Source of the DNA: an uncultured Clostridia bacterium
Lineage (GTDB): Bacteria; Bacillota; Clostridia; Lachnospirales; CAG-274
Length of the DNA: 64,000 nucleotides
Direction of reading: 5' to 3'
Assembly (NCBI GenBank): GCA_947630475.1
Contig: CANRHR010000005.1
Location: forward strand, 1-64,000
Part shown: positions 1 to 64,000 of the stretch, in pieces
Layout of the letters: every line of letters starts with the position of its first letter
Numbering within the stretch: the first letter of the stretch is position 1
The notes under the pieces: model-generated
Told to the model about the DNA's origin: nothing
Databases searched by the model: none
What the model saw: only the letters and a program-made list of their open reading frames with translations
Made by a program: the position numbers and the translations under genes

Positions 1-165
1 ATTATTAAAAAACTGGGCTTTGAATTTTTGCTCTGTTTGCTGCTGTTGGTTTGTACTGCGATTGATTGTGTACAAAGCGGTAGTATAGTAAGATTTTGTA
101 TCGCGCTTTTATGGCTTTTAATAGTCATTTGGTGCTGTATTAAAGTCATATCGGAAGATGAATAA
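1..165 (+). CDS. Small membrane protein, 3' end only
   Basis: The window opens inside a reading frame that runs 54 codons to a TAA at 163-165. The visible part has two hydrophobic stretches (about residues 8-20 and 31-46) separated by a short polar loop, and a charged tail ending in SEDE, so it is probably a small membrane protein. It lies 27 bases before an XkdX-like gene and a phage holin, so it may belong to the same phage-type lysis or tail module. I do not recognise the family, and the start is outside the window. Confidence 0.45.
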   Translation: MIKKLGFEFLLCLLLLVCTAIDCVQSGSIVRFCIALLWLLIVIWCCIKVISEDE

Positions 166-192
166 CAAAAAATATTGAAGGGAGGTGATATC

Positions 193-342
193 ATGAGTAC
201 ATACGAATTATGCAAAAGCTTGATTCAAAAGAAAAGCAGTGTTGTTACCGCTGAGAAGCTTGATGTATTTTTACTTGCAGAAAGAATAGGCGAGGAGGAG
301 TATATTGAGCTTGTAGAGCTTCTTAATGCTTCAAAGGAATAA
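193..342 (+). CDS. XkdX-like small phage protein (49 aa)
   Basis: A 49-residue protein starting at ATG 193 behind a strong GGAGGTGAT ribosome binding site. It is acidic and ends in a helix with the pattern RIGEEEYIELVELL, which resembles the 'RITxEQYxEL' tail typical of XkdX-type proteins found between tail-fibre and holin genes in Firmicutes prophages. It sits immediately upstream of a terminator and the holin, which is the usual position for that family. The molecular role of XkdX proteins is not known. The call rests on size, motif and position only. Confidence 0.5.
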   Translation: MSTYELCKSLIQKKSSVVTAEKLDVFLLAERIGEEEYIELVELLNASKE

Positions 343-349
343 TTTATCC

Positions 350-378
350 GGACGGGTTTAAAGCCCGTCCTTTTTTAA
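350..378 (+). terminator. Rho-independent terminator
   Basis: The inverted repeat GGACGGG...CCCGTCC with a short AT loop is followed by a run of T. It separates the XkdX-like gene from the lysis genes. Confidence 0.75.
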
Positions 379-428
379 GGGGGATGTTATTATGGAGAAA
401 ATTATAAACAGAGTTTATTTATGGGGGA

Positions 429-839
429 ATGGTTACGGCTTTAACTGCACTTTTTGGGCAATATTGGTTTTTATTTATTGGCTTTTTAATATGCAATATT
501 ATTGATTATGCAACGGGAATAATTAAAGCAAAATATTTTAACTGTAATGAAAATTCTAAAACAGGCGCAAAAGGTGCGTTAAAAAAGGTGTTGTATTGGG
601 TTGTTATATACCTTGCATTTTATATATCTAAAAGCTTTTCCGAAATGGGCAAGCTGATAGGTATAGATTTAAGCTTTGTTGTTATTTTCGGCTGGTTTAC
701 ATTGGCTGTATATTTGGTTAATGAAATAAGAAGTATTCTTGAAAATTTGGTAGAGATGGGTGTTAAAGTTCCATCATTTTTGATTAAAGGACTTGAAGTT
801 ACCGAAAAAGCCATTGATAAGATAACAAAAAATGAATGA
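429..839 (+). CDS. Phage holin (toxin secretion/phage lysis family), apparent 5' frameshift
   Basis: The product is a 136-residue membrane protein with the sequence features of small phage holins that release the endolysin: hydrophobic segments near residues 10-25, 54-66 and 80-97 and the conserved tail LENLVEMGVKVPSFLIKGLE. The open frame begins at ATG 429, which has only a poor ribosome binding site. A much better site (AAGGGGGATG, 378-386) precedes ATG 392 in another frame, which reads MEKIINRVYLWGN, the usual start of this holin family. The two frames would join if one G were removed from the G5 run at 423-427. Family identity is secure; whether it is functional is uncertain. Confidence 0.8.
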   Translation: MVTALTALFGQYWFLFIGFLICNIIDYATGIIKAKYFNCNENSKTGAKGALKKVLYWVVIYLAFYISKSFSEMGKLIGIDLSFVVIFGWFTLAVYLVNEIRSILENLVEMGVKVPSFLIKGLEVTEKAIDKITKNE

Positions 840-858
840 TTTTAAGGGGGATAATTTT

Positions 859-1569
859 ATGGGCAAGTTGATTTGTATAGATGCAGGATACGGGGGAATA
901 GACCCGGGAGCTTGTGGAAACGGGCTTAAAGAGAAGGATATAACATTGAAAATGGCTTTAAAAGTTGGAAGGATTTTAAGCGAATGTGATTTTGATGTTG
1001 TTTATACAAGAACAAAGGATATTTATGTGGCTTTGGGTGAAAGATGTAGGATTGCAAACAGCAGAAAATGCGATGCTTTTGTAAGTATACATGACAATTC
1101 GGCGTCAAATATATCAGCAAACGGTATTGAAACATTATGCTACACAAAGAATAATTTAGCTTATTATATACAGCAAAATTTAATTGATGAATTGAATTTG
1201 ACGGACAGGGGAGTTAAAGAGCGAAAAGACCTATATGTTTTAAATTCAACAGATATGCAGGCTGTGCTTGTGGAACTTGGGTTTATAAGCAACGCCAAAG
1301 AAGCTGAGCTTTTAAAAGATGAAAGCTTTTTAGATAAAGCGGCAAAATGCATAGCTAAAGGTATTTGCAAATATTTTAATGTGAATTATGAGGAGGTTGA
1401 TAAAATGGAGAAAGTAAAAAGGAATTATAAGTATAAAAATACAACAAAAAGTTTTGACATTATAAATTTAGACGGAAATAATTATATTGCTGTCAGGGAT
1501 TTGACAGAATTGCTAGGGAAAAAGGTGAGCTATGACAATGTAACTAAGCTTACGGTTATTGAAGATTGA
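859..1569 (+). CDS. N-acetylmuramoyl-L-alanine amidase (Amidase_3) with C-terminal copper-amine-oxidase-like domain; zinc His replaced by Tyr
   Basis: This 236-residue protein would cleave the bond between MurNAc and L-alanine in peptidoglycan, probably as the phage endolysin, since it follows the holin. ATG 859 is preferred over ATG 832 because AAGGGGG lies 9 bases before it. The Amidase_3 domain covers about residues 3-175, with Glu25, His78 (SIHDNS) and the catalytic-region Glu139 (VELGFIS). The first zinc ligand, normally His in the D-A/P-G-H-G-G motif, is Tyr11 here (DAGYGG). Residues from about 185 to the end look like a copper-amine-oxidase N-terminal (stalk) domain, usually a wall-binding or structural module. 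There is no signal peptide, as expected for holin-dependent export. Confidence 0.82.
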   Translation: MGKLICIDAGYGGIDPGACGNGLKEKDITLKMALKVGRILSECDFDVVYTRTKDIYVALGERCRIANSRKCDAFVSIHDNSASNISANGIETLCYTKNNLAYYIQQNLIDELNLTDRGVKERKDLYVLNSTDMQAVLVELGFISNAKEAELLKDESFLDKAAKCIAKGICKYFNVNYEEVDKMEKVKRNYKYKNTTKSFDIINLDGNNYIAVRDLTELLGKKVSYDNVTKLTVIED

Positions 1570-1738
1570 TTAATTACAAATAAAATAATAAAAGCAAAAA
1601 GAAGTTAAAAACAAAGCTACAAATCAATAAAATAAAAGTATAAAAAAGCCCTTTACAATAAAATACAAACAGATACTTTATTTATAAGACAATTAATTGT
1701 ATAATGTTAGGTAAATAAAAATAAGGGAGGTGATTAAA

Positions 1739-1939
1739 ATGTCAAAAGAGGAACTAAGACAACTTATAGTTGAAGCCGGTGAAAGATTGTACGGCAACCC
1801 GAACAGTCATGTACATACTGCGGCATCAATCTTTACGGCTGAGTTTCTTAATGCTGTTGAAGAACTTATATTAGAAGTTTTATGCGGTATTGAGGAAATA
1901 AAAGACGCTGAAAATACAGACGTTAATGTAAGTGATTAA
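1739..1939 (+). CDS. Small acidic protein of unknown function (66 aa)
   Basis: ATG 1739 is chosen because GGGAGGTGAT lies just before it. The product is short, largely helical and ends in an acidic tail (IKDAENTDVNVSD). A TATAAT box at 1701-1706 may be its promoter. It is followed by a strong terminator. I do not recognise a domain. It may be the last gene of the phage-like region or an unrelated chromosomal gene. Confidence 0.5.
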   Translation: MSKEELRQLIVEAGERLYGNPNSHVHTAASIFTAEFLNAVEELILEVLCGIEEIKDAENTDVNVSD

Positions 1940-1944
1940 CAAAA

Positions 1945-1985
1945 ATAAATCCTGTCCGATAAGTCTGGGCAGGATTTATTTTTAT
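1945..1985 (+). terminator. Rho-independent terminator
   Basis: The perfect 11-bp inverted repeat AATAAATCCTG / CAGGATTTATT is followed by a T-rich tract, six bases after the stop of the small acidic protein gene. Confidence 0.75.
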
Positions 1986-2096
1986 TTTAGTAGGGTTTTT
2001 GCGTTGTTTCCTTCTTTAGTGTTAAATTATACAATTAATATACAAATTTTGAAAATTTGGCTTAAATTGGCGGTTTTTTGGCGAGAAGTTTTAATG

Positions 2097-2687
2097 TTAA
2101 TTTAAAATCGCCCAATGTTCTTTACACGATTTAGAGATCGTTGGGTATTTATTGTCCCATTTTTCCGAAAATTCCTCTAATTCAAGCAATGCTATCTCTT
2201 CTGTAGTGCTGTGTATACCACCCTCTTTAAGTCAGTCATAAGGGGTTTTAAATCTTTATATGATACAAACTTTGTAGAATTCCTTATCTGATGAATGATA
2301 CAGTGCTGTATATCTGTATATCGGTTTCGGAGAATACTGCCGAAATAGCCTGTGTAAGGGTATTCTGGATATTTTTTGATCACCTGCGGCTCATAACTGC
2401 CATTTCTGTCATGAGGAATATCTAATTCCATATCTTCATAACTCTGTGCTGTTTTCTTGCTGTGTCCGTTGTTGGTATCCTTGTTTCTGTAATCATACTT
2501 AGAATATCCAAGTTCCTCGTCAAGCTTGCTGTCTAAAGTACCTTTAAGGCTCCCAGACATCATTTCTCTCATCATTGCGTTGATGTCTTTTCTATACTTT
2601 ACCGTATTATCCTTGAGATACCTTTCCATTATTTCCCTTAATGCCTGCCTTTTAAGACTTTCATTTCTCGTTCTTTTGTAACTTCAT
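2097..2687 (-). pseudogene. IS256-family (MULE-type) transposase remnant
   Basis: Pieces of an IS256-type transposase can be read on this strand. The N-terminal part (SYKRTRNESLKRQALREIM, then MMSGSLKG and DEELGYSKYDYRNKD) is followed directly by a late segment (CIIHQIRNSTKFVSYKDLKP) and, in a shifted frame, by the typical C-terminus (LEEFSEKWDNKYPTISKS). Most of the catalytic core between the KKYPEYP segment and the HQIRN segment is missing, and there are frame breaks near the start (an extra base after the ATG at 2687) and near 2190. The longest intact stretch (2192-2629) encodes 145 residues. The sequence GGTTTACACAAT near 2733-2744 resembles an IS256 terminal repeat. The element is dead. 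Confidence 0.85.
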
Positions 2688-2774
2688 AAATAAAACCTCC
2701 AAACTAATATTTTTATTATTTACCAGTTTAGAGGTTTACACAATCTTTGGGATTAACCCTCTTTAGATTTTTTA

Positions 2775-2805
2775 GGGTACTTACTACAACCAACGGTAAG
2801 TACCC
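2775..2805. repeat. 10-bp perfect hairpin between IS remnant and HD gene
   Basis: GGGTACTTAC and GTAAGTACCC form a perfect 10-bp stem around an 11-base loop containing ACCAACG. It lacks a T-run. The sequence GTACTTAC recurs inside repeat family B at 24890-24905, so this may be a fragment of that family. Confidence 0.45.
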
Positions 2806-2834
2806 GTATCTTAAGCATACTAATAGGCAGGGCT

Positions 2835-3338
2835 TTATTTTTTTGTTAAATACATTTCTTCCAAAAGCCTTATTCCTTCTTTGGTTTTAAATATTTTTTC
2901 TTTTATGCTTAATATCGCTTCTTGGCTTAGCATATCTTCATAGATGTTAACAAGAAAATCAGCTTCAACCAAAATCTGATAATCAATACCGTTAATATTT
3001 TCGTATGTATGGTGATGAGCTATCAAATAGCATATTCTTTCGATGTCGGCTTTTTCATATCCGCTTTGTTCAAGCATAATTTTTGCAGGCTCAACGCCTT
3101 CACGCTGCTGATATATCCCATCGCTTGAGCCGTATTTTTTAACGGAGGGCTTTATGCCTATATCATGAACCAAAGCAGCGCTTTTTAAAATGAATTTTGT
3201 ATGCTCATCAAGCCCTTGAGCCTCTGCTATAAATTCTGCAAAGGCATAAACCTTTAAAAAATGCTGCACTCTTTTCGGAACAGATCTTTCATATTCAGTC
3301 ATTTTATTAAAAACAGTATTTATTTTGTCGCTGTACAT
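2835..3338 (-). CDS. HD-domain protein (predicted phosphohydrolase)
   Basis: The 167-residue protein carries the HD-superfamily metal-binding pattern: His26 (RVQHF), His58-Asp59 (LVHDIG), the His cluster 108-110 (AHHHTY) and Asp127 (VEADFL). HD proteins of this size usually hydrolyse phosphate esters of nucleotides or related small molecules, but the substrate cannot be read from the sequence. It is cytoplasmic, with no signal or membrane segment. It stands between an IS relic and a flagellar gene read in the same direction, with a hairpin in between, so it is probably transcribed separately. Confidence 0.8.
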   Translation of the reverse strand: MYSDKINTVFNKMTEYERSVPKRVQHFLKVYAFAEFIAEAQGLDEHTKFILKSAALVHDIGIKPSVKKYGSSDGIYQQREGVEPAKIMLEQSGYEKADIERICYLIAHHHTYENINGIDYQILVEADFLVNIYEDMLSQEAILSIKEKIFKTKEGIRLLEEMYLTKK

Positions 3339-3368
3339 TTTTTCTCCTTATACCTTACTATATTGTAA

Positions 3369-3409
3369 AACGGCACTTCGCAAAACAAAGATGTTTCCGA
3401 AATGCCGTT
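3369..3409 (-). terminator. Hairpin terminator of the FliD-like gene
   Basis: AACGGCA ... TGCCGTT arms, extended by a TTCG/CGAA pairing, lie five bases past the stop codon of the gene at 3415. The T-run in that direction is short, so efficiency is uncertain. Confidence 0.55.
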
Positions 3410-3414
3410 AATTT

Positions 3415-4719
3415 TTAGAATAATGCATCAAAAAGCGCGCTTGTTGTAATATAGTTAAAATAGGATTTTCTAAAGCTTGAAGAGCCCATAAGCTTGCTGT
3501 ATTCTGATGCATAAGAAGAATAATAAGATGAATCTGAAGAAACCATCTCTTCTTTTGCGGAAGCGCTTACAAATTTGGTCGGATCAGACTCAACCTGAGA
3601 TGCAATGCGATCAACACGATTTACAAAACCGTAATTTGCGCCGGCATCGTTTGTAAAGAACTTCTCAAGATCGCCGTTATCGGCAGCTTTTTTCATTTTA
3701 TCCTCATCAATTTTAAGGTAGCCGTTTTCATCCGTAGAGATTCCTATTCTTTCAAGAGAACTTGAATAAGCCGCAACAAGCCCGACAAGCTTGCTTTGAA
3801 GCTGAAGTGAACCTAAGTCATCATAATCCCTTGCAGTATCGTAAAGCTCGTTAAATCCGTTTACAAATGACCTTGCTGCATTTATTCCGCTTGTCTGATT
3901 CTTTGAATATGTTAATTTTGCAGGCTCATCGGTCACTTCTTTAAGGTTTAATGTAAGCTCGTCATCAATCTTTATTTTGTTTGTTGATGATGTTTGATCC
4001 TCGCCTGAGTTAATTGAATAAACAGCATCCTGCGCCTCTTGTGATACATTTGTAATACCCAGATCTTCCGCCAAAGCTCCGGAAACTGTAAAATCGTTGT
4101 CTTTTCCGCTTTCGCCCTTTAATACAAGGCGTGAATTTCCTTTTGAATCCTTTTCGATGCTTGCGGTTATACCCATCTTAGCGGAATTGATCTTGTCGGC
4201 AACTTTTTGCTGAACATCAAGATTGGAAAGGGAAGAGCCTGTTGAAACATAAAAATTCTTTTTTGTTCCATCGGCTGTTTTGATGCTGAATGATGTGCTT
4301 CTTACAGTGGAAGCATTTGAATTAAGCTTCTTTCCTTCATTAATCTGACTTTTAGCCAAAGATTTAACTTCAACTGTCATATCCTTCAGCTTGTCTTTTC
4401 CGGTATAATCAACACCTACAGCGTTAGAGCTGCTGTTATAGCTTATCTTGTTCCATATTGATTTGTCTTGGGCTGTTTTTATTGCAGACCTAAGACCGGA
4501 TGAAGCTTTTTTAATACCGACAAGATATGAGCTTAAGCTTGAGGATGTTTTTGAAGTATTAACCCCATAATAGCTGCCGTAATTAGATGATGAATAAATT
4601 GAAGAAAGCAGACTTTGAGTTGAAATACTGCTTTTAGATGATGTTCCGTAAAGTGATGACAATAAACTTGTAGTTGAATTGTAGCTTGAATTATAGCTAA
4701 AAATACCATTGGTTGACAT
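3415..4719 (-). CDS. FliD-like flagellar filament cap / hook-associated protein
   Basis: ATG 4719 is chosen because AGGAGGTGAT lies at the right distance; an in-frame GTG nine bases upstream is part of that ribosome binding site. The 434-residue product has a long Ser/Tyr-rich N-terminus (about 1-60), then a region matching FliD proteins: SLAKSQINEG, ADKINSAKMGITASI and the C-terminal RSFVNGFNELYDTARDYDDLG and GISTDENGYLKIDEDKMKKA. FliD caps the growing flagellar filament. The N-terminus is unlike the usual short FliD start, and the protein may be a FliD paralogue acting as a hook-filament or cap protein. A perfect sigma-28-type promoter lies upstream, in line with late flagellar expression. 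Confidence 0.75.
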   Translation of the reverse strand: MSTNGIFSYNSSYNSTTSLLSSLYGTSSKSSISTQSLLSSIYSSSNYGSYYGVNTSKTSSSLSSYLVGIKKASSGLRSAIKTAQDKSIWNKISYNSSSNAVGVDYTGKDKLKDMTVEVKSLAKSQINEGKKLNSNASTVRSTSFSIKTADGTKKNFYVSTGSSLSNLDVQQKVADKINSAKMGITASIEKDSKGNSRLVLKGESGKDNDFTVSGALAEDLGITNVSQEAQDAVYSINSGEDQTSSTNKIKIDDELTLNLKEVTDEPAKLTYSKNQTSGINAARSFVNGFNELYDTARDYDDLGSLQLQSKLVGLVAAYSSSLERIGISTDENGYLKIDEDKMKKAADNGDLEKFFTNDAGANYGFVNRVDRIASQVESDPTKFVSASAKEEMVSSDSSYYSSYASEYSKLMGSSSFRKSYFNYITTSALFDALF

Positions 4720-4759
4720 AATAATCACCTCCTAAATAAAGTCATACCTTACACTTAAT

Positions 4760-4786
4760 ATATCGGCATAAAAAAGGTTTTTTTTA
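4760..4786 (-). promoter_or_regulatory. Sigma-28 (SigD/FliA-type) promoter
   Basis: On the minus strand the sequence is TAAA, 15 bases, GCCGATAT, an exact match to the Bacillus SigD consensus. It lies about 40 bases before the FliD-like start. The 46-base neighbourhood is closely similar to the promoter inside the putative invertible segment at 36885-36929. Confidence 0.85.
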
Positions 4787-4886
4787 ACGCCTGCCTGTAA
4801 ATAAATTTTTAAGACTGCATTTTAACAAATTACAACTTATAGGCATATAGTATAATAAATTTTAAATTTATAGGAGAATAAACATT

Positions 4887-5780
4887 ATGTATCCATATAG
4901 TATGAATTTAAGGACGAGAAGGAATATTAAAGCACAGCTTAACAAAAAACCGCTTATCGGCACGCCGTCTGCAAATGATGGAAATTTGGATCCGGATAGC
5001 GGTATGAGCGGAAATAACAACTCTAATAATACTTCTGATAATAATTTAAATAATAATAACGATTATAATAACGGAAATAATGGAAGTTATAATAATGGTT
5101 ATAACAACGGCTGCAATAACGGCACAGCCAACAATAATGGCTATACCAACGGCTATAATAATGGCACAACCAACAACGGTTATACAAACGGAGCCAATAA
5201 CGGCACAGCCAACAATAATGGTTATACCAACGGCTATAATAACGGCACAGCCAACAATAATGGCTATGCCAACGGCTATAATAACGGCACAGCCAACAAC
5301 GGTTATACCAACGGCGCCAATAACGGCACAGCCAATAACAGTGATAATACAACAGCATCAAGACCTGTTGTAAACAGATATATTTTAGAGATGCTCAAAT
5401 CCGCATTATCGGATGAGGCAGCCGATGCGGATTATTATGAAAGGCTTGCCAAGCTTGTAGAGTGCCCTCAGGATAATGAGCTTATTAATAAAATCAAAAA
5501 CGATGAAATTAAGCACTATAACATTTTAAGCAATATTTATTATGAGCTTACAGGCTCAAGGCCCGAAGATGCCGAATATGAGGTAATAGAGATTAAGCCT
5601 GATATTTCGGAAAACTTTGCCTCTTCAATAATATCAGAGCTTGAAAGCGCTGCATTTTACAACAAGCTTTTGGTTTCTTTCTTAAATATTGAGCTTAGAG
5701 ATTGGTTTAATGAAATAATGACTGATGAACAGGCTCATGCTCAAATTATGAATTATCTTTTCTCAAAATATACAAAATAA
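4887..5780 (+). CDS. Asn/Gly/Tyr-repeat protein with C-terminal ferritin-like domain
   Basis: The 297-residue protein starts at ATG 4887 behind TAGGAGAA. Residues about 45-155 are a low-complexity linker of units like NGYNNGTANN, encoded by near-identical tandem DNA repeats. Residues about 160-297 form a four-helix ferritin-like domain with the iron-ligand-type motifs DEAADADYYE, DEIKHY, ELESAAFYN and DEQAHAQ, similar to rubrerythrin-like or spore-coat-associated ferritin-like proteins of Clostridia. Such domains bind a di-iron centre. There is no signal peptide. A role in spore coat or oxidative defence is a guess from family resemblance only. Confidence 0.7.
   Translation: MYPYSMNLRTRRNIKAQLNKKPLIGTPSANDGNLDPDSGMSGNNNSNNTSDNNLNNNNDYNNGNNGSYNNGYNNGCNNGTANNNGYTNGYNNGTTNNGYTNGANNGTANNNGYTNGYNNGTANNNGYANGYNNGTANNGYTNGANNGTANNSDNTTASRPVVNRYILEMLKSALSDEAADADYYERLAKLVECPQDNELINKIKNDEIKHYNILSNIYYELTGSRPEDAEYEVIEIKPDISENFASSIISELESAAFYNKLLVSFLNIELRDWFNEIMTDEQAHAQIMNYLFSKYTK
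5097..5340 (+). repeat. Coding tandem repeats of about 39-42 bp
   Basis: About six units of the type AACGGCTATAATAACGGC + ACAGCCAACAA(TAAT)GG follow one another in frame and encode the Asn/Gly-rich linker of the ferritin-like protein. Unit length alternates between 39 and 42 bases. Confidence 0.85.
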
Positions 5781-5868
5781 ATCATATAAAGGCAGTTTCC
5801 GAAAATGATTTTTTGTATATTTGTAGAATTGTGATAAAAGTCATTGTCTGCTGTAATTAACAGCTTTT

Positions 5869-5902
5869 AAAATCCCTTCCGACTTAACGGCAGGGATTTT
5901 TG
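5869..5902. terminator. Bidirectional terminator
   Basis: AAAATCCCT-CCG ... CGG-AGGGATTTTT forms a stem followed by T-runs on both strands, between the convergent ferritin-like and lipoprotein genes. Confidence 0.75.
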
Positions 5903-5918
5903 ATTGGTTAATTAAAAG

Positions 5919-6383
5919 CTATAACGACTCATCAAATATTTTTTTTGCCTGTTCATTTTTTTCTCCTACGTATAAAAGCACATAGGTATCTTTGGTTTTT
6001 AAAATATGCTCTTCCACCTTTTTTGCTTCATCCGGGTTGGATTCCCAAGTATTTGTAAGGCCAACAAGCACAGACGACAATGCTCTTTCCACATCTTGAA
6101 CTGTTTTTGTATCCTTTGCTTTAACGAGTATTATTTTATCCGCCTGTTCTTTTGTTGCGGAAGATACAGCCATAGCTTGTGTAAAATCATCTGTTGAGAG
6201 CAAAAATTGCTCTGCATTTTCCTGCTTTGTCAAATCCAGATATTGGGGTGATTCAAGCTCTGCGTTTTCGGCAAGCTTTTCAACAACCTCCTCAACGGAT
6301 ACGTCCTTTGCCTGTGGCTTAGAGCAACCCACAAATGTAATCAGCAAAAGTATGGACAAGTTTTTTAATTTTTTTATTTTCAT
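5919..6383 (-). CDS. Small lipoprotein, DUF4358-like
   Basis: The product is 154 residues long. It has a lipoprotein signal peptide with a lipobox ending at Cys20 (ITFVGC), so it should be anchored to the outer face of the membrane. The rest is acidic and helical, with a hydrophobic VLLYVGE strand near the end; the pattern resembles DUF4358 proteins common in Clostridia. Function unknown. A GAGGTG site precedes the ATG at 6383. It is convergent with the ferritin-like gene and has no co-directional partner. Confidence 0.65.
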   Translation of the reverse strand: MKIKKLKNLSILLLITFVGCSKPQAKDVSVEEVVEKLAENAELESPQYLDLTKQENAEQFLLSTDDFTQAMAVSSATKEQADKIILVKAKDTKTVQDVERALSSVLVGLTNTWESNPDEAKKVEEHILKTKDTYVLLYVGEKNEQAKKIFDESL

Positions 6384-6699
6384 ATATCATTGCACCTCTT
6401 TTTTATATTAAGCATTATTGCTTATTTTTCTCAGTTTTATAATTTATATACATAGACACACCTTTTTTGTGTTATAAAATATATTTTTTAATCTGATTTT
6501 TTTAAAATAAAAATTGATAAAATTTGATTTATATGATAAAATATTCATAGTTTTAAAATACAAATCGGATTTCGTATTTTAAAACTGATGCAAATTAAAA
6601 TTTCTTTATATTAATAATTTAGAAAAGGGTTAAATTTTAATAATATACTCATTCATAATATTTTTATTATAATGATAAATTTTTATTTTTAAGCAGGTG
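6384..6699. other. AT-rich gap with one possible promoter
   Basis: No gene is visible in these bases. The sequence is strongly AT-rich compared with the flanks. TTGATA (6514-6519), 17 bases and TAAAAT (6537-6542) form a good sigma-A-type promoter reading to the right, toward the short reading frames at 6700-7284. Confidence 0.5.
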
Positions 6700-6872
6700 T
6701 TGATTATAAAGAAGAAATACAATAAAACTTTAACTTTTACAGATATTTTCCCCGCAATAAGTCAATATTATGATATAAGTGTTTGTGAATTGGGCTGCAG
6801 TTGAAGTCACATATTAATTGTATAGACGGAACTGATAAAGGAATTCTTCCAAGTTTTACATTAACAAATTAA
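6700..6872 (+). pseudogene. Short orphan reading frame, possibly frame-broken
   Basis: From TTG 6700, behind CAGGTG, 34 codons read LIIKKKYNKTLTFTDIFPAI and so on to VCELGCS before a TGA. A second frame continues from the same point (LKSHINCIDGTDKGIL) to a TAA at 6870-6872. This suggests either a very small peptide with two Cys residues or the remains of a longer gene broken by an indel. I do not recognise it. Confidence 0.25.
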
Positions 6873-6891
6873 TTTTAATGGGTATAATTTT

Positions 6892-7284
6892 ATGGAATTA
6901 ACAAACAATAAAAATTTAGATACATTTTTTGAGTTAATAAGTAAAATTTTTTATTATACATTAAACAAAGGTTTTGTTGCTATAAATGTAAATGATTATA
7001 TATTTGAAAGTTTTTTTTCAGATGTAATTTTCAAATTTGGATTTGAACTTATACAAAATGGATATGAACCAAGTATTATTAATATTTTACTTAATGCTAA
7101 AGCTGAATATATAATAAAAAATAATAATATTTCAGAATATGAAATATTGGAAATAAAACTTCTGATAAATATTATTTCATTAATTCAAGAACAAAAAGTA
7201 GAACAATTTTTAAATATTATCAATCAATTGTATTCCATATCTAAAAGAAGTATTATTGAAGAAATGTTTAAGAAGTATATGTAA
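6892..7284 (+). CDS. Orphan AT-rich protein of unknown function (130 aa)
   Basis: The 130-residue product is rich in Ile, Asn and Phe and is encoded by DNA much richer in A and T than the neighbouring genes, which suggests recent acquisition. It starts at ATG 6892 with no strong ribosome binding site. The stretch KFGFELIQNGYEPSIINILL faintly recalls the cytoplasmic part of MotA-type stator proteins (LQLVVDGxDPELIREIL), but there is no membrane region, so I do not assign that function. It is followed by a strong hairpin. Confidence 0.4.
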   Translation: MELTNNKNLDTFFELISKIFYYTLNKGFVAINVNDYIFESFFSDVIFKFGFELIQNGYEPSIINILLNAKAEYIIKNNNISEYEILEIKLLINIISLIQEQKVEQFLNIINQLYSISKRSIIEEMFKKYM

Positions 7285-7300
7285 TAATTTAACCAACCAG

Positions 7301-7333
7301 TAAGTCCCCATCGCACTAAGAGGTGGGGACTTA
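7301..7333 (+). terminator. Terminator-like hairpin
   Basis: TAAGTCCCCA / TGGGGACTTA is a perfect 10-bp stem, followed by TTGTTGTTTT, 16 bases after the orphan gene. Its shape resembles the hairpins that frame family A repeats, and a family A end follows at 7355. Confidence 0.65.
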
Positions 7334-7354
7334 TTGTTGTTTTGCAAGAAATTG

Positions 7355-7369
7355 CAGACTGTCAATAAA
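7355..7369 (+). repeat. Fragment of repeat family A (left end)
   Basis: CAGACTGTCAATAAA matches the left end of the family A copies at 14385 and 21190. The rest of the element is absent. The remainder of the gap 7285-7728 holds only AT-rich sequence and a possible promoter. Confidence 0.55.
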
Positions 7370-7671
7370 CCCAACTTTGCCAAGCTTATAAGCTTTTATA
7401 GTCAAACTACTTGAAACCTTGAACAATTTTGGCGGATAAAAATAATTTTTGCTTCGCCTCTTTTTTTCCATTTTCATGTTGATTGATATATATACATAGA
7501 CACACCTTTTTTAATTTAGAATATATTATAATTAGAACAACCCAAAAGAATAATATATAAAAATTCCAAAGGTCGGTTCTTTATAAATCAAAAAAATACA
7601 GATAAAGCCCGATCTTTGTTTATATAGCGCTGCTCCAATAAGCTTGAAGCGGCGCATTTAACAGTTGACAC

Positions 7672-7700
7672 TTGAAATAGGGCATAAAAAATGATAGTAT
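7672..7700 (+). promoter_or_regulatory. Possible sigma-A promoter for the phosphatase gene
   Basis: TTGAAA, 17 bases, TAGTAT, located 29 bases before the ATG at 7729. The -10 box matches the consensus at four of six positions. Confidence 0.35.
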
Positions 7701-7728
7701 ACATAAAAACAAATGAGGAGGATTTAAA

Positions 7729-8286
7729 ATGAAAATAGTTCTTATAAGACACGGCAAAACGCCGGGCAATGAAAAAAAGCTTTTTGTCGGAAGGTTGGAC
7801 GAGGATTTAAGCGAAAACGGAAAAAAGGAAATTTTAGAGTTAAAAGGAAAAAATAAATATGAAAATTTCGGTACAGTTTATTGCAGCCCAATGAAAAGAT
7901 GTATTCAAACAGCCGAAATTATTTTTGGCAAAGCTCAAAGTCTTAATATAATGCAAGAGCTTAAAGAAATGGATTTTGGAATATTTGACGGCAAAAGCTT
8001 TGATGAAATAACAGCCATTGAGGATTATAAAGATTTTGGCAGCAGTGAAGAAAAGATGTATTTTCCAAGCGGTGAAAATATAAACGAATTTAAAAGACGC
8101 TGCATAAATGCTGTCAATAAAATAATACAAAAGGGAGAAAATTGCAGCGTTGTGTGCCATGGAGGGGTAATAATGGCATTAACAGAATATTTAAGCGAAG
8201 GAAAGATGAATTTTTATGACGGTATGTGCAAAAATGCCGAAGGATTTGTAATAGAAACAGAGAACAAAACAATAACTAAGCTTTAA
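7729..8286 (+). CDS. Histidine phosphatase superfamily (phosphoglycerate mutase / CobC-like)
   Basis: The 185-residue protein has the full histidine-phosphatase signature: Arg7-His8-Gly9 (RHGKT), with His8 as the phospho-acceptor, Arg57 in SPMKRC, an acidic residue in ELKEMDFG and the second His144 (CHGG). It is short, like alpha-ribazole phosphatase (CobC) and other small-molecule phosphatases, and no cobalamin genes are nearby, so the substrate stays open. A GAGGAGG ribosome binding site precedes ATG 7729. It is convergent with a chemoreceptor gene, with a family A repeat in between. Confidence 0.85.
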   Translation: MKIVLIRHGKTPGNEKKLFVGRLDEDLSENGKKEILELKGKNKYENFGTVYCSPMKRCIQTAEIIFGKAQSLNIMQELKEMDFGIFDGKSFDEITAIEDYKDFGSSEEKMYFPSGENINEFKRRCINAVNKIIQKGENCSVVCHGGVIMALTEYLSEGKMNFYDGMCKNAEGFVIETENKTITKL

Positions 8287-8292
8287 AAAAAT

Positions 8293-8527
8293 GCGGCAGA
8301 TTTTTAAACCTGCCACTTGAATATCGAAAAAGTCCCGCAGGGACTTTTTCGAGAGAAAACAGATGTATAAACAGCTCATTCCATCGGGATTAAAAATCCC
8401 TTGAAACTCGCTGTTTTCCTCGGCGGAAGTTAATTCCGCCTGCGGATTATAAGTCTGTGCGACGCTTTAAGTTACTTGTGGGTTTTTGACAGTCTGATGC
8501 GGCAGGTTTTTAAACCTGCCACATTTT
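8293..8527 (-). repeat. Family A intergenic repeat, copy A1
   Basis: This copy is in reverse orientation. It contains the 10-bp hairpin GAAAAAGTCC-CGCAG-GGACTTTTTC (8327-8350), the inner hairpin GGGATT/AATCCC (8385-8400), the hairpin GGCGGAA/TTCCGCC, and the end GACAGTCTG (8488-8496). It is framed by two nearly identical hairpins, 8293-8314 and 8499-8520, which differ by one base (GCGGCAGATTTTT and GCGGCAGGTTTTT, each followed by AAACCTGCC). It lies between convergent genes, and the right hairpin has a terminal T-run. Confidence 0.8.
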
Positions 8528-8531
8528 TTAA

Positions 8532-11072
8532 TTAATATTTTCCAAAATCCGGATTGTTAAATTCATAATTTGATGAATCGTCGTCGTCATCATGTTTTGA
8601 AACATTTGTTTTAATATTTTTTAAGCCGCTTAATATAGATTTTTCTGAATGAACCGGAGATTCAATATTGTTATGTTCTGAAACCGGAATTGAGTTAAGC
8701 TTTTCTATCTCATTGTTAAGCTCAAGCTTTTTGTTATCTAAAGAAACAGGTTCGGCATCGTTAAGCTCTTCCTCTTTGTTTTCGGGCAGAGCAGGGGGAT
8801 TGTCGTGATGCTCTTCTTTTTTGGGAATATATATATCTTTAAGTATAAAGTTTCCTATATTTTCTTTAAATACCTCAGAGTGACTTGCAAGCTCTTCTGA
8901 TGCCGCAGCAGATTCCTCACTTATTATAGAGTTAGAATTCATAACATCCGTTATCTGAGTAATATCGGATGAGATATTGTTTACTGCCTTTTCCTGCTCT
9001 TTGGAGGATTGAGCGCATTTTTCAATATATGTTGTCATATTGTCAATTTCGGAAACAATTTCGCCTAAAACATCCGATGTATTATGAGCGATAACAGTAC
9101 CCTCTGATATCATTCTTACTGTTTCTTCTATAAGCTCTGTCGTTTCTTTTGCTGCGTTGTGGCTTCTTGAGGCGAGGTTTCTTACCTCTTCGGCAACAAC
9201 TGAGAAGCCCTTGCCGTGGGCGCCGGCTCTTGCTGCCTCTACGGCTGCATTAAGGGCAAGTATATTGGTTTGGAAAGATATTTCCTGAATTACCTTAATA
9301 ATATTTGATATGCTTGTTGATGCATTGTTAATATTATTCATTGAGTTAAGCATAAGCTCCATCTGATCGCTGCCTCGTCTTGCGTTAAGCTTTGTTACTA
9401 CAGCCAGATCATTAGCCTTGTTTGCATTGCTTGTATTTTCGGCTGTATGGGTTGATATGCCTTCTATTGCAGAATTTAATGCTTCAACCGCCGTTGACTG
9501 CTTAAGTATTCCTGATGTAAGGTTTAAGCTTGCGTCGGCTATTTGCTTTGCGCCCTCGGCTATTTCTTCGGAAGAAACGGTAATGTCGCCTATAAGCATA
9601 TTAAATCTTGAGATAATAAGATCCAAAGCATCTTTTATGCTCTTAAAATCTCCAATGTATTCTCTTTCTATGTTAATATCAAGATTTTGCTGTGACATTT
9701 TTGTTAAAATATCAGAAATTTCAACAATATAAGATGATATATTATCAATCGTATTGTTAATAGAAAGTTTTATAGAATTAAACGCACCCTTAAATTCTTT
9801 GTTTATTCTTGCGTTAAGATTACCTGAAGAAAGGGTATCCAACACTGATGAAATCTCTAATATAGGCGCTTTTATTTCATCAACAAAGCTGTTAAGACCG
9901 TTTGTGATGTTTTTCCAATCGCCAAGATATTTGCTTGTATCTATTTTTTTGTTTAAATCTCCGCTTGAGGCTGAGGCGATAAGCTCGTTAACATCGCTTG
10001 AAACCGCCCTAAGATTATCTTTTACTTTATCCATAGATTCGTGGATAATGCTCATTTTGCCGGGGAATCTTTTTATTTCGGCATCAAAATTACCGTCTGC
10101 ATAGCATTTCATACATTCTATTGTATCGGTTATATTTGACAAAAGCGAATCTATAACTTTGTTTATTGAAACGGCAACAGTTTCATAGCCTCCGGAATAT
10201 TTGCTCTCATCAATTCTTGCGTCAATATCTCCCTTATCTATAAGCTCTGTTGTAGAGTTTATATCGGCTGTAAGAGAATTTATCGTTTCTCTTACTTCAT
10301 CAAGAGAGTTTGTAAGAGCGCCTATTTCATTGTTTTCGTTAACAGATAAATTTTGCTTAAGATTGCCTTTTGCGATTTCTTTTGCGACATTTTGAAGAGA
10401 TTTAAAGCTTGATATCAATATTTTGCTTACAATAACGGAGAGCAAAACAGAGATAACAACAATTACCAAAATAACAAAAATCATTATAAACAGTGCTGAA
10501 GTAGCCTTTTTAGAGCTTTCTACGGTTACGTTTGAAAGACGTTCGGCGGCATCGTCATAAATATTTTGAGCTGATGCGAATATGTAATCTGATGTTTCTT
10601 TGTTTTCGTTAAGAGTCTTTGAGGCGGAAGTCTTTTTGTTATTATCCACCATATCCATTACCTCATAGACAACATCGCAGTAGCTTGTAAAGTTATTTTC
10701 AAACTCTGAAACGGCATCAAGCTGTTCCTGAGATAAGTTTTCATCCGCTATGGATTTGTTGTAAGATTCAAGGTTTTCATTTAAGGCGTTTATGTATTGA
10801 TCTATATTATCCTTTGCTTCGTTAAGCAGTGTATCGTTATCCGCATAGACTATAAGATCGTGAACATTAAGCCTTAAATTGCCAAAGCCGCTCATAATTT
10901 CCGTTGCAAGCTCAAGATTGGTTTTATTTTCTTCTATGCTTGATGCATATCTTCGGTTAATTGATAAAATTTGAGTTATGGCATAAATTCCTATTATGAT
11001 GGAAAAAATTACTATAGCGCCATAGGATAGCATCAACTGCGTTCTGATGTTAAGGGATTTAAATTTGGACAT
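8532..11072 (-). CDS. Methyl-accepting chemotaxis protein with multiple HAMP-like units
   Basis: ATG 11072 is preferred, with AAGGTGG 8 bases before it; another ATG two codons upstream sits too close to that site. The 846-residue receptor has a transmembrane helix at about 15-36, a four-helix-bundle-type extracellular sensor, a second helix near 195-220, and then several HAMP-like repeats with the pattern G-x-L/F-x(8-11)-G-x(4)-I-x(4)-N. The signalling domain has the conserved hairpin tip [18 protein letters not shown] and [10 protein letters not shown]. The C-terminus is a long charged tail with HDDDDDSS and no CheR-binding pentapeptide. It would signal to CheA/CheW, which are not in this window. 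A TATAAT box lies at 11151-11156 on this strand. Confidence 0.92.
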
Positions 11073-11306
11073 ATACATACCACCTTTATATTTTTATTTT
11101 TAGGCAAGGTCAAATAAAAATCCGAGCCTTTAAAATTAAATAATATATATATTATAACACCTTTTAAAAATTTTTTCGATATATTTTTTACTTTTTTTGT
11201 TAAAAATTTATGTAATATTTTGTATAATATATACAAAGGCAATCAATTATATTTATACTCCGCTTACGCTAAGCAGAACGTGTAAAGGAGTATACTTGCA
11301 GGTTAA

Positions 11307-11337
11307 ACAAAAAAGAGCCGCAATAATACAGCAGCTC
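11307..11337 (-). terminator. Terminator of the division cluster
   Basis: On the minus strand GAGCTGC ... GCGGCTC forms a 7-bp stem followed by TTTTTTG, 18 bases past the divIVA stop. Confidence 0.8.
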
Positions 11338-11354
11338 CGAATGTTAAAAAATTA

Positions 11355-11879
11355 TTATAGATTATCCGGCTTGTCAATCTCTTCGATTTTTTCAAAAGCA
11401 GACGGGTCATCCTCGGGAGGAAGATTTTTTTCAAACTCCGCTTCACTGCTTTCGAGTATATCCATTTCGGTTTTAAGCAGCAGCCTTATTTTTGCCCTTA
11501 TAGAGTCGTATTTGCTTTTCATTCTTAAGGTTTCGTATTCAAGCTGATAAAGTTTTTTGTTTGAATCCTGAAGGATTTCCGTTGCCTTAAGCTGTGCCTC
11601 CTTTATAATTTGTTCGGAGGTTTGGTTTGCGCTGTATTTGGCGTCGGCAGCGGTTTTTTCAGCCAGCACAATTGAGTTTTTTAAGGTTTCTTCGAGCTTT
11701 TTATAATACTCAAGCCCTTCTTCAAGAACGCTGACTTTATCGGAAAGCTTGGCATTCTCTTTATATAAAAGCTCAAAATCTAAAATAACTTTATCAAGAA
11801 AACTGTTTACCTCGTCCGTAGAATAGCCAAGCGCAACCTTTTTAAATTCAACTGTTTCAATATCCAGTGGTGTAAGCAA
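11355..11879 (-). CDS. divIVA: DivIVA-domain cell division protein
   Basis: The 174-residue protein begins MLTPLDIETVEFKKVALGYS, the membrane-binding N-terminal motif of DivIVA/GpsB proteins, followed by DEVNSFLDKV and a long coiled coil (about 25-150). DivIVA binds curved membrane at poles and septa and recruits division or sporulation partners. It is the last gene of the conserved Gram-positive run ylmE-sepF-ylmG-ylmH-divIVA on this strand. It starts 12 bases after ylmH, behind a GGAGG-type site, and is followed by a good terminator. Confidence 0.93.
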   Translation of the reverse strand: MLTPLDIETVEFKKVALGYSTDEVNSFLDKVILDFELLYKENAKLSDKVSVLEEGLEYYKKLEETLKNSIVLAEKTAADAKYSANQTSEQIIKEAQLKATEILQDSNKKLYQLEYETLRMKSKYDSIRAKIRLLLKTEMDILESSEAEFEKNLPPEDDPSAFEKIEEIDKPDNL

Positions 11880-11891
11880 AGTAAAGCCTCC

Positions 11892-12683
11892 TTAGCAATA
11901 TCTGTGTATGCTTAATATAAATCTGTCTTTTTTTGTTTTCCCCTTTACTTCGATAATTTTTATTCGTCCCTCTCCGCGCAGGGTTATTATATCTGTTTCT
12001 TTTACATTTTTGGACGGCGACTGTTCAGGCTGCCAATTTACAAAAACCTTGCCCGAAGCCGTAAGAGAAGCCGTTTTTGTTCTGGATAAGCCGAAAGAGG
12101 CGCTTAAAACGGCGTCAAGCCTTAACGAAGAAACCGTTATATTTTTTTGAGTGCAATTTTCTTCTGTAAATATTGGCTGCCCCAAAGGGAGCCTTTCGCA
12201 TTTTACTTTTGTATTTGAAACTCTGTTAAGATTTATAATTATGTACGATGAAATTTTATTATCTGCCAGCAAAACAGCTGCATTGTCTTTAATTATAATA
12301 TCGCCTATTTTATCTCTTGATATGCCTAAGGAAAGCACAGCCCCCAAAAAATCTCTGTGTCTTATTTTTCCGGCAAACTTTGTATTGTAGCTTATCATAA
12401 CTGCATCTATAGGGAATAAAGCCTTGTCAATTTCCATATAATCGGGGAAAAAACCGGGCATAATCCTTTCCGCACCATCGAAGCCGCCGAAGCAGCAGAC
12501 TTTAAGCCCGGATGTATGCCCCAAAAGCTTAAAAAAACAGCCCGCCCTATAAGGATCGCTGAAAGGGCCGAAAGTTGGCTGTGAACTTTTTTGGCATAAA
12601 TAAGCTCTTTCAAGCAGCAGAGAAAAAAGAAGCCTGTCCTCGGAATTTTTTGCCGCATTAAGTATTTTTGTTCTGTCAAACAT
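11892..12683 (-). CDS. ylmH: YlmH family RNA-binding S4-domain protein
   Basis: The 263-residue protein matches YlmH: an N-terminal domain with the signature FGGFDGAERIMPGF-like stretch at about 64-80, the middle RHRDFLGAVLSLGISRDKIGDI, and a C-terminal S4 RNA-binding domain at about 185-245 (SSLRLDAVLSASFGLSRTKT, then GKVFVNWQPEQ). YlmH binds ribosomes and tRNA-peptide complexes and is linked to the C-terminal tailing ribosome rescue pathway in Bacillus. It lies four bases after ylmG within the divisome cluster, so the genes are probably co-transcribed. Confidence 0.9.
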   Translation of the reverse strand: MFDRTKILNAAKNSEDRLLFSLLLERAYLCQKSSQPTFGPFSDPYRAGCFFKLLGHTSGLKVCCFGGFDGAERIMPGFFPDYMEIDKALFPIDAVMISYNTKFAGKIRHRDFLGAVLSLGISRDKIGDIIIKDNAAVLLADNKISSYIIINLNRVSNTKVKCERLPLGQPIFTEENCTQKNITVSSLRLDAVLSASFGLSRTKTASLTASGKVFVNWQPEQSPSKNVKETDIITLRGEGRIKIIEVKGKTKKDRFILSIHRYC

Positions 12684-12687
12684 AAAC

Positions 12688-12966
12688 TCACAAAAAGCCC
12701 ACTATAAGGTTTGAAATAAGATTAAGCAAAAGGAAAGCGAATATAGGCGAAAAATCTATCATAAACGCCGAGCTTCCCAATGGTGATTTTGCGAGCATAT
12801 TTCTTATAGGCGAAAGAATAGGCTCTGTAAGAGTATATATAAAAGAAATTATCGGATTGTTTCTGTTTATCGGAAACCACGACAACAGACATCTGATTAA
12901 TATTGCAAAATCAATAATACGTATTAAAATAAGCAAAGCCTGTATAATAATATTAATCATTGCCAT
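12688..12966 (-). CDS. ylmG: YggT/YlmG family membrane protein
   Basis: A 92-residue protein with two hydrophobic segments (about 4-26 and 66-90) and the family motif RCLLSWFPINRNNPI followed by LTEPILSPIRNML. YlmG/YggT proteins are small integral membrane proteins of the division cluster; their precise role is unclear, but they affect cell or plastid division. It sits between sepF and ylmH with 4-19 base gaps, as in most Firmicutes. Confidence 0.92.
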   Translation of the reverse strand: MAMINIIIQALLILIRIIDFAILIRCLLSWFPINRNNPIISFIYTLTEPILSPIRNMLAKSPLGSSAFMIDFSPIFAFLLLNLISNLIVGFL

Positions 12967-12985
12967 CCCTCATTAGTTTGAAAGC

Positions 12986-13507
12986 TCAGCGCCACATTGC
13001 TGTAGGAAGCTTAATGCCGTTTGCCTTAAGCTCGTTTTTAAATTCTCCGGTGATATCAAAATTAACAGGTCCGATTATAAATATCATATCTGAAATAACC
13101 TCGACCTTAGCCTCGAGAGCATAAGCTGCGCCGGATAAAAAGTCGCTGATTCTTTGTGCCGTTTCATAATCTACGGTTTCGAGATTTACAACGGTAGCCT
13201 TTTTTGCTCTTAAATCAACGCATACGGAGCCTGCCTCTTCGAGTGTTTTGGGTGATGAAATAACAACCTCTACCTTTGAGGCTGCGCCGATTATCCTAGC
13301 CTGAGATGCAAGCGAAGATGTTGAATATCTTCTTGGCACATATCTTTCGGAAGAGAATTGATCAAAGCTTGCCACATTGTTGATTCTTTTCGGTTCTTCT
13401 CTCATTTCACTTTCTTCATCAATGTCGTCAGCATTTTCATAATCAAAACCTTCGTCATATTCATCCGCTGAGAACATATTTTTAAGTTTAGCAATTAAAG
13501 TAGCCAT
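12986..13507 (-). CDS. sepF: Cell division protein SepF
   Basis: The 173-residue protein has the SepF layout: a short N-terminal amphipathic helix (MATLIAKLKNMF), an acidic and variable linker to about residue 75, and the C-terminal SepF domain with VEVVISSPKTLEEAGSVCVD, LETVDYETAQRISDFLSGAAYAL and ISDMIFIIGPVNFDI. SepF polymerises into rings, anchors FtsZ to the membrane and aligns the septum. AGGAGG precedes the ATG at 13507. It follows ylmE by about 135 bases in the same direction. Confidence 0.95.
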   Translation of the reverse strand: MATLIAKLKNMFSADEYDEGFDYENADDIDEESEMREEPKRINNVASFDQFSSERYVPRRYSTSSLASQARIIGAASKVEVVISSPKTLEEAGSVCVDLRAKKATVVNLETVDYETAQRISDFLSGAAYALEAKVEVISDMIFIIGPVNFDITGEFKNELKANGIKLPTAMWR

Positions 13508-13642
13508 TTCAAGCCTCCTAATATAAACATTTATAATTAATAATTATTTAAAAAATTTAGCCTCTGTGCTTTTGTGTTTTCGGCATAAAGGCTCAGGACA
13601 TAAATCCAATAGAAACATACGCTTAAGGGAGCGATTAGATAA

Positions 13643-14329
13643 TTAATATCTTTTGCCAAAAAGTCCGGTTCCTATTCTTATGATATTAGCTCCCTCCTCA
13701 ACAGCGACTTCATAATCGTTTGTCATGCCCATGGATAAATAAAGCATATCTATATTATCAATGTTTTTATCCCTAATGTCAATAAATAATTTTCTCATTT
13801 TTGAAAAATAAAATCTGTTTTTTTGAGCATTTTCAACAAAAGGAGCTACTGTCATAAGCCCTTTGAGCTTAACGTTTTTAAGTTTTGATATTTTTAGGCA
13901 TAAATCGAGGGCTTCTTCTGGTTTTATTCCGTTTTTGCTCTGCTCAGCCGCAATATTTATTTCTATTAATATATCCATAGCGGTATTTTTTTCACCGGCT
14001 CTTTTGTCAATTTCGCAGGCAAGCTTAAAGCTGTCAACCGAATGAATAAGCTTTACTTTATCGATAATATATTTAACTTTGTTGGTTTGAAGATGACCTA
14101 TAAGATGCCAATTTATATCACTGCCAAGCTTGTCATATTTGTCCGTAAGCTCTTGAACTCTGTTTTCCCCAAGGTTTTTAACACCTAGGTCAGTCAGTTG
14201 TTTTATTCTTTCAACATCTATTGTTTTTGTAACACCCAAAAGAAGAATATCTTCTCTTTTTCTTCCGCTTTTTTCGGCGGCAGCCGTTATTTTTTGTTCT
14301 ATAATTTTAAGATTTTCGGCAATATCCAT
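13643..14329 (-). CDS. ylmE: YggS/YlmE pyridoxal-phosphate homeostasis protein
   Basis: ATG 14329 is chosen because GCAGGTG lies six bases upstream; a GTG at 14338 is inside that site. The 228-residue product is a PLP-binding barrel protein with the PLP lysine Lys35 (LLGVTKT), the GENRVQEL motif, WHLIGHLQTNK and the C-terminal SMGMTNDYEVAVEEGANIIR-type stretch. The family binds pyridoxal 5'-phosphate without known enzymatic activity and keeps free PLP and amino acid pools balanced. In Firmicutes it often starts the sepF-ylmG-ylmH-divIVA run, as it does here. Confidence 0.94.
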   Translation of the reverse strand: MDIAENLKIIEQKITAAAEKSGRKREDILLLGVTKTIDVERIKQLTDLGVKNLGENRVQELTDKYDKLGSDINWHLIGHLQTNKVKYIIDKVKLIHSVDSFKLACEIDKRAGEKNTAMDILIEINIAAEQSKNGIKPEEALDLCLKISKLKNVKLKGLMTVAPFVENAQKNRFYFSKMRKLFIDIRDKNIDNIDMLYLSMGMTNDYEVAVEEGANIIRIGTGLFGKRY

Positions 14330-14368
14330 TATTTTCACCTGCTTTTAATTTTATCGGCAATAAATACC

Positions 14369-14590
14369 CCGCTTTTAGGCGGTGCAGACTGTCATTAACT
14401 TTTGTTGAGTTTATAAGTTTTTAAGAGCGCCGCAGGCATCAAATCCGCAGGCGGAAATCGCATTTTCGCCGAGGAAAAAGGCGAGTTTCAAGGCTTTTTT
14501 TAGCCGCCGGAATGAGCCTTTTGTTCTTATGTTTAACTTCGAAAAAGTCCGAATGGACTTTTTCGACAGTCTGCCCACTTTTTATGTGGG
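14369..14590 (+). repeat. Family A intergenic repeat, copy A2
   Basis: The core 14385-14573 (189 bp) has 9-bp terminal inverted repeats, CAGACTGTC and GACAGTCTG. Inside are the hairpins GGCGGAAAT/ATTTTCGCC, GGCTTT/AGCC and GAAAAAGTCC/GGACTTTTTC. It is framed by hairpins at 14369-14382 and 14574-14590 (CCCAC/GTGGG). It fills the 336-base gap between two co-directional minus-strand genes, the only full copy not placed between convergent genes. Confidence 0.8.
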
Positions 14591-14665
14591 TGTATTTATA
14601 ATTGATTTTCCGTTTATCCTCTAAAAATTTTTGACGGAGGATAAATTAAGATTCTGCAAAAAATA

Positions 14666-16438
14666 TTAATAAATCTTTTCTTCTCCGTTTATATTTTTTA
14701 CATCTGTTATTATTTTGTCATAAACCTTAATGTTTGTATTAAGGCTTGGATCTAAAATAATATGAGTGCTGTTTTGGACGGAATTTTCAAGATTTATGCT
14801 TTTAAATTCCGTTACCCCCGTATTTATGACATATACTCCTTTTAGGGTTTCGATATCCGTTATTTTATATACGTCATTTTCATCGGAGGGATTTACTATT
14901 TCATCCGAAGCATTTATATTGTTATATTCGATAGGCACATATGCATATTCGCCGTTTTCGTCTGTTTTTGATATGGATACGGCTGTCTTTATAACGGAAT
15001 CATCTGTTTTTTTGATAACAAAGCCGTCTTCCGTTATAAAGGAAACGGGTATCTTAAGATTATGCGCCTCTACAATTGCGCTGCTGTTTATTTTAAGACC
15101 CTCTCTTGCTTTGTTTATTTCAAATACAATGCTTCTTGAATCGATATAATCGAGTATATCTTTTGTAAGCTCAAAAACGACATAGGTTTTATCTCCGGAT
15201 TGAGATATTTTGTAAATTTTTGTTTCGGAAGGAATATTTTCACTGCCGTTTTTGATATATATTGTCCTGTTGTCGCCCTCTTTCCAGCCATCGAGGTCGG
15301 CATTGTCTATGTAAGATGCAATATACCAAGTGTTGCTTGAGATTATTTTAAAAATATTTTCGGATTTGTTTACATAACCTGCCGCCTCATGAAGAGAGTC
15401 GTTGTCTTGGTCCATAAGCGTTTGTTCCTGTGTTAATGAAGAAAGGGAATCGGGCTTAAGCGTTTGTTCAAGCCCGTCAAAGCTGTATGAAACAATTCCG
15501 CTTTCATCGGCGGTAAGTCTGGCTGTATTTTGGTTTATTTCGTTTTCTCTCATATTCTTTTTGTCCGCCAGCTCTTGAAGAGAAGATGAGTTTTCGGACA
15601 AAAGCATTTGATTTTTGGAATCCATTTTCTTTTTAACATTATCTTTTATATAACAAATTTTAATTATATCTCCACAAGAGGCTTCAAAAGCATTTTCATC
15701 AACAATAGCTTTTATCTGAGAATCTATTCGTTTAATATCCTCCGAAAAAGCCGAAAGGTCATCTCTTGAATCCTGTATAGCCAGCATATCTTTGTTTATG
15801 TCTTTAAGCTCTTCTTCAAGCGACGACACAACTTCATCATCTCTTACGGTACAAACCACATCGCCCTTTTTTACTTTTTCAAGGTTGTTGACATTAAAGC
15901 TTAATGTTCCGTTTGAGGGTGAATTATATACCTTTTCGCTGCGAATTATTATGCCGGTTATTGTTTTTACGGTATCAATACTGCCGTATATAACAGAATC
16001 ATTCGGAACCGGCGCTTTTGTAATAAATTTATAAGCTATTACGCTTACATAAGCGAATATGATTACAAATATTCCTATGGCAAAATTTTTGGCGCCTTTT
16101 CCGCTGCTTTTTCTTAGGTTTTTAGCCTTTGTTCTTGAAGAACGTATATTTTGAGCGCTGCTTTTACGGCTATAGCTGTAATGTGTTTGCCTTGCTTCGC
16201 TTCTTGTGCGTTCGGAATAAGGCCTGGGGCTCTGTCTGCTTGGAGGATATTCGGAGAGAATACGTCCGTTTGTATATTTTCGTCCGTTTGTATTGTAGCC
16301 GTATGAGCCACTCGGATAATTGTTTTGGCGGCTGTTTGTTTTTGGCGGCAATCTTCTTGATGAATGTGAAGTTCTTGCCGAAGAAGCGGCCTTTTTTATT
16401 GGAGGGCTTCTTTTTATTCGTTTGCGTTTTTCGGGCAT
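14666..16438 (-). CDS. HlyD-like membrane protein with basic disordered N-terminus
   Basis: ATG 16438 fits the GGAGAG ribosome binding site better than the ATG two codons upstream. The product is about 590 residues. Residues 1-110 are basic and rich in Arg, Ser and Tyr (disordered and cytoplasmic), one transmembrane helix lies at about 118-140, and the large outside part has a HlyD/biotinyl-lipoyl-type half-motif (IIRSEKVYNSPSNGTL, then VKKGDVVCTV), a coiled coil at about 210-300 and beta-rich C-terminal modules. Similar proteins often sit next to ylmE-sepF in Clostridia. The role is not established; an envelope or division-site function is inferred from context. Confidence 0.7.
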   Translation of the reverse strand: MPEKRKRIKRSPPIKKAASSARTSHSSRRLPPKTNSRQNNYPSGSYGYNTNGRKYTNGRILSEYPPSRQSPRPYSERTRSEARQTHYSYSRKSSAQNIRSSRTKAKNLRKSSGKGAKNFAIGIFVIIFAYVSVIAYKFITKAPVPNDSVIYGSIDTVKTITGIIIRSEKVYNSPSNGTLSFNVNNLEKVKKGDVVCTVRDDEVVSSLEEELKDINKDMLAIQDSRDDLSAFSEDIKRIDSQIKAIVDENAFEASCGDIIKICYIKDNVKKKMDSKNQMLLSENSSSLQELADKKNMRENEINQNTARLTADESGIVSYSFDGLEQTLKPDSLSSLTQEQTLMDQDNDSLHEAAGYVNKSENIFKIISSNTWYIASYIDNADLDGWKEGDNRTIYIKNGSENIPSETKIYKISQSGDKTYVVFELTKDILDYIDSRSIVFEINKAREGLKINSSAIVEAHNLKIPVSFITEDGFVIKKTDDSVIKTAVSISKTDENGEYAYVPIEYNNINASDEIVNPSDENDVYKITDIETLKGVYVINTGVTEFKSINLENSVQNSTHIILDPSLNTNIKVYDKIITDVKNINGEEKIY

Positions 16439-16506
16439 AGTCATCTCTCCGTTATAAAAAGCAGGTATAAAAGGAATTTTTTTAAAAATACAAAAATATA
16501 ATTTAT

Positions 16507-16522
16507 CAGGCTGTCAATAAAT
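16507..16522 (+). repeat. Fragment of repeat family A (left end)
   Basis: CAGGCTGTCAATAAAT matches the left end of copies A2, A3 and A7. Only this end is present, in the short gap between the divergent HlyD-like gene and ylbJ. Confidence 0.5.
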
Positions 16523-16562
16523 CTGACCGATAACTGCTGCATTATTATATTACAGAAAAGAA

Positions 16563-17744
16563 GTGATTTTTATAATCCGTTTAAATGCAAGCAAATCAAA
16601 AAAAATAAAAAAATTAAGCATATGTATTATACCTGCTTTGGCGGCATTTTTCAATGTAATTATAATTTTATTTCCCAAAACATCGCTTCTTGCCGCCGGC
16701 GAAGGCCTTATGCTTTGGTTCAACAGGGTTGTGCCGTCGCTTCTTCCGTTTTTAATAGGCACAAGTCTGCTGAATTCTCTTGGTATGTGTTCATTTTTCG
16801 GCGTATTGTTTTCACCGTTTATGAATAAGGTATTCAAGATATCCGGCGAAGGCGCATATGCTCTTGCCATAGGCTTAAGCTCAGGCTCGCCGTTGGGGGC
16901 AAAAACCGTTGCCGAGCTTAGGCAAAGCGGTCAGCTGACCCAAAATGAAGCGCAAAGGTTGGTTGGCTTTGCCAATAATTCGGGGCCGCTTTTTATTGTT
17001 GGCACGGTAGCTTCGGCAATGCTTATGAATCCTAAGGTGGGATATATAATTTTGTTGATACATTACCTTTCGGCTATGGCAACGGGTGTGTTTTTAAGTT
17101 TGTTTCGCTCGGGCGAAAAGTCATATAAATCCGCCGGAAAAGGCGGTTTTAAAGCGGCTTTAAGGGCTATGATAATTTTTAGGGAAAAAAACAAAAAGCC
17201 GTTTGGAGAAATTTTATCTCAAAGCATAAAAAGCTCTGTGGAAGCCATAGCCCAAATAGGCGGATTTATAGTGCTGTTTTCCGTTGTTTCAAAAATAATT
17301 ATGCTTTTTGCGGGAAAATTTATAACTTCAAATTATATAAAAGGCATAATTATGGCAGTGATTGAAATTACAAATGGCTGCGTTGCTTTGTCGGAGGATA
17401 AATCGCCGTTTTCGGTATGTATTATAGCCGCCGCAATATCTTGGGGCGGATTATCTATACACAGCCAAAGCATAGCCATGTTTTCAAAAACCGATTTAAA
17501 TGCAGGCGCATATATTTTATCTAAGCTTTTTCAATCGGCAGCGGCATTTTTAATAAGTCTTTTGTTTTTGCCTTTGATAAAAGTCATAATGCAGACAAAG
17601 CAGAGCTTTTATCAATACGAGCCTTCAGCGTTGGGCATTTTTAAAGGCTCGGCGTTAAGTTTTTTGGCCGTAAGCGGCGCCATGATTTTTATGCCGCTTA
17701 TAATTTCAGCCTTGGCAGCCATTTTTAAGCGATATAAAAATTAA
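16563..17744 (+). CDS. ylbJ: YlbJ family sporulation integral membrane protein
   Basis: The 393-residue protein has about eight hydrophobic segments and two nucleoside-recognition (Gate) type halves. The match to YlbJ is clear from GLMLWFNRVVPSLLPFLIG, the GLSSGSPLGAKTVAELR stretch and FANNSGPLFIVGTVASAM. In Bacillus YlbJ is needed for spore cortex formation under sigma-E. The start is uncertain: GTG 16563 is the first in-frame start and has only a weak ribosome binding site. It is divergent from the HlyD-like gene and convergent with queC. Confidence 0.88.
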   Translation: MIFIIRLNASKSKKIKKLSICIIPALAAFFNVIIILFPKTSLLAAGEGLMLWFNRVVPSLLPFLIGTSLLNSLGMCSFFGVLFSPFMNKVFKISGEGAYALAIGLSSGSPLGAKTVAELRQSGQLTQNEAQRLVGFANNSGPLFIVGTVASAMLMNPKVGYIILLIHYLSAMATGVFLSLFRSGEKSYKSAGKGGFKAALRAMIIFREKNKKPFGEILSQSIKSSVEAIAQIGGFIVLFSVVSKIIMLFAGKFITSNYIKGIIMAVIEITNGCVALSEDKSPFSVCIIAAAISWGGLSIHSQSIAMFSKTDLNAGAYILSKLFQSAAAFLISLLFLPLIKVIMQTKQSFYQYEPSALGIFKGSALSFLAVSGAMIFMPLIISALAAIFKRYKN

Positions 17745-17750
17745 GCTTTT

Positions 17751-17838
17751 AACCGACTAAGTAAATCACCGCCGCTAATAGGCGAGGTTTGCCGGAAGCC
17801 GTCGGTTATAAATCATAGCGTAGTACGAATATCATTGA
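17751..17838 (+). repeat. Family B intergenic repeat, full-length copy
   Basis: AACCGACTAAGTAA at the left and GTACGAATATCATTGA at the right are shared with 45197-45230 and, in reverse, with 19291-19335, 24866 and 30469. AACCGAC pairs with GTCGGTT (17801-17807), enclosing a CGCC/GGCG hairpin. It fills the gap between the convergent ylbJ and queC genes. Confidence 0.65.
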
Positions 17839-18507
17839 CTAATCTTCGCAGATTGAGTTTGCCAAAAATGCAGCTTTTCTGTCAAGACAGGTAGCGCATT
17901 TGCCGCATGGTTTATCAAGCCCCTGATAACAGCTCCATGTAAGGTTATAAGGAACATTCAGCTTAAGGCCGACTCTTACAACCTCGGCTTTGCTTTTGCC
18001 GATAAACGGGGCTTCAAGGATAAGCTTTTTGCCGCTGCCTTCGAATATAGCTATGCCCATTGCCTCGTTAAACTCGGCGGTACAGTCCGGATAAGCGTTT
18101 CCTGCGGCATCATCGCCGTGAGCGCCGTAATATACAGCTTCACAGCCTTTTGACAGCGCAACGCTTGCGGCGGCGGATAAAAACAAACCGTTTCTGAACG
18201 GAACATATGTTGAAACAGGCCCCGATGATTTTTCCATCTGTTCGGAATAAGATTTTAAGGGTATTTCTTTGTTTGAATGTTCCAAAAGAGAACAGTCGCT
18301 TAAGTTAAAAATATCTTTTAGATCTAAAAAAAACTGTTCTACGCCATAAAATGCCGCAATTTTTTTTGCCGCTTCTATTTCTTTTTTGTGCTTTTGTCCG
18401 TAGCTTATGCTGAGGGCAGCTACATTCTGTCTTGAGTATTTATCTATTGCCATAGCCAGACAGGTGGTACTGTCTACACCTCCGCTGAATAAAACCAATG
18501 CTTTCAT
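17839..18507 (-). CDS. queC: 7-cyano-7-deazaguanine (preQ0) synthase QueC
   Basis: The 222-residue protein has the ATP-pyrophosphatase P-loop SGGVDST at residues 8-14 and the C-terminal zinc cluster CYQGLDKPCGKCATC, both diagnostic of QueC. The enzyme converts 7-carboxy-7-deazaguanine to preQ0 with ATP and ammonia, a step toward the queuosine modification of tRNA. QueD, QueE and QueF are not next to it, so the pathway genes must lie elsewhere, or the cell salvages intermediates. No preQ1 riboswitch is visible upstream. Confidence 0.95.
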   Translation of the reverse strand: MKALVLFSGGVDSTTCLAMAIDKYSRQNVAALSISYGQKHKKEIEAAKKIAAFYGVEQFFLDLKDIFNLSDCSLLEHSNKEIPLKSYSEQMEKSSGPVSTYVPFRNGLFLSAAASVALSKGCEAVYYGAHGDDAAGNAYPDCTAEFNEAMGIAIFEGSGKKLILEAPFIGKSKAEVVRVGLKLNVPYNLTWSCYQGLDKPCGKCATCLDRKAAFLANSICED

Positions 18508-18545
18508 AATTTAATTCTCCCAACCAACGTTTATATCATTATATC

Positions 18546-18580
18546 ACAAAAAGGTGCAGAAGAAAAGCTTTCTACACCTT
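18546..18580 (-). terminator. Terminator of the sigma-28-driven orphan gene
   Basis: On the minus strand AAGGTGTAGAAAG pairs imperfectly with CTTTTCTTCTGCACCTT and is followed by TTTTTG, 35 bases past the stop at 18615. Confidence 0.7.
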
Positions 18581-18614
18581 AGTATTACAACAAAAAATTA
18601 TATAAAATGTAAAA

Positions 18615-19265
18615 TTAAGCTTCCTGAGCTTCTCCTGCTCCGCTTACACGTTTTTCCCAAGCGTCGAAGCCTGACATAACGGCATCATATGTGCTTTGTG
18701 AAATGGAAGGAAGCTTGCCGCCCCACATACGTTCAGCCTGATCAAAGCCTTTTTGAACAGCTTCTCTCATTTCGGCTATTTTATCCGGGTCATCTCCGGC
18801 TATTGCCATTGCAAAATCGAGTATTCTTGCTGATGTCTGCTTAACGCCGTAGTATCCGTCCTCTGAAATTTCCTGCTGAGCCTTAAGAGCCGTTGCAGAA
18901 TCAACCTGAAGGTTTGAGAAAAAGTCTTTGAGGTTTGAGCTTGGCATTGTAAAAGAAGAAACGCCGTTTGCTGAGCCCTTTTTGCCGGCAAGAGCGCTTT
19001 TAGCTGATTGTTTTGCAAAAAGGCTTTCTATAAGCTTCTGAAGGCTTGCTGATTTTTGATTTGTTTCATCGATCATAGCCTGTATTTTTTTATCGTCCAT
19101 AATTGATGAGCTGCCTTTTGATTTTTCGTAGATGGCTGCGTCATTTGTTCTGGATGAGGAGCTTTGTGATGAAGAAGCGGCGGATTCGGACTCAGTGTTT
19201 GTTTTTTTAATGCTGTCGGAATTAACCGAAGAATATGTTTGATTTGAAACAGAATTAATATCCAT
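18615..19265 (-). CDS. Conserved-type protein of the flagellar regulon, function unknown (216 aa)
   Basis: The protein has a Ser/Asn-rich N-terminus (about 1-55), a helical middle and a C-terminal domain at about 140-205 with SARILDFAMAIAGDDPDKIAEM, QAERMWGGKLPSISQSTYD and a final WEKRV. There is no signal peptide or membrane segment. I do not recognise a named family. A perfect sigma-28-type promoter (19400-19426) drives it, so it is most likely made together with late flagellar proteins. The Ser-rich N-terminus is similar in composition to that of the FliD-like protein, which would suit a flagellum-exported protein. It starts behind AAGGAGG. Confidence 0.65.
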   Translation of the reverse strand: MDINSVSNQTYSSVNSDSIKKTNTESESAASSSQSSSSRTNDAAIYEKSKGSSSIMDDKKIQAMIDETNQKSASLQKLIESLFAKQSAKSALAGKKGSANGVSSFTMPSSNLKDFFSNLQVDSATALKAQQEISEDGYYGVKQTSARILDFAMAIAGDDPDKIAEMREAVQKGFDQAERMWGGKLPSISQSTYDAVMSGFDAWEKRVSGAGEAQEA

Positions 19266-19290
19266 ATTAAAACCTCCTTATATAAAATAA

Positions 19291-19335
19291 TCGATGATAT
19301 TCGTACTGTGCTTAAGCTGTGTACTTATAACCAAC
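19291..19335 (-). repeat. Family B repeat, variant copy in a 5' leader
   Basis: Read on the minus strand it is GGTTGGTTATAAGTAC ... CAGTACGAATATCATCGA, a variant of the family B ends. It lies between the sigma-28 promoter and the start codon of the orphan gene, so it would be part of that gene's leader RNA. Confidence 0.5.
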
Positions 19336-19399
19336 CTAATTATAGATGCCGCCGGCAGTGCAGTAAACATCCTTTGTTGGTTAAATCTATCTATAACTT

Positions 19400-19426
19400 A
19401 TATCGGCATAATTTTCCGTTTGTTTA
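19400..19426 (-). promoter_or_regulatory. Sigma-28 (SigD/FliA-type) promoter
   Basis: On the minus strand TAAA, 15 bases, GCCGATAT. This is a perfect consensus match about 130 bases before the orphan gene at 18615-19265. Confidence 0.85.
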
Positions 19427-19873
19427 TAGCAATAATAAAAGTTTTTGTCTTTGACGTTTAATCGATTTGAAAAATTATTGAAAAATATTTACATTAACTT
19501 CAATAATATTGCTTAATTGTTAAAAATTGACAAAAAATAAAGAAATTTTTTTTAATAAATTAGAAGCATTTTTTTTAAAAATCAATTTATTTTATCAAAA
19601 AAAAGAAGTATAATTACTTATAAATACAGATTTGGCAATAACTGTCAATTAAGCTGCACGCTTTTTTATTTTGACAGCGGCACTGTATTTTGCTCTTAAA
19701 TTGTGAATATAATAAAATAGAAACGCTATGTTGATACAACTGTTGCCATCGATTTTTTAAAAACCGATGTTAATAATATAAAACAGTGAAAGGAGGCATT
19801 ATATAAATATATTTTATTTGCAAAATTATCATGTTTGAAAAAATGAAATTTTTATATACGGGGGTTAATATTT
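19427..19873. other. AT-rich gap upstream of the glycosyltransferase
   Basis: No gene is visible. TTGACA (19527-19532) with TTTAAT 18 bases later is a possible sigma-A promoter reading right. CTGTCAA (19642-19648) and TTGACAG (19671-19677) form an inverted repeat that resembles the two ends of family A with the core removed. A good AAAGGAGG (near 19790) has no reading frame right behind it. Confidence 0.4.
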
Positions 19874-21163
19874 ATGAGAGCTATTGTGGCATTTAACATT
19901 TTTATTGCCTGTTGCTTTCTGCTGTGTTATTCTTACCAATTTTTTTATATTTTAGTCGGTCTGTTTAAAAAAGCCAAGGTTTACGATGCAGCCAAACTTT
20001 GCAGATATGCCTTTTTGATTTCCGCAAGGAATGAATCCGCTGTTATCGGCAATCTTATCGATACAATATTTAACCAAAATTATCCAAGAGAGCTTATAGA
20101 TGTTTTTATAGTTGCAGACAACTGTACCGACAATACGGCTGAGGTAGCCGAAAAGCATGGCGCTTACGTTTATAAGAGATTTAACAAAAATAAAGTGGGA
20201 AAGGGCTTTGCGCTTGATTTCCTTTTGGATAAAATACAAACCGACTTTGGTATTGACAGCTATGACGGCTATTTCATTTTTGATGCTGACAATCTTCTTG
20301 ATAAAAATTATGTTTCTGAAATGAACAGAGTATTTTCAAATGGCTACAGAATTTTAACAAGCTACAGAAATTCAAAAAATTATGATTCAAATTGGATTGC
20401 CGCAGGGTATTCTCTTTGGTTTTTGAGAGAGGCAAAGTATCTTAACAATGTAAGAATGATGCTTAATACAAGCTGCGCGGTTTCCGGCACAGGTTTCCTT
20501 GTAAGCAGCGAGATTATAAAAGAGAATAATGGATGGAAATATTTTACTCTTACAGAGGATATTGAATTTAGCGTTGAGAGAATTTTAAGCGGCGAGATTA
20601 TAGGTTATTGCGGAAGCGCTGTTTTTTATGATGAACAGCCTACTGTTTTTTCTCAGTCTTGGAAGCAAAGAATGAGATGGGCAAAGGGCTATTATCAGGT
20701 TATTTACCGCTATGGCGCTCAGCTTATAAAAAATGCATTTAAGAAAAAAAGTTTTTCATGTTATGATATGTTTATGACCACAACGCCGGCAATTATTTTT
20801 ACAATATTAAATCTTATATGTGATCTTCTTATCCTTGTTGTCGGATTTTACGGAAGGCTTAACGATACTATAAGCTTGAGCTACACATTTAAGCTTTTTT
20901 TAAGGATGCTTTTAAACGGTTATGACATTATTTTGTTAATCGGTCTTATAACTACATTAACAGAGTGGAAAAACATAAATGCCAAAACCTACAAAAAAAT
21001 ATTTTATATTTTCACTTTTCCGGTCTTTATGTTTACCTATATACCGATATCCATCGCAGCTTTGTTTAAAAAGGTTAAGTGGGAGCCGATATCTCACACA
21101 ATAATAAAAAGTCTTAATGATGTTGAGCCTGTAGGCTATGAAGCAAAGCAGACGGGCAGATGA
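19874..21163 (+). CDS. Family 2 glycosyltransferase, membrane-bound (processive type)
   Basis: The 429-residue enzyme has an N-terminal membrane helix (about 4-30) and a GT2 catalytic domain with FLISARNES, the Asp pair of FDADN (137, 139), TED at 227-229 and the Q-x-x-R-W motif at 265-269, then three or four C-terminal membrane segments. The D, DxD, TED and QxxRW set is that of cellulose-, chitin- and hyaluronan-synthase-like enzymes that make and extrude a polysaccharide or a lipid-linked sugar. The donor sugar cannot be told. It stands alone and is convergent with ftsH. Confidence 0.88.
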   Translation: MRAIVAFNIFIACCFLLCYSYQFFYILVGLFKKAKVYDAAKLCRYAFLISARNESAVIGNLIDTIFNQNYPRELIDVFIVADNCTDNTAEVAEKHGAYVYKRFNKNKVGKGFALDFLLDKIQTDFGIDSYDGYFIFDADNLLDKNYVSEMNRVFSNGYRILTSYRNSKNYDSNWIAAGYSLWFLREAKYLNNVRMMLNTSCAVSGTGFLVSSEIIKENNGWKYFTLTEDIEFSVERILSGEIIGYCGSAVFYDEQPTVFSQSWKQRMRWAKGYYQVIYRYGAQLIKNAFKKKSFSCYDMFMTTTPAIIFTILNLICDLLILVVGFYGRLNDTISLSYTFKLFLRMLLNGYDIILLIGLITTLTEWKNINAKTYKKIFYIFTFPVFMFTYIPISIAALFKKVKWEPISHTIIKSLNDVEPVGYEAKQTGR

Positions 21164-21166
21164 TAA

Positions 21167-21399
21167 GAACCACGCCTTTAGGCGTGGTTCAGACTGTCAA
21201 TAAAACTATATTTTGACCAAGTAACTTAAAGCGTCGCAGACTAAAATCCGCAGGACGAGCTTTGCTCGTTCGAGGAAAAAGGTGAGTTTCAAGGGATTTT
21301 TAATCCCGATGGAACGAACCTTTTATACTTCTGTTCCCTCTCGAAAAAGTCCATTTGGGACTTTTTCGATACTCAAAACCACGCCTAAAAGGCGTGGTT
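21167..21399 (+). repeat. Family A intergenic repeat, copy A3
   Basis: Hairpins GAACCACGCC/GGCGTGGTTC at 21167-21190 and AACCACGCC/GGCGTGGTT at 21377-21399 frame a core that begins CAGACTGTCAATAAA. The core contains CGAGC/GCTCG, GGGATT/AATCCC and the 10-bp GAAAAAGTCC/GGACTTTTTC hairpin. The framing hairpins have the same stem as the solitary flagellin terminator at 38909. It lies between the convergent glycosyltransferase and ftsH genes. Confidence 0.82.
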
Positions 21400-21405
21400 C
21401 TTATT

Positions 21406-23340
21406 TTATATATCTTCGGATTCTTCTTTATTTGTTTCTTCATTTTTTTCTTTAATTTCGTTTAGGATATTCATAAATTCTTCGCCTGTGATTGTTTCTT
21501 TATTTATCAGAAAATCGGCTATTTTATCGAGAGCATCTAAGTTTTCGCTTAAAAGCTGTTTTGCTTTTTTATGGCTGTTTGTTATAATTTTAAGAACAAC
21601 GTTATCGATTCCCGTTTCTGTTTCGCTGCTGCAATGCATAACCGTACGTCCGTCAAGATAACGGTTTTCGGTGCTGGCAAGCCCCATCATATCAAATTCA
21701 TCGCTCATACCAAGCATAGAAACCATAGCTCTTGCCATTTTGCTTGCTCGCTCTATATCATTTGCGGCGCCGTCCGTGGCGGTATCAAATTTTATTTCTT
21801 CGGCGCTTCTTCCTGCCAAAAGCACTACAATCTCGGCAAAATATTCATCTCTTGTTTTAAGATATTTTTCATCCTCGGGCATAGTCATTGTATAGCCCAA
21901 AGCTCCTAAGGTTCTTGGAACAATAGTGATTTTTTGTACCGGCTGAGCGTTCTTTTGAAGCGCTGCCGCCAAGGCATGACCAACTTCATGATAGGCAACG
22001 ATTCTTTTTTCTTTATCGGAAAGTATTCTGTCTTTTTTCTCTTTACCGGCTATTACTACTTCTACAGATTCCATCAAATCTTCCTGCAAAACGACATCTC
22101 TGCCCATTCTTACAGCCCTAAGAGCCGCTTCATTTACCATATTTGCAAGATCTGCTCCAACAGCGCCGCTTGTGGCAAGCGCAATTTGATGAAGATCAAC
22201 GTCATCGCCCAAAACAACGTTTTTAGAATGTACTTTTAATATGCTTTCACGCCCGGAAAGGTCGGGTTTTTCAACAACAACCCTTCTGTCAAATCTGCCG
22301 GGCCTTAAAAGGGCTTTATCCAAAACTTCGGGCCTGTTTGTTGCCGCCAAAAGAACAACGCCTACCGATGAATCGAAGCCATCCATTTCGCTTAAAAGCT
22401 GATTAAGAGTTTGGTCGTTGTATCCGGACGAGTCGTTTCTGCTTCGCCCAACGGCATCAATCTCATCGATAAAAACTATGCAGGGAGCATTTTGGGAAGC
22501 TTGTTTAAAAAGATCCCTTACCCTGGAAGCGCCTACGCCGACATACATCTCATCAAAATCAGAGCCGGAGATTGACATAAACGTAACATCGGCTTCACCG
22601 GCAACAGCTCTTGCCAAAAGAGTTTTTCCGGTACCGGGAGGGCCTACAAGCAGTGCGCCTTTTGGCTGTTTTGCTCCTATTTTTTTATATTTATCGGGAT
22701 TATGCAAAAAATCCACTATTTCTACAAGCGATTCTTTAGCTTCATCTTGACCGGCAACATCGTCAAATGTTACCCCCGTTTCCTTTTGCATATAAATTTT
22801 GGCATTGCTCTTTCCGGCGCCAAAAAGACCGCCGCCGCCCATTCTTTTTGCAAAAAGCTTCATTATTACGGTAAGACCAAGGTACAATATAAGCAGCGGA
22901 AGTATCCAGCTCATAAAGAAGTTAAGAAGTTCGTTATTTTTAACAATAGGCGTTGAAAATTTAACGTTATGCTCCCTAAGCAGGGGTATAAGAGATTCAT
23001 CATATAACCTGCCTGTATAAAGAGGGACCTGCTTGATGCCCAATAACGGCAGTTCGTCTTCTTCGGTCACTTTTTCGTAGTTAGGATAAACTATAATTTG
23101 ACCGGCTTGAATTTCTACTTCCAAAACCTTGTCCTGCTCTATCAGATCCAGAAATTTAGAGTATTGAATTTCACCCATATCTTTAAGAGCCATATTTGCA
23201 TTTATGATATTAAAAACAAAGGTAAGGACAAGGGCAAAGCCCAATATCTTCAAAACAAGCAGTGAATTTTTGTTTGGCTTTCCGTCTGAAGAATTAGGGG
23301 CTGCATTTGGATTGCTGCCTGATGTATTATTATTTTCCAT
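21406..23340 (-). CDS. ftsH: ATP-dependent zinc metalloprotease FtsH
   Basis: ATG 23340 is preferred, with CAGGTG six bases before it, over an in-frame ATG 18 bases further upstream. The product is about 644 residues. Two membrane helices (about 28-48 and 140-162) flank a small outside domain. The AAA domain has Walker A GPPGTGKT at about 233-240, Walker B ([12 protein letters not shown]), the second region RPGRFDRR and the zinc-binding HEVGH near 450. FtsH degrades membrane and short-lived regulatory proteins and is often needed for sporulation. The C-terminus is highly charged. It is convergent with the glycosyltransferase gene. Confidence 0.96.
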
Positions 23341-23473
23341 GTATTCACCTGATTTCATTTGTATTTTATTAAACTCTAATTATATTATAACAATATATAA
23401 TACAATTTTTCAATAGTCTGTAAAAATTTAACTGACAGGCAGTTAACCGCCTTAAGGAAGGGGTAATTAGGTT

Positions 23474-24475
23474 TTATTCAGCACTTGTTATCTCTATACC
23501 GCTGTAATAGTGATTTAATATTTCATAAAAGCTTTTGCCTTCTCTTGCCATAAATTCCGCTCCGTATTGGCTCATACCTGCCCCATGGCCATAGCCTTTT
23601 GTGGTAAAATATATTTCGTTTTGGCTTTTTTTTACTTCAAAATCACTGCTTCTAAGCCCTAATGCTTCTCTTATTTCTTTTCCTGATGCCGCTGCGCCGC
23701 CAAGCTCTGCTTCCAATACATAGCCTGCATAGCTTCTTTTGGTTATTTTAAAACTGTCAAATATATTATCGAGCTTTTTGGCGGCATTAATACTGTTTTT
23801 TATTTTATTTTCAAATTCTTTTTTGGAAAAGCTTACCGTAACCATAAAGTTTGGTGCATTTATATCTTCTTCGCTTTCTACGCTTTTTATATAAGGCAGA
23901 TCTTTGCCCCATACATTTTGGGCGCTCTCGGTGATTCCCGCACTGGTCGAGTGAAAAACCGCCTCTATCGGCTCGCCGTCATATTCCATAATTAAGCCCC
24001 TTGTTGAATATACGGCGGCTTTAATTTTTTTATAATTTTTATCAAAGCTGTTTGACCATCTTTTTTTCATCTGAGCTTCGCTTATAAATGCCTGTCCTAT
24101 TTTGGAGGGATCTATATTATCATAGTTTGAATCAAGGTGTTTAAGGGCGTATGTTCTTGCCGCCACAGCCTGCGCCTTAAGCGCCTCAAAGCAGAATGAA
24201 GCAGGCATCTCCGCCGCCGTTACAGATACTATGTATTGCTCAAGCTTGTTGGGGGTGTAATCTATAGAATTATAATCTATGTTTTCATCAGATTTATAGT
24301 TTTCTTCAGAGTCTATATAAATTTCAGTATTCTGTGCCAGAGGTATGTTGTCGCTGTATAAAAATGTTTTTTCGTCTTCTTTGCCGCCGTTAAATAATAA
24401 AGCCCCCATAGCCGCCGGAATCAAAATACATACAGTACAAATAAATAATGAGGATACAAACAATTTTTTTATCAT
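23474..24475 (-). CDS. spoIID: Stage II sporulation protein D (SpoIID) family
   Basis: ATG 24475 is chosen because GGAAAGGAATG lies just upstream. The frame stays open for 76 further codons toward the riboswitch, but those codons lack a ribosome binding site and look spurious. The 333-residue protein has an N-terminal membrane anchor (about 3-25) and the SpoIID/LytB domain: IVSVTAAEMPASFCFEALKAQAVAARTY, then AVYSTRG, FHSTSAG and GYGHGAGMSQYGA. SpoIID is a lytic transglycosylase that works with SpoIIP and SpoIIM during engulfment. The spoIIR, spoIIP and spoIIQ genes are not next to it. Confidence 0.92.
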   Translation of the reverse strand: MIKKLFVSSLFICTVCILIPAAMGALLFNGGKEDEKTFLYSDNIPLAQNTEIYIDSEENYKSDENIDYNSIDYTPNKLEQYIVSVTAAEMPASFCFEALKAQAVAARTYALKHLDSNYDNIDPSKIGQAFISEAQMKKRWSNSFDKNYKKIKAAVYSTRGLIMEYDGEPIEAVFHSTSAGITESAQNVWGKDLPYIKSVESEEDINAPNFMVTVSFSKKEFENKIKNSINAAKKLDNIFDSFKITKRSYAGYVLEAELGGAAASGKEIREALGLRSSDFEVKKSQNEIYFTTKGYGHGAGMSQYGAEFMAREGKSFYEILNHYYSGIEITSAE

Positions 24476-24629
24476 ATTATTTTCATTCCTTTCCAAAAGA
24501 TAAAAATTAAAAGGAATCATAATTAATTTTATGTTAAAAATAAAATAATATGAGATATTTAATAAAAAAATTGCCGCACTTAATATCATGTAAGAAAGGA
24601 ATGGTCTGTTGAAGCAAAAATAATATTTG

Positions 24630-24658
24630 TTGACATATGCATCAGAAAATGTTAAAAT
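24630..24658 (+). promoter_or_regulatory. Sigma-A promoter of the riboflavin operon
   Basis: TTGACA, exactly 17 bases, TAAAAT, placed 17 bases before the FMN riboswitch. This is a strong housekeeping-type promoter. Confidence 0.85.
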
Positions 24659-24674
24659 ATCTATAATTAAATAA

Positions 24675-24784
24675 AATCTTCGGGGCGGAGTGAAATTCTC
24701 CACCGGTGGTTAAAGCCCACGAGCCGCAAGGCATGATTCGGTGAAATTCCGAAGCCGACAGTAAAGTCTGGATGAAAGAAGATA
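24675..24784 (+). ncRNA. FMN riboswitch (RFN element)
   Basis: The conserved RFN blocks are all present in order: ATCTTCGGGGC, GTGAAATTCTCCACCGG, AAGCCCACGAGC, GGTGAAATTCC, AGCCGACAGT and AGTCTGGATGAAAGAAGAT. The two ends ATCTTC and GAAGAT pair to close the multi-branch junction. It lies between a strong promoter and the riboflavin biosynthesis operon, with a terminator behind it, so FMN should switch transcription off by attenuation. Confidence 0.97.
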
Positions 24785-24822
24785 TTTTTAAAGATATTTT
24801 ATATCTTTTATTTGGCTTATCC

Positions 24823-24850
24823 GCCCTGAGCTTAATGCTCGGGGCTTTTT
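24823..24850 (+). terminator. Riboswitch-controlled terminator
   Basis: GCCCTGAGC-TTAAT-GCTCGGGGC followed by TTTTT. It stands 38 bases after the RFN element and 139 bases before ribD, in the position expected for the FMN-dependent terminator. Confidence 0.85.
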
Positions 24851-24865
24851 AATTTTCAGCATAAG

Positions 24866-24946
24866 TCAAGGATATTCGTATTCCGCTTACGCTAGTAAGT
24901 ACCCACCGCCTAAGAGGTGGAGTCTTACTCAGTCAATAAAATGTTA
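24866..24946 (-). repeat. Mosaic of family B and a family A end
   Basis: Read on the minus strand from the ribD side: an end like the family A left end (in plus sense CAGTCAATAAAA, 24931-24942), then the hairpin CACCTCT/AGGCGGTG, then the family B end AATACGAATATCCTTGA. The layout parallels 28428-28520 on the other side of the operon. It lies between the riboswitch terminator and ribD and would be part of the leader RNA. Confidence 0.5.
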
Positions 24947-24988
24947 ATATCTAAATAATTAACATTATCACAAAAGGAGGTTAATGGT

Positions 24989-26077
24989 TTGGACGAAAAA
25001 TATATGCTTAGGGCAATTGAACTTGCCAAAAAAGGGGCCGGAAAAGTTAATCCCAACCCTATGGTAGGCGCTGTTATCGTAAAAAACGACAAAATCATAG
25101 GCGAAGGCTTCCATGAAGAATATGGAAAATTTCACGCCGAAAGAAATGCAATATTAAACTGCAAAGATGACACTAAAGGCGCTGAAATGTATGTTACCCT
25201 TGAGCCTTGCTGCCATTACGGCAAAACTCCTCCATGCTGCGAAATAATAATCGAAAGCGGCATTAAAAAAGTTTATGTAGGCTGTATAGACGAAAATCCA
25301 AAAGTTCACAAAAAAGGCGTCGAAATCTTAAGACAAAACGGCATTGAGGTTGAAGAAAATATTTTGTCGAAGCAATGCAAAAAGCTTAATGAGGTTTTTT
25401 TTCATTACATTAAAACAAACACTCCCTATGTTGTAATGAAATACGCAATGACAGCCGACGGAAAACTTTCTTCGGCAACAGGCGATTCACGCTGGATAAC
25501 CGGAAAAGCCGCCAGAGAAAACGTACACAAAACAAGAAATTCACTAATGGGAATAATGGCAGGCATAGGAACTGTCTTAAAAGATGATCCTATGCTTAAC
25601 TGCAGAATTGAAAACGGAAGAGATCCCATCAGAATTATTTGTGACTCAAAACTTAAAATTCCTCTCGAATCAAATATAATAAAAACAGCCAAAAATATAA
25701 AAACAATTATAGCCGTTTCGGATAATTTTAACAAAAACAAAGCTTCTCAAATAGCCAAATCCGGTGCCGAAATTATAGTTTGTGATGATAAAAACGGCAG
25801 AGTCGATTTAAAAAAGCTTATAAAAATTTTAGGCAATATGCAGATTGATTCCGTTTTGCTCGAAGGCGGAGCAGAGCTTAATTTTTCCGCTTTAAAAAGC
25901 GGCATAGTAAACAGACTTGATTTATATATCGGCGCCCAAATATTCGGCGGACAATCAAAATCGCCCGTAGGCGGGGCAGGAATAGACAAAGTTTCCGACA
26001 GCTTTAAGCTTAAAAAAAGAGATACTTTGGATTTTGGCGATGATATATTGATAAGCTATGATGTGGAGTTGATTTAG
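24989..26077 (+). CDS. ribD: Bifunctional riboflavin deaminase/reductase RibD
   Basis: The start is TTG 24989, behind AAGGAGG with an 8-base spacer. The 362-residue enzyme has an N-terminal deaminase domain with the zinc ligands His49 (HAE), Cys74 and Cys83 (EPCCHYGKTPPCC), and a C-terminal reductase domain from about 148 (YVVMKYAMTADGKLS, GIGTVLKDDPMLNCR, VLLEGGAELNFSAL). It performs the second and third steps of riboflavin synthesis from GTP, converting 2,5-diamino-6-ribosylamino-pyrimidinone phosphate to the ribitylamino-uracil phosphate. First gene of a four-gene operon under the FMN riboswitch; it overlaps ribE by one base. Confidence 0.97.
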   Translation: MDEKYMLRAIELAKKGAGKVNPNPMVGAVIVKNDKIIGEGFHEEYGKFHAERNAILNCKDDTKGAEMYVTLEPCCHYGKTPPCCEIIIESGIKKVYVGCIDENPKVHKKGVEILRQNGIEVEENILSKQCKKLNEVFFHYIKTNTPYVVMKYAMTADGKLSSATGDSRWITGKAARENVHKTRNSLMGIMAGIGTVLKDDPMLNCRIENGRDPIRIICDSKLKIPLESNIIKTAKNIKTIIAVSDNFNKNKASQIAKSGAEIIVCDDKNGRVDLKKLIKILGNMQIDSVLLEGGAELNFSALKSGIVNRLDLYIGAQIFGGQSKSPVGGAGIDKVSDSFKLKKRDTLDFGDDILISYDVELI

Positions 26078-26730
26078 TGTTTACAGGCATTATCGAAGAA
26101 AAAGGAAAAATAGAATATATTAAATTAAATTCATTAAGCGCAAGAATAAGCATTTACGCAAATATCGTACTTAAGGATACAAAACTTGGCGACAGCATAG
26201 CCGTAAACGGCGTATGCCTTACCGTTACGGATATCCAAAAAAACAGCTTTTGCGCCGACGTTATGGCGGAAACCGTAAGAAAAACAAATCTTTCGCTTCT
26301 TAAAAAAAATTCTTATGTAAATCTTGAAAGAGCTCTTACGCCAAATTCAAGGCTGGGCGGGCATATAGTTTTGGGCCATATCGACGCAACGGGAGAAATA
26401 ATTAAAAAAGCAAAAGAAGATATAGGAACTTGGCTTTATATAAAGCCCAACAAAAATATAGACAGCCGCATTGTTGACGAAGGCTCTATTGCCGTTGATG
26501 GTGTCAGCCTTACCGCCGCAAAAACCGGAAACGGCTGGTTTGCAGTTTCCATAATACCTCACACCGGGGCCGAAACAACTTTGCTTGAAAAAAATAAAGG
26601 CGATATTGTAAACTTGGAAACCGATATAATAGGCAAATATGTAAGCAGGCTTTTAAACGGAGCCGAAAAAAATATTGAGCAAAAAAATGATATAAGCATA
26701 GATTTCTTGGCGGAACACGGTTTTTTTTAG
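26077..26730 (+). CDS. ribE: Riboflavin synthase alpha chain
   Basis: GTG 26077 overlaps the ribD stop by one base (TAGTG), which fits translational coupling. The 217-residue protein is the usual tandem of two lumazine-binding halves: MFTGIIEEKG, CLTV and LGRGHI-like NSRLGGHIVLGHIDATG in the first, and SIAVDGVSLTAA and IPHTGAETTL in the second. It dismutates two molecules of 6,7-dimethyl-8-ribityllumazine to riboflavin and the ribitylamino-uracil. It is followed ten bases later by ribBA, behind AGGAGGG. Confidence 0.96.
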   Translation: MFTGIIEEKGKIEYIKLNSLSARISIYANIVLKDTKLGDSIAVNGVCLTVTDIQKNSFCADVMAETVRKTNLSLLKKNSYVNLERALTPNSRLGGHIVLGHIDATGEIIKKAKEDIGTWLYIKPNKNIDSRIVDEGSIAVDGVSLTAAKTGNGWFAVSIIPHTGAETTLLEKNKGDIVNLETDIIGKYVSRLLNGAEKNIEQKNDISIDFLAEHGFF

Positions 26731-26740
26731 GAGGGTTAAA

Positions 26741-27943
26741 ATGTTTGAATACAGCAGTGTTGAAGAAGCCTTAGAAGATTTAAAAAAAGGCAAAATAATC
26801 ATTGTCGCCGATGATGAAGACAGAGAAAACGAGGGTGATTTAATATGTGCCGGAGAGTTTGCAACGGTTGAAAATGTAAACTTTATGGCAAGCTATGCAA
26901 AGGGGCTTATATGTATGCCTATGAGCAAAGAAATGACAAAAAAGCTGGAGCTGAATCAGATGGTCGCAAACAATACCGACAATCACAGCACGGCATTTAC
27001 CGTTTCTATCGATCATATAGATACAACAACAGGCATATCCGCTGCCGAAAGGAGCTTTACAGCCTTAAAATGCGCCGAAGATGATGCAAAGCCCGAAGAT
27101 TTTAGGCGCCCGGGACATATGTTTCCGCTTGAAGCAAGGCAGGCAGGCTTAATGGAAAGAAGAGGACATACAGAGGCAACCGTTGATTTAATGCGCCTTG
27201 CCGGGCTTAAAGAGTTTGGCTTATGCTGTGAAATTATGCGCAGCGACGGAACAATGATGAGAAGCGAAGAGCTTAAAGAATTTTCTTTAAAGCATAATCT
27301 TAAATTTATAACGGTTGACAATATAATAAAATACATTAAAAAAACCGAAAAAAATATGCAAAAAGCCGCAGAAGCCAAACTGCCGACAAAATACGGTGAA
27401 TTTAAAATAATCGGCTTTGAAAATAAAAAAACTTCCGAGCATCACATTGCTTTGATTAAAGGCTGCGTTGATGACGGAAACCCTGTTTTGACAAGGGTAC
27501 ATTGTGAATGTCTTACAGGCGATGTCTTTGGCTCAAACAGATGTGACTGCGGTGATCAATTTGAAGCAGCAATGGAAGAAATAGCCCGACAAGGCAGAGG
27601 CGTTATCATTTATTTAAGGCAGGAGGGCAGAGGAATAGGTCTTATAAATAAAATAAGAGCATACGCTCTTCAGGATAACGGTATGGATACGGTTGAAGCC
27701 AATATTGCTTTGGGCTTCGATGCGGATATGAGAAATTATTCCGCAGCCGCAGATATGCTTAAAGCCATCGGAGTAAATAAGATTGATTTGATAACAAACA
27801 ATCCCGATAAAATTAAAGGGCTTGAAGCAAACGGAATAGAAGTATGCAAAAGAATAGAGATAAAAACAAAACATAAAAAAGAATGTGAATTTTATATGAA
27901 AACAAAAAAAGACAAAATGGGACATATTCTTAAAGACTATTAA
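26741..27943 (+). CDS. ribBA: Bifunctional DHBP synthase / GTP cyclohydrolase II RibBA
   Basis: The 400-residue fusion has an N-terminal 3,4-dihydroxy-2-butanone 4-phosphate synthase domain (about 1-200; [31 protein letters not shown]-like and [11 protein letters not shown]) and a C-terminal GTP cyclohydrolase II domain (about 205-400) with the zinc cysteines of [18 protein letters not shown] and the RQEGRGIGL loop. It starts the two branches of riboflavin synthesis from ribulose 5-phosphate and GTP. All catalytic signature motifs look intact. Third gene of the operon. Confidence 0.97.
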
Positions 27944-27956
27944 AGGAGGAATTAAA

Positions 27957-28427
27957 ATGAATATTATCGAAGGAAAACTTGTTGCCGAAAATATGAGATT
28001 TGCAATTGTTGCATCAAGATTTAACGAATTTATAACAAATAAGCTTGTAAGCGGAGCAGCGGACGCCCTTAAAAGGCATGGCGCCGAAGAAAAACAAATT
28101 GATCTTGCATGGGTGCCGGGAGCGTTTGAAATACCCCTTATAGCAAAAAAAATTGCCGAAAGCAAAAAATATGATGCCGTTATATGTGTTGGCGCCGTAA
28201 TAAGAGGCTCAACCTCTCATTATGATTATGTCTGCTCCGAGGTTTCAAAAGGAATAGCCAATGTCGCCCTTCAAAGCGGAATACCCGTATTATTCGGTAT
28301 CTTAACAACGGATACAATCGAACAGGCAATAGAAAGAGCCGGAACAAAAGCCGGAAACAAAGGCTTCGACTGCGCTGTTTCAGCTATTGAAATGGTAAAT
28401 CTCATAAAAAATATAAAATCTATTTAA
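27957..28427 (+). CDS. ribH: 6,7-dimethyl-8-ribityllumazine synthase RibH
   Basis: The 156-residue protein has the lumazine synthase motifs [32 protein letters not shown], the [14 protein letters not shown] active-site stretch and [20 protein letters not shown]. It condenses the ribitylamino-uracil with dihydroxybutanone phosphate, and the family forms pentamers or 60-mers. It starts 13 bases after ribBA behind AGGAGGA and closes the operon; a family B/A repeat mosaic follows, with hisC convergent beyond it. Confidence 0.97.
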
Positions 28428-28660
28428 TCAAGGATATTCCGCTTAAGATACATACTCATAACGATGGCGCGAAATACCCACCGCCTAATAGGCGGTGAGC
28501 TTACTTAGCCGATAAACCCTATTTTAACGAAGTAACTTAAAGCGTCGCAGACTTTTAATCCGCAGCAGAAATTCATTTCCTGCGAGGAAAAAGGCGAGTT
28601 TCAAGGGATTTTTAATCCTGATGGAACGAACCTTTTATACCTCTGTTCCCCTTATAATAC
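28428..28660 (+). repeat. Family B end joined to family A repeat, copy A4
   Basis: 28428-28445 is a reversed family B end (TCAAGGATATTCCGCTTAAG). Hairpin CACCGCC/GGCGGTG at 28479-28497 follows, and then the family A core: AAGTAACTTAAAGCGTCGCAGAC (28530-28552) shared with copy A3, hairpin GCAG/CTGC around AAAT...ATTT, and GGGATT/AATCC. The right-hand GAAAAAGTCC hairpin is missing. It lies between the convergent ribH and hisC genes. Confidence 0.7.
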
Positions 28661-28680
28661 AAAGCGTAAGCGAAATAATA

Positions 28681-29760
28681 TCATTTTATGCTTATATTAT
28701 TTTCTTCCATATAATCTTTTATTGCCGACAACAATATTTTCATCTGCTCATCCGTTCCTATTGTTATCCTGATACGGTCATTTATACGCGGCTTATTAAA
28801 ATAACGCACAAATATGTTTCTTTTTTTCAGATATTCAAAAAGCTCATCAGCTTTTATCAGCGGATGTTTTGGGAAAATAAAATTGGCATATGATTTAGGC
28901 ATCTCAAAGCCAAGCTTTTCAAGCTCGGAAACCGTCTGCTCTCTGGTTTTTATTATTTTTTGTCTGCATAAATTAAAATATTCGGTATCTTCGGCGCATT
29001 TTGCGGCTATAAGCTGTGATGCCGTATCGAGAGTATATGAATTAAAACTGTTTTTTACGGCTTCAAGCGCATTTATAAGCTCTTTAGATGCCATAGCATA
29101 TCCAACCCTTATGCCGGCAAGGCTTCGTGATTTTGAAAATGTATGTACAACAATAAGGTTATCATACTTGTTGATAAGCTCTGAAGCTGATTTTGCACCA
29201 AAATCAACATAAGCCTCATCTATTATTACCGCACAGCCTTTATTAAAGGCTATTATTTCTTCAATATCCGAAAGCTCTGAATATACGCCTGTAGGAGCAT
29301 TGGGATTTGCAATTACTATCCCTCCGTTAGGCGTTAAATAATCTTTAATATTTATTTTAAAGTCATTATCAAGGGCAACTTTTTTAAAGCTTATATTAAA
29401 AAGCCCACACCATACATCATAAAAAGAATATGTTATATCCGCAAATAAAACAGGAAGATTTGAATTAAAAAATGTCATAAAACACATTGCCAAAACTTCA
29501 TCGGAGCCGTTTCCCAAAAAAATTTGGTTTTCATTAAGCTTATATATATCACACAAAGCCTTTTTAAGCTGATGACATTTAAAAGACGGATAAAGACGCA
29601 GCCTCTCAGCGTTAAGCTCTTTTATAACGTCAGCCGCCTTAGGAGATGGCGGATAAGGATTCTCATTTGTATTAAGCTTTATTATCCCTTCGCCGCCCGG
29701 CTGCTCTCCGGGAACATACGGCTCTATATTTCTTATTTTATCCGACAATGATTTGTTCAT
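28681..29760 (-). CDS. hisC: Histidinol-phosphate aminotransferase
   Basis: The 359-residue fold-type I PLP enzyme has KLNTNENPYPPSP at the N-terminus, GNGSDEV, the ANPNAPTG motif, DEAYVDF with the PLP-binding Asp, the Schiff-base Lys in TFSKSRSLAGIRVGY and the C-terminal RITIGT. This set is typical of HisC, which transfers an amino group from glutamate to imidazole-acetol phosphate in histidine synthesis. No other his genes are adjacent, so related substrates (for example an aromatic or threonine-phosphate aminotransferase) are not excluded. It is followed in operon-like order by nothing on this strand; the next gene upstream lies 15 bases away. Confidence 0.88.
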   Translation of the reverse strand: MNKSLSDKIRNIEPYVPGEQPGGEGIIKLNTNENPYPPSPKAADVIKELNAERLRLYPSFKCHQLKKALCDIYKLNENQIFLGNGSDEVLAMCFMTFFNSNLPVLFADITYSFYDVWCGLFNISFKKVALDNDFKINIKDYLTPNGGIVIANPNAPTGVYSELSDIEEIIAFNKGCAVIIDEAYVDFGAKSASELINKYDNLIVVHTFSKSRSLAGIRVGYAMASKELINALEAVKNSFNSYTLDTASQLIAAKCAEDTEYFNLCRQKIIKTREQTVSELEKLGFEMPKSYANFIFPKHPLIKADELFEYLKKRNIFVRYFNKPRINDRIRITIGTDEQMKILLSAIKDYMEENNISIK

Positions 29761-29775
29761 TAGTACACCTCTTTT

Positions 29776-30441
29776 TTATTTTAAAATTTCTTTAAATGTT
29801 TTTACGCTGTTTTCACCGTTTTCACTGTTTCTTACAAAGCCCATATATATTGAATCGCCATTCATATTTCTTGAACCGGAGATAACAGATGAATTTTTTA
29901 TGCATATTCCATACGGCCTTTTCGTGGAATCTTCAATATTCGTACCGTTTAAGACCATTTCTTTTTCGGCATAGCCGTTTATAAAATCAGTATCCAAAAA
30001 TTCGTCAAGATTTACTATATAGCCGTAATTTACAAGGTCTTCAAATTCTTTTTTATCGGCAATAATTATATCAAGCTCCTTAGCCATAATAAGCACGTCG
30101 AATTTTTGGCCAAGATAAAGACCAACCGTAGAATCCGATTCCGATTCATAAAATGCGCTGCATCTTACCTCTTTATTTTCTCCCTCAGGCACCACCGCTT
30201 CGGTAAGGCTTGAGCTGAGTTCTTTCATAAAATTGTCGCTTTCCTGTATGCCATAAAGACATATGCCTGCAAAAAGCTTGGGCGCAGGATTTATAAACAC
30301 TGCATTTATAATCGATAAAGCGGCTGCAATTAATGCGACAGCTATTATTATATGGATTTTATAATACTCCCAAATATGCGCAGCTTTACCCTTTATGCTC
30401 ATTTGCATAAATTTTTCTTTTGCAAACTGATCGTCATTCAT
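29776..30441 (-). CDS. Membrane-anchored protein of unknown function (221 aa)
   Basis: ATG 30441 is chosen because GGAAGGGATT lies before it. The protein has a cytoplasmic N-terminus (MNDDQFAKEKFMQMS), then the motif HIWEYYKIHIIIAVALIAA, a membrane helix at about 29-49, and an external domain of about 170 residues. The W-x-Y-Y-K-x-H-hydrophobic motif is common in unnamed Firmicutes membrane proteins whose outside part resembles a solute-binding fold. No function can be assigned. It is 15 bases upstream of hisC and is probably co-transcribed with it. Confidence 0.6.
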   Translation of the reverse strand: MNDDQFAKEKFMQMSIKGKAAHIWEYYKIHIIIAVALIAAALSIINAVFINPAPKLFAGICLYGIQESDNFMKELSSSLTEAVVPEGENKEVRCSAFYESESDSTVGLYLGQKFDVLIMAKELDIIIADKKEFEDLVNYGYIVNLDEFLDTDFINGYAEKEMVLNGTNIEDSTKRPYGICIKNSSVISGSRNMNGDSIYMGFVRNSENGENSVKTFKEILK

Positions 30442-30468
30442 ATATTTAATCCCTTCCTTTGCGCATTT

Positions 30469-30510
30469 CAATTATATCGGTACGCCGCTATGCTAAGTAC
30501 CTAGTCGGTT
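30469..30510 (-). repeat. Family B repeat copy
   Basis: Read on the minus strand: TTAACCGACTAGGTACTTAG, then CATAGCGGCGTACCGATATA, matching the left end and the CATAGCGTAGTACGAATAT end of the copy at 17751. It lies between divergent genes. The rest of the gap 30442-30758 is AT-rich and holds one promoter. Confidence 0.55.
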
Positions 30511-30680
30511 AAAATATAACGTTTTTTCAGTATATCATAAATTTTTAATTTTATAAAGTTCAAATATAGCCAAATATCAATAATATTTGTGTATCCATAA
30601 CCAACTTAACCGCAGCCTGTCGAACGTAAATTTATTTGTCGGTTAAAAAATTTGATTTTTATGAATACCAAAGCTAATAG

Positions 30681-30709
30681 TTGCTCAAAAAAATAAATTG
30701 TGTTATAAT
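30681..30709 (+). promoter_or_regulatory. Sigma-A promoter of the DUF1189 gene
   Basis: TTGCTC, 17 bases, TATAAT, about 50 bases before the ATG at 30759. Confidence 0.65.
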
Positions 30710-30758
30710 GCTTATGTTTAGCAAAGTATGAATATCTTTGACTGTTTGAGGTGAAATA

Positions 30759-31565
30759 ATGAATTTTATCAAAAGATTTTATAAATCCCTTTATGACTTT
30801 GAAAAATACAATCAACTGGTTAAGCAGAGCTTTTTCAGCGCTGTTTTAAATGTGTTTGTGCTTTCTGTCTTTGTTGTTGTTCTTCTTTCCGTGCCGTTTT
30901 TGATACAATATTTCAAGCTCGGTGGCATAACGGGGGCAATCGATAAATATGTTCCGGATTTTTCTCTGAAAAACGGAGTATTAACTACAGATAAGGTTTA
31001 CAAGAAAGAGGTTGAAAAGTTTTCTTTAATAATTTTGGATACCAAAAATCCTCATGTTGAGCAGGAGCTTGTAAGCTACGAATCAGGCTTTATTGCGTCA
31101 AAGGATAAAATTATAATAAAATCTCTTTCCGGTGACACAATAAGCCAAAGTTATAAAATGTACGAAGATTTCGGCATAATTAACAAAGCCGCCGTATTTA
31201 AGCTTGTACCTTTTATAAAGATTTATCTTATATTTTTCTGTTTAATGTTTTTATGCTTTATATTTATTCAGCATATGTTTTATGCCTTTATATTTGCGAC
31301 AATAGCAAATATAATAAATCTATATGTAAGAGCAAAGCTAAAACTTCCGGATATCTTTAAGCTTACCTGCTATGCTATGAGTATGCCCGTTTTATTTAAA
31401 AATATTATAACATCTTTTAATTTGCTCATAAATACAAAAATCGGCTTCTATATGCCTATGTTAGTTTATTTTGGGCTTGTTGGGGTTTACTGCTATTTTA
31501 TTCTTAAAGCCATAAAAGACGGAGAAGAAAAAAACAACACTAACAGAAAAAGAGCTCTTTTGTAA
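30759..31565 (+). CDS. DUF1189 family membrane protein
   Basis: The 268-residue protein starts at ATG 30759 behind TTTGAGGTG. It begins NFIKRFYKSLYDFEKYNQL, has a membrane helix at about 28-50, an outside domain (about 60-135) and four more membrane helices in the C-terminal half, which is the layout of DUF1189 proteins in Firmicutes. The function is unknown. It is a single-gene unit with its own promoter and a strong terminator. Confidence 0.75.
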   Translation: MNFIKRFYKSLYDFEKYNQLVKQSFFSAVLNVFVLSVFVVVLLSVPFLIQYFKLGGITGAIDKYVPDFSLKNGVLTTDKVYKKEVEKFSLIILDTKNPHVEQELVSYESGFIASKDKIIIKSLSGDTISQSYKMYEDFGIINKAAVFKLVPFIKIYLIFFCLMFLCFIFIQHMFYAFIFATIANIINLYVRAKLKLPDIFKLTCYAMSMPVLFKNIITSFNLLINTKIGFYMPMLVYFGLVGVYCYFILKAIKDGEEKNNTNRKRALL

Positions 31566-31598
31566 AACAAATCGATTCATTCAGTATTTTTTAATCTT

Positions 31599-31635
31599 AA
31601 TTGTAGGAAATTTAATTATTTCCTACAATTTTTTT
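31599..31635 (+). terminator. Strong Rho-independent terminator
   Basis: AATTGTAGGAAA / TTTCCTACAATT is a perfect 12-bp stem with an 8-base loop and a T-run, 33 bases past the DUF1189 gene. Confidence 0.85.
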
Positions 31636-31715
31636 ATAATCGATTAACCGAAGCTTAAATTCATTGACTTTTTATTGTTATTTTTTACAAATTTTAACAA
31701 AAATAATATATTTTA

Positions 31716-31744
31716 TTGTAAATCATTTTTTAAAATGCTATAAT
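31716..31744 (+). promoter_or_regulatory. Sigma-A promoter of the first tandem chemoreceptor
   Basis: TTGTAA, 17 bases, TATAAT. The same -35, spacing and -10 occur before the paralogue at 34247-34275. Confidence 0.75.
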
Positions 31745-31824
31745 TTTTTTAAAAGAGCGAAAAATTTAAAAGACCGAAAAAGTACTTGTTGGTTAAATAA
31801 AATATTAATCGGAGGGCAATTTCA

Positions 31825-34104
31825 ATGAGAAAAATCAAAAGCACTTTGGCTAACTTCTCAATAAAGGGAAGAATTCTTATGTTGGCAATAATTTTATGTG
31901 TATTGACTCTTATAGCCGGTATTATCAGTATATGCGGCTTGGCTTTGCTGTCGGATGAATATAAGCATCTTTTGGATACGGCTATAGAAAGACGTGTGCT
32001 TACGGCTGAATTTGCAACGGAGCTTAAAGAAATAAGGCTTGATGTATGCCAAATTGTTATTCAGTCCGAATTTTATAAAAATGAAAGCAGCACCGAAGAT
32101 TATTACAATAAAGCTTTGGATGCTCTCGATGAATTTTTGGCTACAGCCGATACATACTACAATAACGTTACCGGAGATCATTCCCTTACAAAAGAGGCGC
32201 AGGACAAGCTTTTAAGCAGATATGAAAGTCTTATAAGAAGCATAAACATCTATGCGGACTGCATAGATAAAATATTCGAATCGAGCGTTTCAGACGATAA
32301 ATCAGCCGTAAATGAAAAGATAAACGAAATCTCCTCTTTGGCTGTCGATGCAGAGGAAAACACAAATGCTCTTGTTAAAGCAGCCTACGACAGAGAAGTT
32401 GTTTTAAAGGACGAGGTAAATGTCTTTAACAGAAATATTATGATAATTATAACCATACTTATAATATTGGTTATTATTTTATCAATACTTATCTCACTTT
32501 CAACCTCAAAGCAGATTTTAAAGCCTATAACCACGCTTACTTCCGCTTCCGACAAAATTGCAAGAGGAGATTTCAACGTAAATGTAAAAACCAATCAAAC
32601 CAACGAAATAGGAAAGCTGTCAAACAACTTTGCAATGCTTGTGGATTCGTTCAGAAGTATAGTCAATGATATGAACAGCTCATTTTCAGCAATGAATAAC
32701 GGCAATATAGGCGCAAGAATAGATACGGCAAAGTTTGAAGGCGAATACGGCACTATCGCAAAAAATATAAACAGTATGCTTGAAAGCACAGCAAACGAGC
32801 TGTTATCAATAAGCAAAAGCGCCGAAGAATACGCATACGGAAATTTTGATTATCAATGCCCAAGATTTCCGGGTGAAAAAGCAATACTTCATGAATCTTT
32901 CGATACAATGAAAGAACATCTTTATGAAATTAACAGCTCTATCGATCTTATAATAAGCGGCATAAACGAAGGAAACCTTAATATAAGCGTTGATACAAAC
33001 AAATTTAACGGAGCTTGGAAAGAGCTTGGCGTTAAGCTTAACAGCCTTGTTTCAAATGTGGCAAAGCCAATAAGAGAAACAAAAACTGCATTATCGGAAA
33101 TAAGCAAAGGCAATTTTAAAATTAATGTTGATTCAAATAAATACAAGGGCGAATTTAAAGAGATGCTCTCCGATATAGGCAATACGGTTTCGGTTTTGTC
33201 ATCATATATAACCGAAATCTCCGATATATTGCAGACAATGGCAAACCAAAATCTTAATGTCTCAATAGATCATGAGTATATAGGTGATTTTTCCGCTATT
33301 CAGGTTGCTCTTAATCTTATTATAGATAATTTTAACAATCTTATAAACGAGATTATTGTTTCTTCAGAGCAGGTTTCCATAGGCTCTCAATCTATATCGG
33401 ATTCTGCAACGGCTCTTGCTCAGGGCGCTTCGGAGCAATCCCGTGCAGTTAAAGATCTTACAAATATTATTGTTGCCGTATCTGAAAATACAAAGAAAAA
33501 TATGCAAAATGTCACAAAATCAAATGAACTTGCGGATTCCGCAAAAGAAAGCGCAGAATATGTAAGAGCTGAAATGAACGATCTATTAAGGGCAATGGAA
33601 GAGATTAACGAGTCATCAAACAATATATCAAACATAATAAAAGCAATAGATGACATAGCTTTCCAAACAAATATACTTGCTCTTAATGCGGCTGTTGAAG
33701 CGGCAAGAGCCGGCGAACACGGCAAAGGCTTCGCCGTTGTTGCCGAGGAAGTAAGAAACCTTGCCTCAAGAAGCCAAGCATCTGCAAAAGAAACATCAGA
33801 GCTTATAAGCATTGCGCTTGAAAAAGCTGAACAGGGCAATGAAATAGCAGGCAGAACGGCTAATACAGTATCTGAAATTACAAAACAAATAGAGGAAATA
33901 TCTGCAATATCAACAGAGATTTTTGCCGATTCACAAAATCAAAATTCTTCAATAAACGAAATAAATACAGGCATTAACCAAATAGCAGCCGTCGTTGAAA
34001 ACAATACTTCAACCTCCGAACAAAATGCGGCAGCTTCACAAGAGCTTTCAAGCCAATCTACAATATTTAAGGAAACTGTTTCCAAATTTATGCTTAAAAA
34101 TTAA
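31825..34104 (+). CDS. Methyl-accepting chemotaxis protein, poly-HAMP type (paralogue 1)
   Basis: The 759-residue receptor starts at ATG 31825 behind CGGAGGG. It has a membrane helix at about 17-40, a helical extracellular sensor (about 42-190), a second membrane helix at about 200-222, then about six HAMP-like units up to about residue 500 ([76 protein letters not shown]). The MCP signalling domain carries [20 protein letters not shown] and [16 protein letters not shown]. It is closely similar to the next gene over nearly its whole length, with the sensor part diverging most. The ligand is unknown. Confidence 0.93.
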
Positions 34105-34136
34105 AAGCGTTTAATGTTTCAGCAGGTTTATTATTA

Positions 34137-34168
34137 AAACTCAAAAGTCCGGATGGGCTTTTGAGTTT
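34137..34168 (+). terminator. Rho-independent terminator
   Basis: AACTCAAAAG / CTTTTGAGTT stem around a 10-base loop, followed by TTCTTTT, 33 bases past the first tandem chemoreceptor gene. Confidence 0.75.
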
Positions 34169-34246
34169 TCTTTTGTGCATTAAGCCGATTATATTTATTT
34201 ATTATTTACAAATTAAACAATTTTTAAAAAAATTTTTTTTACTCTA

Positions 34247-34275
34247 TTGTAAGTTATTCCGTAAAATGATATAAT
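34247..34275 (+). promoter_or_regulatory. Sigma-A promoter of the second tandem chemoreceptor
   Basis: TTGTAA, 17 bases, TATAAT, ending 31 bases before ATG 34307. Confidence 0.75.
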
Positions 34276-34306
34276 AAATAAAATTAATTTTGAGAGGAGA
34301 CTGCAC

Positions 34307-36595
34307 ATGAAAAAAACATCAAATATGATGGCTAACCTTTCTGTGAAAGGCAGAATATTAGTCTTGGCAGGTTTTTTATGTATTTTAACACTGATATCGG
34401 GAATAATAAGTATTTTTGGTATTACTCTTGTTTCCAACGAATACAAGAATTTGCTGAATACTGCAATAGAAAGGCGAGTGCTTACCACTCAATTTTCCGC
34501 AGAGCTTGAATCACTCAGAAAATACGCAAACCAAATTATTGTAAAATCGGAAGTATATGACGATGACGCCGCCACGGAAGAATTTTACAATGAATCCATG
34601 AACGAGCTGGATAACTTTTTTGCTACCACTGATACATATTATAATGTTGTAATGAATGATACATCCCTGACAAAAGAAGCCCAAGACAGGCTTATCGGAA
34701 TATATGAAAAACTTGTAGCAAATATGAATGATTATGCAGACTGTCTTGATTTGATATTTGAAGCAAGTATAGCCGATGATGTCGATGCCATAAAAGCTCA
34801 AATAACCGCAATAAGCGATATAGCTGTCGAAGCTGAAGAAAATACGGCAAATCTTACTCAGCTTGCTTATGACAGAGAAGTGGTTTTAAGAGATGAAACC
34901 GCAAGAAACAGTATTATTACTATCATAATTATAGTTGTTATTATTATTGCAATTATTATTCTTGCGGCGATAATATCAATGTATACATCAAATCGTATTT
35001 CAAAACCTATAAAAAGTCTTACCGATGCATCAAGCAAAATTGCAAAAGGTAATTTTGATATAAATGTTAAAACAAATATAACAAATGAAATCGGTCAGCT
35101 TTCAAATAATATAGCTTTGCTTCTAGATACTTTTGACAATATTGTGGACGATATGAATAAAGCCTTTTCCGATATGAATAACGGTATTTTGGATTCAAGG
35201 CTCGATACCTCAAAATATACCGGCGAATACTCCAATATTGCCAAAAATGTAAATAAAATTCTCGAAAGCGTAAAAGATGAATTTAACATAATAAACAAAA
35301 GCACAGAGGCTTATGCAAACGGCGATTTTGAATATGACTGCCCAAGATTTCCCGGTCAGAAAGCTATGCTGCATGAGTGCTTCGATTTGATGAAAAACAA
35401 CCTCAATCAGGTAAGCGATTCAATATCTTCCGTAATAGACGGCATAACCGCAGGCAACCTTAATGTAAATGTTGACAGCACATATTTTTACGGCGGCTGG
35501 AAAGATATAATAGAAAAGCTTAACAACCTTGTTTTAACAATAGCCGCACCGGTTAAAGACACTAAATATGCTTTATCTCAGTTAAGCAAAGGCAACTTTA
35601 AAGTACATTTGGAGCCTGACAAATATCAGGGTGAATTTAAAGATATGCTTTTGGATATAGACAACAGCTTTTCTATATTATCCAAGTATATTTATGAGAT
35701 CTCAGGCGCACTTCAGTCAATGGCTAATCAAGACCTTGATATTACGCTTGAAAATAATTACATTGGCGATTTTTCAGCTATACATGAAGCGCTTAATCTT
35801 ATTATAAAGAATTTCAACAACTTGATTAAAGAAATTATTGTATCTTCAGACCAAGTTGCAATAGGTTCTCAATCTATAGCCGATACATCTACATCTTTGG
35901 CACAGGGCGCTTCAGAACAGGCAAGCGCTGTTGAGGAGCTTACAGCTACAATAGGCATTGTTGCCGAAAATACAAGAAAGAATATGGATAATGTTCTTAA
36001 ATCAAACGAGCTTGCCGAAGACGCTAAACAGAGCGCCGAAAATGTAAGAGAAGAAATGAAAAATCTCCTTAAGGCAATGGAAGAAATTAACGAATCTTCA
36101 AACAATATATCAAATATCATTAAAGCTATAGATGATATTGCTTTCCAAACAAATATTCTTGCTCTTAACGCCGCTGTGGAAGCAGCAAGAGCCGGCGAAC
36201 ACGGCAAAGGCTTTGCTGTTGTTGCCGAAGAAGTAAGAAACCTTGCCTCAAGAAGCCAAACTTCCGCAAAGGAAACATCTGATCTTATTTCCGTTGCCCT
36301 TGAAAAGGCTGAGCAAGGAAGCGAAATTGCAGGCAGAACAGCTAACACAATTAAAGAAATTACGATGCAGATTGAAGAAATTGCAAGCATATCAACCAAT
36401 GTTGCAAATGATTCAAGAGAGCAAAATAATTCTATAAGCGAAATAAATATTGGTATTAATCAGATTGTAAACGTAGTTTCAAACAATACAACAACATCAG
36501 AAGAAAGCGCGGCGGCTTCACAAGAGTTAGCAAGCCAATCTGCTGTATTTAAAGAAACTGTTTCCAGATTTAAGCTTAAAGAAATAAATAATTAA
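34307..36595 (+). CDS. Methyl-accepting chemotaxis protein, poly-HAMP type (paralogue 2)
   Basis: The 762-residue receptor starts at ATG 34307 behind GAGAGGAG. Its layout matches the gene before it: a membrane helix at about 16-38, a helical sensor, a second membrane helix at about 202-224, repeated HAMP-like units ([75 protein letters not shown]) and an MCP signalling domain with [20 protein letters not shown]. Long identical stretches in the signalling part, against a diverged sensor, point to tandem duplication followed by ligand specialisation. Each copy has its own promoter and terminator. Confidence 0.93.
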
Positions 36596-36618
36596 AACAA
36601 ATTGAACTTTTATAAAAA

Positions 36619-36660
36619 AAGGGCTTCACATTAATATTTTAGTGTGATAGCCCTTTTTTA
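36619..36660 (+). terminator. Rho-independent terminator
   Basis: GGGCT-CACA ... TGTG-AGCCC followed by TTTTTTA, 25 bases past the second tandem chemoreceptor gene. Confidence 0.8.
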
Positions 36661-36806
36661 TCGCAAAAATGAAGTATTATTTTTTTTAAATTGGTTAATA
36701 ATTTTTAATAACTATCAGAATTGAATATAGCTCTCCCCTTTTCACTTTCGAAAATCAAAACTATATGATATGTAAAATCTTGTTATAAATTATACTTTTA
36801 ATACTT

Positions 36807-36834
36807 AAAGCCATAGATTTTTCGATGGCTTTAT
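36807..36834 (-). terminator. 9-bp hairpin left of the invertible segment
   Basis: TAAAGCCAT / ATGGCTTTA is a perfect stem with a 10-base loop. It lies just outside the left inverted repeat and could stop leftward transcripts leaving the segment (the recombinase gene or the sigma-28-like promoter at 36898). It has no clear T-run. The rest of the gap 36661-36849 is AT-rich with nothing else visible. Confidence 0.4.
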
Positions 36835-36849
36835 AATAAAAAATAAAAA

Positions 36850-36880
36850 AAATGTAACAATTTATAATAAATGTTACATT
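36850..36880 (-). repeat. Left 31-bp inverted repeat of the putative invertible segment
   Basis: The 31 bases are the exact reverse complement of 37587-37617. Each copy is itself an imperfect palindrome with 9-bp arms AATGTAACA and TGTTACATT around a 12-base centre; the centres are inverted relative to each other (ATTTATAATAAA here, TTTATTATAAAT at the right). Two core arms around an asymmetric centre is the usual form of a tyrosine-recombinase site. The inverted relation predicts inversion rather than excision. Confidence 0.88.
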
Positions 36881-36897
36881 TTTGCCTTACACTTATT

Positions 36898-36923
36898 ATA
36901 TCGTCATTATCGAAAAAAACTTA
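36898..36923 (-). promoter_or_regulatory. Sigma-28-like promoter inside the invertible segment, pointing outward to the left
   Basis: On the minus strand TAAG, 14 bases, GACGATAT: seven of eight bases of the -10 box, three of four of the -35 box and one base short in spacing against the SigD consensus. The surrounding 45 bases (36885-36929) closely match the 46 bases around the perfect sigma-28 promoter of the FliD-like gene, sharing CCTTACACTTA, TATATCG and TAACGCCT in the same places. In the present orientation it reads away from csrA-flagellin. After inversion it would read into csrA with a leader of about 100 bases. Confidence 0.65.
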
Positions 36924-36990
36924 ACGCCTATTTTAAAAAATTTTAAAAAATTTTTTTATTTTTTGCATACAAATAAAGCATAGCCAAACA

Positions 36991-37566
36991 CTACAAATTA
37001 AGCGACATAAAAACCTTATCCTTTTCATCTTGGTCTATGCCTAAATATCGTCTTGTTACGGCATACGACGAATGATTGAAAAGCTCCATAATAACGGCAG
37101 GCGCAACGCCCTTTTTAAAGGCGTTGTAGCCAAATGTTTTCCTCAAGGAATGACAGGCTATGTTTCCCTGTATCTTTAAAAGCTTTGCCGCCTGCTTTAA
37201 AATTCTGTACATCTGTATTCTGCTTATCGCTTTGTTTTTTCCTTTCTGGCTTTTAAACAAAACCCCATCTTTTTGTATTTTTCCGTAATAGGCTTTAAGC
37301 TTTTTTAGGCAGTCTATAACAGCCTTATTCATCTTTATTTTAATAATTTTTTTTGTTTTCTTTTCAACAATGTGAATGTAGGCTTTAAATTTTTTTGTAT
37401 CAAATTCATACACATCTTCCCATCTCAGCTCCAATATATCGCTGCATCTTAATCCCGTGTTTACGCTTATTACAATCAGCGCAAGGTCACGCATATTGCC
37501 TTTTTTCTCAAAATAAAGCTTAAGTCTGTTCAAATCTTTTTTACTCTTTATAGGGTCTGTTTTCAT
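36991..37566 (-). CDS. Small tyrosine recombinase, FimB/FimE-like size (putative DNA invertase)
   Basis: ATG 37566 is chosen because AAGGAGG lies nine bases before it. The 191-residue protein is almost only the catalytic domain of the phage-integrase family, as in the Fim-type invertases. All expected residues are present: Arg40 (TGLRCSDIL), a lysine in the VEKKTKK hairpin near 69-73, His139-x-x-Arg142 (HSLRKTF), His165 (NHSS) and the nucleophile Tyr174 (TRRYLGI). The gene is the only one between two perfect 31-bp inverted repeats, with its start 21 bases inside the right one. It most likely flips the segment that contains it. No other phage gene is nearby. Its promoter must lie in or beyond the right repeat. 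Confidence 0.9.
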   Translation of the reverse strand: MKTDPIKSKKDLNRLKLYFEKKGNMRDLALIVISVNTGLRCSDILELRWEDVYEFDTKKFKAYIHIVEKKTKKIIKIKMNKAVIDCLKKLKAYYGKIQKDGVLFKSQKGKNKAISRIQMYRILKQAAKLLKIQGNIACHSLRKTFGYNAFKKGVAPAVIMELFNHSSYAVTRRYLGIDQDEKDKVFMSLNL

Positions 37567-37586
37567 TATTAAGTTCCTCCTTGAAT

Positions 37587-37617
37587 AATGTAACATTTAT
37601 TATAAATTGTTACATTT
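37587..37617 (+). repeat. Right 31-bp inverted repeat of the putative invertible segment
   Basis: The sequence begins AATGTAACATTTATTATAA and ends TTGTTACATTT, and matches the reverse complement of 36850-36880 at all 31 positions. It lies between the recombinase start and csrA, 59 bases before the csrA ATG. Confidence 0.88.
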
Positions 37618-37676
37618 GTACGCTCCTACCATATTATCATCTTATATTTTAAACAATTTTTCAAGGAGGAATTTTT

Positions 37677-37934
37677 ATGCTTACGCTGACAGTCAAGGAA
37701 GGAGAATATATAAAGATAGGTGATGATATTTTTGTTAAGTATACAAGCAACTTAAGGTCCGACAGTATAAGGCTATCCATAGACGTGCCTAAAGAAGTAC
37801 CCGTAGTACGCTCTAAGGTGTATGAAAAAAATCTTGAACTAATGGCGGAAAACGATTCTGCTGCCGCCGAGGAGCTTAAAAGGGTAAGAAAAATGAAGGG
37901 CAAATACAAAAAGCCTAAGATTAAAAATATTTAA
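37677..37934 (+). CDS. csrA: CsrA family translational regulator
   Basis: The 85-residue protein begins MLTLTVKEGEYIKIGDDIFV and continues with SIRLSIDVPKEVPVVRSKVY, which matches CsrA: LILTRK-type first strand, IGDDI turn, and the PKEVxVxR RNA-binding stretch. The C-terminal 25-30 residues form a longer than usual basic tail (MKGKYKKPKIK). CsrA dimers bind GGA motifs in hairpin loops and block translation; in Bacillus the flagellin mRNA is the main target and FliW is the antagonist. The flagellin gene follows 95 bases later with matching leader sites. fliW is not in this window. AAGGAGGA precedes the ATG. Confidence 0.92.
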   Translation: MLTLTVKEGEYIKIGDDIFVKYTSNLRSDSIRLSIDVPKEVPVVRSKVYEKNLELMAENDSAAAEELKRVRKMKGKYKKPKIKNI

Positions 37935-37948
37935 TTAAGTTAATATCC

Positions 37949-37976
37949 TTGGCAAAAGCTAGGGTTATTATATAAA
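37949..37976 (+). promoter_or_regulatory. Possible sigma-A promoter for flagellin
   Basis: TTGGCA, 16 bases, TATAAA. Start of transcription near 37983 would put the leader hairpin at the very 5' end of the mRNA. If this promoter is real, flagellin can be transcribed independently of the switch upstream. No sigma-28 consensus is visible here. Confidence 0.5.
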
Positions 37977-37984
37977 AACAAAAA

Positions 37985-38023
37985 ACGCAAACGGATTTGC
38001 GTAAAATTTAATCAACGGAGGGA
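37985..38023 (+). promoter_or_regulatory. Predicted CsrA-binding leader of flagellin mRNA
   Basis: ACGCAAA-CGGA-TTTGCGT (37985-38002) is a perfect 7-bp stem whose loop holds GGA. The Shine-Dalgarno sequence ACGGAGGGA (38015-38023) repeats the same ACGGA. Two GGA sites, one in a hairpin loop and one on the ribosome binding site, are the known arrangement by which CsrA represses hag in Bacillus. Confidence 0.65.
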
Positions 38024-38029
38024 TTTATT

Positions 38030-38854
38030 ATGAGTAGTTCAACAGTAATTAACACAAACGCAAGGGCTTTAAATTCAAACAGAAACTTAAGGGCAGTAGG
38101 AAACAAGCAGGATAAGGCAAGCAAGAGATTATCAAGCGGCAAGAAAATCAATTCTGCGGCTGATGATGCAGCAGGCTTGGCTATCAGCGAAAAAATGAAG
38201 GCTCAAATCAGAGGTCTTGATATGGCTTCCAAAAATGCAAATGATGCTATATCATTTATCCAAACAACTGAAGGTTATGTTGCCGAGATTAACAATATGG
38301 TTACAAGAATCAGAGATCTTGCCGTTCAGTGTTCTACAGACAGTAACGAATCAGCAGACAGAACCAAAAGTCAGCAAGAGGTTGAGCAGCTTAGAACTGA
38401 AATTACAGATTTGGCAGGCAGAGCTCAGTTTAACAACATTAATCTTAATCAAAAGGATGTAGAGTTTGATTTCCATATCGGTTCAAACAAAGGTCAGAAA
38501 ATTTCATTAAAACTTCAGCAATTTGATGCCACAGAATTAGGTTTGAATGCTGCTTCAGTATCTGGCGATGGAAGTGAGGCTGATACTCTTATCAAAACCT
38601 GTGATGATGCTCTTGAAAAAGTAACAAGCTACAGAGCTATACTCGGCGCTGTTCAAAACAGGCTTGAATACACAAACAGCGCTCTTGAAACAGCAAGCGA
38701 GAACTTAAGCCAAGCAAACTCAAGAATTGAAGATGCCGATATGGCTCAAGAAATGACTAACATGACTTCAGCTAACGTTATTAATCAGGCTGCCGTTGCT
38801 ATGCTTGCTCAGGCAAATCAGGCTCCACAGACTGTGCTTCAGCTCTTGAGCTGA
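38030..38854 (+). CDS. hag: Flagellin
   Basis: The 274-residue protein has the conserved flagellin ends: INTNARALNSNRNLRAVGNK and SKRLSSGKKINSAADDAAGL at the N-terminus, and ALETASENLSQANSRIEDAD, MTSANVINQAAVAMLAQANQ and QTVLQLLS at the C-terminus. It is short, so only the D0/D1 core and a very small variable part (about 145-195) are present. The stretch VTRIRDLAVQ resembles the TLR5-recognised site of enterobacterial flagellins (inference). It lies directly behind csrA, starts behind ACGGAGGGA, and ends in a strong terminator. Confidence 0.97.
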   Translation: MSSSTVINTNARALNSNRNLRAVGNKQDKASKRLSSGKKINSAADDAAGLAISEKMKAQIRGLDMASKNANDAISFIQTTEGYVAEINNMVTRIRDLAVQCSTDSNESADRTKSQQEVEQLRTEITDLAGRAQFNNINLNQKDVEFDFHIGSNKGQKISLKLQQFDATELGLNAASVSGDGSEADTLIKTCDDALEKVTSYRAILGAVQNRLEYTNSALETASENLSQANSRIEDADMAQEMTNMTSANVINQAAVAMLAQANQAPQTVLQLLS

Positions 38855-38908
38855 TAACGGCATTATTTGCCCCTTACTTTAAGATTTTGGTATATGTAAC
38901 TTAAAATC

Positions 38909-38940
38909 AAAACCACGCCTTTTAGGCGTGGTTTTCTTTT
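38909..38940 (+). terminator. Flagellin terminator
   Basis: AAAACCACGCC / GGCGTGGTTTT followed by CTTTT. The stem is the same as in the hairpins that frame family A copy A3. Confidence 0.85.
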
Positions 38941-39160
38941 AACCTATAATAACATTACTTCTGTAATACTGCAAAAATATTCATTATATTATTTTGTCGT
39001 TTCCAATTCTCCAAAAAATTCTGTTAATTTATCAATCTTTAATTTTATCAATAATTTTTATTTTTGTATACTTTTTTAAAAATTGATTTCCGTGTTTTTG
39101 CTTTAAAATTAAATGTATAAAAAAAGGCAAATAGGTAAACATTTCAGTTATAAGCTTTTG

Positions 39161-39193
39161 GCAGAGCCGATAATATTTGAAATTCGGCTTTGC
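39161..39193 (+). other. Hairpin in the gap between flagellin and the BofC-like gene
   Basis: GCA-AGCCGA ... TCGGCT-TGC forms a stem 45 bases before the ATG at 39238. The left arm includes GCCGATAA, which looks like a sigma-28 -10 box, but no TAAA stands at the right distance. The rest of the gap 38941-39160 is AT-rich with nothing else visible. Confidence 0.35.
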
Positions 39194-39237
39194 TGTGTAC
39201 TTATTTTTTGGTTAAAAAATGATAAGGAGGGGCGACG

Positions 39238-39798
39238 ATGAATATAATAAAATTTTTTGCCGTTATATTTATAGGCATGGCTGTATGCTTTGCCGGATGT
39301 TACAGCGGATATAAGCTTTATAAGCCGAAAGACGATGTTGAGAATACCGAGAAAAATATTTCATATGAAGCCGATAAAATTGTTCAGGCGAACAATGATA
39401 AAATAATAGATTCAACAAAAATAGTGTATGAATACTATTACAATAATGATGGATATACGGAAAGATTTGAGGATAATGCTCCGTATTTTTTAATTGGCTT
39501 AAACAGAAATGAAGCTGTTGAAAAGATGGACGGCTGGCAGATTTTAAAATTTTCTCCTGCCGAAGTTGTAATGAGAAGAAATATAAACGGCAGCGGAGCT
39601 CAAAATTATGTTATCAGTGAATATGAAGGCTTGGTAACGGTTTTTTACGAACAGCCCGTTGACGGTGAATCGATTATGGAGATTACGGATACACCGGTTA
39701 ATTCTTTGCCGGAGGAAGAGCAGATTAAAATTAAAAACGGCATAAAAATAAGGGGAGATAACGAACTTATAAAATGTATGGAAAATTACGAATCGTAA
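39238..39798 (+). CDS. Membrane-anchored protein with BofC C-terminal-like domain
   Basis: The 186-residue protein has an N-terminal membrane anchor or signal (about 3-27, IIKFFAVIFIGMAVCFAGC). The cysteine in CFAGCYSG could also serve as a lipobox. The C-terminal part (about 100-185) reads AQNYVISEYEGLVTVFYEQP, then PEEEQIKIKNGIKI and ELIKCMENYES, which resembles the BofC C-terminal domain found in spore-formers. In Bacillus BofC restrains SpoIVB signalling to sigma-K. Assignment by pattern only. AAGGAGG precedes ATG 39238. Confidence 0.6.
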   Translation: MNIIKFFAVIFIGMAVCFAGCYSGYKLYKPKDDVENTEKNISYEADKIVQANNDKIIDSTKIVYEYYYNNDGYTERFEDNAPYFLIGLNRNEAVEKMDGWQILKFSPAEVVMRRNINGSGAQNYVISEYEGLVTVFYEQPVDGESIMEITDTPVNSLPEEEQIKIKNGIKIRGDNELIKCMENYES

Positions 39799-39799
39799 T

Positions 39800-40002
39800 A
39801 GGTAACGTCTTTTAGGCGGTGGGTATTATAAGGAGCGTCGCAGACATCAAATCCGCAGATCGCATTTTCGCCGAGAAAAAAGGCGAATTTCAAGGCTTTT
39901 AAAGCCGCCGGAATGAGCCTTTTGTTCATCTGTTTAATTTTGAAAAAGTCTATTTGGGCTTTTTCGACAGAAAAATATGACCGGCTAATAAGTCGGTCAT
40001 AT
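39800..40002 (+). repeat. Family A intergenic repeat, copy A5
   Basis: Contains GGAGCGTCGCAGACATCAAA, ATCGCATTTTCGCCGAGAAA, GGCTTTTAAAGCC and the right hairpin GAAAAAGTCT/GGGCTTTTTC, where G-T pairs replace some Watson-Crick pairs. It is framed by GTCTTTTAGGCGGTGG at the left and the hairpin ATATGACCG/CGGTCATAT (39975-40002) at the right. It lies between convergent genes. Confidence 0.72.
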
Positions 40003-40011
40003 TTTTTATCT

Positions 40012-42114
40012 TTATTTTTCTTTTACCCAAACACAGCTTGAAAAAGGCTTAAGCTTTAGGTTAAAGCCTCCGGAACATACTTTAATTTTGCCGTTGTTTA
40101 AGGTAAATCCCTCTTGGTCAGAAGAAATTTCATTAAAGAAGATGTCATTGTCATTACATTCAATGCGCCATACGGGAACATATATTTCTTTTTCACACGA
40201 ATTATTATTTATGGCAACAACAATTTTTTGGCTTTTGTTAAATCTTGAGTAGCATAATATTCCATATTCGCTGTGAAGATACTCAAGAGAACCTTTCTTT
40301 ATTGCGGAATATTTTTTATGAAGCCTTATCATTTCTTTGTGATAGTTTATAAGCATTTTATCTTCATTGCCCCAAGGATAAGGACGCCTGTTGTCGGGGT
40401 CTGTCCAGCCGGTAAGACCTGCCTCGTCACCGTAATACACTGTAGGCGCACCGGGCCAAGTCATTTGTATTGCGACTGCCTCCATAAATACGGCTTTGTT
40501 GATGCCCGTATCGGCTTCTTCTCTGCCGACTGTATGAAGTCTGCCTACTTTTCTGTTTGTTCTTGTAAGAAATCTGGAATGATCATGGTTTGAAAGCTCA
40601 TTCATAGCCGTTGTAAGCGACTGATAAGAAAACTTTGCTCCATGATATCTCATTGCGCCTTCAAAGCTCATAGCGTTGCAGTACAAACCTTCATTATAGC
40701 TTTCGCTGTGTTTTTCCATTCCTGTTAAAAACCATGTTACAGGCTCCATAAATGCATCATAATTCATTATTGTATCCCATTGATCGCCATTAAGCCAATC
40801 CGAAGCATCGCCGTAATGTTCCGCAAGAATCACAGCCTCGGGGTTTGCTTCTTTTACGGCCTTTCTGAAATCACGCCAAAATTTATGGTTAAATTCTTTT
40901 GAGTATCCTAAATCAGCCGCAACATCAAGACGCCAGCCATCGGCATTAAACGGCGGGCTGACCCATTTTTTGCCTATGTTTATAATATAGCTGTAAAGCT
41001 GAGGACAGCCTTCATAATTAAGCTTGGGATGATTATCGTGTCCCCACCAACTGTCGTAACAATCGTTGTTAGGCCAGTTTTCATCGTACCATTTAAAGTA
41101 ATCGTGGTATATGCTGTCTTTAGCTTTATATGCTCCGTCAGGATAACCGTTGGCGGAATAAAAGCCCTCTTTATCGAGCCATTTATTAAATGCGCCGCAG
41201 TGATTAAAGACACCGTCCAATATAATTTTTATTCCGTTTTTATGGGCAAGCTTAATAAGTTTTATCATAAGGTCGTTGCTTGCCTGCAAATTTTCTTTAG
41301 AGGTTGTTCTCTGCATATACATAGTGGCATATCTGTTTCGGAATTTTTCAAAATAAAGCGGCTCTCCTCCGTCTTTAACAATAACGCCGTAATGAGGATC
41401 GATATAATCATAATCCTGTATATCATATTTATGGTTGCTGGGAGAAACAAAAATGGGATTAAAATAAATAACGTCAACGCCAAGCTCTTTAAGATATCCC
41501 ATTTTATCCATTACGCCTTTAAGATCACCGCCGTAAAAATTGCATATATCGTCATTTTCAACAGGTTTATCCCATTTATCGATATTTTTGGCGGCTCTTC
41601 CTAAATAGGCATATTCGTTATTTACAACATCGTTGCTCTTATCACCGTTATAAAATCTGTCAACATAGATTTGATACATAACAGCCCCTTGAACCCATTT
41701 GGGAATCTCAAAATCTCTTATTATAACAAAGCTGTAATTTTCATCGATGGAAGAGGTAACTCCCTGCTTGCTGTAAAAATAGGTTTTGCCAAAACTGATT
41801 ATTTTAAAATAATATGATGTTTTGATTTTATCAGCCTTAATTGAAGCCCTGTAAAAATCAAAATTGCTCCTTGAGAGCGTTTTTTTCATTTTAATTTCAT
41901 CATCGCCGCAAACCAAAAAAACTTCATCGGCATTATTTTTCCATAGTCTGATTTTTATAAAACAGTCCTCGTCTTTTTTAGGAAACAAAGGCGTTCTAAA
42001 ATCCTCTGTTTCATCTGAAAAAACTGCATCCAGATTAAAGTATTCATATTTCATTCTGGATAAAAGAAGTAATTTTTCGCTTATATCAATAAATTTATTA
42101 GTGTTATCAGACAT
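40012..42114 (-). CDS. GH13 alpha-amylase family glycosidase (neopullulanase/maltogenic amylase-like), cytoplasmic
   Basis: The 700-residue enzyme has no signal peptide. An N-terminal beta domain (about 25-135, CBM34-like) is followed by a GH13 barrel with the conserved regions: I LDGVFNHCG at 299-307, II DGWRLDVA with the nucleophile Asp397, III ILAEHYGD with the acid/base Glu432, and IV LSNHDHSR with Asp511. The C-terminal beta domain ends in SCVWVKEK. These features fit intracellular neopullulanase or cyclomaltodextrinase-type enzymes that hydrolyse imported maltodextrins. AAGGGGAG precedes the ATG. It is a stand-alone gene with no transporter nearby. Confidence 0.9.
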   Translation of the reverse strand: MSDNTNKFIDISEKLLLLSRMKYEYFNLDAVFSDETEDFRTPLFPKKDEDCFIKIRLWKNNADEVFLVCGDDEIKMKKTLSRSNFDFYRASIKADKIKTSYYFKIISFGKTYFYSKQGVTSSIDENYSFVIIRDFEIPKWVQGAVMYQIYVDRFYNGDKSNDVVNNEYAYLGRAAKNIDKWDKPVENDDICNFYGGDLKGVMDKMGYLKELGVDVIYFNPIFVSPSNHKYDIQDYDYIDPHYGVIVKDGGEPLYFEKFRNRYATMYMQRTTSKENLQASNDLMIKLIKLAHKNGIKIILDGVFNHCGAFNKWLDKEGFYSANGYPDGAYKAKDSIYHDYFKWYDENWPNNDCYDSWWGHDNHPKLNYEGCPQLYSYIINIGKKWVSPPFNADGWRLDVAADLGYSKEFNHKFWRDFRKAVKEANPEAVILAEHYGDASDWLNGDQWDTIMNYDAFMEPVTWFLTGMEKHSESYNEGLYCNAMSFEGAMRYHGAKFSYQSLTTAMNELSNHDHSRFLTRTNRKVGRLHTVGREEADTGINKAVFMEAVAIQMTWPGAPTVYYGDEAGLTGWTDPDNRRPYPWGNEDKMLINYHKEMIRLHKKYSAIKKGSLEYLHSEYGILCYSRFNKSQKIVVAINNNSCEKEIYVPVWRIECNDNDIFFNEISSDQEGFTLNNGKIKVCSGGFNLKLKPFSSCVWVKEK

Positions 42115-42309
42115 TTTGCTCCCCTTAAAATAAAATTGTCTTTTTCATAAAATCAAGCCTTAGTTTGCTCTTAAGAGCAAATGTTTTGAGCTTGTTATTT
42201 TGCAAAAAAAATTAAGTTCAAAGATGTTAATACTATGCTTAATGCCGCCCTTTAGAGGCGGCGATTTATGGTGATTTATTAAGCGATTGAAAATAACAAT
42301 AAAACTTTA

Positions 42310-42336
42310 ATTCTCCGCCCTTATCAGGCGGAGAAT
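42310..42336 (-). terminator. Terminator of the Ig-like surface protein gene
   Basis: ATTCTCCGCC / GGCGGAGAAT is a perfect 10-bp stem, nine bases past the stop at 42345. A second hairpin GCCGCC/GGCGGC lies at 42243-42261 in the same gap. Confidence 0.75.
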
Positions 42337-42344
42337 ATAAAATC

Positions 42345-44282
42345 TTAATCTGAAACTCTGATCTTAAATGTCATTTCATCTTCGTCACCGTCATCATTTT
42401 CGGCAATTACGGTATAGGTATAAGAACCTTCATCTTCTTCGGCATCAAAGCTGAATTCCCAAATAAGCTCATCGTCATCGATATCGTCGTAGTTCTTTTT
42501 GCTTCTTCCTCTTTTGTCGCCGTCTTCGTTTTCGATCCATATCTTAGATACAGCATCGTTTGTATAAACTGTAACATTTACTTCATCTTCAACATCAACG
42601 GTTTTATCCTCAATTTCTATATCGTTAATTTCAGGCTTGTCGGCAATATCAAGTTTAACTGTAAATTTCTTGGTTGCCACATTATCCTTTTCATCATAAG
42701 CATAAACTGTAAAGCTGTTTTTGCTTTCTTTTTCAACCTCAACCTCGAAGTTCCATGTAATTGTGTTTCCAGAATCTGAGCCTGACTCAACTCTTGCAAT
42801 TTCGTCTGAGTTGCTGTCTTTAACGATAATGTATTCTGCAACAGAGGTTGTTTTTGCGCTCATCTTAACGGTTTCGTTAAGAGATACGTCGTCGCTCTTT
42901 TGGGTAACGCTTAAAACCGCAAGCTCTGAGCTTGAATATTTTTCGCCTGTAAGGTTGAAGCTTTCGGAGGTTGAATCTTCATCATCATTATATGCTCTTA
43001 CTTCGTATTTTGTTCTTCCTGAGCTTTCAACCTCAAATTCTATTCTCCATGTTTTTTCGTTGTCTTTTACGCTTGATGAAGTTGGGAAGTTTTTCTTTAC
43101 AACTCTGTCATCATCGTCATCATAAATTTCAACCTTTGTTATATCGTATGTGGTAGTTATTGTAACAGTGGCATCTTCTCCTACGGCAATATCAGAATCA
43201 TAATCTATATCTTTAATCTCCAGCTCGTCATCGTCATTTGATTTTGAAGTAGAGCCTGAGCCGCCGACATCAATGGTTATAGTTTCGTAATTAGCCTCGT
43301 AGCCGTCTGAATTTCCTACATAAACATAGAGATCACATTCGCCTTTTTCGGTCATTTTGATTTTTGTTTGGAAAACCCTGTCATCGCCGGAAAGGTTATA
43401 TGTGGTAAGCTCGGTGCCGGTAGATTTAAAGTTGTTTAAAATCTTTATTCTGTCTGCTGCCGTATTTGTAAATATTGAAAGCTCCACATAATCATTTTTT
43501 GCTACACTTCTGTCATCTGCATCTATTTTTATAATTTTCGGCTGATTATCGAGAGTAACCGTAATCATACAATTTTTTGAAGAAGCGTCATCTTCGTTGT
43601 ATTCAACGGCGTTTCCCGCACAGGCTTTAAGCGTTTTTATTTCGCTTACCGATACGCTCGGCACATATTGCAAAGAGAAAGTCCTTGTTGAATCGGCGTT
43701 TTGGGTATAAACAACGCTTTCGCTTACAATGCTGTTTGTTGCGCTGTCCACAAGCTTAACTTTTTCCGCTGAAGCCGAAGCGATAACGGTTACAGATACT
43801 GTTTCGCCGTTTTTAACGACATTTTGAGATGACACAGCGCTTAAAACTGAAGTTGCCTGAGTTGTTATAAGCACGCTTCTTGAGGCGTTATCCCAATCAA
43901 CGTTAGCCCCAAGCGCCTGAGCAAGCATTCTTACAGGCATCATTGTTCTGCTTTGAAGAACAGCAGAGGGGGTATCAAATGTAGTTGCTTCACCGTTTAC
44001 CGTTATAACGTTTGAACGAAGAGTATGTACAACCGTTCTCGAACCTTTTTTAAGCGTCATAGTTTCGGTTGCGGAGTTCCAATCCACAACGGCGCCAAGG
44101 GTTTCGGCTGTTTTTCTGAACGGCACCATAGCTCTGTTATTCATAATTTGAGGGGTTGCGTCATCAAAGCTTAAAAGCTGATTGTTAATGTAAACAAAAC
44201 AAGGCTCGGCGGCGAATACATTAATAGTCTGCATTAAAAGGCAGAAAATAAGCGCCGCCGCAAGCGATAAAATTTTTTTCAT
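42345..44282 (-). CDS. Secreted protein with copper-amine-oxidase-like (stalk) and Ig-like repeat domains
   Basis: The 645-residue protein has a signal peptide (about 1-25, cleaved near FAA). Two copper-amine-oxidase N-terminal repeats follow at about 30-140 (NNRAMVPFRKTAETLGAVVDW and SRTMMPVRMLAQALGANVDW). The rest is a series of about five Ig-like beta domains, each about 90-100 residues and rich in Asp, Glu, Ser and Thr (for example DDDDDRVVKKNF). There is no LPXTG, SLH or catalytic motif, so it is probably a wall-bound structural or adhesive protein. The acidic runs may bind calcium (inference). It is a single-gene unit. Confidence 0.75.
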   Translation of the reverse strand: MKKILSLAAALIFCLLMQTINVFAAEPCFVYINNQLLSFDDATPQIMNNRAMVPFRKTAETLGAVVDWNSATETMTLKKGSRTVVHTLRSNVITVNGEATTFDTPSAVLQSRTMMPVRMLAQALGANVDWDNASRSVLITTQATSVLSAVSSQNVVKNGETVSVTVIASASAEKVKLVDSATNSIVSESVVYTQNADSTRTFSLQYVPSVSVSEIKTLKACAGNAVEYNEDDASSKNCMITVTLDNQPKIIKIDADDRSVAKNDYVELSIFTNTAADRIKILNNFKSTGTELTTYNLSGDDRVFQTKIKMTEKGECDLYVYVGNSDGYEANYETITIDVGGSGSTSKSNDDDELEIKDIDYDSDIAVGEDATVTITTTYDITKVEIYDDDDDRVVKKNFPTSSSVKDNEKTWRIEFEVESSGRTKYEVRAYNDDEDSTSESFNLTGEKYSSSELAVLSVTQKSDDVSLNETVKMSAKTTSVAEYIIVKDSNSDEIARVESGSDSGNTITWNFEVEVEKESKNSFTVYAYDEKDNVATKKFTVKLDIADKPEINDIEIEDKTVDVEDEVNVTVYTNDAVSKIWIENEDGDKRGRSKKNYDDIDDDELIWEFSFDAEEDEGSYTYTVIAENDDGDEDEMTFKIRVSD

Positions 44283-44439
44283 CTAAAAACCATCCTTTCT
44301 TAAAACTTTTGTTTATATTATAACATATGAATATCTTATAAATGTTACATTTGCATTACAAATATAAGATTGTCCCAAAAGTTCAACCGATATTTTTATA
44401 GGTTAAACATAGGGATAAAAGGTTTGTTGCGGATGAGGC

Positions 44440-45090
44440 TTATATTCCGTATTTATTCCTGTATTCAAGCATTTTATCAAGATATTCTTTTCCGTTTATG
44501 GTGCCGTCTTTAATGCAGTCTATAATATCTTCTATCGTGACAATAGGGTAAACCTTTATGCCAAAATCTTCATAAACCTCTTCAACGGCTGATTTGCCGT
44601 TATTGCCTTTTTCCATTCTGTCCACAGAAATTATAACGCTGAGTATATCTGCATTTGCAGCCTTTTTAAGTATAGGCAGGGTTTCTCTTATAGCTGTGCC
44701 GGCTGTAATAACATCTTCTATTATGGCAACTTTGTCGCCGTCTTTAAGCTTATGCCCTACTAGAACACCGCCCTCGCCATGGTCTTTTACCTCTTTTCTG
44801 TTAAAGCAGTAATTAACGTTTTTTCCCATTTTATTATACATTGCTATGCAAACCGCAACGCATAACGGTATTCCCTTATAAGCAGGCCCAAAAAGCACAT
44901 CCGGCTCAACTGAATTTGCTTTCATGCACTCTGCATAAAATTCGCCGAGTTTTGCTATTTGCTCTCCTGTTTTATAATTGCCGGTATTTACAAAATAAGG
45001 AGTATTTCTGCCGCTTTTGGTTACAAAATCGCCAAAGGTAAGCACTCCCGCTTCACACATGAATTTTATAAATTCTTTTTTATAACTCAT
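44440..45090 (-). CDS. pyrE: Orotate phosphoribosyltransferase PyrE
   Basis: The 216-residue protein has the orotate phosphoribosyltransferase features: FTLKSGR-like VTKSGRNTPYFVNTG, the FGPAYKGIPL loop, FNRKEVKDHGEGG and the PRPP-binding motif VAIIEDVITAGTAIRE. It joins orotate and PRPP to give orotidine 5'-monophosphate. No other pyrimidine genes lie next to it, and no PyrR-type attenuator is visible in the leader. Confidence 0.95.
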   Translation of the reverse strand: MSYKKEFIKFMCEAGVLTFGDFVTKSGRNTPYFVNTGNYKTGEQIAKLGEFYAECMKANSVEPDVLFGPAYKGIPLCVAVCIAMYNKMGKNVNYCFNRKEVKDHGEGGVLVGHKLKDGDKVAIIEDVITAGTAIRETLPILKKAANADILSVIISVDRMEKGNNGKSAVEEVYEDFGIKVYPIVTIEDIIDCIKDGTINGKEYLDKMLEYRNKYGI

Positions 45091-45196
45091 AGTTTAAAAC
45101 CTCACTGTAATTAATTTTTTTTCTGTTTTCATTATGCATATTATACTTTATTTTTAAAAAATTTACAATACTGTAATAAGCCTTAATTTTTGATTT

Positions 45197-45230
45197 AACC
45201 GACTAAGTAAGCTGAGTACGAATATCATTG
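45197..45230 (+). repeat. Family B repeat, short copy
   Basis: AACCGACTAAGTAAGC joined directly to TGAGTACGAATATCATTG, i.e. both ends of family B without the central hairpin. It lies between the divergent pyrE and ychF genes. Confidence 0.65.
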
Positions 45231-45254
45231 TCTTTCGATTATAATCAACTGTTG

Positions 45255-45283
45255 TTGACAAATCCAAACGTATTTTATAAAAT
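45255..45283 (+). promoter_or_regulatory. Sigma-A promoter of ychF
   Basis: TTGACA, 17 bases, TAAAAT, giving a leader of about 105 bases before ATG 45397. The gap 45091-45396 otherwise holds only a family B copy. Confidence 0.8.
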
Positions 45284-45396
45284 TATCTCATATTAAAAAA
45301 AGCATTGTAAGAAAGTAATTCGGTTGGTTATAAGTATTCGGCATAAGCCGAGCATAACAGCTTAAAAAATATATAAACGAAAGGATAAAATTAATT

Positions 45397-46494
45397 ATGA
45401 AATTAGGAATAGTTGGTCTGCCAAACGTAGGAAAAAGCACATTATTTAATTCTCTGACTCAAGGCGGAGCCGAAGCGGCAAATTATCCGTTTTGCACAAT
45501 CGATCCAAACATTGGGGTAGTTTGTGTACCTGATTACAGGCTTGAAAAATTAAGAGAGCTTTACAATTCAAAAAAAGTTATTCCGGCCGTTATAGAGTTT
45601 GTGGATATAGCGGGGCTTGTAAAGGGCGCAAGCAAAGGCGAGGGGCTTGGCAATAAGTTTCTTTCTCATATCCGTGAAGTTGATGCCATTGTGCATGTTG
45701 TAAGGTGTTTTGAGGACAGCAATATTGTACACGTTGATGCTGCTGTAGATCCTATAAGGGATATAGAAACAATTAATTTAGAGCTTATTTTTTCGGATCT
45801 TGAGCTTATAGAAAGAAGAATTTCCAAAACGGCAAAAGCTGCTAAGGCTGATAAGGCTCTTCAAAAAGAACTTGAGCTTTTAAACGACATCAAGGCTTGT
45901 CTTGAGGAGGGAAAATCTGTAAGAAATATGAATTTTTCATCCGAAGAAGAAAATCAATTTGTACGCGAGCTTAATCTTTTAACCTTTAAGCCTGTGCTTT
46001 ATGCCGCAAACGTTGCGGAAGATGATCTTGCCGATGACGGCGAAAGCAACGTTTATGCCCAAAAAATAAGAGAGCTTGCCAAAAAGGAAGGCTCCGAGGT
46101 ATTTGTTGTTTGCGCAAAAATAGAAGAAGAAATTGCAGCTTTGGAAAATGATGAAAAAAAGGAATTTTTATCAGCGCTTGGCTGCAAGGAAAGCGGACTG
46201 GATCGTCTTATAGCAGCAAGCTACAGTCTTCTTGGGCTTATAAGCTATCTTACGGCGGGTGAGCCGGAAGTGCGTGCATGGACAATAACAAAGGGTACGA
46301 AAGCACCTCAGGCAGCCGGCAAAATTCATTCTGATTTTGAAAGAGGCTTTATAAGAGCGGAAACCGTAAGTTTTGATGATTTGATCCGCCTTGGTTCGGT
46401 TGCCGCCGCAAGAGAACAAGGTCTTGTCAGGAGTGAGGGTAAGGATTATGTTGTTAAGGATGGAGATGTTATTCTTTTTAGATTTAATGTATGA
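45397..46494 (+). CDS. ychF: Redox-regulated ATPase/GTPase YchF (OLA1 family)
   Basis: The 365-residue protein has the G1 motif GLPNVGKST at residues 6-14, the YchF-specific NYPFCTIDPN, G3 DIAGLVKGASKGEGLGN, and a C-terminal TGS domain with RAWTITKGTKAPQAAGKIHSD-type sequence and the final KDGDVILFRFNV. YchF is a universal P-loop ATPase that associates with ribosomes and is linked to stress responses. Full length and intact. It has its own promoter and is convergent with the DAHP synthase gene. Confidence 0.96.
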   Translation: MKLGIVGLPNVGKSTLFNSLTQGGAEAANYPFCTIDPNIGVVCVPDYRLEKLRELYNSKKVIPAVIEFVDIAGLVKGASKGEGLGNKFLSHIREVDAIVHVVRCFEDSNIVHVDAAVDPIRDIETINLELIFSDLELIERRISKTAKAAKADKALQKELELLNDIKACLEEGKSVRNMNFSSEEENQFVRELNLLTFKPVLYAANVAEDDLADDGESNVYAQKIRELAKKEGSEVFVVCAKIEEEIAALENDEKKEFLSALGCKESGLDRLIAASYSLLGLISYLTAGEPEVRAWTITKGTKAPQAAGKIHSDFERGFIRAETVSFDDLIRLGSVAAAREQGLVRSEGKDYVVKDGDVILFRFNV

Positions 46495-46501
46495 TAATAA
46501 A

Positions 46502-46732
46502 AAGCCTCGCCTATAAGGCGAGGCTTTTGTCGAAAAAGTCCATTCGGACTTTTTCGATTTTAAATAGAAGAATAAAAGGCTCATTCCGGCGGCTTAAAAA
46601 GCCTTGGAACTCGCCTTTTTCCTCGGCGGAAATGAATTCCTGCTGCGGATTTTATGCCTGCGGCGCTTTTAAAAGCTTATAAGCTCAACAAAAGTTAGAT
46701 TTTGACAGCCTAAAGCTTATAAGGTTAGGCTT
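46502..46732 (-). repeat. Family A intergenic repeat, copy A6
   Basis: In reverse orientation. The framing hairpins are AAAGCCTCGCC/GGCGAGGCTTT (46502-46528) and AGCCTAA/TTAGGCT (46708-46732). The core has TCGAAAAAGTCC/GGACTTTTTCGA, GGCTTAAAAAGCC, GGCGGAAATGAATTCCTGC and ends TTTTGACAGCC. It is placed between the convergent ychF and DAHP synthase genes, and the framing hairpins with their T-runs can serve as the terminators of both. Confidence 0.8.
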
Positions 46733-46735
46733 TTT

Positions 46736-47764
46736 TTATATTCTTTCAGCCATGTAATAAAGAAGCTCTTCGGTTGCGCTCCAGCCAAGGCAAGGGTCTG
46801 TAATTGATTTTCCGTATATATGCTCGTCAACTTTCTGACAGCCTTCTTCAATGTAGCTTTCAATCATAAAGCCTTTAACATATTTTCTTATTCTTTCGTT
46901 ATATTTTCTGTTGTGGAGTACCTCTTTTACTATTCTTGGCTGCTCATAATACTGCTTTTTGCTGTTGGAATGATTTGTATCAACAATAATTGATGGGTTT
47001 TCAAAGCCCTTTTGCTCATAAACGCTGATTGCTCTTGTCAAATCTTCGTAATGATAATTAGGCACATTTTCGCCATGCTTGTTTACAGAGCCTCTTAAAA
47101 TAGCATGAGCATAAGGATTTCCCGATGTTCTTACTTCATAATCGTGATATATAAAATCATGATTGCCATGAGCTGCTTGTATTGAATTAAACATTACGGT
47201 AAGATCGCCGCTTGTTGGGTTTTTCATTCCCACAGGAACGTCTATGCCGCTTGCCGTAAGCCTGTGCTGCTGATTTTCAACGCTTCTTGCGCCAACTGCA
47301 ATATATGTTAAAATATCCTCAACATAAGGCAGGTTATTGGGATAAAGCATTTCATCGGCAATAGGAAGCCCTGATTCTTCCATGGCTCTTATATCCATTT
47401 TTCTTATTGAAATAATACCCTCCGCCATGTTGGGCGCTTTTTCGGGATTGGGCTGATGCAGTATTCCTTTGTAGCCTTCGCCTGTTGTTCTGGGTTTTCC
47501 CGTATAAATTCTGGGTATTAAAAAAAGAGTATCTTTAACTTTATCATTTACTTTTTTGAGCCTTGATATATAATCGCAGACAGAATCTTCGTGATCGGCG
47601 GAACAAGGCCCTATAATAACAATAAGTTTATTAACTTTTCCTGAAAGTATATCTTTAAGCTCTTTATCCTTTTGAGCCTTAAGCTTTTTTAATTCCTCGC
47701 TCATAGGAACCATTTGTATGATTTCTTCCGGGGTTGGTATTTTTCTTATATTGGTGAAACTCAT
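46736..47764 (-). CDS. 3-deoxy-7-phosphoheptulonate (DAHP) synthase, class I AroFGH type
   Basis: The 342-residue enzyme matches the AroF/AroG/AroH family: VIIGPCSADHE-like IGPCSADHEDSV, PRIYTGKPRTTGEGYKG, the GARSVENQQHR stretch, PVGMKNPTSGD and DTNHSNSKKQY near the C-terminus. It condenses phosphoenolpyruvate with erythrose 4-phosphate, the first step of aromatic amino acid synthesis. No separate regulatory domain is fused, so any feedback control would be of the AroFGH type within the barrel extensions. It has no neighbouring aromatic genes. Confidence 0.93.
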   Translation of the reverse strand: MSFTNIRKIPTPEEIIQMVPMSEELKKLKAQKDKELKDILSGKVNKLIVIIGPCSADHEDSVCDYISRLKKVNDKVKDTLFLIPRIYTGKPRTTGEGYKGILHQPNPEKAPNMAEGIISIRKMDIRAMEESGLPIADEMLYPNNLPYVEDILTYIAVGARSVENQQHRLTASGIDVPVGMKNPTSGDLTVMFNSIQAAHGNHDFIYHDYEVRTSGNPYAHAILRGSVNKHGENVPNYHYEDLTRAISVYEQKGFENPSIIVDTNHSNSKKQYYEQPRIVKEVLHNRKYNERIRKYVKGFMIESYIEEGCQKVDEHIYGKSITDPCLGWSATEELLYYMAERI

Positions 47765-48033
47765 AATAAACTCCTCCGTAATATTTTTATGCTGTAATAT
47801 AAACCTTTTGGCATATAAAACAGCTATATAGGATAAATATATTATTTTTGGCGACTTTAGTCAAGGGAAAAATAATTTAAGCGTCGAAAAGTCCGTTCTG
47901 TTTTTTTCATAAAAAGCGGAAAGCCGCATACACATAAAAAATGAATTTTATTCAGCATATCCATAATTTTTGTTAAAAAAAACTTTATCTTTATTGATAT
48001 TGACATTGTTGTTTATTTTTTCATTTAAATATA

Positions 48034-48062
48034 TTGCAACCTGCATTATTATTTGTTATAAT
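48034..48062 (+). promoter_or_regulatory. Sigma-A promoter of the phosphofructokinase gene
   Basis: TTGCAA, 17 bases, TATAAT, 45 bases before ATG 48108. The gap 47765-48033 otherwise has a short AAGCGGAAAGCCGC inverted repeat and nothing else visible. Confidence 0.75.
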
Positions 48063-48107
48063 ATCTTTATTAATTTACTAAAATTCACAAAAAAGGAGTG
48101 TTTTTCT

Positions 48108-49343
48108 ATGTCAGTTGGCAATATTATAGTGGGTCAGTCAGGCGGTCCTACCTCTGTTATCAACGCAAGCCTTGCGGGCGTTTTTAAAACTGCTCTTGAC
48201 AGAGGATCCAATAAAATTTACGGTATGCTTAACGGTATAAGCGGTCTTCTCAACAATCGCTATGTAGATTTGACGGATAAAATCAAAAACAATCTTGATG
48301 TTGAGCTGCTTAAAAGAACTCCGTCTTCTTTCTTGGGCTCTTGCCGTTTTAAGCTTCCGGAAATCTCAGCCGATGAAAAAACTTACGAGAATATTATAAG
48401 CATATTAAAAAAGCTTGAAATATCTCATTTCTTCTATATCGGCGGCAATGACTCAATGGATACAATCAAAAAGCTTTCCGAATATGCAAAGATCAAAAAT
48501 ATCGATATAAATTTTATGGGCGTGCCTAAAACAATTGATAACGATCTTGCCGTAACCGACCATACTCCCGGCTTCGGAAGCGCAGCAAAGTATATAGGAA
48601 CAACGGTTAAAGAGGTTATAAGGGACGGTCTTGTTTACGATACAAAAAATGTAACCGTAATCGAAATTATGGGACGTAATGCCGGATGGCTTACCTCCGC
48701 CGCAGCTCTTGCAAAGGGCGATGACTGCGAGGGCGTTGATATGATATATCTTCCTGAGGTTGCGTTTGATCTTGATAAATTTATCGAAAAATCAGTTCAA
48801 ATCCAAAAAGAAAAAAATAATTTTGTTATTGCCGTTTCAGAGGGAATAAAGACAGCCGATGGAACATATGTATGCGAGCTTAGCAACTCAGATCGTTTTA
48901 CAGATTCTTTCGGTCACAAGGCATTAAGCGGAACAGCAAGTTTTCTTGCCGATAAGCTTGCGGCTGAGCTGGGCTGCAAAACAAGAAGCGTAGAGTTCAG
49001 CACACTCCAGCGCTGCGGAAGCCACATTGCTTCTCAAACAGATATTACCGAAGCCTTCCTTGCGGGAGGACAGGCTGTAAAGGCTGCGTTTGACGGCGAA
49101 ACAGGAAAAGTTGTTATCTTTGACAGAATATCAAATGATCCTTACCTTATGACAACTCGTGTAGCTGATGTAAACGACATCGCAAACGTTGAAAAGGTTG
49201 TTCCCGCTGAGTGGATTACAAACGAAGGAACATATGTTTCAGATGAGCTTGTTAATTATATGCTTCCTCTTATCCAGGGCGAGCTTCCTCCTTATATGGT
49301 AAACGGTCTGCCAAAACATATTACTGTTAATGATATTAAATAA
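48108..49343 (+). CDS. pfp: 6-phosphofructokinase, pyrophosphate-dependent type
   Basis: ATG 48108 follows AAAAGGAGTG; the frame is open further upstream, but that part overlaps the promoter. The 411-residue protein has GGPTSVINASLAGV, GGNDSMDT with Asp where ATP enzymes have Gly, the PPi-type signature PKTIDNDL with its Lys-Thr-Ile-Asp-Asn-Asp, HTPGFGSAAKYIG and MGRNAGWL. These point to a pyrophosphate-dependent enzyme, which makes the glycolytic step reversible. Whether it prefers PPi or ATP has to be inferred from the family. Confidence 0.92.
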   Translation: MSVGNIIVGQSGGPTSVINASLAGVFKTALDRGSNKIYGMLNGISGLLNNRYVDLTDKIKNNLDVELLKRTPSSFLGSCRFKLPEISADEKTYENIISILKKLEISHFFYIGGNDSMDTIKKLSEYAKIKNIDINFMGVPKTIDNDLAVTDHTPGFGSAAKYIGTTVKEVIRDGLVYDTKNVTVIEIMGRNAGWLTSAAALAKGDDCEGVDMIYLPEVAFDLDKFIEKSVQIQKEKNNFVIAVSEGIKTADGTYVCELSNSDRFTDSFGHKALSGTASFLADKLAAELGCKTRSVEFSTLQRCGSHIASQTDITEAFLAGGQAVKAAFDGETGKVVIFDRISNDPYLMTTRVADVNDIANVEKVVPAEWITNEGTYVSDELVNYMLPLIQGELPPYMVNGLPKHITVNDIK

Positions 49344-49375
49344 AAATTTGCATTATTATCGGATTAAGATTTTCT

Positions 49376-49403
49376 TCGAAAAAGTCCAACCGGACTTTTT
49401 CGA
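49376..49403 (+). repeat. Solitary family A right-end hairpin
   Basis: TCGAAAAAGTCC-AACC-GGACTTTTTCGA is a perfect 12-bp stem identical in its arms to the right-end hairpins of A2, A3 and A6. It is located alone between pfp and the aldolase gene, 33 bases after the pfp stop, where it can act as a terminator. Confidence 0.7.
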
Positions 49404-49450
49404 TGCTCAGCATTTATAAAATATAAATATTTTGAAAGGTGGTATTTTAA

Positions 49451-50413
49451 ATGAATGAAGTACTCAAAAAACTCAGCGCTATAGGTATTGTTCCTGTAAT
49501 TAAAATTGATGATGTTGAAAAAGCAGTTCCTCTTGCAAAGGCTTTGGTTGCAGGCGGTATTCCATGTGCAGAAGTTACATTTAGAACAGACGAAGCCGAA
49601 GAAGCTATAAAAAGAATGGCTGCCGAAGTTCCCGAAATGCTTGTCGGCGCAGGAACTATACTCACTCCGGAGCAGGCTGACAGAGCGATTGCCGCAGGCT
49701 CAAAATTCCTTGTAAGCCCCGGTCTTAATCCAAAGGTTGTTAAGCATTGTATAGATAAGGGTTATCTTATCACTCCGGGTACATCAAATCCAAGTGATGT
49801 TGAAGTAGCAATCGAGCTTGGTCTTGATGTTGTTAAATTCTTCCCTGCTGAGGCTGCCGGCGGAATTAAAATGATCAAATCCATGGCTGCTCCTTATACA
49901 AAGATGAAATTTATGCCCACAGGCGGTATAAATGCCGATAATCTTAACAGCTATCTTTCTTTCAATAAGATTATCTGCTGCGGCGGAAGCTGGATGGTTA
50001 AAGATGACCTTATCAAAAACGGCGAGTTTGATAAAATCACAGAGTTATGTAAGCAGGCTGTTGCGGCTATGCTTGGCTTTGAGGTTGCTCATATCGGAAT
50101 CAATACTCAGGATGAATCTGCTGCTATGGCAGTTGCAGAGAAATTTAACAAGCTCTTTAACTTCCCAATCAAAAACGGCAATTCAGCCGTATTTGCTTCA
50201 TCAGGCATTGAGGTAAGAAAGTCTATGTTTAGGGGAACAAACGGTCATATAGCTATTAAAACAAACTATATTGACAGAGCTATCCATTATATCGAGGCTA
50301 TGGGCGGAGCTGTTGATATGGAGAAGGACGTTGTTGAGAAAGACGGTAAGATCAAAGCTGTTTATTTGAAAGACGAGATTGGCGGCTTTGCTGTTCATTT
50401 GGTTCAGAAATAA
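49451..50413 (+). CDS. KDPG/KHG aldolase fused to a VOC (glyoxalase-like) domain
   Basis: Residues about 1-205 form a class I KDPG aldolase: Glu41 in AEVTFR, VGAGTILTPEQA, KFLVSPGLNP, the Schiff-base Lys129 in VVKFFPAEA and MPTGGIN. The enzyme cleaves 2-keto-3-deoxy-6-phosphogluconate (and often 4-hydroxy-2-oxoglutarate). Normal KDPG aldolases end near residue 210, but this protein continues for about 110 residues with a VOC-type fold (EVAHIGINTQDESAAM, GHIAIKTNYIDRAIHYIEAM, AVYLKDEIGGFAVHLVQ). The role of the added domain is unknown. No other hexuronate genes are adjacent. Ribosome binding site AAAGGTGG. Confidence 0.88.
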   Translation: MNEVLKKLSAIGIVPVIKIDDVEKAVPLAKALVAGGIPCAEVTFRTDEAEEAIKRMAAEVPEMLVGAGTILTPEQADRAIAAGSKFLVSPGLNPKVVKHCIDKGYLITPGTSNPSDVEVAIELGLDVVKFFPAEAAGGIKMIKSMAAPYTKMKFMPTGGINADNLNSYLSFNKIICCGGSWMVKDDLIKNGEFDKITELCKQAVAAMLGFEVAHIGINTQDESAAMAVAEKFNKLFNFPIKNGNSAVFASSGIEVRKSMFRGTNGHIAIKTNYIDRAIHYIEAMGGAVDMEKDVVEKDGKIKAVYLKDEIGGFAVHLVQK

Positions 50414-50421
50414 TATAATTA

Positions 50422-50567
50422 AAAGCCCCTGCTTTTGCAGGGGCTTTTTTTAGGCTGTCAATAAACCTGAGTTTATAAGTTTTTAAGAGCGCCGCAGGAG
50501 GAAATCGCATTTTCGCCGAGGAAAAAGGCAAATTTCAAGGCTTTTAAAGCCGCCGGAATGAGCCTTT
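50422..50567 (+). repeat. Terminator plus family A repeat, copy A7 (truncated)
   Basis: The terminator AAAGCCCCTGC/GCAGGGGCTTT with a T-run (50422-50450) is followed at once by the family A left end AGGCTGTCAATAAA and the core shared with A2 (GTTTATAAGTTTTTAAGAGC, ATCGCATTTTCGCCGAGG, GGCTTTTAAAGCC). It stops at AGCCTTTTTA, directly next to the stop codon of the M23 gene, without the GAAAAAGTCC hairpin. Confidence 0.78.
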
Positions 50568-51782
50568 TTAATTTCCTATATAGCCTGCCGGATTTGTGTG
50601 TTTGCCGTTTATTCTTACCTCAAAATGCAGATGCACTCCTGTGGAGTAGCCTGTGGTACCTGCCTTTGAAATTACTTCGCCTCTTTTTACACTTTGTCCG
50701 ACACTTACAACAAGCTGAGAGTTATGAGCATAAAGAGTGCTTAAGCCGTTTCCGTGATCGATTATTACGCATTTGCCGTAACCGCCTTTGTTTCCCGCAA
50801 AAATTACGGTTCCGCTTTCTGCTGCGACAACATCTGTACCCATTGTCGCCTTTAGGTCAACTCCGGTATGAAATTCCTGCTTTCCGCTTATCGGATTTGT
50901 ACGATAGCCGTAAGGTGAATTATATTTATATCCTCTGTATGCAGGCACAGGATACTGTAATGATCCTCCGCTTGGCGCATACACCTTTCCGGCAGAGGAA
51001 GAAGCTGACGAAGATGCCGAACTTTTATTTGCAGCCTTAGCTGCCGCCGCTTTGGCTGCGGCTTCCTGCTGAACTTTAAGTATAAGGCTTGAAACCTCTT
51101 TGTCGGCTGCTTCAAGGTCTTTTAGCTGCTGAAGATAAGAAGCTTCATCTTTGGAAAGCTTTGTGACAAGCTCTTCTTTTGCTTTTATGTTGTTATCGAG
51201 AACCTGTTTTTTATTTTTTTCTTCCTCTGTTAAAAATTCGATATTTTGTTTTTCAACTTTTATTTCTTCCACCTTTTCACCTATAAGCGCTTCGGTTCTT
51301 TTATACTCTTGGAATATTGTGTTGTCGTGTTCTGCTATCTTGTTTATATATTCTATTCTTTTGAGCATATCCATAAAGCTTTCCGACTCAAGTATAACTT
51401 GAAGATAGCCTATAGAGCCGTTTTCATACATAACTTTAAGGCGATATTTAAGGCTGTCATATTGGTTTTCTCTTTTTTTTGTTGCATCGGCTAAAGCTGT
51501 TTCATTTTCGGTAAGGCGAATTTGCGTTTCGTTAAGCTGTTTTGTAAGCTTGTCAAGCTCATCCTGAACAGTGTTGAGCTGAGCGTCAAGTTCTTCAACC
51601 TGAGCAAGAACAGATTTTTTTTCACTCTGGGTTTTATCTAATGAGTTTTGGGTTTGACTTGTTTTATTTTTGATATTTTGCTTTTCTTTATTTAAATCGC
51701 TTAAAGATTTGGCTGCAAAAGCAGGCAAAACATTTGCTGCGGATATAAAGCATATCATAAATAAAGCCAATATTTTTTTCAT
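50568..51782 (-). CDS. Secreted M23 peptidoglycan endopeptidase with coiled coil (EnvC/CwlO-like partner of FtsEX)
   Basis: The 404-residue protein has a signal peptide (about 1-23), a long coiled coil (about 25-250), an Ala/Ser-rich linker, and a C-terminal LytM/M23 domain with the zinc motif EFHTGVDL and the catalytic HLHFEVRING. It sits directly downstream of ftsE-ftsX on the same strand, 12 bases after ftsX. In other bacteria FtsEX controls such coiled-coil hydrolases or activators (EnvC, PcsB, CwlO) across the membrane, so that role is likely here. The zinc and catalytic residues look intact, so it is probably an active hydrolase. Confidence 0.92.
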   Translation of the reverse strand: MKKILALFMICFISAANVLPAFAAKSLSDLNKEKQNIKNKTSQTQNSLDKTQSEKKSVLAQVEELDAQLNTVQDELDKLTKQLNETQIRLTENETALADATKKRENQYDSLKYRLKVMYENGSIGYLQVILESESFMDMLKRIEYINKIAEHDNTIFQEYKRTEALIGEKVEEIKVEKQNIEFLTEEEKNKKQVLDNNIKAKEELVTKLSKDEASYLQQLKDLEAADKEVSSLILKVQQEAAAKAAAAKAANKSSASSSASSSAGKVYAPSGGSLQYPVPAYRGYKYNSPYGYRTNPISGKQEFHTGVDLKATMGTDVVAAESGTVIFAGNKGGYGKCVIIDHGNGLSTLYAHNSQLVVSVGQSVKRGEVISKAGTTGYSTGVHLHFEVRINGKHTNPAGYIGN

Positions 51783-51794
51783 TGTAAATCTCTC

Positions 51795-52847
51795 CTAAAC
51801 ATTAAGATGCTTTCTTATAGATGTAATGCTGCCTAAAACACCAAGCGTCATGCCCAATATCAGGGCGGAAGGAATAATAAACGAAAATAAATCAAGCCAT
51901 GGTCTGAATTGAGCTATATTGGCTAAGAAAGACATTTTTTCGTTTATAATTTCAATAGACTGTGTGTAAGCTGCGCTGCATATAATACAGGGAATAAGCG
52001 CCCCTATCAGGCCTATTAAAATGCCTTCGACGATAAAAGGCCATCTTATAAACCAATCGGTGGCGCCGATATATTTCATAATATTTATTTCGTTTTTGCG
52101 TATAAACACAGTTAATTTAATTGTATTCATTATTATTACAACTGCAATAACGCCCATAATCAGTATTAATATTGCGCTTATTATTCTAAATGCTGTGCTT
52201 ATTGTCAGCAATATTTCAGCTTCTCTTTGGGCGTGTCGTATTTTTTCTATTCCGATAAAGCTGTAATCCGGGTTTTTAATATCCTCTTTGGATATAAGCT
52301 TGTCGGAGGGGGCGGTTGTGTCGCTTTCGGAGGTTTCGGAGGTTTCGGCTTGAGAATCATTTTTAAGTATGCCTCTTTGTGACAAAAGCTTTATTTCCAT
52401 ATCGGTTTGCAGTTGTTCGAGAAATTTTATTACATCTTTTTGAAATTTAATATCATCCAAGGCTATATCAAAGCTTCTGGGGAAAGGATTGTCCTTTTCA
52501 AGGCCCGTAAGTATGTCGTTTTCATCGCCCCAGCTTTCCTGCGCCCATTCAAGAGCATCTTGTTCGGATATATATTGTACATTTTTTATGTGCGGTATTT
52601 TTTTAATCTCCTGTTCAATTAAGCTGACCTCATCATCGGTTGCGCCGCTGCTTACAAAAACAGATATGCCGACGTTGTTTTCAACCTGTTCCAGCATATA
52701 ATCAAGATTTAAAACTATACACAGTGATACAATAAGAATAAATGAATTTGCGGCGACAGTAGCAATAGAAGCCAAACTCATCAGCCTGTTTTTAAGCAGA
52801 CTTTTTGTGCCTTGTTGTATATGATACTTAAGTGTCCTAATCTTCAT
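51795..52847 (-). CDS. ftsX: Cell division ABC transporter permease FtsX
   Basis: The 350-residue protein has the FtsX layout: one membrane helix at about 20-45, a large outside domain, and three more membrane helices after about 210. The N-terminal part reads YHIQQGTKSLLKNRLMSLASI and the outside domain YISEQDALEWAQESWGDEND-like. The outside loop is longer than in Bacillus because of a Ser/Thr/Glu insertion (ETSETSESDTTAPSD). FtsX with FtsE transmits ATP-driven shape changes to a peptidoglycan hydrolase outside. The start overlaps the end of ftsE by 11 bases. Confidence 0.94.
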   Translation of the reverse strand: MKIRTLKYHIQQGTKSLLKNRLMSLASIATVAANSFILIVSLCIVLNLDYMLEQVENNVGISVFVSSGATDDEVSLIEQEIKKIPHIKNVQYISEQDALEWAQESWGDENDILTGLEKDNPFPRSFDIALDDIKFQKDVIKFLEQLQTDMEIKLLSQRGILKNDSQAETSETSESDTTAPSDKLISKEDIKNPDYSFIGIEKIRHAQREAEILLTISTAFRIISAILILIMGVIAVVIIMNTIKLTVFIRKNEINIMKYIGATDWFIRWPFIVEGILIGLIGALIPCIICSAAYTQSIEIINEKMSFLANIAQFRPWLDLFSFIIPSALILGMTLGVLGSITSIRKHLNV

Positions 52848-53523
52848 CGCTGTACCCGCCTTCTTTTATATCTCTCAGTATTGTTCCTTTTTGAAGGGTA
52901 ATAACCCTCTGCTTCATTTCGTTTACTATATCTTTTGCGTGCGTAGCGATAACAACGGTTGTGCCCCTTAAATTAATGTCTTTTAAAAGACCCATAATTT
53001 CCCATGCCGTTTCCGGATCGAGATTACCCGTAGGCTCATCTGCCAAAAGTATAGGGGGGCGGTTTACCATAGCCCTTGCCAAGGCAACCCTTTGCTGTTC
53101 TCCGCCCGAAAGCTGATTGGGATAAGCCTTTATTTTTTTATTAAGCCCAACCATAGATAAGATTGTAGGAACAGAGCGCCTTATTGATTTTGGAGAAGCC
53201 TCAACAACCTGCATTGCAAAGGCAACGTTTTCATAAACGGTTTTGCTTGGCAGAAGCCTGAAATCTTGAAAAACAACGCCGATTTTTCGCCTTAGATAGG
53301 GTATTTCCTTTCGGCGGAGATTTGTTACATCGGTTGAATCTATTTTTATGCTGCCCTTTGACGGATCGGTTTCTTTAAGAAGCATTTTTATAAGAGTTGA
53401 TTTTCCGGAACCGCTTGAGCCTACTATAAAAACAAATTCGCCTTTTTCTATTTCCAGCGATATATCATTTAAAGCTACAGTTCCGTTTTCGTATATTTTT
53501 GAAACGTTTTTCAAACTTATCAC
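52837..53523 (-). CDS. ftsE: Cell division ATP-binding protein FtsE
   Basis: The 228-residue ABC ATPase has Walker [11 protein letters not shown] (about 36-45), the Q-loop [21 protein letters not shown], the signature [14 protein letters not shown] and Walker [13 protein letters not shown] with the switch His in VIATHAKD. The DFRLL after the Q-loop is typical of FtsE. It overlaps ftsX by 11 bases, consistent with coupled translation. Confidence 0.97.
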
Positions 53524-53629
53524 AGGAATACTTCCTTCCTTTTCGGATTCACAGGATTTTGCAGTCGGTTAGATATATTTTGCTTCAAGCCGATAAATAA
53601 GCATTGCCCCGTGAAATGTTAATTATACT

Positions 53630-54724
53630 TTAATAAACAAAATTGCTGTCTTTATGACTCATATACTTGCTGACCATAAGCATAATTTTGAAAATTATAG
53701 CATCGTCAAAATTTCTTAAATCAAGCCCCGTCATTTTTTGCAGCTTATCAAGGCGATATACCAATGTATTTCTGTGAATATAAAGCTGCCTTGACGTTTC
53801 CGAAACATTAAGATTGTTTTCAAAAAATTTATTTACGGTAATCAGTGTTTCTTCATCAAACTGATCTATTGAAAGGCCATGCAGAACCTCGTTTATAAAC
53901 ATACGGCAAAGCGTTGCGGGAAGCTGATATATAAGCCTGCCTATGCCAAGCTGCTCATAGTTTACAACCCTTTTGCTTTCTTCAAAAATTTTTCCTACCT
54001 CAAGAGCCATTTTAGCTTCTTTGTATGAGGCCGAAACATTTTTAAGATCCTGCACTACGGTACCTATAGCTACATAAACATTGCTCATGGCTTCGGCGGT
54101 CAGGGTGTCGTATATTGATTTTGCTATATCTTCTATTTCTGTTCTTTCATCTTTCTTTTTAAGCTCTTTTACCAATATAATGCTTTTTTCATCAACTGCT
54201 GTGACAAAATCTTTGCCCTTAAGCGGAAATATGTTCCTAACAATCTCAACTACGTTTAATTCTTTGTCTATTTCCGTTTCTATCAAATAAACCACTCGTC
54301 TTACATTATTTTCTATATGAAGCTTTTTTGCTCTGGAATAAATATCTACAAGCAAAAGATTATCCAAAAGAAGATTTTTGATAAAATTATCTCTGTCATA
54401 TCTTTCTTTGTAGGCAACCAAAAGATTTTGTATCTGGAAAGCTGTTATCTTGCCTATTCTGTAAGTTTCTTCGTCCTCACCCTTTGTAAGCACAATATAT
54501 TCTGTTGAATTGTTGTCAAAAACTTTAAAATACTGATAACCCTGTATAAGCTGATTTTCAGCCGGAGAGTTTATAAAAAATTCAACACTGTCAATAGTTG
54601 TGTTAAGCATATGTTCTTCGGTTGTGGCAACTACCTTGCCTTCCCTTTCTATTATGCTGAATTCACGCCTTGTAATGTTTTTCAAGCCGTCTATTGTGTT
54701 TTGAAGAATTTGGTTGGAAATCAT
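53630..54724 (-). CDS. CdaR/PucR-type transcriptional regulator
   Basis: The 364-residue protein has an N-terminal sugar-diacid recognition-like region (about 1-130), a GGDEF-like middle domain (about 140-280, as in CdaR), and a C-terminal PucR helix-turn-helix (about 300-355) with NNLNVSETSRQLYIHRNTLVYRLDKL. CdaR-type proteins regulate the use of sugar acids such as glucarate in several bacteria. Here it lies upstream of ftsE in the same direction with a 106-base gap, so the target is unclear. GGAGTT precedes the ATG. Confidence 0.85.
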   Translation of the reverse strand: MISNQILQNTIDGLKNITRREFSIIEREGKVVATTEEHMLNTTIDSVEFFINSPAENQLIQGYQYFKVFDNNSTEYIVLTKGEDEETYRIGKITAFQIQNLLVAYKERYDRDNFIKNLLLDNLLLVDIYSRAKKLHIENNVRRVVYLIETEIDKELNVVEIVRNIFPLKGKDFVTAVDEKSIILVKELKKKDERTEIEDIAKSIYDTLTAEAMSNVYVAIGTVVQDLKNVSASYKEAKMALEVGKIFEESKRVVNYEQLGIGRLIYQLPATLCRMFINEVLHGLSIDQFDEETLITVNKFFENNLNVSETSRQLYIHRNTLVYRLDKLQKMTGLDLRNFDDAIIFKIMLMVSKYMSHKDSNFVY

Positions 54725-54752
54725 AAAAACAACTCCTTTGCATTGATTTTAA

Positions 54753-54796
54753 CTGACCAAACAAGCCTTTTCGGCGGCTGTTTGCTTTATAGTCAG
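54753..54796. other. Imperfect long hairpin upstream of the regulator
   Basis: CTGAC-AAACA-GCC pairs with GGC-TGTTT-GTCAG with small bulges. It lies 28 bases upstream of the regulator start and could be an operator or a leader structure. The gap 54725-55048 otherwise holds the zapA promoter candidate and AT-rich sequence. Confidence 0.35.
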
Positions 54797-54977
54797 CAAA
54801 ATATAATTTGCGCCGAATATTGAAAATTAGCTGCTGTTTAAAGATATACAATATAATCTTATAACAAATTTTAAAAAAAAGAAAGAGTTTTTATGACAAA
54901 ACGTTTTAAAAATTTTTAAAAATTGCCTTTAATATCCTAAAAAAGCTTTTTTTTGCCAAAATATAGGCTTAAACTAC

Positions 54978-55006
54978 TTTAAAAACAGTAAAAACTATGG
55001 TATAAT
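54978..55006 (+). promoter_or_regulatory. Possible promoter of the zapA operon
   Basis: TATAAT (55001-55006) lies 43 bases before ATG 55049. The -35 region at the 17-base spacing is TTTAAA, a weak match. Confidence 0.4.
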
Positions 55007-55048
55007 TATAAAAAAATTATGGCAATAATTAATTGGGAGTGTTCATTT

Positions 55049-56371
55049 ATGTCTGCTAAAAAAGAACAAATCGATGTTGTTATAGATAATAAGAATTATA
55101 AGCTTTCGGGTGTCGAAAATGAAAAATATATAAGAAGCATCGCAGAGTATACAGATAAAAAAATAAAAGAAATATCTGATTCCGCTGTTGGCATTATGAA
55201 AAATTCATCGGCTTTTCTTGTGTTGGTTGCGATGAATATTGCTGATGATTTTTTTAAAGAAAAGGATTCGGCGAAGATAAGGCTTAAAAAGGCGGCTGAA
55301 AGCTTAAATGCCGAAATTGACAGGCTTAAATTGGAAAACGGCGCCGTATGCAGCGAGCTTGAGGGGGTAAAGCAGGAGCTTATGGCGCTTAAAAACGAAA
55401 ATGAAAAAATAAGCCTTGAGCTTACAAATATAATGCAAGAAAACGAAAAAATAAACACAGGGCTTACAAATACAGGCGAGGAAAACGAAAGAATAAAAGC
55501 GGAGCTTGAAAACATAAAACAAGAAAACGAGAGAATAAAAGCGGAGCTTGAAAATACAAAACAAGAAAACGAAAAAATAAAAGCGGAGCTTGAAAATACA
55601 AAACAAGAGAACGAGATAATAAAAACAGAGCTTGAAAATACAAAACAAGAGAACGAAAGGATAAATACAGGGCTTACAAATACAGGCGAAGAGAACGAAA
55701 GGATAAAAGCGGAGTTTACAAACACAAAACAAGAAAACGAAAGAATAAAAGCGGAGTTTACAAACACAAAACAAGAAAACGAGAGAATAAAAACAGAGCT
55801 TGAAAACATAAAAGAAGAAAGAAGAAAAATAAATGCAGAGCTTTCGAAAACAAGGCAGGAAAACAAAAAGATAAGCTCAGAGCTTTTTGAAGCAGGCGGA
55901 AGAGTTGAAAAGCTGAAAGCAGAGTTTGAAGAGGCTAAGATAAATACAGCCTCCGAAAACGATAAGGCGGTTAAAGAGGCTGAAAATTACAAAAGAGAAT
56001 ATGAAAGAATTAAAGGGCAGATGACGGAGGTTAAGCTGGAGCTTAACAGATCAAAATCACAGCTTGGCTCCGCAAAGCATGAAATAGAAAAGCATAAAAA
56101 TGAGAACGCTCAGCTAAAAACAGCTTTTAATACCGTAAAAAATGAGATTGAAACATTAAAGGCTGATTTTGAAAGGATAAAGAATGAACAGAGCGATGTG
56201 GATTATGAAAAGCTTCTGAGTCTTCAGGATGAGCTTGACAGCGCAAAACAGGAAGCTCAAAGATATAAGGAGGCGGCTGAAAAAAGCGCTTATGAGGCGG
56301 CGGCTGCCACAAATGAAGCGGACAGAGCAAAAAAGGAGCTTTCCGAATATATAGAAACCTTTGGCGGGTGA
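55049..56371 (+). CDS. zapA: ZapA-like division protein with a long repetitive coiled coil
   Basis: ATG 55049 is chosen because TTGGGAGTG precedes it; an upstream in-frame ATG has no ribosome binding site. Residues about 4-85 are a ZapA domain (IDVVIDNKNYKLSGVENEKYI, RSIAEYTDKKIKEI, ALVAMNIAD-type helix). Normal ZapA is about 85-100 residues; this protein is 441 because of a continuous coiled coil from about 85 to the end. Its middle consists of near-identical 14-residue units (ENERIKAELENTKQ), each two heptads. ZapA bundles FtsZ filaments. It starts an operon with a U32 peptidase, a SEDS protein and a PBP. Confidence 0.85.
   Translation: MSAKKEQIDVVIDNKNYKLSGVENEKYIRSIAEYTDKKIKEISDSAVGIMKNSSAFLVLVAMNIADDFFKEKDSAKIRLKKAAESLNAEIDRLKLENGAVCSELEGVKQELMALKNENEKISLELTNIMQENEKINTGLTNTGEENERIKAELENIKQENERIKAELENTKQENEKIKAELENTKQENEIIKTELENTKQENERINTGLTNTGEENERIKAEFTNTKQENERIKAEFTNTKQENERIKTELENIKEERRKINAELSKTRQENKKISSELFEAGGRVEKLKAEFEEAKINTASENDKAVKEAENYKREYERIKGQMTEVKLELNRSKSQLGSAKHEIEKHKNENAQLKTAFNTVKNEIETLKADFERIKNEQSDVDYEKLLSLQDELDSAKQEAQRYKEAAEKSAYEAAAATNEADRAKKELSEYIETFGG
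55437..55830 (+). repeat. In-frame tandem 42-bp repeats in zapA
   Basis: About nine units of 42 bases, each encoding ENERIKAELENTKQ or close variants (GLTNTGEENERI, AEFTNTKQENERI). The DNA of adjacent units is nearly identical, for example AAAGCGGAGCTTGAAAATAC, so copy number may vary between strains. Confidence 0.85.
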
Positions 56372-56375
56372 TCTG

Positions 56376-58781
56376 ATGACGGATAAAAATATAAAAAAAG
56401 CCGAGCTTCTCTCACCGGCAGGCGATATGCAATCGCTTAAAGCCGCAGTAAATGCCGGCTGCGATGCCGTTTATTTTGGCGGGCAAAGCTTTAATGCAAG
56501 ACGAGGCGCATTAAATTTTTCCGATGATGAGATAAAAGATGCCATAGATTACTGTCATCTTAGAGGAGTAAGGGCAAACATAGCGCTTAATATATTGTAT
56601 AAAGATTCTGAAATTGATGATGTCATGTCATTTGTTTCAATGTTATACAGGCTTGGCGCCGATGCTCTTATTATTCAGGATATAGGTATTTTTTCGCTTA
56701 TAAAATATAATTTTCCTAAGTTTAAGCTTTATGCAAGCACTCAAATGACCGCTCACAATAAAAATGCGGCGGAGTTTTTGACAAATATTGGCTTTGACAG
56801 GGTAGTTTTAAGCAGAGAACTTAGCCTTTGTGAAATAAAATATATAAAAGAACACACAAATACAGAGCTTGAAACATTTATACATGGTGCGGTTTGCGTA
56901 AGTTACTCCGGGCGATGTCTTATGAGTTCCGTTATAGGCGGCAGAAGCGCCAACAGAGGATTGTGCGCTCAGCCGTGCCGTCTTAAATACAAGCTCTTTG
57001 CGCCGGATAACGGGTTTGTAAAAGACGGCTGTCTGCTTTCGCCTAAAGATATGTCTGCTTTGCCGATTTTGAATGAATTATGCGAAGCCGGAATTAGCAG
57101 CTTTAAAATAGAAGGAAGAATGAAAAGCCCCGAATATGTTGCCGTTGCAACCTCTGTTTACAGAAAATATCTCGATAAAGTATACAGCGGTTCTTTTGAT
57201 ATAGACAGCGATGACCAAAAGGCTCTTCTTCAAATCTTCAACAGGGGCGGAAGCTTTGAAACAGGCTATTATCACAACTATGCAGGCTCTGATATGCTTA
57301 GCTCTTCACCCAAAAGCAGCGGAAGAAAAATAGGGATTGTAGAGGATTTTAATAAAAAAACAGGCAAATGCATAATAAAGCTTTACGATGATGTTTTTTG
57401 TGGCGACGGCATAGAAATTTTTACACGCTCAGAGCCTCATTCAGGCTCGAATATCTGTAAAAATGCATCTAAAGGAGAAAAAATAACCATTAAAATATCG
57501 GGTAATATAAATAAAGGCGACTTGGTTTATAAAAGCTTTGATAAAACCCTTAACGATTCTCTGAAGCGGTTTTTAAAAAAGGATAAAAGGCAATTAACAA
57601 TAGACGCTGAGTTAAAGGCGGTTTTAGGAGAAAAGTTTAAAATATGTTTTTCATTCGGCTCGGCTGAAAGGCTTATAATTGAAGAGGATATTATTCAAAA
57701 GGCTGAAAATGCGCCGCTCACAAAGGAAAATCTTTTGCTTAGGCTTTCAAAAACAGGCGACAGCACGTTTAAATTTAATTTTGTTAAAAGCGAAGTTGGA
57801 GATGATATATATATTCCCATTAAGCAGATTAATGAAATAAAAAGAAAAGCCGTAAATGAGCTTGCCGACAAGCTGATTAAATATTACAGAAGAGAAAATA
57901 TACAATATCATTACAATGCTTCTGAGCCCAAAAAAGCCGAAAGCAGGCTTTCTGTTTTGGTAAACAGCTTTGGACAGCTTGAGCAGTGCCTTAAATTTGA
58001 TGTAAAGCGTATTTATATCGAATATAAAGATGAATTTTTGGGTGAGCTTGATAATATAATAAAAAAATGTCACAAAAAAAATATAGAAATTTATGCAGCT
58101 TTGCCTTGGATTGAACGTGATATTTACAAAAACGATACAAAAAAAGCGTTCGATTTGATGGAAGATTCGCTTCTTGACGGCTATCTTATAAGAAATTACG
58201 GGCAGTTGAATACAAAAAAAAGTACAGCGGCTGATTTTACTTTTAATATATTTAATTCGGCATCCTGCGCTTATCTTGGCAAATTTTTCGATACGCTTTG
58301 TCTTTCGCCGGAGCTTAGCGTAAAGGAGCTTAAAAATATGGCGGCTGATAAAACCGAAATTTTTGTATACGGCAGGCTTCCTCTTATGACGACTCATCAA
58401 TGCCCGGTGGGGATTCACTGCGCAGCAAAAAAAAGCGGGGCATACTGCAGCCTTAAAAATAAAAGCAAAGGTTATTATATTAAAGACAGAAAGAATATAA
58501 GCTTTCCTCTTGCGACCGACTGCAAAAGCTGTGAATGTATAATATTAAACAGTGCGGCTGTTTTTGTTTTAAAAAAATTTGATGAAATTAAACAGCTTGG
58601 CGCCGAATTTTTTAGGCTTAATTTGACTGATGAGGACGATAAGCTTTCCGAGGAGCTTATATATTCCCATTTATATATGCTCTCACATGATAAGCCCGAT
58701 TTAAGGACGCAGGAGCTTATAAATAAATTTTCCGCAGAAAAAGATGCCACAAACGGTCACTTTTTCAGAGGAGTATTGTAG
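56376..58781 (+). CDS. U32 family peptidase / RlhA-like protein with DUF3656 region
   Basis: ATG 56376 starts five bases after the zapA stop, behind GGGTGAT. The product is about 801 residues. The N-terminal U32 domain carries AELLSPAGDMQSLKAAVNAG, YFGGQSFNARRGALNF, ETFIHGAVCVSYSGRCLMSS and the cysteine-bearing GRSANRGLCAQPCRLKY; KIEGRMKSPEYVA follows. The second half (DUF3656-like) has a further Cys cluster near the end (QCPVGIHCAAKKSGAYCSL, TDCKSCECIIL). In E. coli the U32 protein with DUF3656, RlhA, hydroxylates 23S rRNA; others are annotated as collagenases. An RNA-modification role is plausible, not shown. Confidence 0.88.
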   Translation: MTDKNIKKAELLSPAGDMQSLKAAVNAGCDAVYFGGQSFNARRGALNFSDDEIKDAIDYCHLRGVRANIALNILYKDSEIDDVMSFVSMLYRLGADALIIQDIGIFSLIKYNFPKFKLYASTQMTAHNKNAAEFLTNIGFDRVVLSRELSLCEIKYIKEHTNTELETFIHGAVCVSYSGRCLMSSVIGGRSANRGLCAQPCRLKYKLFAPDNGFVKDGCLLSPKDMSALPILNELCEAGISSFKIEGRMKSPEYVAVATSVYRKYLDKVYSGSFDIDSDDQKALLQIFNRGGSFETGYYHNYAGSDMLSSSPKSSGRKIGIVEDFNKKTGKCIIKLYDDVFCGDGIEIFTRSEPHSGSNICKNASKGEKITIKISGNINKGDLVYKSFDKTLNDSLKRFLKKDKRQLTIDAELKAVLGEKFKICFSFGSAERLIIEEDIIQKAENAPLTKENLLLRLSKTGDSTFKFNFVKSEVGDDIYIPIKQINEIKRKAVNELADKLIKYYRRENIQYHYNASEPKKAESRLSVLVNSFGQLEQCLKFDVKRIYIEYKDEFLGELDNIIKKCHKKNIEIYAALPWIERDIYKNDTKKAFDLMEDSLLDGYLIRNYGQLNTKKSTAADFTFNIFNSASCAYLGKFFDTLCLSPELSVKELKNMAADKTEIFVYGRLPLMTTHQCPVGIHCAAKKSGAYCSLKNKSKGYYIKDRKNISFPLATDCKSCECIILNSAAVFVLKKFDEIKQLGAEFFRLNLTDEDDKLSEELIYSHLYMLSHDKPDLRTQELINKFSAEKDATNGHFFRGVL

Positions 58782-58789
58782 GTGATTAT

Positions 58790-60145
58790 ATGTTTGAGGC
58801 AGTGGTTTTGATATGCCGATATCTTTTTGTGTTTTATATGTTTTATTTTTTGCTTCAGGCGGGAAAGTGTGTTTTAAGCCCGTATAATATACATCATATA
58901 AACATTTCTTGGGCATACTCAAAGCAAAGAATGACAATAGTGTTTTTTCATCTTACGGCAATGCTTATAATAGGCTTTAAGCCGGAAACGGGAATGTTTG
59001 ATATATATACGGTTATTTTAGGCTCGGCTGGGCTTATTCTTTTGATAGGCGGAAACATTATTTTATCTTTTATTTATAAAAACGGTTCAAAGCTGCTTTT
59101 TAACTGTACGTTTTTTGTAATGGATATTGGCTTTATAATGCTTTTAAGGCTTAATACGGCTCTTGCGCAAAGGCAGATCATATGGCTTATAACAGGCTTT
59201 GTGGCTACAATGCTTATTCCGCCGATTTTGAGGGTTCTTCCAAGGCTTGATAAGCTTAAATATTTATATCTTGCCTTGGGATTTTCACTTTTGGCGGCAA
59301 CGCTTATTTTTGGCGATGTTCAGGGCGGCGCTCAAAACTGGATCAAGATAAAGGGATTTAGCTTTCAGCCGGCGGAGCTTGTTAAGCTTTTGTTTGTGTT
59401 TTATCTTGCCAGCGAATTTTCTCAAAAGCCTTCATCATTTAAAGAGCTTATTTTTCCGTCGGCGGCATCGGCTGTTTTTGTTATATGCCTTGTTATGCAG
59501 ACAGACCTCGGAAGCGCTTTGATATTTTTTATGAGTTATTTGATTATGATATATATTGCAACGGGAAACGGCTTTATTTTTGCCGGCCTTTCAATTTTTG
59601 CCTTTGCGGCGTCTATGCTTGCATATAAATTTTTTTCGCACGTACGGACAAGGGTTGAAATATGGCTTGACCCATGGTCTGATATTTCGGGCAAGGGATA
59701 TCAGATTACACAGTCGCTTTTTGCCATAGGCACATGGGGAATTTTTGGAAGCGGCCTTACAAGAGGTTATGCGGAAAATATTCCGGTTGTTGAAAGAGAT
59801 TTTATTTTTGCCGCGGTATGCGAGGAATTTGGAATAATTTTTTCCGTAGGCTTTATATTTGTATTTATATTTATATTTTTCTGCGGGGCAAAAGCTGCCC
59901 TTAGAAATTACAACAGATTTTTATCTCTTGTTGCATCGGGGCTTACCGGTCTTTTGTGTTTTCAGAGCTTTCTTATAATCGGCGGGGTTACAAAGCTTAT
60001 ACCGCTTACGGGAGTAACGCTGCCGTTTGTAAGCTACGGCGGCACATCTATAGTTATAAGCTTTGTATCGATAGGAATAATACAGTGGATTTATGCAATG
60101 AACACACTGAGAGAGCAGCAGGAGTTTTTTGACAGGAGGACATAG
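58790..60145 (+). CDS. SEDS family peptidoglycan polymerase (FtsW/RodA/SpoVE)
   Basis: The 451-residue protein has about ten membrane helices and the SEDS motifs: GGAQNWIKIKGFSFQPAELVKL, the loop with LDPWSDISGKGYQITQSLFA, FGSGLTRGYAENIPVVERDFIFA and the C-terminal PLTGVTLPFVSYGGTS. SEDS proteins are glycosyltransferases that polymerise lipid II together with a class B PBP, and the PBP gene follows four bases later. The N-terminus is longer than in typical FtsW or RodA by about 90 residues with extra helices. A GTAGGTGAT site precedes ATG 58790. Confidence 0.94.
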   Translation: MFEAVVLICRYLFVFYMFYFLLQAGKCVLSPYNIHHINISWAYSKQRMTIVFFHLTAMLIIGFKPETGMFDIYTVILGSAGLILLIGGNIILSFIYKNGSKLLFNCTFFVMDIGFIMLLRLNTALAQRQIIWLITGFVATMLIPPILRVLPRLDKLKYLYLALGFSLLAATLIFGDVQGGAQNWIKIKGFSFQPAELVKLLFVFYLASEFSQKPSSFKELIFPSAASAVFVICLVMQTDLGSALIFFMSYLIMIYIATGNGFIFAGLSIFAFAASMLAYKFFSHVRTRVEIWLDPWSDISGKGYQITQSLFAIGTWGIFGSGLTRGYAENIPVVERDFIFAAVCEEFGIIFSVGFIFVFIFIFFCGAKAALRNYNRFLSLVASGLTGLLCFQSFLIIGGVTKLIPLTGVTLPFVSYGGTSIVISFVSIGIIQWIYAMNTLREQQEFFDRRT

Positions 60146-60148
60146 GCT

Positions 60149-61540
60149 GTGAAGAAAAATATAAAATTTATATTTTGGTTTTATTTTTCTTTATTTTTGC
60201 TTCTTATAATTCATCTTGTTAAGTTTAAAGTATCAGACAGCTCTGATTTAATTTCAAATTCATATAATCCAAGGCTTAACTCAATAGAAGCGACAATAAA
60301 AAGAGGAACAATATATGACAGAAACGGCGAAGCTCTTGCTTACAGCGAAAAAATCTCCGGCGATGAAAAATATATAAGAAATTATAATTATCCAAGGGAG
60401 TTTTCTCATATACTGGGCTTTATATCAAACGGAAAATCCGGAGTCGAGTCAAAGTATAATTTTTATCTTGAATCTCTTCATAACGAGCTTTTTCAAAGAA
60501 TCAATGCTGTTTTTAATCACAGTGAACTGACAGCCGACAGTATTGTCCTTACTATCGATAAAGATCTTCAGCTTGAGGCATATAGGCTGTTGGAAGGAAA
60601 AAAGGGCGCCGTTGTTGCCTTAGAGCCTGATACGGGCAAAATTTTATCAATGGTTTCTTATCCTGATTTTGACCCTGAGAATATAAGCCAAAACTGGCAG
60701 GAGCTTAGCGAAGATGAAGAATCTCCGCTTATAAACAGAGCAAGCCAAGGCTTATATCCGCCAGGTTCTACGTTTAAAATAATAACCGCCGCCTCTGCAA
60801 TTGAAAATATTGATGATATTATGTCAAGACGCTACAATTGTAAAGGCGAAGAGTATTTTGATGATAAAAAAATAAGATGTTTTAACCTAAAAGCTCACGG
60901 AAACGTTAACCTTACAGGGGCATTCGCATATTCATGCAACACATTTTTTTCTCAGCTTGGCAATGAGCTTGGCGGCGAAAAGCTTAGATTAAATGCCGAA
61001 AACGCTCTTTTTAATAAAGATCTTGGTTATGAGCTTGAGTATAACAAAAGTTCATTCGCTCTTACAAAATATTCATCCCAAAGCGAAATTGTAGAAACTT
61101 CCATAGGACAAGGCAAAACACTTGCAACGCCGCTTCATATGGCGATGATTGCCGCCGCCGCAGGCAACAACGGCATTATGATGAAGCCTTATGTTTTGGA
61201 TTATGTTAAAACTTATAACGATAAAATAAAAAACCAGACAGTCCCTGTTATGCAGGCAAAGCCTTTCAGCCCGGATACGGCATATGAAATTACTCAGATG
61301 ATGGAAAAGGTTGTTGAAGAGGGAACCGGTGTTCAGGCTAAAATAAAAGGCGTAATAACGGCGGGGAAAACAGGAACGGCTGAAAATTCATCAGGAGATG
61401 ATCATGCATGGTTTGTAGGCTTTGCCCCTGCCGATAAGCCTAAGATATGCGTATGTGTAATTTTGGAGAATGCAGGAAGCGGAAGCAAGGCTGTACCGAC
61501 AGCCCAAAAGCTTATGCAGAGGTATCTTGAAAAAAGCTGA
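60149..61540 (+). CDS. Class B penicillin-binding protein (PbpA-like), partner of the SEDS protein
   Basis: The start is GTG 60149, behind AGGAGG. The 463-residue protein has an N-terminal membrane anchor (about 8-26), a short non-catalytic part, and a transpeptidase domain with Ser207-x-x-Lys210 (PPGSTFK), Ser262-x-Asn264 (YSCN) and Lys406-Thr-Gly (KTGTA). It is shorter than FtsI or PBP2, as in the PbpA group that pairs with RodA in Actinobacteria and Clostridia. It cross-links new peptidoglycan strands outside the membrane. Same operon as the SEDS gene. Confidence 0.93.
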   Translation: MKKNIKFIFWFYFSLFLLLIIHLVKFKVSDSSDLISNSYNPRLNSIEATIKRGTIYDRNGEALAYSEKISGDEKYIRNYNYPREFSHILGFISNGKSGVESKYNFYLESLHNELFQRINAVFNHSELTADSIVLTIDKDLQLEAYRLLEGKKGAVVALEPDTGKILSMVSYPDFDPENISQNWQELSEDEESPLINRASQGLYPPGSTFKIITAASAIENIDDIMSRRYNCKGEEYFDDKKIRCFNLKAHGNVNLTGAFAYSCNTFFSQLGNELGGEKLRLNAENALFNKDLGYELEYNKSSFALTKYSSQSEIVETSIGQGKTLATPLHMAMIAAAAGNNGIMMKPYVLDYVKTYNDKIKNQTVPVMQAKPFSPDTAYEITQMMEKVVEEGTGVQAKIKGVITAGKTGTAENSSGDDHAWFVGFAPADKPKICVCVILENAGSGSKAVPTAQKLMQRYLEKS

Positions 61541-61572
61541 GGATAAATTAAAAATTAATTTTGAGGTATATT

Positions 61573-62238
61573 ATGGAAGTTTTAAAAATTATTGTTATGC
61601 CTGTTTTTTCTGTGCTTGTCCTTTTTTTGCTTACAAGATTTATGGGTTACAGAGAGGTATCCCAGCTTAGTATGTTTGATTATGTGACGGGAATAAGCAT
61701 AGGTTCGATAGCCGCTGAAATGGCAACGGGAATAGAAAATTTTCAAAAACCCTTAATAGCTATGATAATTTATGCTTTTTGTGCGATATCCATATCTTTT
61801 TTTACAAATAAATCCTTAAAGCTTAGGAAAAAGATAATGGGCAAGCCTATTGTTTTGATTGACAACGGCATTATTTTTTATGATAAAATGAAAAAGGCAA
61901 AACTCGATATAAGCGAACTTCAGATGGAGCTTAGGGCAAAGGGATTTTTTAATATAACAAAAGTTAAAACAGCCGTATTGGAAATTAACGGAAAGCTGAG
62001 CGTTATACCTTTCAGCACAAAAGACGAATCCGAGGAGCTTTGTGTAAATATTATTATGGATGGCGAACTTTTAGAGGAAAATATTAAAAGCCGAAATATT
62101 AACAGAGAATTTATCAAAAGAAAAATGCTTGAAAAAGGCATTTATGATATAAAGGATATTTTCCTTGCCGTATATATCGGAAATGAAATCAGCTTTTTTA
62201 AAAAAGAATTTAGCGGAAACAAAAATTATGGCTTTTGA
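61573..62238 (+). CDS. DUF421/YetF family membrane protein
   Basis: ATG 61573 is preferred, seven bases after GAGG; a TTG 12 bases upstream is also open. The 221-residue protein has three membrane helices in the first 80 residues, including the family motif TRFMGYREVSQLSMFDYVTGISIGSIAA, and a cytoplasmic domain with KPIVLIDNGIIFYDKMKKAKL and DISELQMELRAKGFFNI. YetF proteins are widespread in spore-formers; some, such as SpoVAEa or GerM-linked members, act in spores, but the function of this one is unknown. It follows the PBP by 32 bases and is probably in the same operon. Confidence 0.87.
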   Translation: MEVLKIIVMPVFSVLVLFLLTRFMGYREVSQLSMFDYVTGISIGSIAAEMATGIENFQKPLIAMIIYAFCAISISFFTNKSLKLRKKIMGKPIVLIDNGIIFYDKMKKAKLDISELQMELRAKGFFNITKVKTAVLEINGKLSVIPFSTKDESEELCVNIIMDGELLEENIKSRNINREFIKRKMLEKGIYDIKDIFLAVYIGNEISFFKKEFSGNKNYGF

Positions 62239-62290
62239 ATGATTAATGAATTAAGCTGTTTAATATAAGGGAATAGTAGGAGGTTATTTT

Positions 62291-62944
62291 TTGGATAAAT
62301 TTGAAATATTAAAAAGAGTGGATCACACTGTTTTAGATCGTGATTCAAATAAAAACAAAATTATAAAGGCTTGTGAAGATGCTGTTAAATATAATACAGC
62401 ATCAGTATGCATTGCTCCCTGCTTTGTAAAAGATTGCAGACAATTTTTGCAAGGCAGGCTTAAGGTTTGCACCGTTATAGGTTTCCCGAACGGATATAAT
62501 TTAAGCGATGTTAAGCGCTGTGAGGCTGAGTTTGCCATTAAAGACGGAGCCGATGAACTGGATATGGTTATTAACCTTACAGATGTCAGAGATAAAAATT
62601 TTGTTAAAATAGAAGAAGAAATTAGATTGATAAAATCCGTCTGCGGTGATAAAATATTAAAAGTAATAATAGAAACTTGTATGCTTAATGAGGAAGAAAA
62701 GATTAAGCTTTGCTCTGTTGTAAGCTCATCGGGAGCCGATTTTATCAAAACATCGACAGGCTTTGCCAATGCGGGAGCAGAGCTTTCGGATATTGCGCTT
62801 TTTAAAAAGCATCTTTCTTCATCGGTTAAAATAAAAGCGGCAGGGGGGATTTCTGATTTTGAAACGGCTCTTGCTTTTATTGAAGCGGGAGCGGACAGGA
62901 TTGGTTCAAGCAGGCTTATAAAACTTGCGGAATCTGATGTTTAA
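62291..62944 (+). CDS. deoC: Deoxyribose-phosphate aldolase
   Basis: The start is TTG 62291, behind TAGGAGG. The 217-residue protein has the DeoC active-site set: Asp91 in ELDMVIN, the Schiff-base Lys153 in DFIKTSTGF, and Lys182 in KIKAAGGI, with VCTVIGFPNG and GADRIGSSR. It cleaves 2-deoxyribose 5-phosphate to glyceraldehyde 3-phosphate and acetaldehyde in nucleoside catabolism. No pdp, deoB or cdd genes are adjacent in the window. Confidence 0.95.
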   Translation: MDKFEILKRVDHTVLDRDSNKNKIIKACEDAVKYNTASVCIAPCFVKDCRQFLQGRLKVCTVIGFPNGYNLSDVKRCEAEFAIKDGADELDMVINLTDVRDKNFVKIEEEIRLIKSVCGDKILKVIIETCMLNEEEKIKLCSVVSSSGADFIKTSTGFANAGAELSDIALFKKHLSSSVKIKAAGGISDFETALAFIEAGADRIGSSRLIKLAESDV

Positions 62945-62973
62945 TTTTATAATATATTAAGGAGGGTTTGTAT

Positions 62974-64000
62974 ATGAAAATAAAAAAATTATTCTGCGGT
63001 GTGATTTCAGCCGTTATCTTTGCAGGAACCGTTTCTTTTGGAAGCATAAGCGCCGCAGCGCAGGAAGATGTGCCGACTATTTATATAGTAGGCGATTCTA
63101 CGGCTTGCATATACGGAAATGATGATGATTATGCCGTACCAAGAGCAGGCTGGGGTATGTATTTGGATAGATGGATTAAAGATGATTCAGCCAAAGTGGA
63201 AGATCTTGCCCTTGCGGGAAGAAGCTCAAAAAGCTTTACAACGGAGGATAATTACAAAAAGCTTTGTGATGATCTTAAAGACGGTGATTTTCTTTTTATA
63301 CAGTTTGGTCATAATGATGCCAAAAAATCAAACGAAGAGGATCTTCAAAAAAGATATACAGACCCTGAGGGAGATACTCAAACAGAGGGAAGTTTTAAAT
63401 ATTCACTGTATAACAATTATATAAAACTTGCCCAGGATAAAGGCGCTGTGCCTATTTTGCTCACTCCTGTTTCAAGGCGAAAATTTGACGATGAGGGCAA
63501 GGTTACGGACAGCCACGGCAAGTATGACGATGCGGTAAGAGAGCTTGCGCAGGAAACTGATGTTGAGCTTATAGACGCCACGGCATTTACGGAGAGTCTT
63601 TATAATCTTGCCGGCAAGGAAGAAATAAAAGTAATGCATTCTATATATAACGATTATACTAAAGGCGATAAAGGTTATGATAATACTCATTACAACCATT
63701 TTGGCGCTTATATTGTGAGCTATTATGTAGCTGAATCCGCAATAGATTCACATCTGTCTGTTGAAAAATATTTATCAACGGCTGATGCCGATAAGATATT
63801 GAGCTTGACAAGAGGAGAAGCCGCTGCATTTTTGGCAAGGCTTATAGGCTGCGATGAAGAAGCCGGCGATGTAAGTTTTGCCGATGTTTCAAAAGACGAT
63901 GAAAATTATAAGGGAATTTACAATGCTCAGCAGGCAGGCATAATTTTTGGCGATGAAAAGGGAAACTTTAACCCCGATAAAGAAGCGAATTTGCTTGATA
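62974..64000 (+). CDS. Secreted SGNH esterase (rhamnogalacturonan acetylesterase-like, CE12) with SLH domain, 3' end outside window
   Basis: ATG 62974 is behind AAGGAGGG. 342 codons are visible and the frame is still open at the end. There is a signal peptide (about 1-28). The SGNH domain has block I with the nucleophile Ser42 (VGDSTAC), block II GRSSKSF, block III Gly112/Asn114 (FGHND) and block V Asp236-His239 (DNTHYN), the pattern of rhamnogalacturonan acetylesterases that remove acetyl groups from pectin. From about residue 276 an S-layer homology domain begins (LTRGEAAAFLARLIG, FADVSKDDENY, IYNAQQAGIIFGDEKGNFNP), which anchors proteins to the cell wall. More SLH units probably follow beyond the window. 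Confidence 0.88.
   Translation, partial: MKIKKLFCGVISAVIFAGTVSFGSISAAAQEDVPTIYIVGDSTACIYGNDDDYAVPRAGWGMYLDRWIKDDSAKVEDLALAGRSSKSFTTEDNYKKLCDDLKDGDFLFIQFGHNDAKKSNEEDLQKRYTDPEGDTQTEGSFKYSLYNNYIKLAQDKGAVPILLTPVSRRKFDDEGKVTDSHGKYDDAVRELAQETDVELIDATAFTESLYNLAGKEEIKVMHSIYNDYTKGDKGYDNTHYNHFGAYIVSYYVAESAIDSHLSVEKYLSTADADKILSLTRGEAAAFLARLIGCDEEAGDVSFADVSKDDENYKGIYNAQQAGIIFGDEKGNFNPDKEANLLD

Follow-up and report, generated by a model that had tools for sequence, protein, structure and literature searches.

The recombinases of the fim system adjoin their switch and control fimbriae. A different arrangement is found in the hin/fljBA locus of Salmonella, where an invertible segment carrying both a recombinase gene and a flagellin promoter lies before an operon that encodes a flagellin and the regulator FljA (PMC9368917). 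Hin is indeed a named example of a recombinase occasionally encoded within the invertible segment (PMC5903667). In C. difficile, the tyrosine recombinase RecV inverts Cdi4, a short segment between inverted repeats, and thereby phase-varies flagella (PMC5386303). RecV acts in trans on this 154-bp segment, a recombinase-free stretch between 21-bp repeats that forms part of the early flgB operon's leader and takes effect after transcription initiation (PMC5386303).

We analyzed a window of 64,000 nucleotides (the whole stretch of DNA presented here, on contig C5 of an uncultured Clostridia genome). A sequence-only reading had proposed that it holds a recombinase-carrying invertible flagellar switch, in which perfect 31-bp inverted repeats with an asymmetric center enclose a 191-residue tyrosine recombinase with complete catalytic residues as the only gene, with csrA and a flagellin gene downstream. 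All of these elements were confirmed, and the sequence supports the switch as a whole; its flipping in living cells is inferred. The distal site (36850..36880, plus strand) and the proximal site (37587..37617, minus strand) are identical at 31 of 31 positions in inverted orientation and bound a segment of 768 bp (36850-37617) with the recombinase as its sole gene. Each repeat reads AATGTAACA-N12-TGTTACATT around the asymmetric center, a pattern confined to switches in this genome. A scan of the 64-kb window at spacings of 100-3000 bp returned 17 bp as the next-longest exact inverted repeat, and in 60 dinucleotide-preserving shuffles the longest one averaged 14.9 bp and reached 19 bp at most. 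We thus rejected a chance origin of the 31-bp repeat.

Like hin-fljBA, this locus has a recombinase and a flagellin promoter inside the segment, and a flagellin and a flagellin regulator outside of it. However, Hin is a serine recombinase that uses hix sites and a Fis-bound enhancer, whereas the window switch has a tyrosine recombinase, sites with an overlap of about 6 bp, a sigma-28 promoter, and csrA in first position, and its genome carries several such switches in parallel. Functionally it parallels hin, without belonging to the Hin family. With Cdi4/RecV it would share inversion by a tyrosine recombinase for flagella in Clostridia, but here the segment itself carries the recombinase and would turn the promoter of the late flagellin gene.

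The recombinase gene is located at 36991..37566 on the minus strand (stop included; 36994-37566 without stop). Its 191-residue product matched PF00589 (Phage_integrase) with an E value of 1.8e-26 and 93.4 bits against a cut-off of 27.1, and residues R40, K70, H139, R142, H165, and Y174 were invariant among its relatives. It therefore meets the criteria for a tyrosine site-specific recombinase, a Pfam score above cut-off together with the R-K-H-R-H-Y residues. Only PF00589 was found in the protein, and the criterion for the Hin family of serine DNA invertases was not met. An AlphaFold2 model (9-sequence alignment; pLDDT 82.6) resembled the catalytic domains of XerA, XerH, and Cre, and also lambda Int, all of which are much longer proteins, and the match to Xer models began past their first ~110 residues. 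Judged from a dN/dS of about 0.1 between its copies, the recombinase is under purifying selection. It resembles FimB and FimE in being a tyrosine invertase of about 200 residues that turns a promoter, and the nearest NCBIfam invertase models were indeed PRK09871 and PRK09870. Nevertheless, its scores of 45 and 35 bits were far below their cut-offs of 222 and 221, so membership of the FimB/FimE subfamily was not supported. Homologous recombinases from the window organism's own taxonomic family (G002-G036), which lie beside invertible elements of about 200 bp, share 38-54% identity with it and use sites of the TGYAACA-N12/13-TGTTRCA type. Unlike in the window, these recombinases are located just outside the short repeat-bounded element, where the neighboring genes include some of secreted or surface type, and are not associated with csrA-fliC.

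Just inside the distal repeat, at 36898..36924 on the minus strand, we found the motif TTAA-N15-GACGATAT, followed by AATAAGTGTAAGG. The flagellar sigma-28 consensus quoted for Butyrivibrio has TAAA at -35 and MCGATAa at -10 (PMC3720852). The motif fits this consensus and, judged by its sequence, is a flagellar sigma-28 promoter, its SigD dependence being inferred. The same extended motif precedes fliD and a non-switched flagellin gene. Across the 2.18 Mb of the genome, its core, CGATATANNANNTGTAAG, was matched exactly only 9 times, against 0 for the reverse-read control. The matches lie in the four switches described below, at both ends of contig C23, before fliD (window 4748-4765, reading into a fliD-like gene), before the non-switched flagellin gene on C10, and on C3, where the exact extended core at 43815-43832 is near mreB/mreC-like genes. 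The segment satisfies the definition of an inverton, namely, inverted repeats that enclose a promoter pointing out of the segment. Since this promoter faces away from csrA-fliC, the switch is OFF as assembled. Neither the internal promoter nor the OFF state had been part of the sequence-only reading, nor had the sister copies, of which one is inverted, or the occurrence in other genomes.

Directly outside the distal repeat, a hairpin at 36807..36832 (minus strand) may end transcripts made in the OFF state, and its like occupies the equivalent place in two sister copies (copies 2 and 3 below). This role is inferred from sequence only, and a terminator scan did not call the hairpin as a terminator. 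We also looked for sigma-70 promoters that could serve the recombinase or OFF-state csrA, and only weak matches were found; those located between the repeat and csrA could provide basal csrA-fliC expression in the OFF state.

The first gene after the switch is a csrA paralogue (37677..37934, plus strand; PF02599, 3.9e-16), followed by the flagellin gene fliC (38030..38854, plus strand; PF00669, 5.7e-35, and PF00700, 1.9e-27). The flagellin leaders harbor a hairpin with a GGA loop upstream of the ribosome-binding site, at 37985..38002 (plus strand) in the window, and the stem varies compensatorily between copies (ACGCAAA/TTTGCGT versus CCACAAA/TTTGTGG). CsrA binding to GGA motifs represses translation, and CsrA and FliW govern flagellin in Bacillus, Campylobacter, and C. 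difficile (PMC6529632, PMC4894983, PMC8523840). By analogy, the hairpin is a candidate CsrA site, and CsrA control of flagellin is inferred here.

The genome contains four complete switches, each with its own recombinase, repeats, promoter, csrA, and flagellin gene. The four recombinase homologues are located at C5:36,994 (the window), C6:136,612 (100% protein identity), C13:2,796 (81%), and C5:113,811 (66%), hereafter copies 1 to 4, and each is flanked by inverted repeats and adjoins a csrA-flagellin pair. Two further, partial switches lie at contig ends: the start of C23 carries the 3' end of a recombinase, a promoter, and a repeat, and the end of C23 carries the repeat and promoter of another switch. 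In addition, contig C25 ends within a flagellin leader very like that of copy 4. Overall, we counted seven flagellins plus FlgL, and five csrA genes, four of which are located in switches. Across the genome, TGTAACA-N11-13-TGTTACA was present exactly ten times; the four switches account for eight of these sites and the ends of C23 for the other two. The core TATAAT is common to copies 1 and 2, the two C23 sites likewise have a common core, and the remaining cores differ; cross-talk is thus expected to be limited except within those two pairs.

The same two pairs have further features. Copies 1 and 2 (window 36850-38029 and C6 136.2-137.3 kb) are 99.7% identical in the recombinase, 98% on the promoter side, and 100% in the fliC leader, but identity drops to 93% in csrA and to 60% in the distal flank. 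This pattern points to a recent event, either gene conversion or exchange of the cassette, that ended at the distal repeat. The two same-core sites on C23 (242-267 and 18980-19005) are inverted, 18.7 kb apart, and flank ribosomal protein genes; if these sites recombined with each other, a large part of the chromosome could be inverted.

Evidence for inversion came from copy 4 (C5:113.6-114.4 kb), which lies in the opposite orientation, with its promoter facing csrA-fliC (ON). When copy 4 was aligned with the switch at the start of C23, flank and repeat were co-linear (208 bp, 93%), whereas the interior was inverted (270 bp, 96.7%). Similarly, the csrA side of copy 4 was co-linear with that of the window copy and the interior inverted, and the alignment breakpoints coincided with the repeats. 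The core TAATGA is present in both repeats of copy 4 and in no other copy; this is evidence against a chimeric assembly. At the level of sequence comparison, these alignments demonstrate a past inversion of the paralogous segment. The presence of both orientations is thus established between paralogous loci of one genome but not within a single locus.

We then compared the partners of 21 repeat pairs of the recombinase family, 8 of flagellin type and 13 from relatives of different architecture. Partners differed at 59 positions in total, all of them outside the central 6-7 bp, even though these loci have 15 different central cores. In a permutation test of the mismatch-free core, 0 of 100,000 permutations were as good, for the whole site as well as for the spacer only. 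Many of the pairs came initially from exact-seed searches and are thus biased toward matching centers, and four left-hand sites contain assumed end letters and failed the string check. The pattern is the one that would be expected of the overlap (crossover) region of a tyrosine recombinase.

The same cassette was present in the Lachnospiraceae/Eubacterium MAGs L010 (goat rumen), L011, L016, and L017 and in other genomes of the order, with a recombinase between repeats, an outward sigma-28 promoter close to the inner edge of one repeat, and csrA, fliC, or both on the far side of a repeat. Relatives without conserved repeats would have refuted the original proposal; the repeats proved to be conserved. 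Together, 23 cassettes from other genomes and the four of our genome gave 27 csrA/fliC cassettes. The recombinase faces csrA in five of the 27, and in four of these the promoter still points away, so recombinase and promoter have no constant relative direction. This observation bears on the idea that the recombinase itself is the main target of the inversion, which might, for instance, bring it under different outside promoters, with only a secondary effect on flagellin. The 5' end of the recombinase gene does face different flanking DNA in each orientation, and the promoter scan identified no promoter of its own within the segment. Yet the flagellar promoter lies at the segment end, adjoining csrA-fliC, in all 27 cassettes despite the variable recombinase direction, and we give this explanation almost no credence.

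In the assemblies, 26 of the 27 cassettes scored for promoter side are OFF, and copy 4 of our genome is the only ON cassette with both repeats. In L148 (G264), a flagellin gene and a recombinase are accompanied by a promoter that faces fliC, and a second repeat was not found at the locus, which is possibly a locked-ON derivative. In the absence of read data, the predominance of OFF may mean that flipping is rare or strongly biased; it suggests either a biased switch or flagellin expression by a minority of cells, and it is the main unexplained feature of the system. It would also be compatible with a locked or nearly locked silent flagellin that once flipped and is now OFF, with the repeats serving mainly as recombinase binding sites or being kept by gene conversion. 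The two mismatches between the repeats of copy 2 and the apparent loss of a repeat in L148 fit such a scenario as well. On the other hand, the purifying selection on the recombinase, the crossover core that is identical within each pair yet variable between loci, and the inversion of one of the four complete copies speak against it, and we consider a locked flagellin unlikely, albeit not negligible.

Flagellin-linked recombinases did not form a single clade: the 16 on the tree required 8 label changes, at least 5 of them forced by well-supported branches. A single origin of the flagellin type was thus not supported, and transfer or repeated recruitment is likely. Such scattering, the several copies per genome with one nearly identical pair, and the resemblance of the recombinase to phage integrases could all point to a small mobile element, a recombinase with terminal repeats that moves as a cassette and landed before csrA-fliC by chance. 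However, the complete copies are all placed alike relative to csrA-fliC, and the spacer pairs fit inversion. Because the homology of these copies extends past the repeats toward csrA, and none of the ten exact sites in the genome lies outside a switch, we rejected this explanation, which we regard as highly improbable. A phage origin of the window copy was also rejected, as a viral collection yielded two loci (46% and 24% identity); neither csrA nor flagellin was found near the closer one.

Some loci of the relatives show additional features. Genes for large Ser/Asp-rich low-complexity proteins lie directly 3' of two switch-type flagellin genes (L009 3043-4803 and L139 9100-10200), and in L158 (G069) a flagellin locus with a related recombinase has a tandem pair of csrA-like genes next to the latter.

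We conclude that the segment at 36850-37617 is very probably an invertible promoter that carries its own recombinase and switches csrA-fliC, although flipping is inferred since no reads were available. In this model, the short tyrosine recombinase would bind the two inverted TGTAACA-N12-TGTTACA sites, its action on its own sites being inferred. Strand exchange across the central ~6 bp would then invert the 768-bp segment, including the recombinase gene and the outward sigma-28 promoter. The observed orientation would direct the promoter away (OFF), and the inverted one would allow it to drive csrA-fliC (ON), presumably in a SigD-dependent manner. CsrA would in turn tune flagellin translation via the GGA-loop leader hairpin, a role that is likewise inferred. 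With at least four units in the genome, individual flagellins could be switched separately, and the locus-specific cores would restrict cross-talk between most units.

More tentatively, the units may form a combinatorial flagellin antigen system, a possibility that we would not yet favor. Up to six autonomous recombinase-promoter-csrA-flagellin units would flip separately, mostly OFF and one ON at a time, with specific cores keeping most loci apart; a hin-like device for antigenic variation would then have been built independently from a tyrosine recombinase in many gut Lachnospiraceae and relatives. The switch is an apparent convergent counterpart of the Salmonella hin switch, with an unrelated recombinase class and with CsrA paired with flagellin where Salmonella has FljA. 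In the part of the open-access literature that was searched, we found no published description of this arrangement, of a flagellin inverton enclosing a tyrosine recombinase, or of Lachnospiraceae flagellin invertons.

Among the antigens of the gut microbiota, the flagellins of Lachnospiraceae and related bacteria are prominent, and both the reason for the many flagellin genes in such genomes and the timing of their individual expression are poorly understood. A recombinase-carrying switch that can be recognized by sequence alone at single flagellin loci makes phase variation in uncultured gut bacteria testable with existing long-read metagenomes.

Follow-up and report, generated by a model that had tools for sequence, protein, structure and literature searches.

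The literature on the Salmonella hin/fljBA system describes an invertible segment (the H segment) that carries both a promoter and a recombinase gene, with the flagellin operon turned on in one of its two orientations and flagellin co-transcribed with a regulator (PMC3535392, PMC9368917). Both features have counterparts in the locus analyzed here, which lies in a window comprising a 64,000-nucleotide stretch of DNA from an uncultured Clostridia bacterium: a promoter and a recombinase gene are located within a putative invertible segment, and the flagellin gene is predicted to be co-transcribed with a candidate flagellin regulator, a csrA-like gene. The differences from the Salmonella system involve most of its components. 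The recombinase is a serine recombinase (Hin) in Salmonella and a tyrosine recombinase here, fljA follows the flagellin gene whereas csrA precedes it, the recombination sites differ, and the single Salmonella switch contrasts with at least four complete switches here. No co-transcribed FljA repressor was found in the window, where the neighbor of flagellin is the csrA-like gene, and that this gene might act as a functional stand-in for FljA is our conjecture. Given the difference in enzyme class and the absence of fljA, the switch in the window is not a member of the hin/fljBA system.

A second point of comparison is the flg switch of Clostridioides difficile (Cdi4/RecV), which likewise combines a tyrosine recombinase, a Firmicutes host, flagellar phase variation and short inverted repeats (PMC5386303). 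Cdi4 is a promoterless element in the 5' leader of the early flgB operon that acts after transcription initiation, and RecV works in trans on several switches (PMC5386303). Here, the recombinase gene lies inside the segment and, unlike in Cdi4, the predicted inversion involves a sigma-28-like promoter located before single csrA-flagellin units. Tyrosine invertases of the FimB/FimE type, which span approximately 190-200 amino acids, consist of only the catalytic domain and act on invertible promoters, resemble the recombinase described here in size, domain content and association with an invertible promoter, but differ from it in that the recombinase gene is here inside the segment and the target is flagellin. 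The pair of inverted palindromic sites with an asymmetric spacer that characterizes tyrosine-recombinase invertons is also present. No report of these flagellin invertons was found in the literature searched, a set largely without subscription papers or the main 2019 invertible-promoter paper, and neither PMC11892184 nor PMC10939037 yielded matches to flagellar terms.

Organization of the flagellin-associated segment

An earlier note on this DNA had proposed that a block at 36885-36929, beside the left repeat and reading leftward, away from flagellin, is an invertible promoter. The place and direction of the block were confirmed in the sequence, and the analysis supports the proposed interpretation and extends it, with the block belonging to a set of six copies, of which four are complete and two partial, that have relatives in 13 other genomes. 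In our assessment, the block is very likely a promoter that inverts as part of a self-contained ON/OFF switch for flagellin. Support for this reading stems from three tests that it could have failed, namely the orientation of the paralogues, with an ON paralogue inverted at the repeat, the recurrence of the promoter beside csrA, and a fixed flagellin gene on contig C10 with the same promoter. The anatomy of the segment, its copies, the existence of both orientations among paralogues, the conservation of its elements and an intact FliA gene are all read directly from the sequence.

In the window, the 762-bp segment consists of palindromic inverted repeats at both ends, a sigma-28-like promoter and a tyrosine recombinase gene. 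The left (distal) recombination site (36853-36878) is a TGTAACA-N12-TGTTACA palindrome within an inverted-repeat arm spanning positions 36850-36883, and it continues outward into TTTTTTTTATTT. Its inverted mate, the right (proximal) site (37589-37614), lies within the arm at 37584-37617, and the two arms show perfect complementarity across 31 bases. The promoter (36897-36925, minus strand) sits between the stop codon of the recombinase gene and the left arm, with a TTAAG -35 element (36924-36920) and an ACGATAT -10 element (36904-36898), and points away from csrA in the OFF orientation. The recombinase gene (36991-37566, minus strand) encodes a protein of 191 amino acids, and beyond the proximal site lie the csrA-like gene (37677-37934, plus strand) and a gene encoding a 274-amino acid flagellin (38030-38854, plus strand). 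Inversion had been predicted to bring the promoter about 100 bases ahead of csrA, reading into csrA and flagellin; as computed on the window, it would place the end of the -10 element 106 bp ahead of the csrA ATG, making the csrA-like gene the first in its path. A hairpin (AAAGCCAT...ATGGCTTT, 36810-36834) is located directly outside the distal site; it is common to the C6 copy and appears in altered form in C13.

The recombinase matched PF00589 (Phage_integrase) alone among Pfam families (E 1.8e-26). Residues R40, K70, H139, R142, H165 and Y174, which we take to be the catalytic residues of tyrosine recombinases, were invariant in the eight sequences compared, reproducing the R-K-H-R-H-Y signature. 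The NCBIfam FimB/FimE-type models NF007371 and NF007370 returned weak matches (45.1 and 35.4 bits, versus cut-offs of 222 and 221), and assignment to these families was rejected. The recombinase gene begins approximately 20 bases inward of the proximal site, and the DNA upstream of it therefore changes with orientation; visual inspection identified no conserved element near this start that could represent a promoter for the recombinase itself.

Five CsrA genes were detected in the genome, four of them at cassettes, together with eight Flagellin_N matches, four of which are at complete cassettes. The six flagellins compared (from the four cassettes, C25 and C10) share 61-84% identity, with conserved ends and a divergent middle region. 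The flagellin leader in the window contains a hairpin with a CGGA loop (37985-38002, plus strand), and hairpins with CGGA or TGGA loops are also present in the L007, L008 and L009 leaders. Both sides of the stem enclosing the GGA loop differ between cassettes (CGCAAA/TTTGCG versus CCACAAA/TTTGTGG), and the hairpin is a candidate CsrA site. A similar element was seen by eye in the leader of the fixed C10 flagellin gene. A candidate sigma-A promoter for flagellin had also been put forward at 37949-37976. This assignment is not favored, as the candidate is absent from the promoter-like matches of our scan and overlaps a hairpin (37947-37964), its supposed -35 element falling on a structure that other cassettes retain with an altered sequence. 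Other promoters might possibly read through into csrA, such as a weak promoter-like GTTACA-N17-TATTAT element at 37609-37637.

The promoter motif

Read on the minus strand, the block (AGGCGTTAAGTTTTTTTCGATAATGACGATATAATAAGTGTAAGG) presents GTTAAG followed, after 14 bases, by GACGATATA (36925-36897). The pattern GTTAAG-N13..15-GACGATATA has a single match in the window and none in 100 dinucleotide shuffles, figures that are descriptive only, since the motif was derived from this same sequence. The earlier note had described the block as nearly repeating the 46 bases that contain the perfect sigma-28 box (4760-4786, minus strand) upstream of the FliD-like gene (3415-4728). That description is too strong, with gaps being needed in the -35 half, but 21 of 23 bases encompassing the -10 box and the start region are alike without gaps, and the FliD-gene promoter is the best local match to the block in the window (score 23.5, with the next distinct match at 17.5). 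Likewise, the reported one-base deficit in spacing and the two differing box positions depend on how TAAG is read: when the block is aligned with related copies, the -35 element reads T(A/T)AAG and the spacing is unchanged.

The sigma-28 consensus of Butyrivibrio fibrisolvens has been given as TAAA-N16..17-MCGATAa, where M permits the A of ACGATAT, and the promoter of a Roseburia inulinivorans flagellin has been assigned as taag / acgatat (PMC3720852). These assignments make the promoter form observed here credible for this group. The block fits the sigma-28 pattern of a TAAA-like -35 element and an (M)CGATAT -10 element about 15-17 bp apart, and the host genome encodes one FliA (C3:128487), scoring 269.9 bits against a curated cut-off of 189.6.

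Across the 2.18 Mb genome, GTTAAG-N10..16-GACGATATA was located at seven places, versus none in the reversed control; the pattern had been derived from four of these places, all cassettes. The remaining three correspond to a partial cassette at the start of C23, to the fixed flagellin gene on C10, which carries the matching promoter in its promoter region and has no inverton, and to an acyltransferase-like gene on C3. The latter instance (C3:177973-178001, L018) lies upstream of a gene that was named by eye and that could be a filament-modifying gene with the sigma factor in common. The generic consensus TAAA-N14..16-GCCGATAT was not enriched genome-wide (7 instances, versus 7 in the reversed control) and was not used as evidence. 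The sigma-28 identity of the promoter hence rests on conservation and context.

Copies and relatives of the proposed switch

Three near relatives of the window recombinase (100, 81 and 66% identity) were identified in the genome, each in a similar segment with csrA-like and flagellin genes as neighbors, and the recombinase copies of this genome (G000) form one clade in the tree. The genome contains four complete copies of the switch, each adjoining csrA and a different flagellin gene, and contig C23 has a further, partial copy at either end. The complete copies in the window, C6 and C13 are OFF and the copy at C5:113811 is ON, both orientations thus being present among paralogues. The existence of a paralogue with its promoter reading into csrA-flagellin bears out the earlier suggestion that the assembled orientation of the window is the OFF state. 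BLAST comparison of the left end of C23 (an OFF partial copy) with the ON copy aligned bases 1-270 on the plus strand (96.7% identity) and bases 238-446 on the minus strand (92.3%), and the overlap between these two opposite-strand pieces is the repeat. Since the pieces join at the repeat, the C23 left-end and C5:113811 loci differ by an inversion at the sites. The OFF calls for the C23 copies are based on flank homology, their flagellin genes being absent from the contig; C25, which terminates in a flagellin leader, is a possible partner for one of the two. The second partial cassette, at the right end of C23, faces the one at the left end, and genes recognized by eye as rpoB and rpoC lie between the two (L185; 1-446 and 18816-19037). 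Because the distal flanks of both ends are alike, a homologous inversion of the intervening 19 kb is conceivable.

The palindrome TGTAACA-N10..14-TGTTACA was found at ten places in the genome, all at cassettes (eight at the four complete ones and two at the C23 ends), and the reversed-pattern control returned one match per strand across the whole genome. The window and C6 segments are identical at 756 of 762 positions, with their recombinase genes differing by two silent changes only, and an alignment of their 500-bp distal flanks shows identity in only 292 of its 545 columns. In the C6 cassette (L007; 136564-136589 and 137300-137325), two spacer positions differ between the sites; pairing of these positions within each arm is predicted only for the ON state, a hint of inversion in this cassette after the changes had arisen.

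Searches of 61 genomes, of genome contigs and of 392 genomes of the order revealed related recombinases in many different contexts. From the 61-genome search, 40 of 43 strong matches were retrieved; for the 392-genome search, L109-L136 were scanned and 20 places were viewed more widely, among the matches listed. These searches identified 11 further complete csrA-adjacent cassettes with the recombinase inside (L025, L026, L031, L032, L137, L138, L139, L141, L142, L145 and L146), with flagellin as the next gene in nine of them and the contig stopping after csrA in L137 and L138. In three more csrA-adjacent invertons (L076, L147 and L140) the recombinase is outside. The promoter is directed away from csrA in all 14 complete invertons from the 13 other genomes, which are hence OFF in the assembly, the calls for L140, L076 and L147 having been read directly from sequence. 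The complete invertons thus number 18, spread over 14 genomes, with 17 OFF and one ON, suggesting that switching to ON may be rare.

Several loci depart from the common layout. L076 (about 4629-4807) and L147 (5739-5929) are small invertons of ~150-190 bp whose sole content is the sigma-28-like promoter; in both, the recombinase gene directly flanks the inverton. The invertible segment of L140 (G378, about 2960-4846) holds an insert that resembles a group II intron by eye and separates the promoter from the distal site. In G258 (L143, about 3949-4022) and G322 (L144, 6687-6758), a similar promoter is directed across one palindrome, toward flagellin in the former and toward the contig end in the latter; a second palindrome was not found at either locus, and these forms are perhaps locked ON. 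In Lachnospiraceae bacterium A4 (L038), a recombinase remnant was found near a contig end, with no promoter or paired sites detected by eye.

Of the 15 distal blocks, 14 carry the motif TAA[AG]-N13..17-[ACG]CGATA on the strand of the recombinase gene, compared with 0.1 expected from shuffles, and none has it on the opposite strand; L146 was counted as promoter-positive by eye (CCGATAT -10 element, poor -35) and not by this motif. The 400 bp that follow the recombinase contained the motif in 7 of the 8 loci adjacent to flagellin, L076 with its small promoter-only layout being the exception, versus 1 of 48 other loci. These counts are not independent, because the sequences are related, yet the divergence of the recombinases limits this concern: those of the named genomes are 41-51% identical to that of the window, and the later flagellin-adjacent ones are at most 61% identical to any earlier one, apart from G058, which was already in the earlier set. 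A single origin for the flagellin-associated recombinases was not supported by the tree (four label changes, with two as the least forced and a shuffled mean of 8.5). Related recombinases in other families adjoin small inverted-repeat pairs (L149 5669-5830, L150, L153, L155 and L156), several of them with similar half-sites and none with flagellin, and recombinases of this kind seem to act on many invertons.

Proposed switching and alternative explanations

From these features we infer the pairing of the recombinase with the sites, inversion in cells, the use of sigma-28 and transcription termination. In the proposed mechanism, the small tyrosine recombinase that the segment encodes would recombine the two inverted palindromic sites (ATGTAACA half-sites), flipping the 762-bp segment. 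In the OFF orientation, the sigma-28 promoter located past the recombinase 3' end would fire outward, and its transcript would be halted at once by the distal site and its T-run. In the ON orientation, the promoter would lie ahead of csrA and transcribe csrA and flagellin, with the proximal site and its weaker T-run letting transcription through. With four complete and two partial switches, the genome could vary the flagellin that is made.

The combination of repeat and T-run in the OFF direction resembles an intrinsic terminator, and the site may hence terminate transcription in the OFF state. Past the site, the OFF direction has the larger T-run in 13 of 14 cassettes, and the two directions are tied in L031 (Wilcoxon p 0.0014, or p 0.002 with a single row for G000), a test run without L025 and L142, in which one site was not cleanly detected, and without the small-layout L076 and L147. 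The distal T-run exceeds its own flank background (p 0.0001), and the proximal one does not clearly do so (p 0.08). Hairpin stability does not favor the OFF direction in L031 and C13.

The fact that most copies are OFF in the assembly, and that locked forms appear to exist, as illustrated by the single-palindrome promoters of G258 and G322, could also be explained by a fossil element, with recombinase and repeats being inactive and orientations differing only through old rearrangements. This explanation is very unlikely in view of the invariant catalytic residues of the eight sequences, the perfectly complementary 31-base arms of the window, the restriction of changes between the window and C6 recombinase genes to silent ones, and a join between the ON paralogue and the OFF copy that falls exactly at the repeat. 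It is less probable still that the promoter serves the OFF state, generating an outward or antisense transcript into the neighboring chromosome and not acting on flagellin. Its outward direction in 17 of the 18 complete invertons as assembled would fit this role, but the outward neighbors vary, as seen in the divergent window and C6 flanks, a terminator-like site lies directly in its path, and csrA-flagellin is the constant neighbor.

The orientation-dependent DNA upstream of the recombinase could, in addition, indicate that flipping mainly changes expression of the recombinase, in a feedback loop, with flagellin being transcribed from its own sigma-A promoter. We find this scarcely credible, since the distal promoter is downstream of the recombinase and cannot serve it, and the hairpin overlapping the supposed sigma-A -35 element is kept with changed sequence in other cassettes. 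Returning to the block as the invertible promoter of a flagellin switch, a broader scenario can be outlined, which we deem possible but rather unlikely: the genome would hold up to six independent recombinase-bearing switches, each for its own csrA-flagellin pair, and CsrA from the ON unit would repress other flagellin mRNAs via their GGA hairpins, resulting in one-at-a-time expression. Such a system would parallel Salmonella fljBA-FljA by convergence, with a tyrosine recombinase and a recombination site that doubles as OFF terminator.

The recombinase, the 26-bp sites and the promoter are small enough for tests in E. coli and Bacillus subtilis. If the proposed switch is real, an order-wide comparison of switch states from metagenome reads becomes feasible, and draft genomes and bulk RNA data would misstate the flagellin made, since assemblies mostly show the OFF state. 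Flagellin is a major immune target, and the proposed switch would mean that motile, gut-type Lachnospirales-like bacteria vary it by a mechanism that evolved separately from that of Salmonella.
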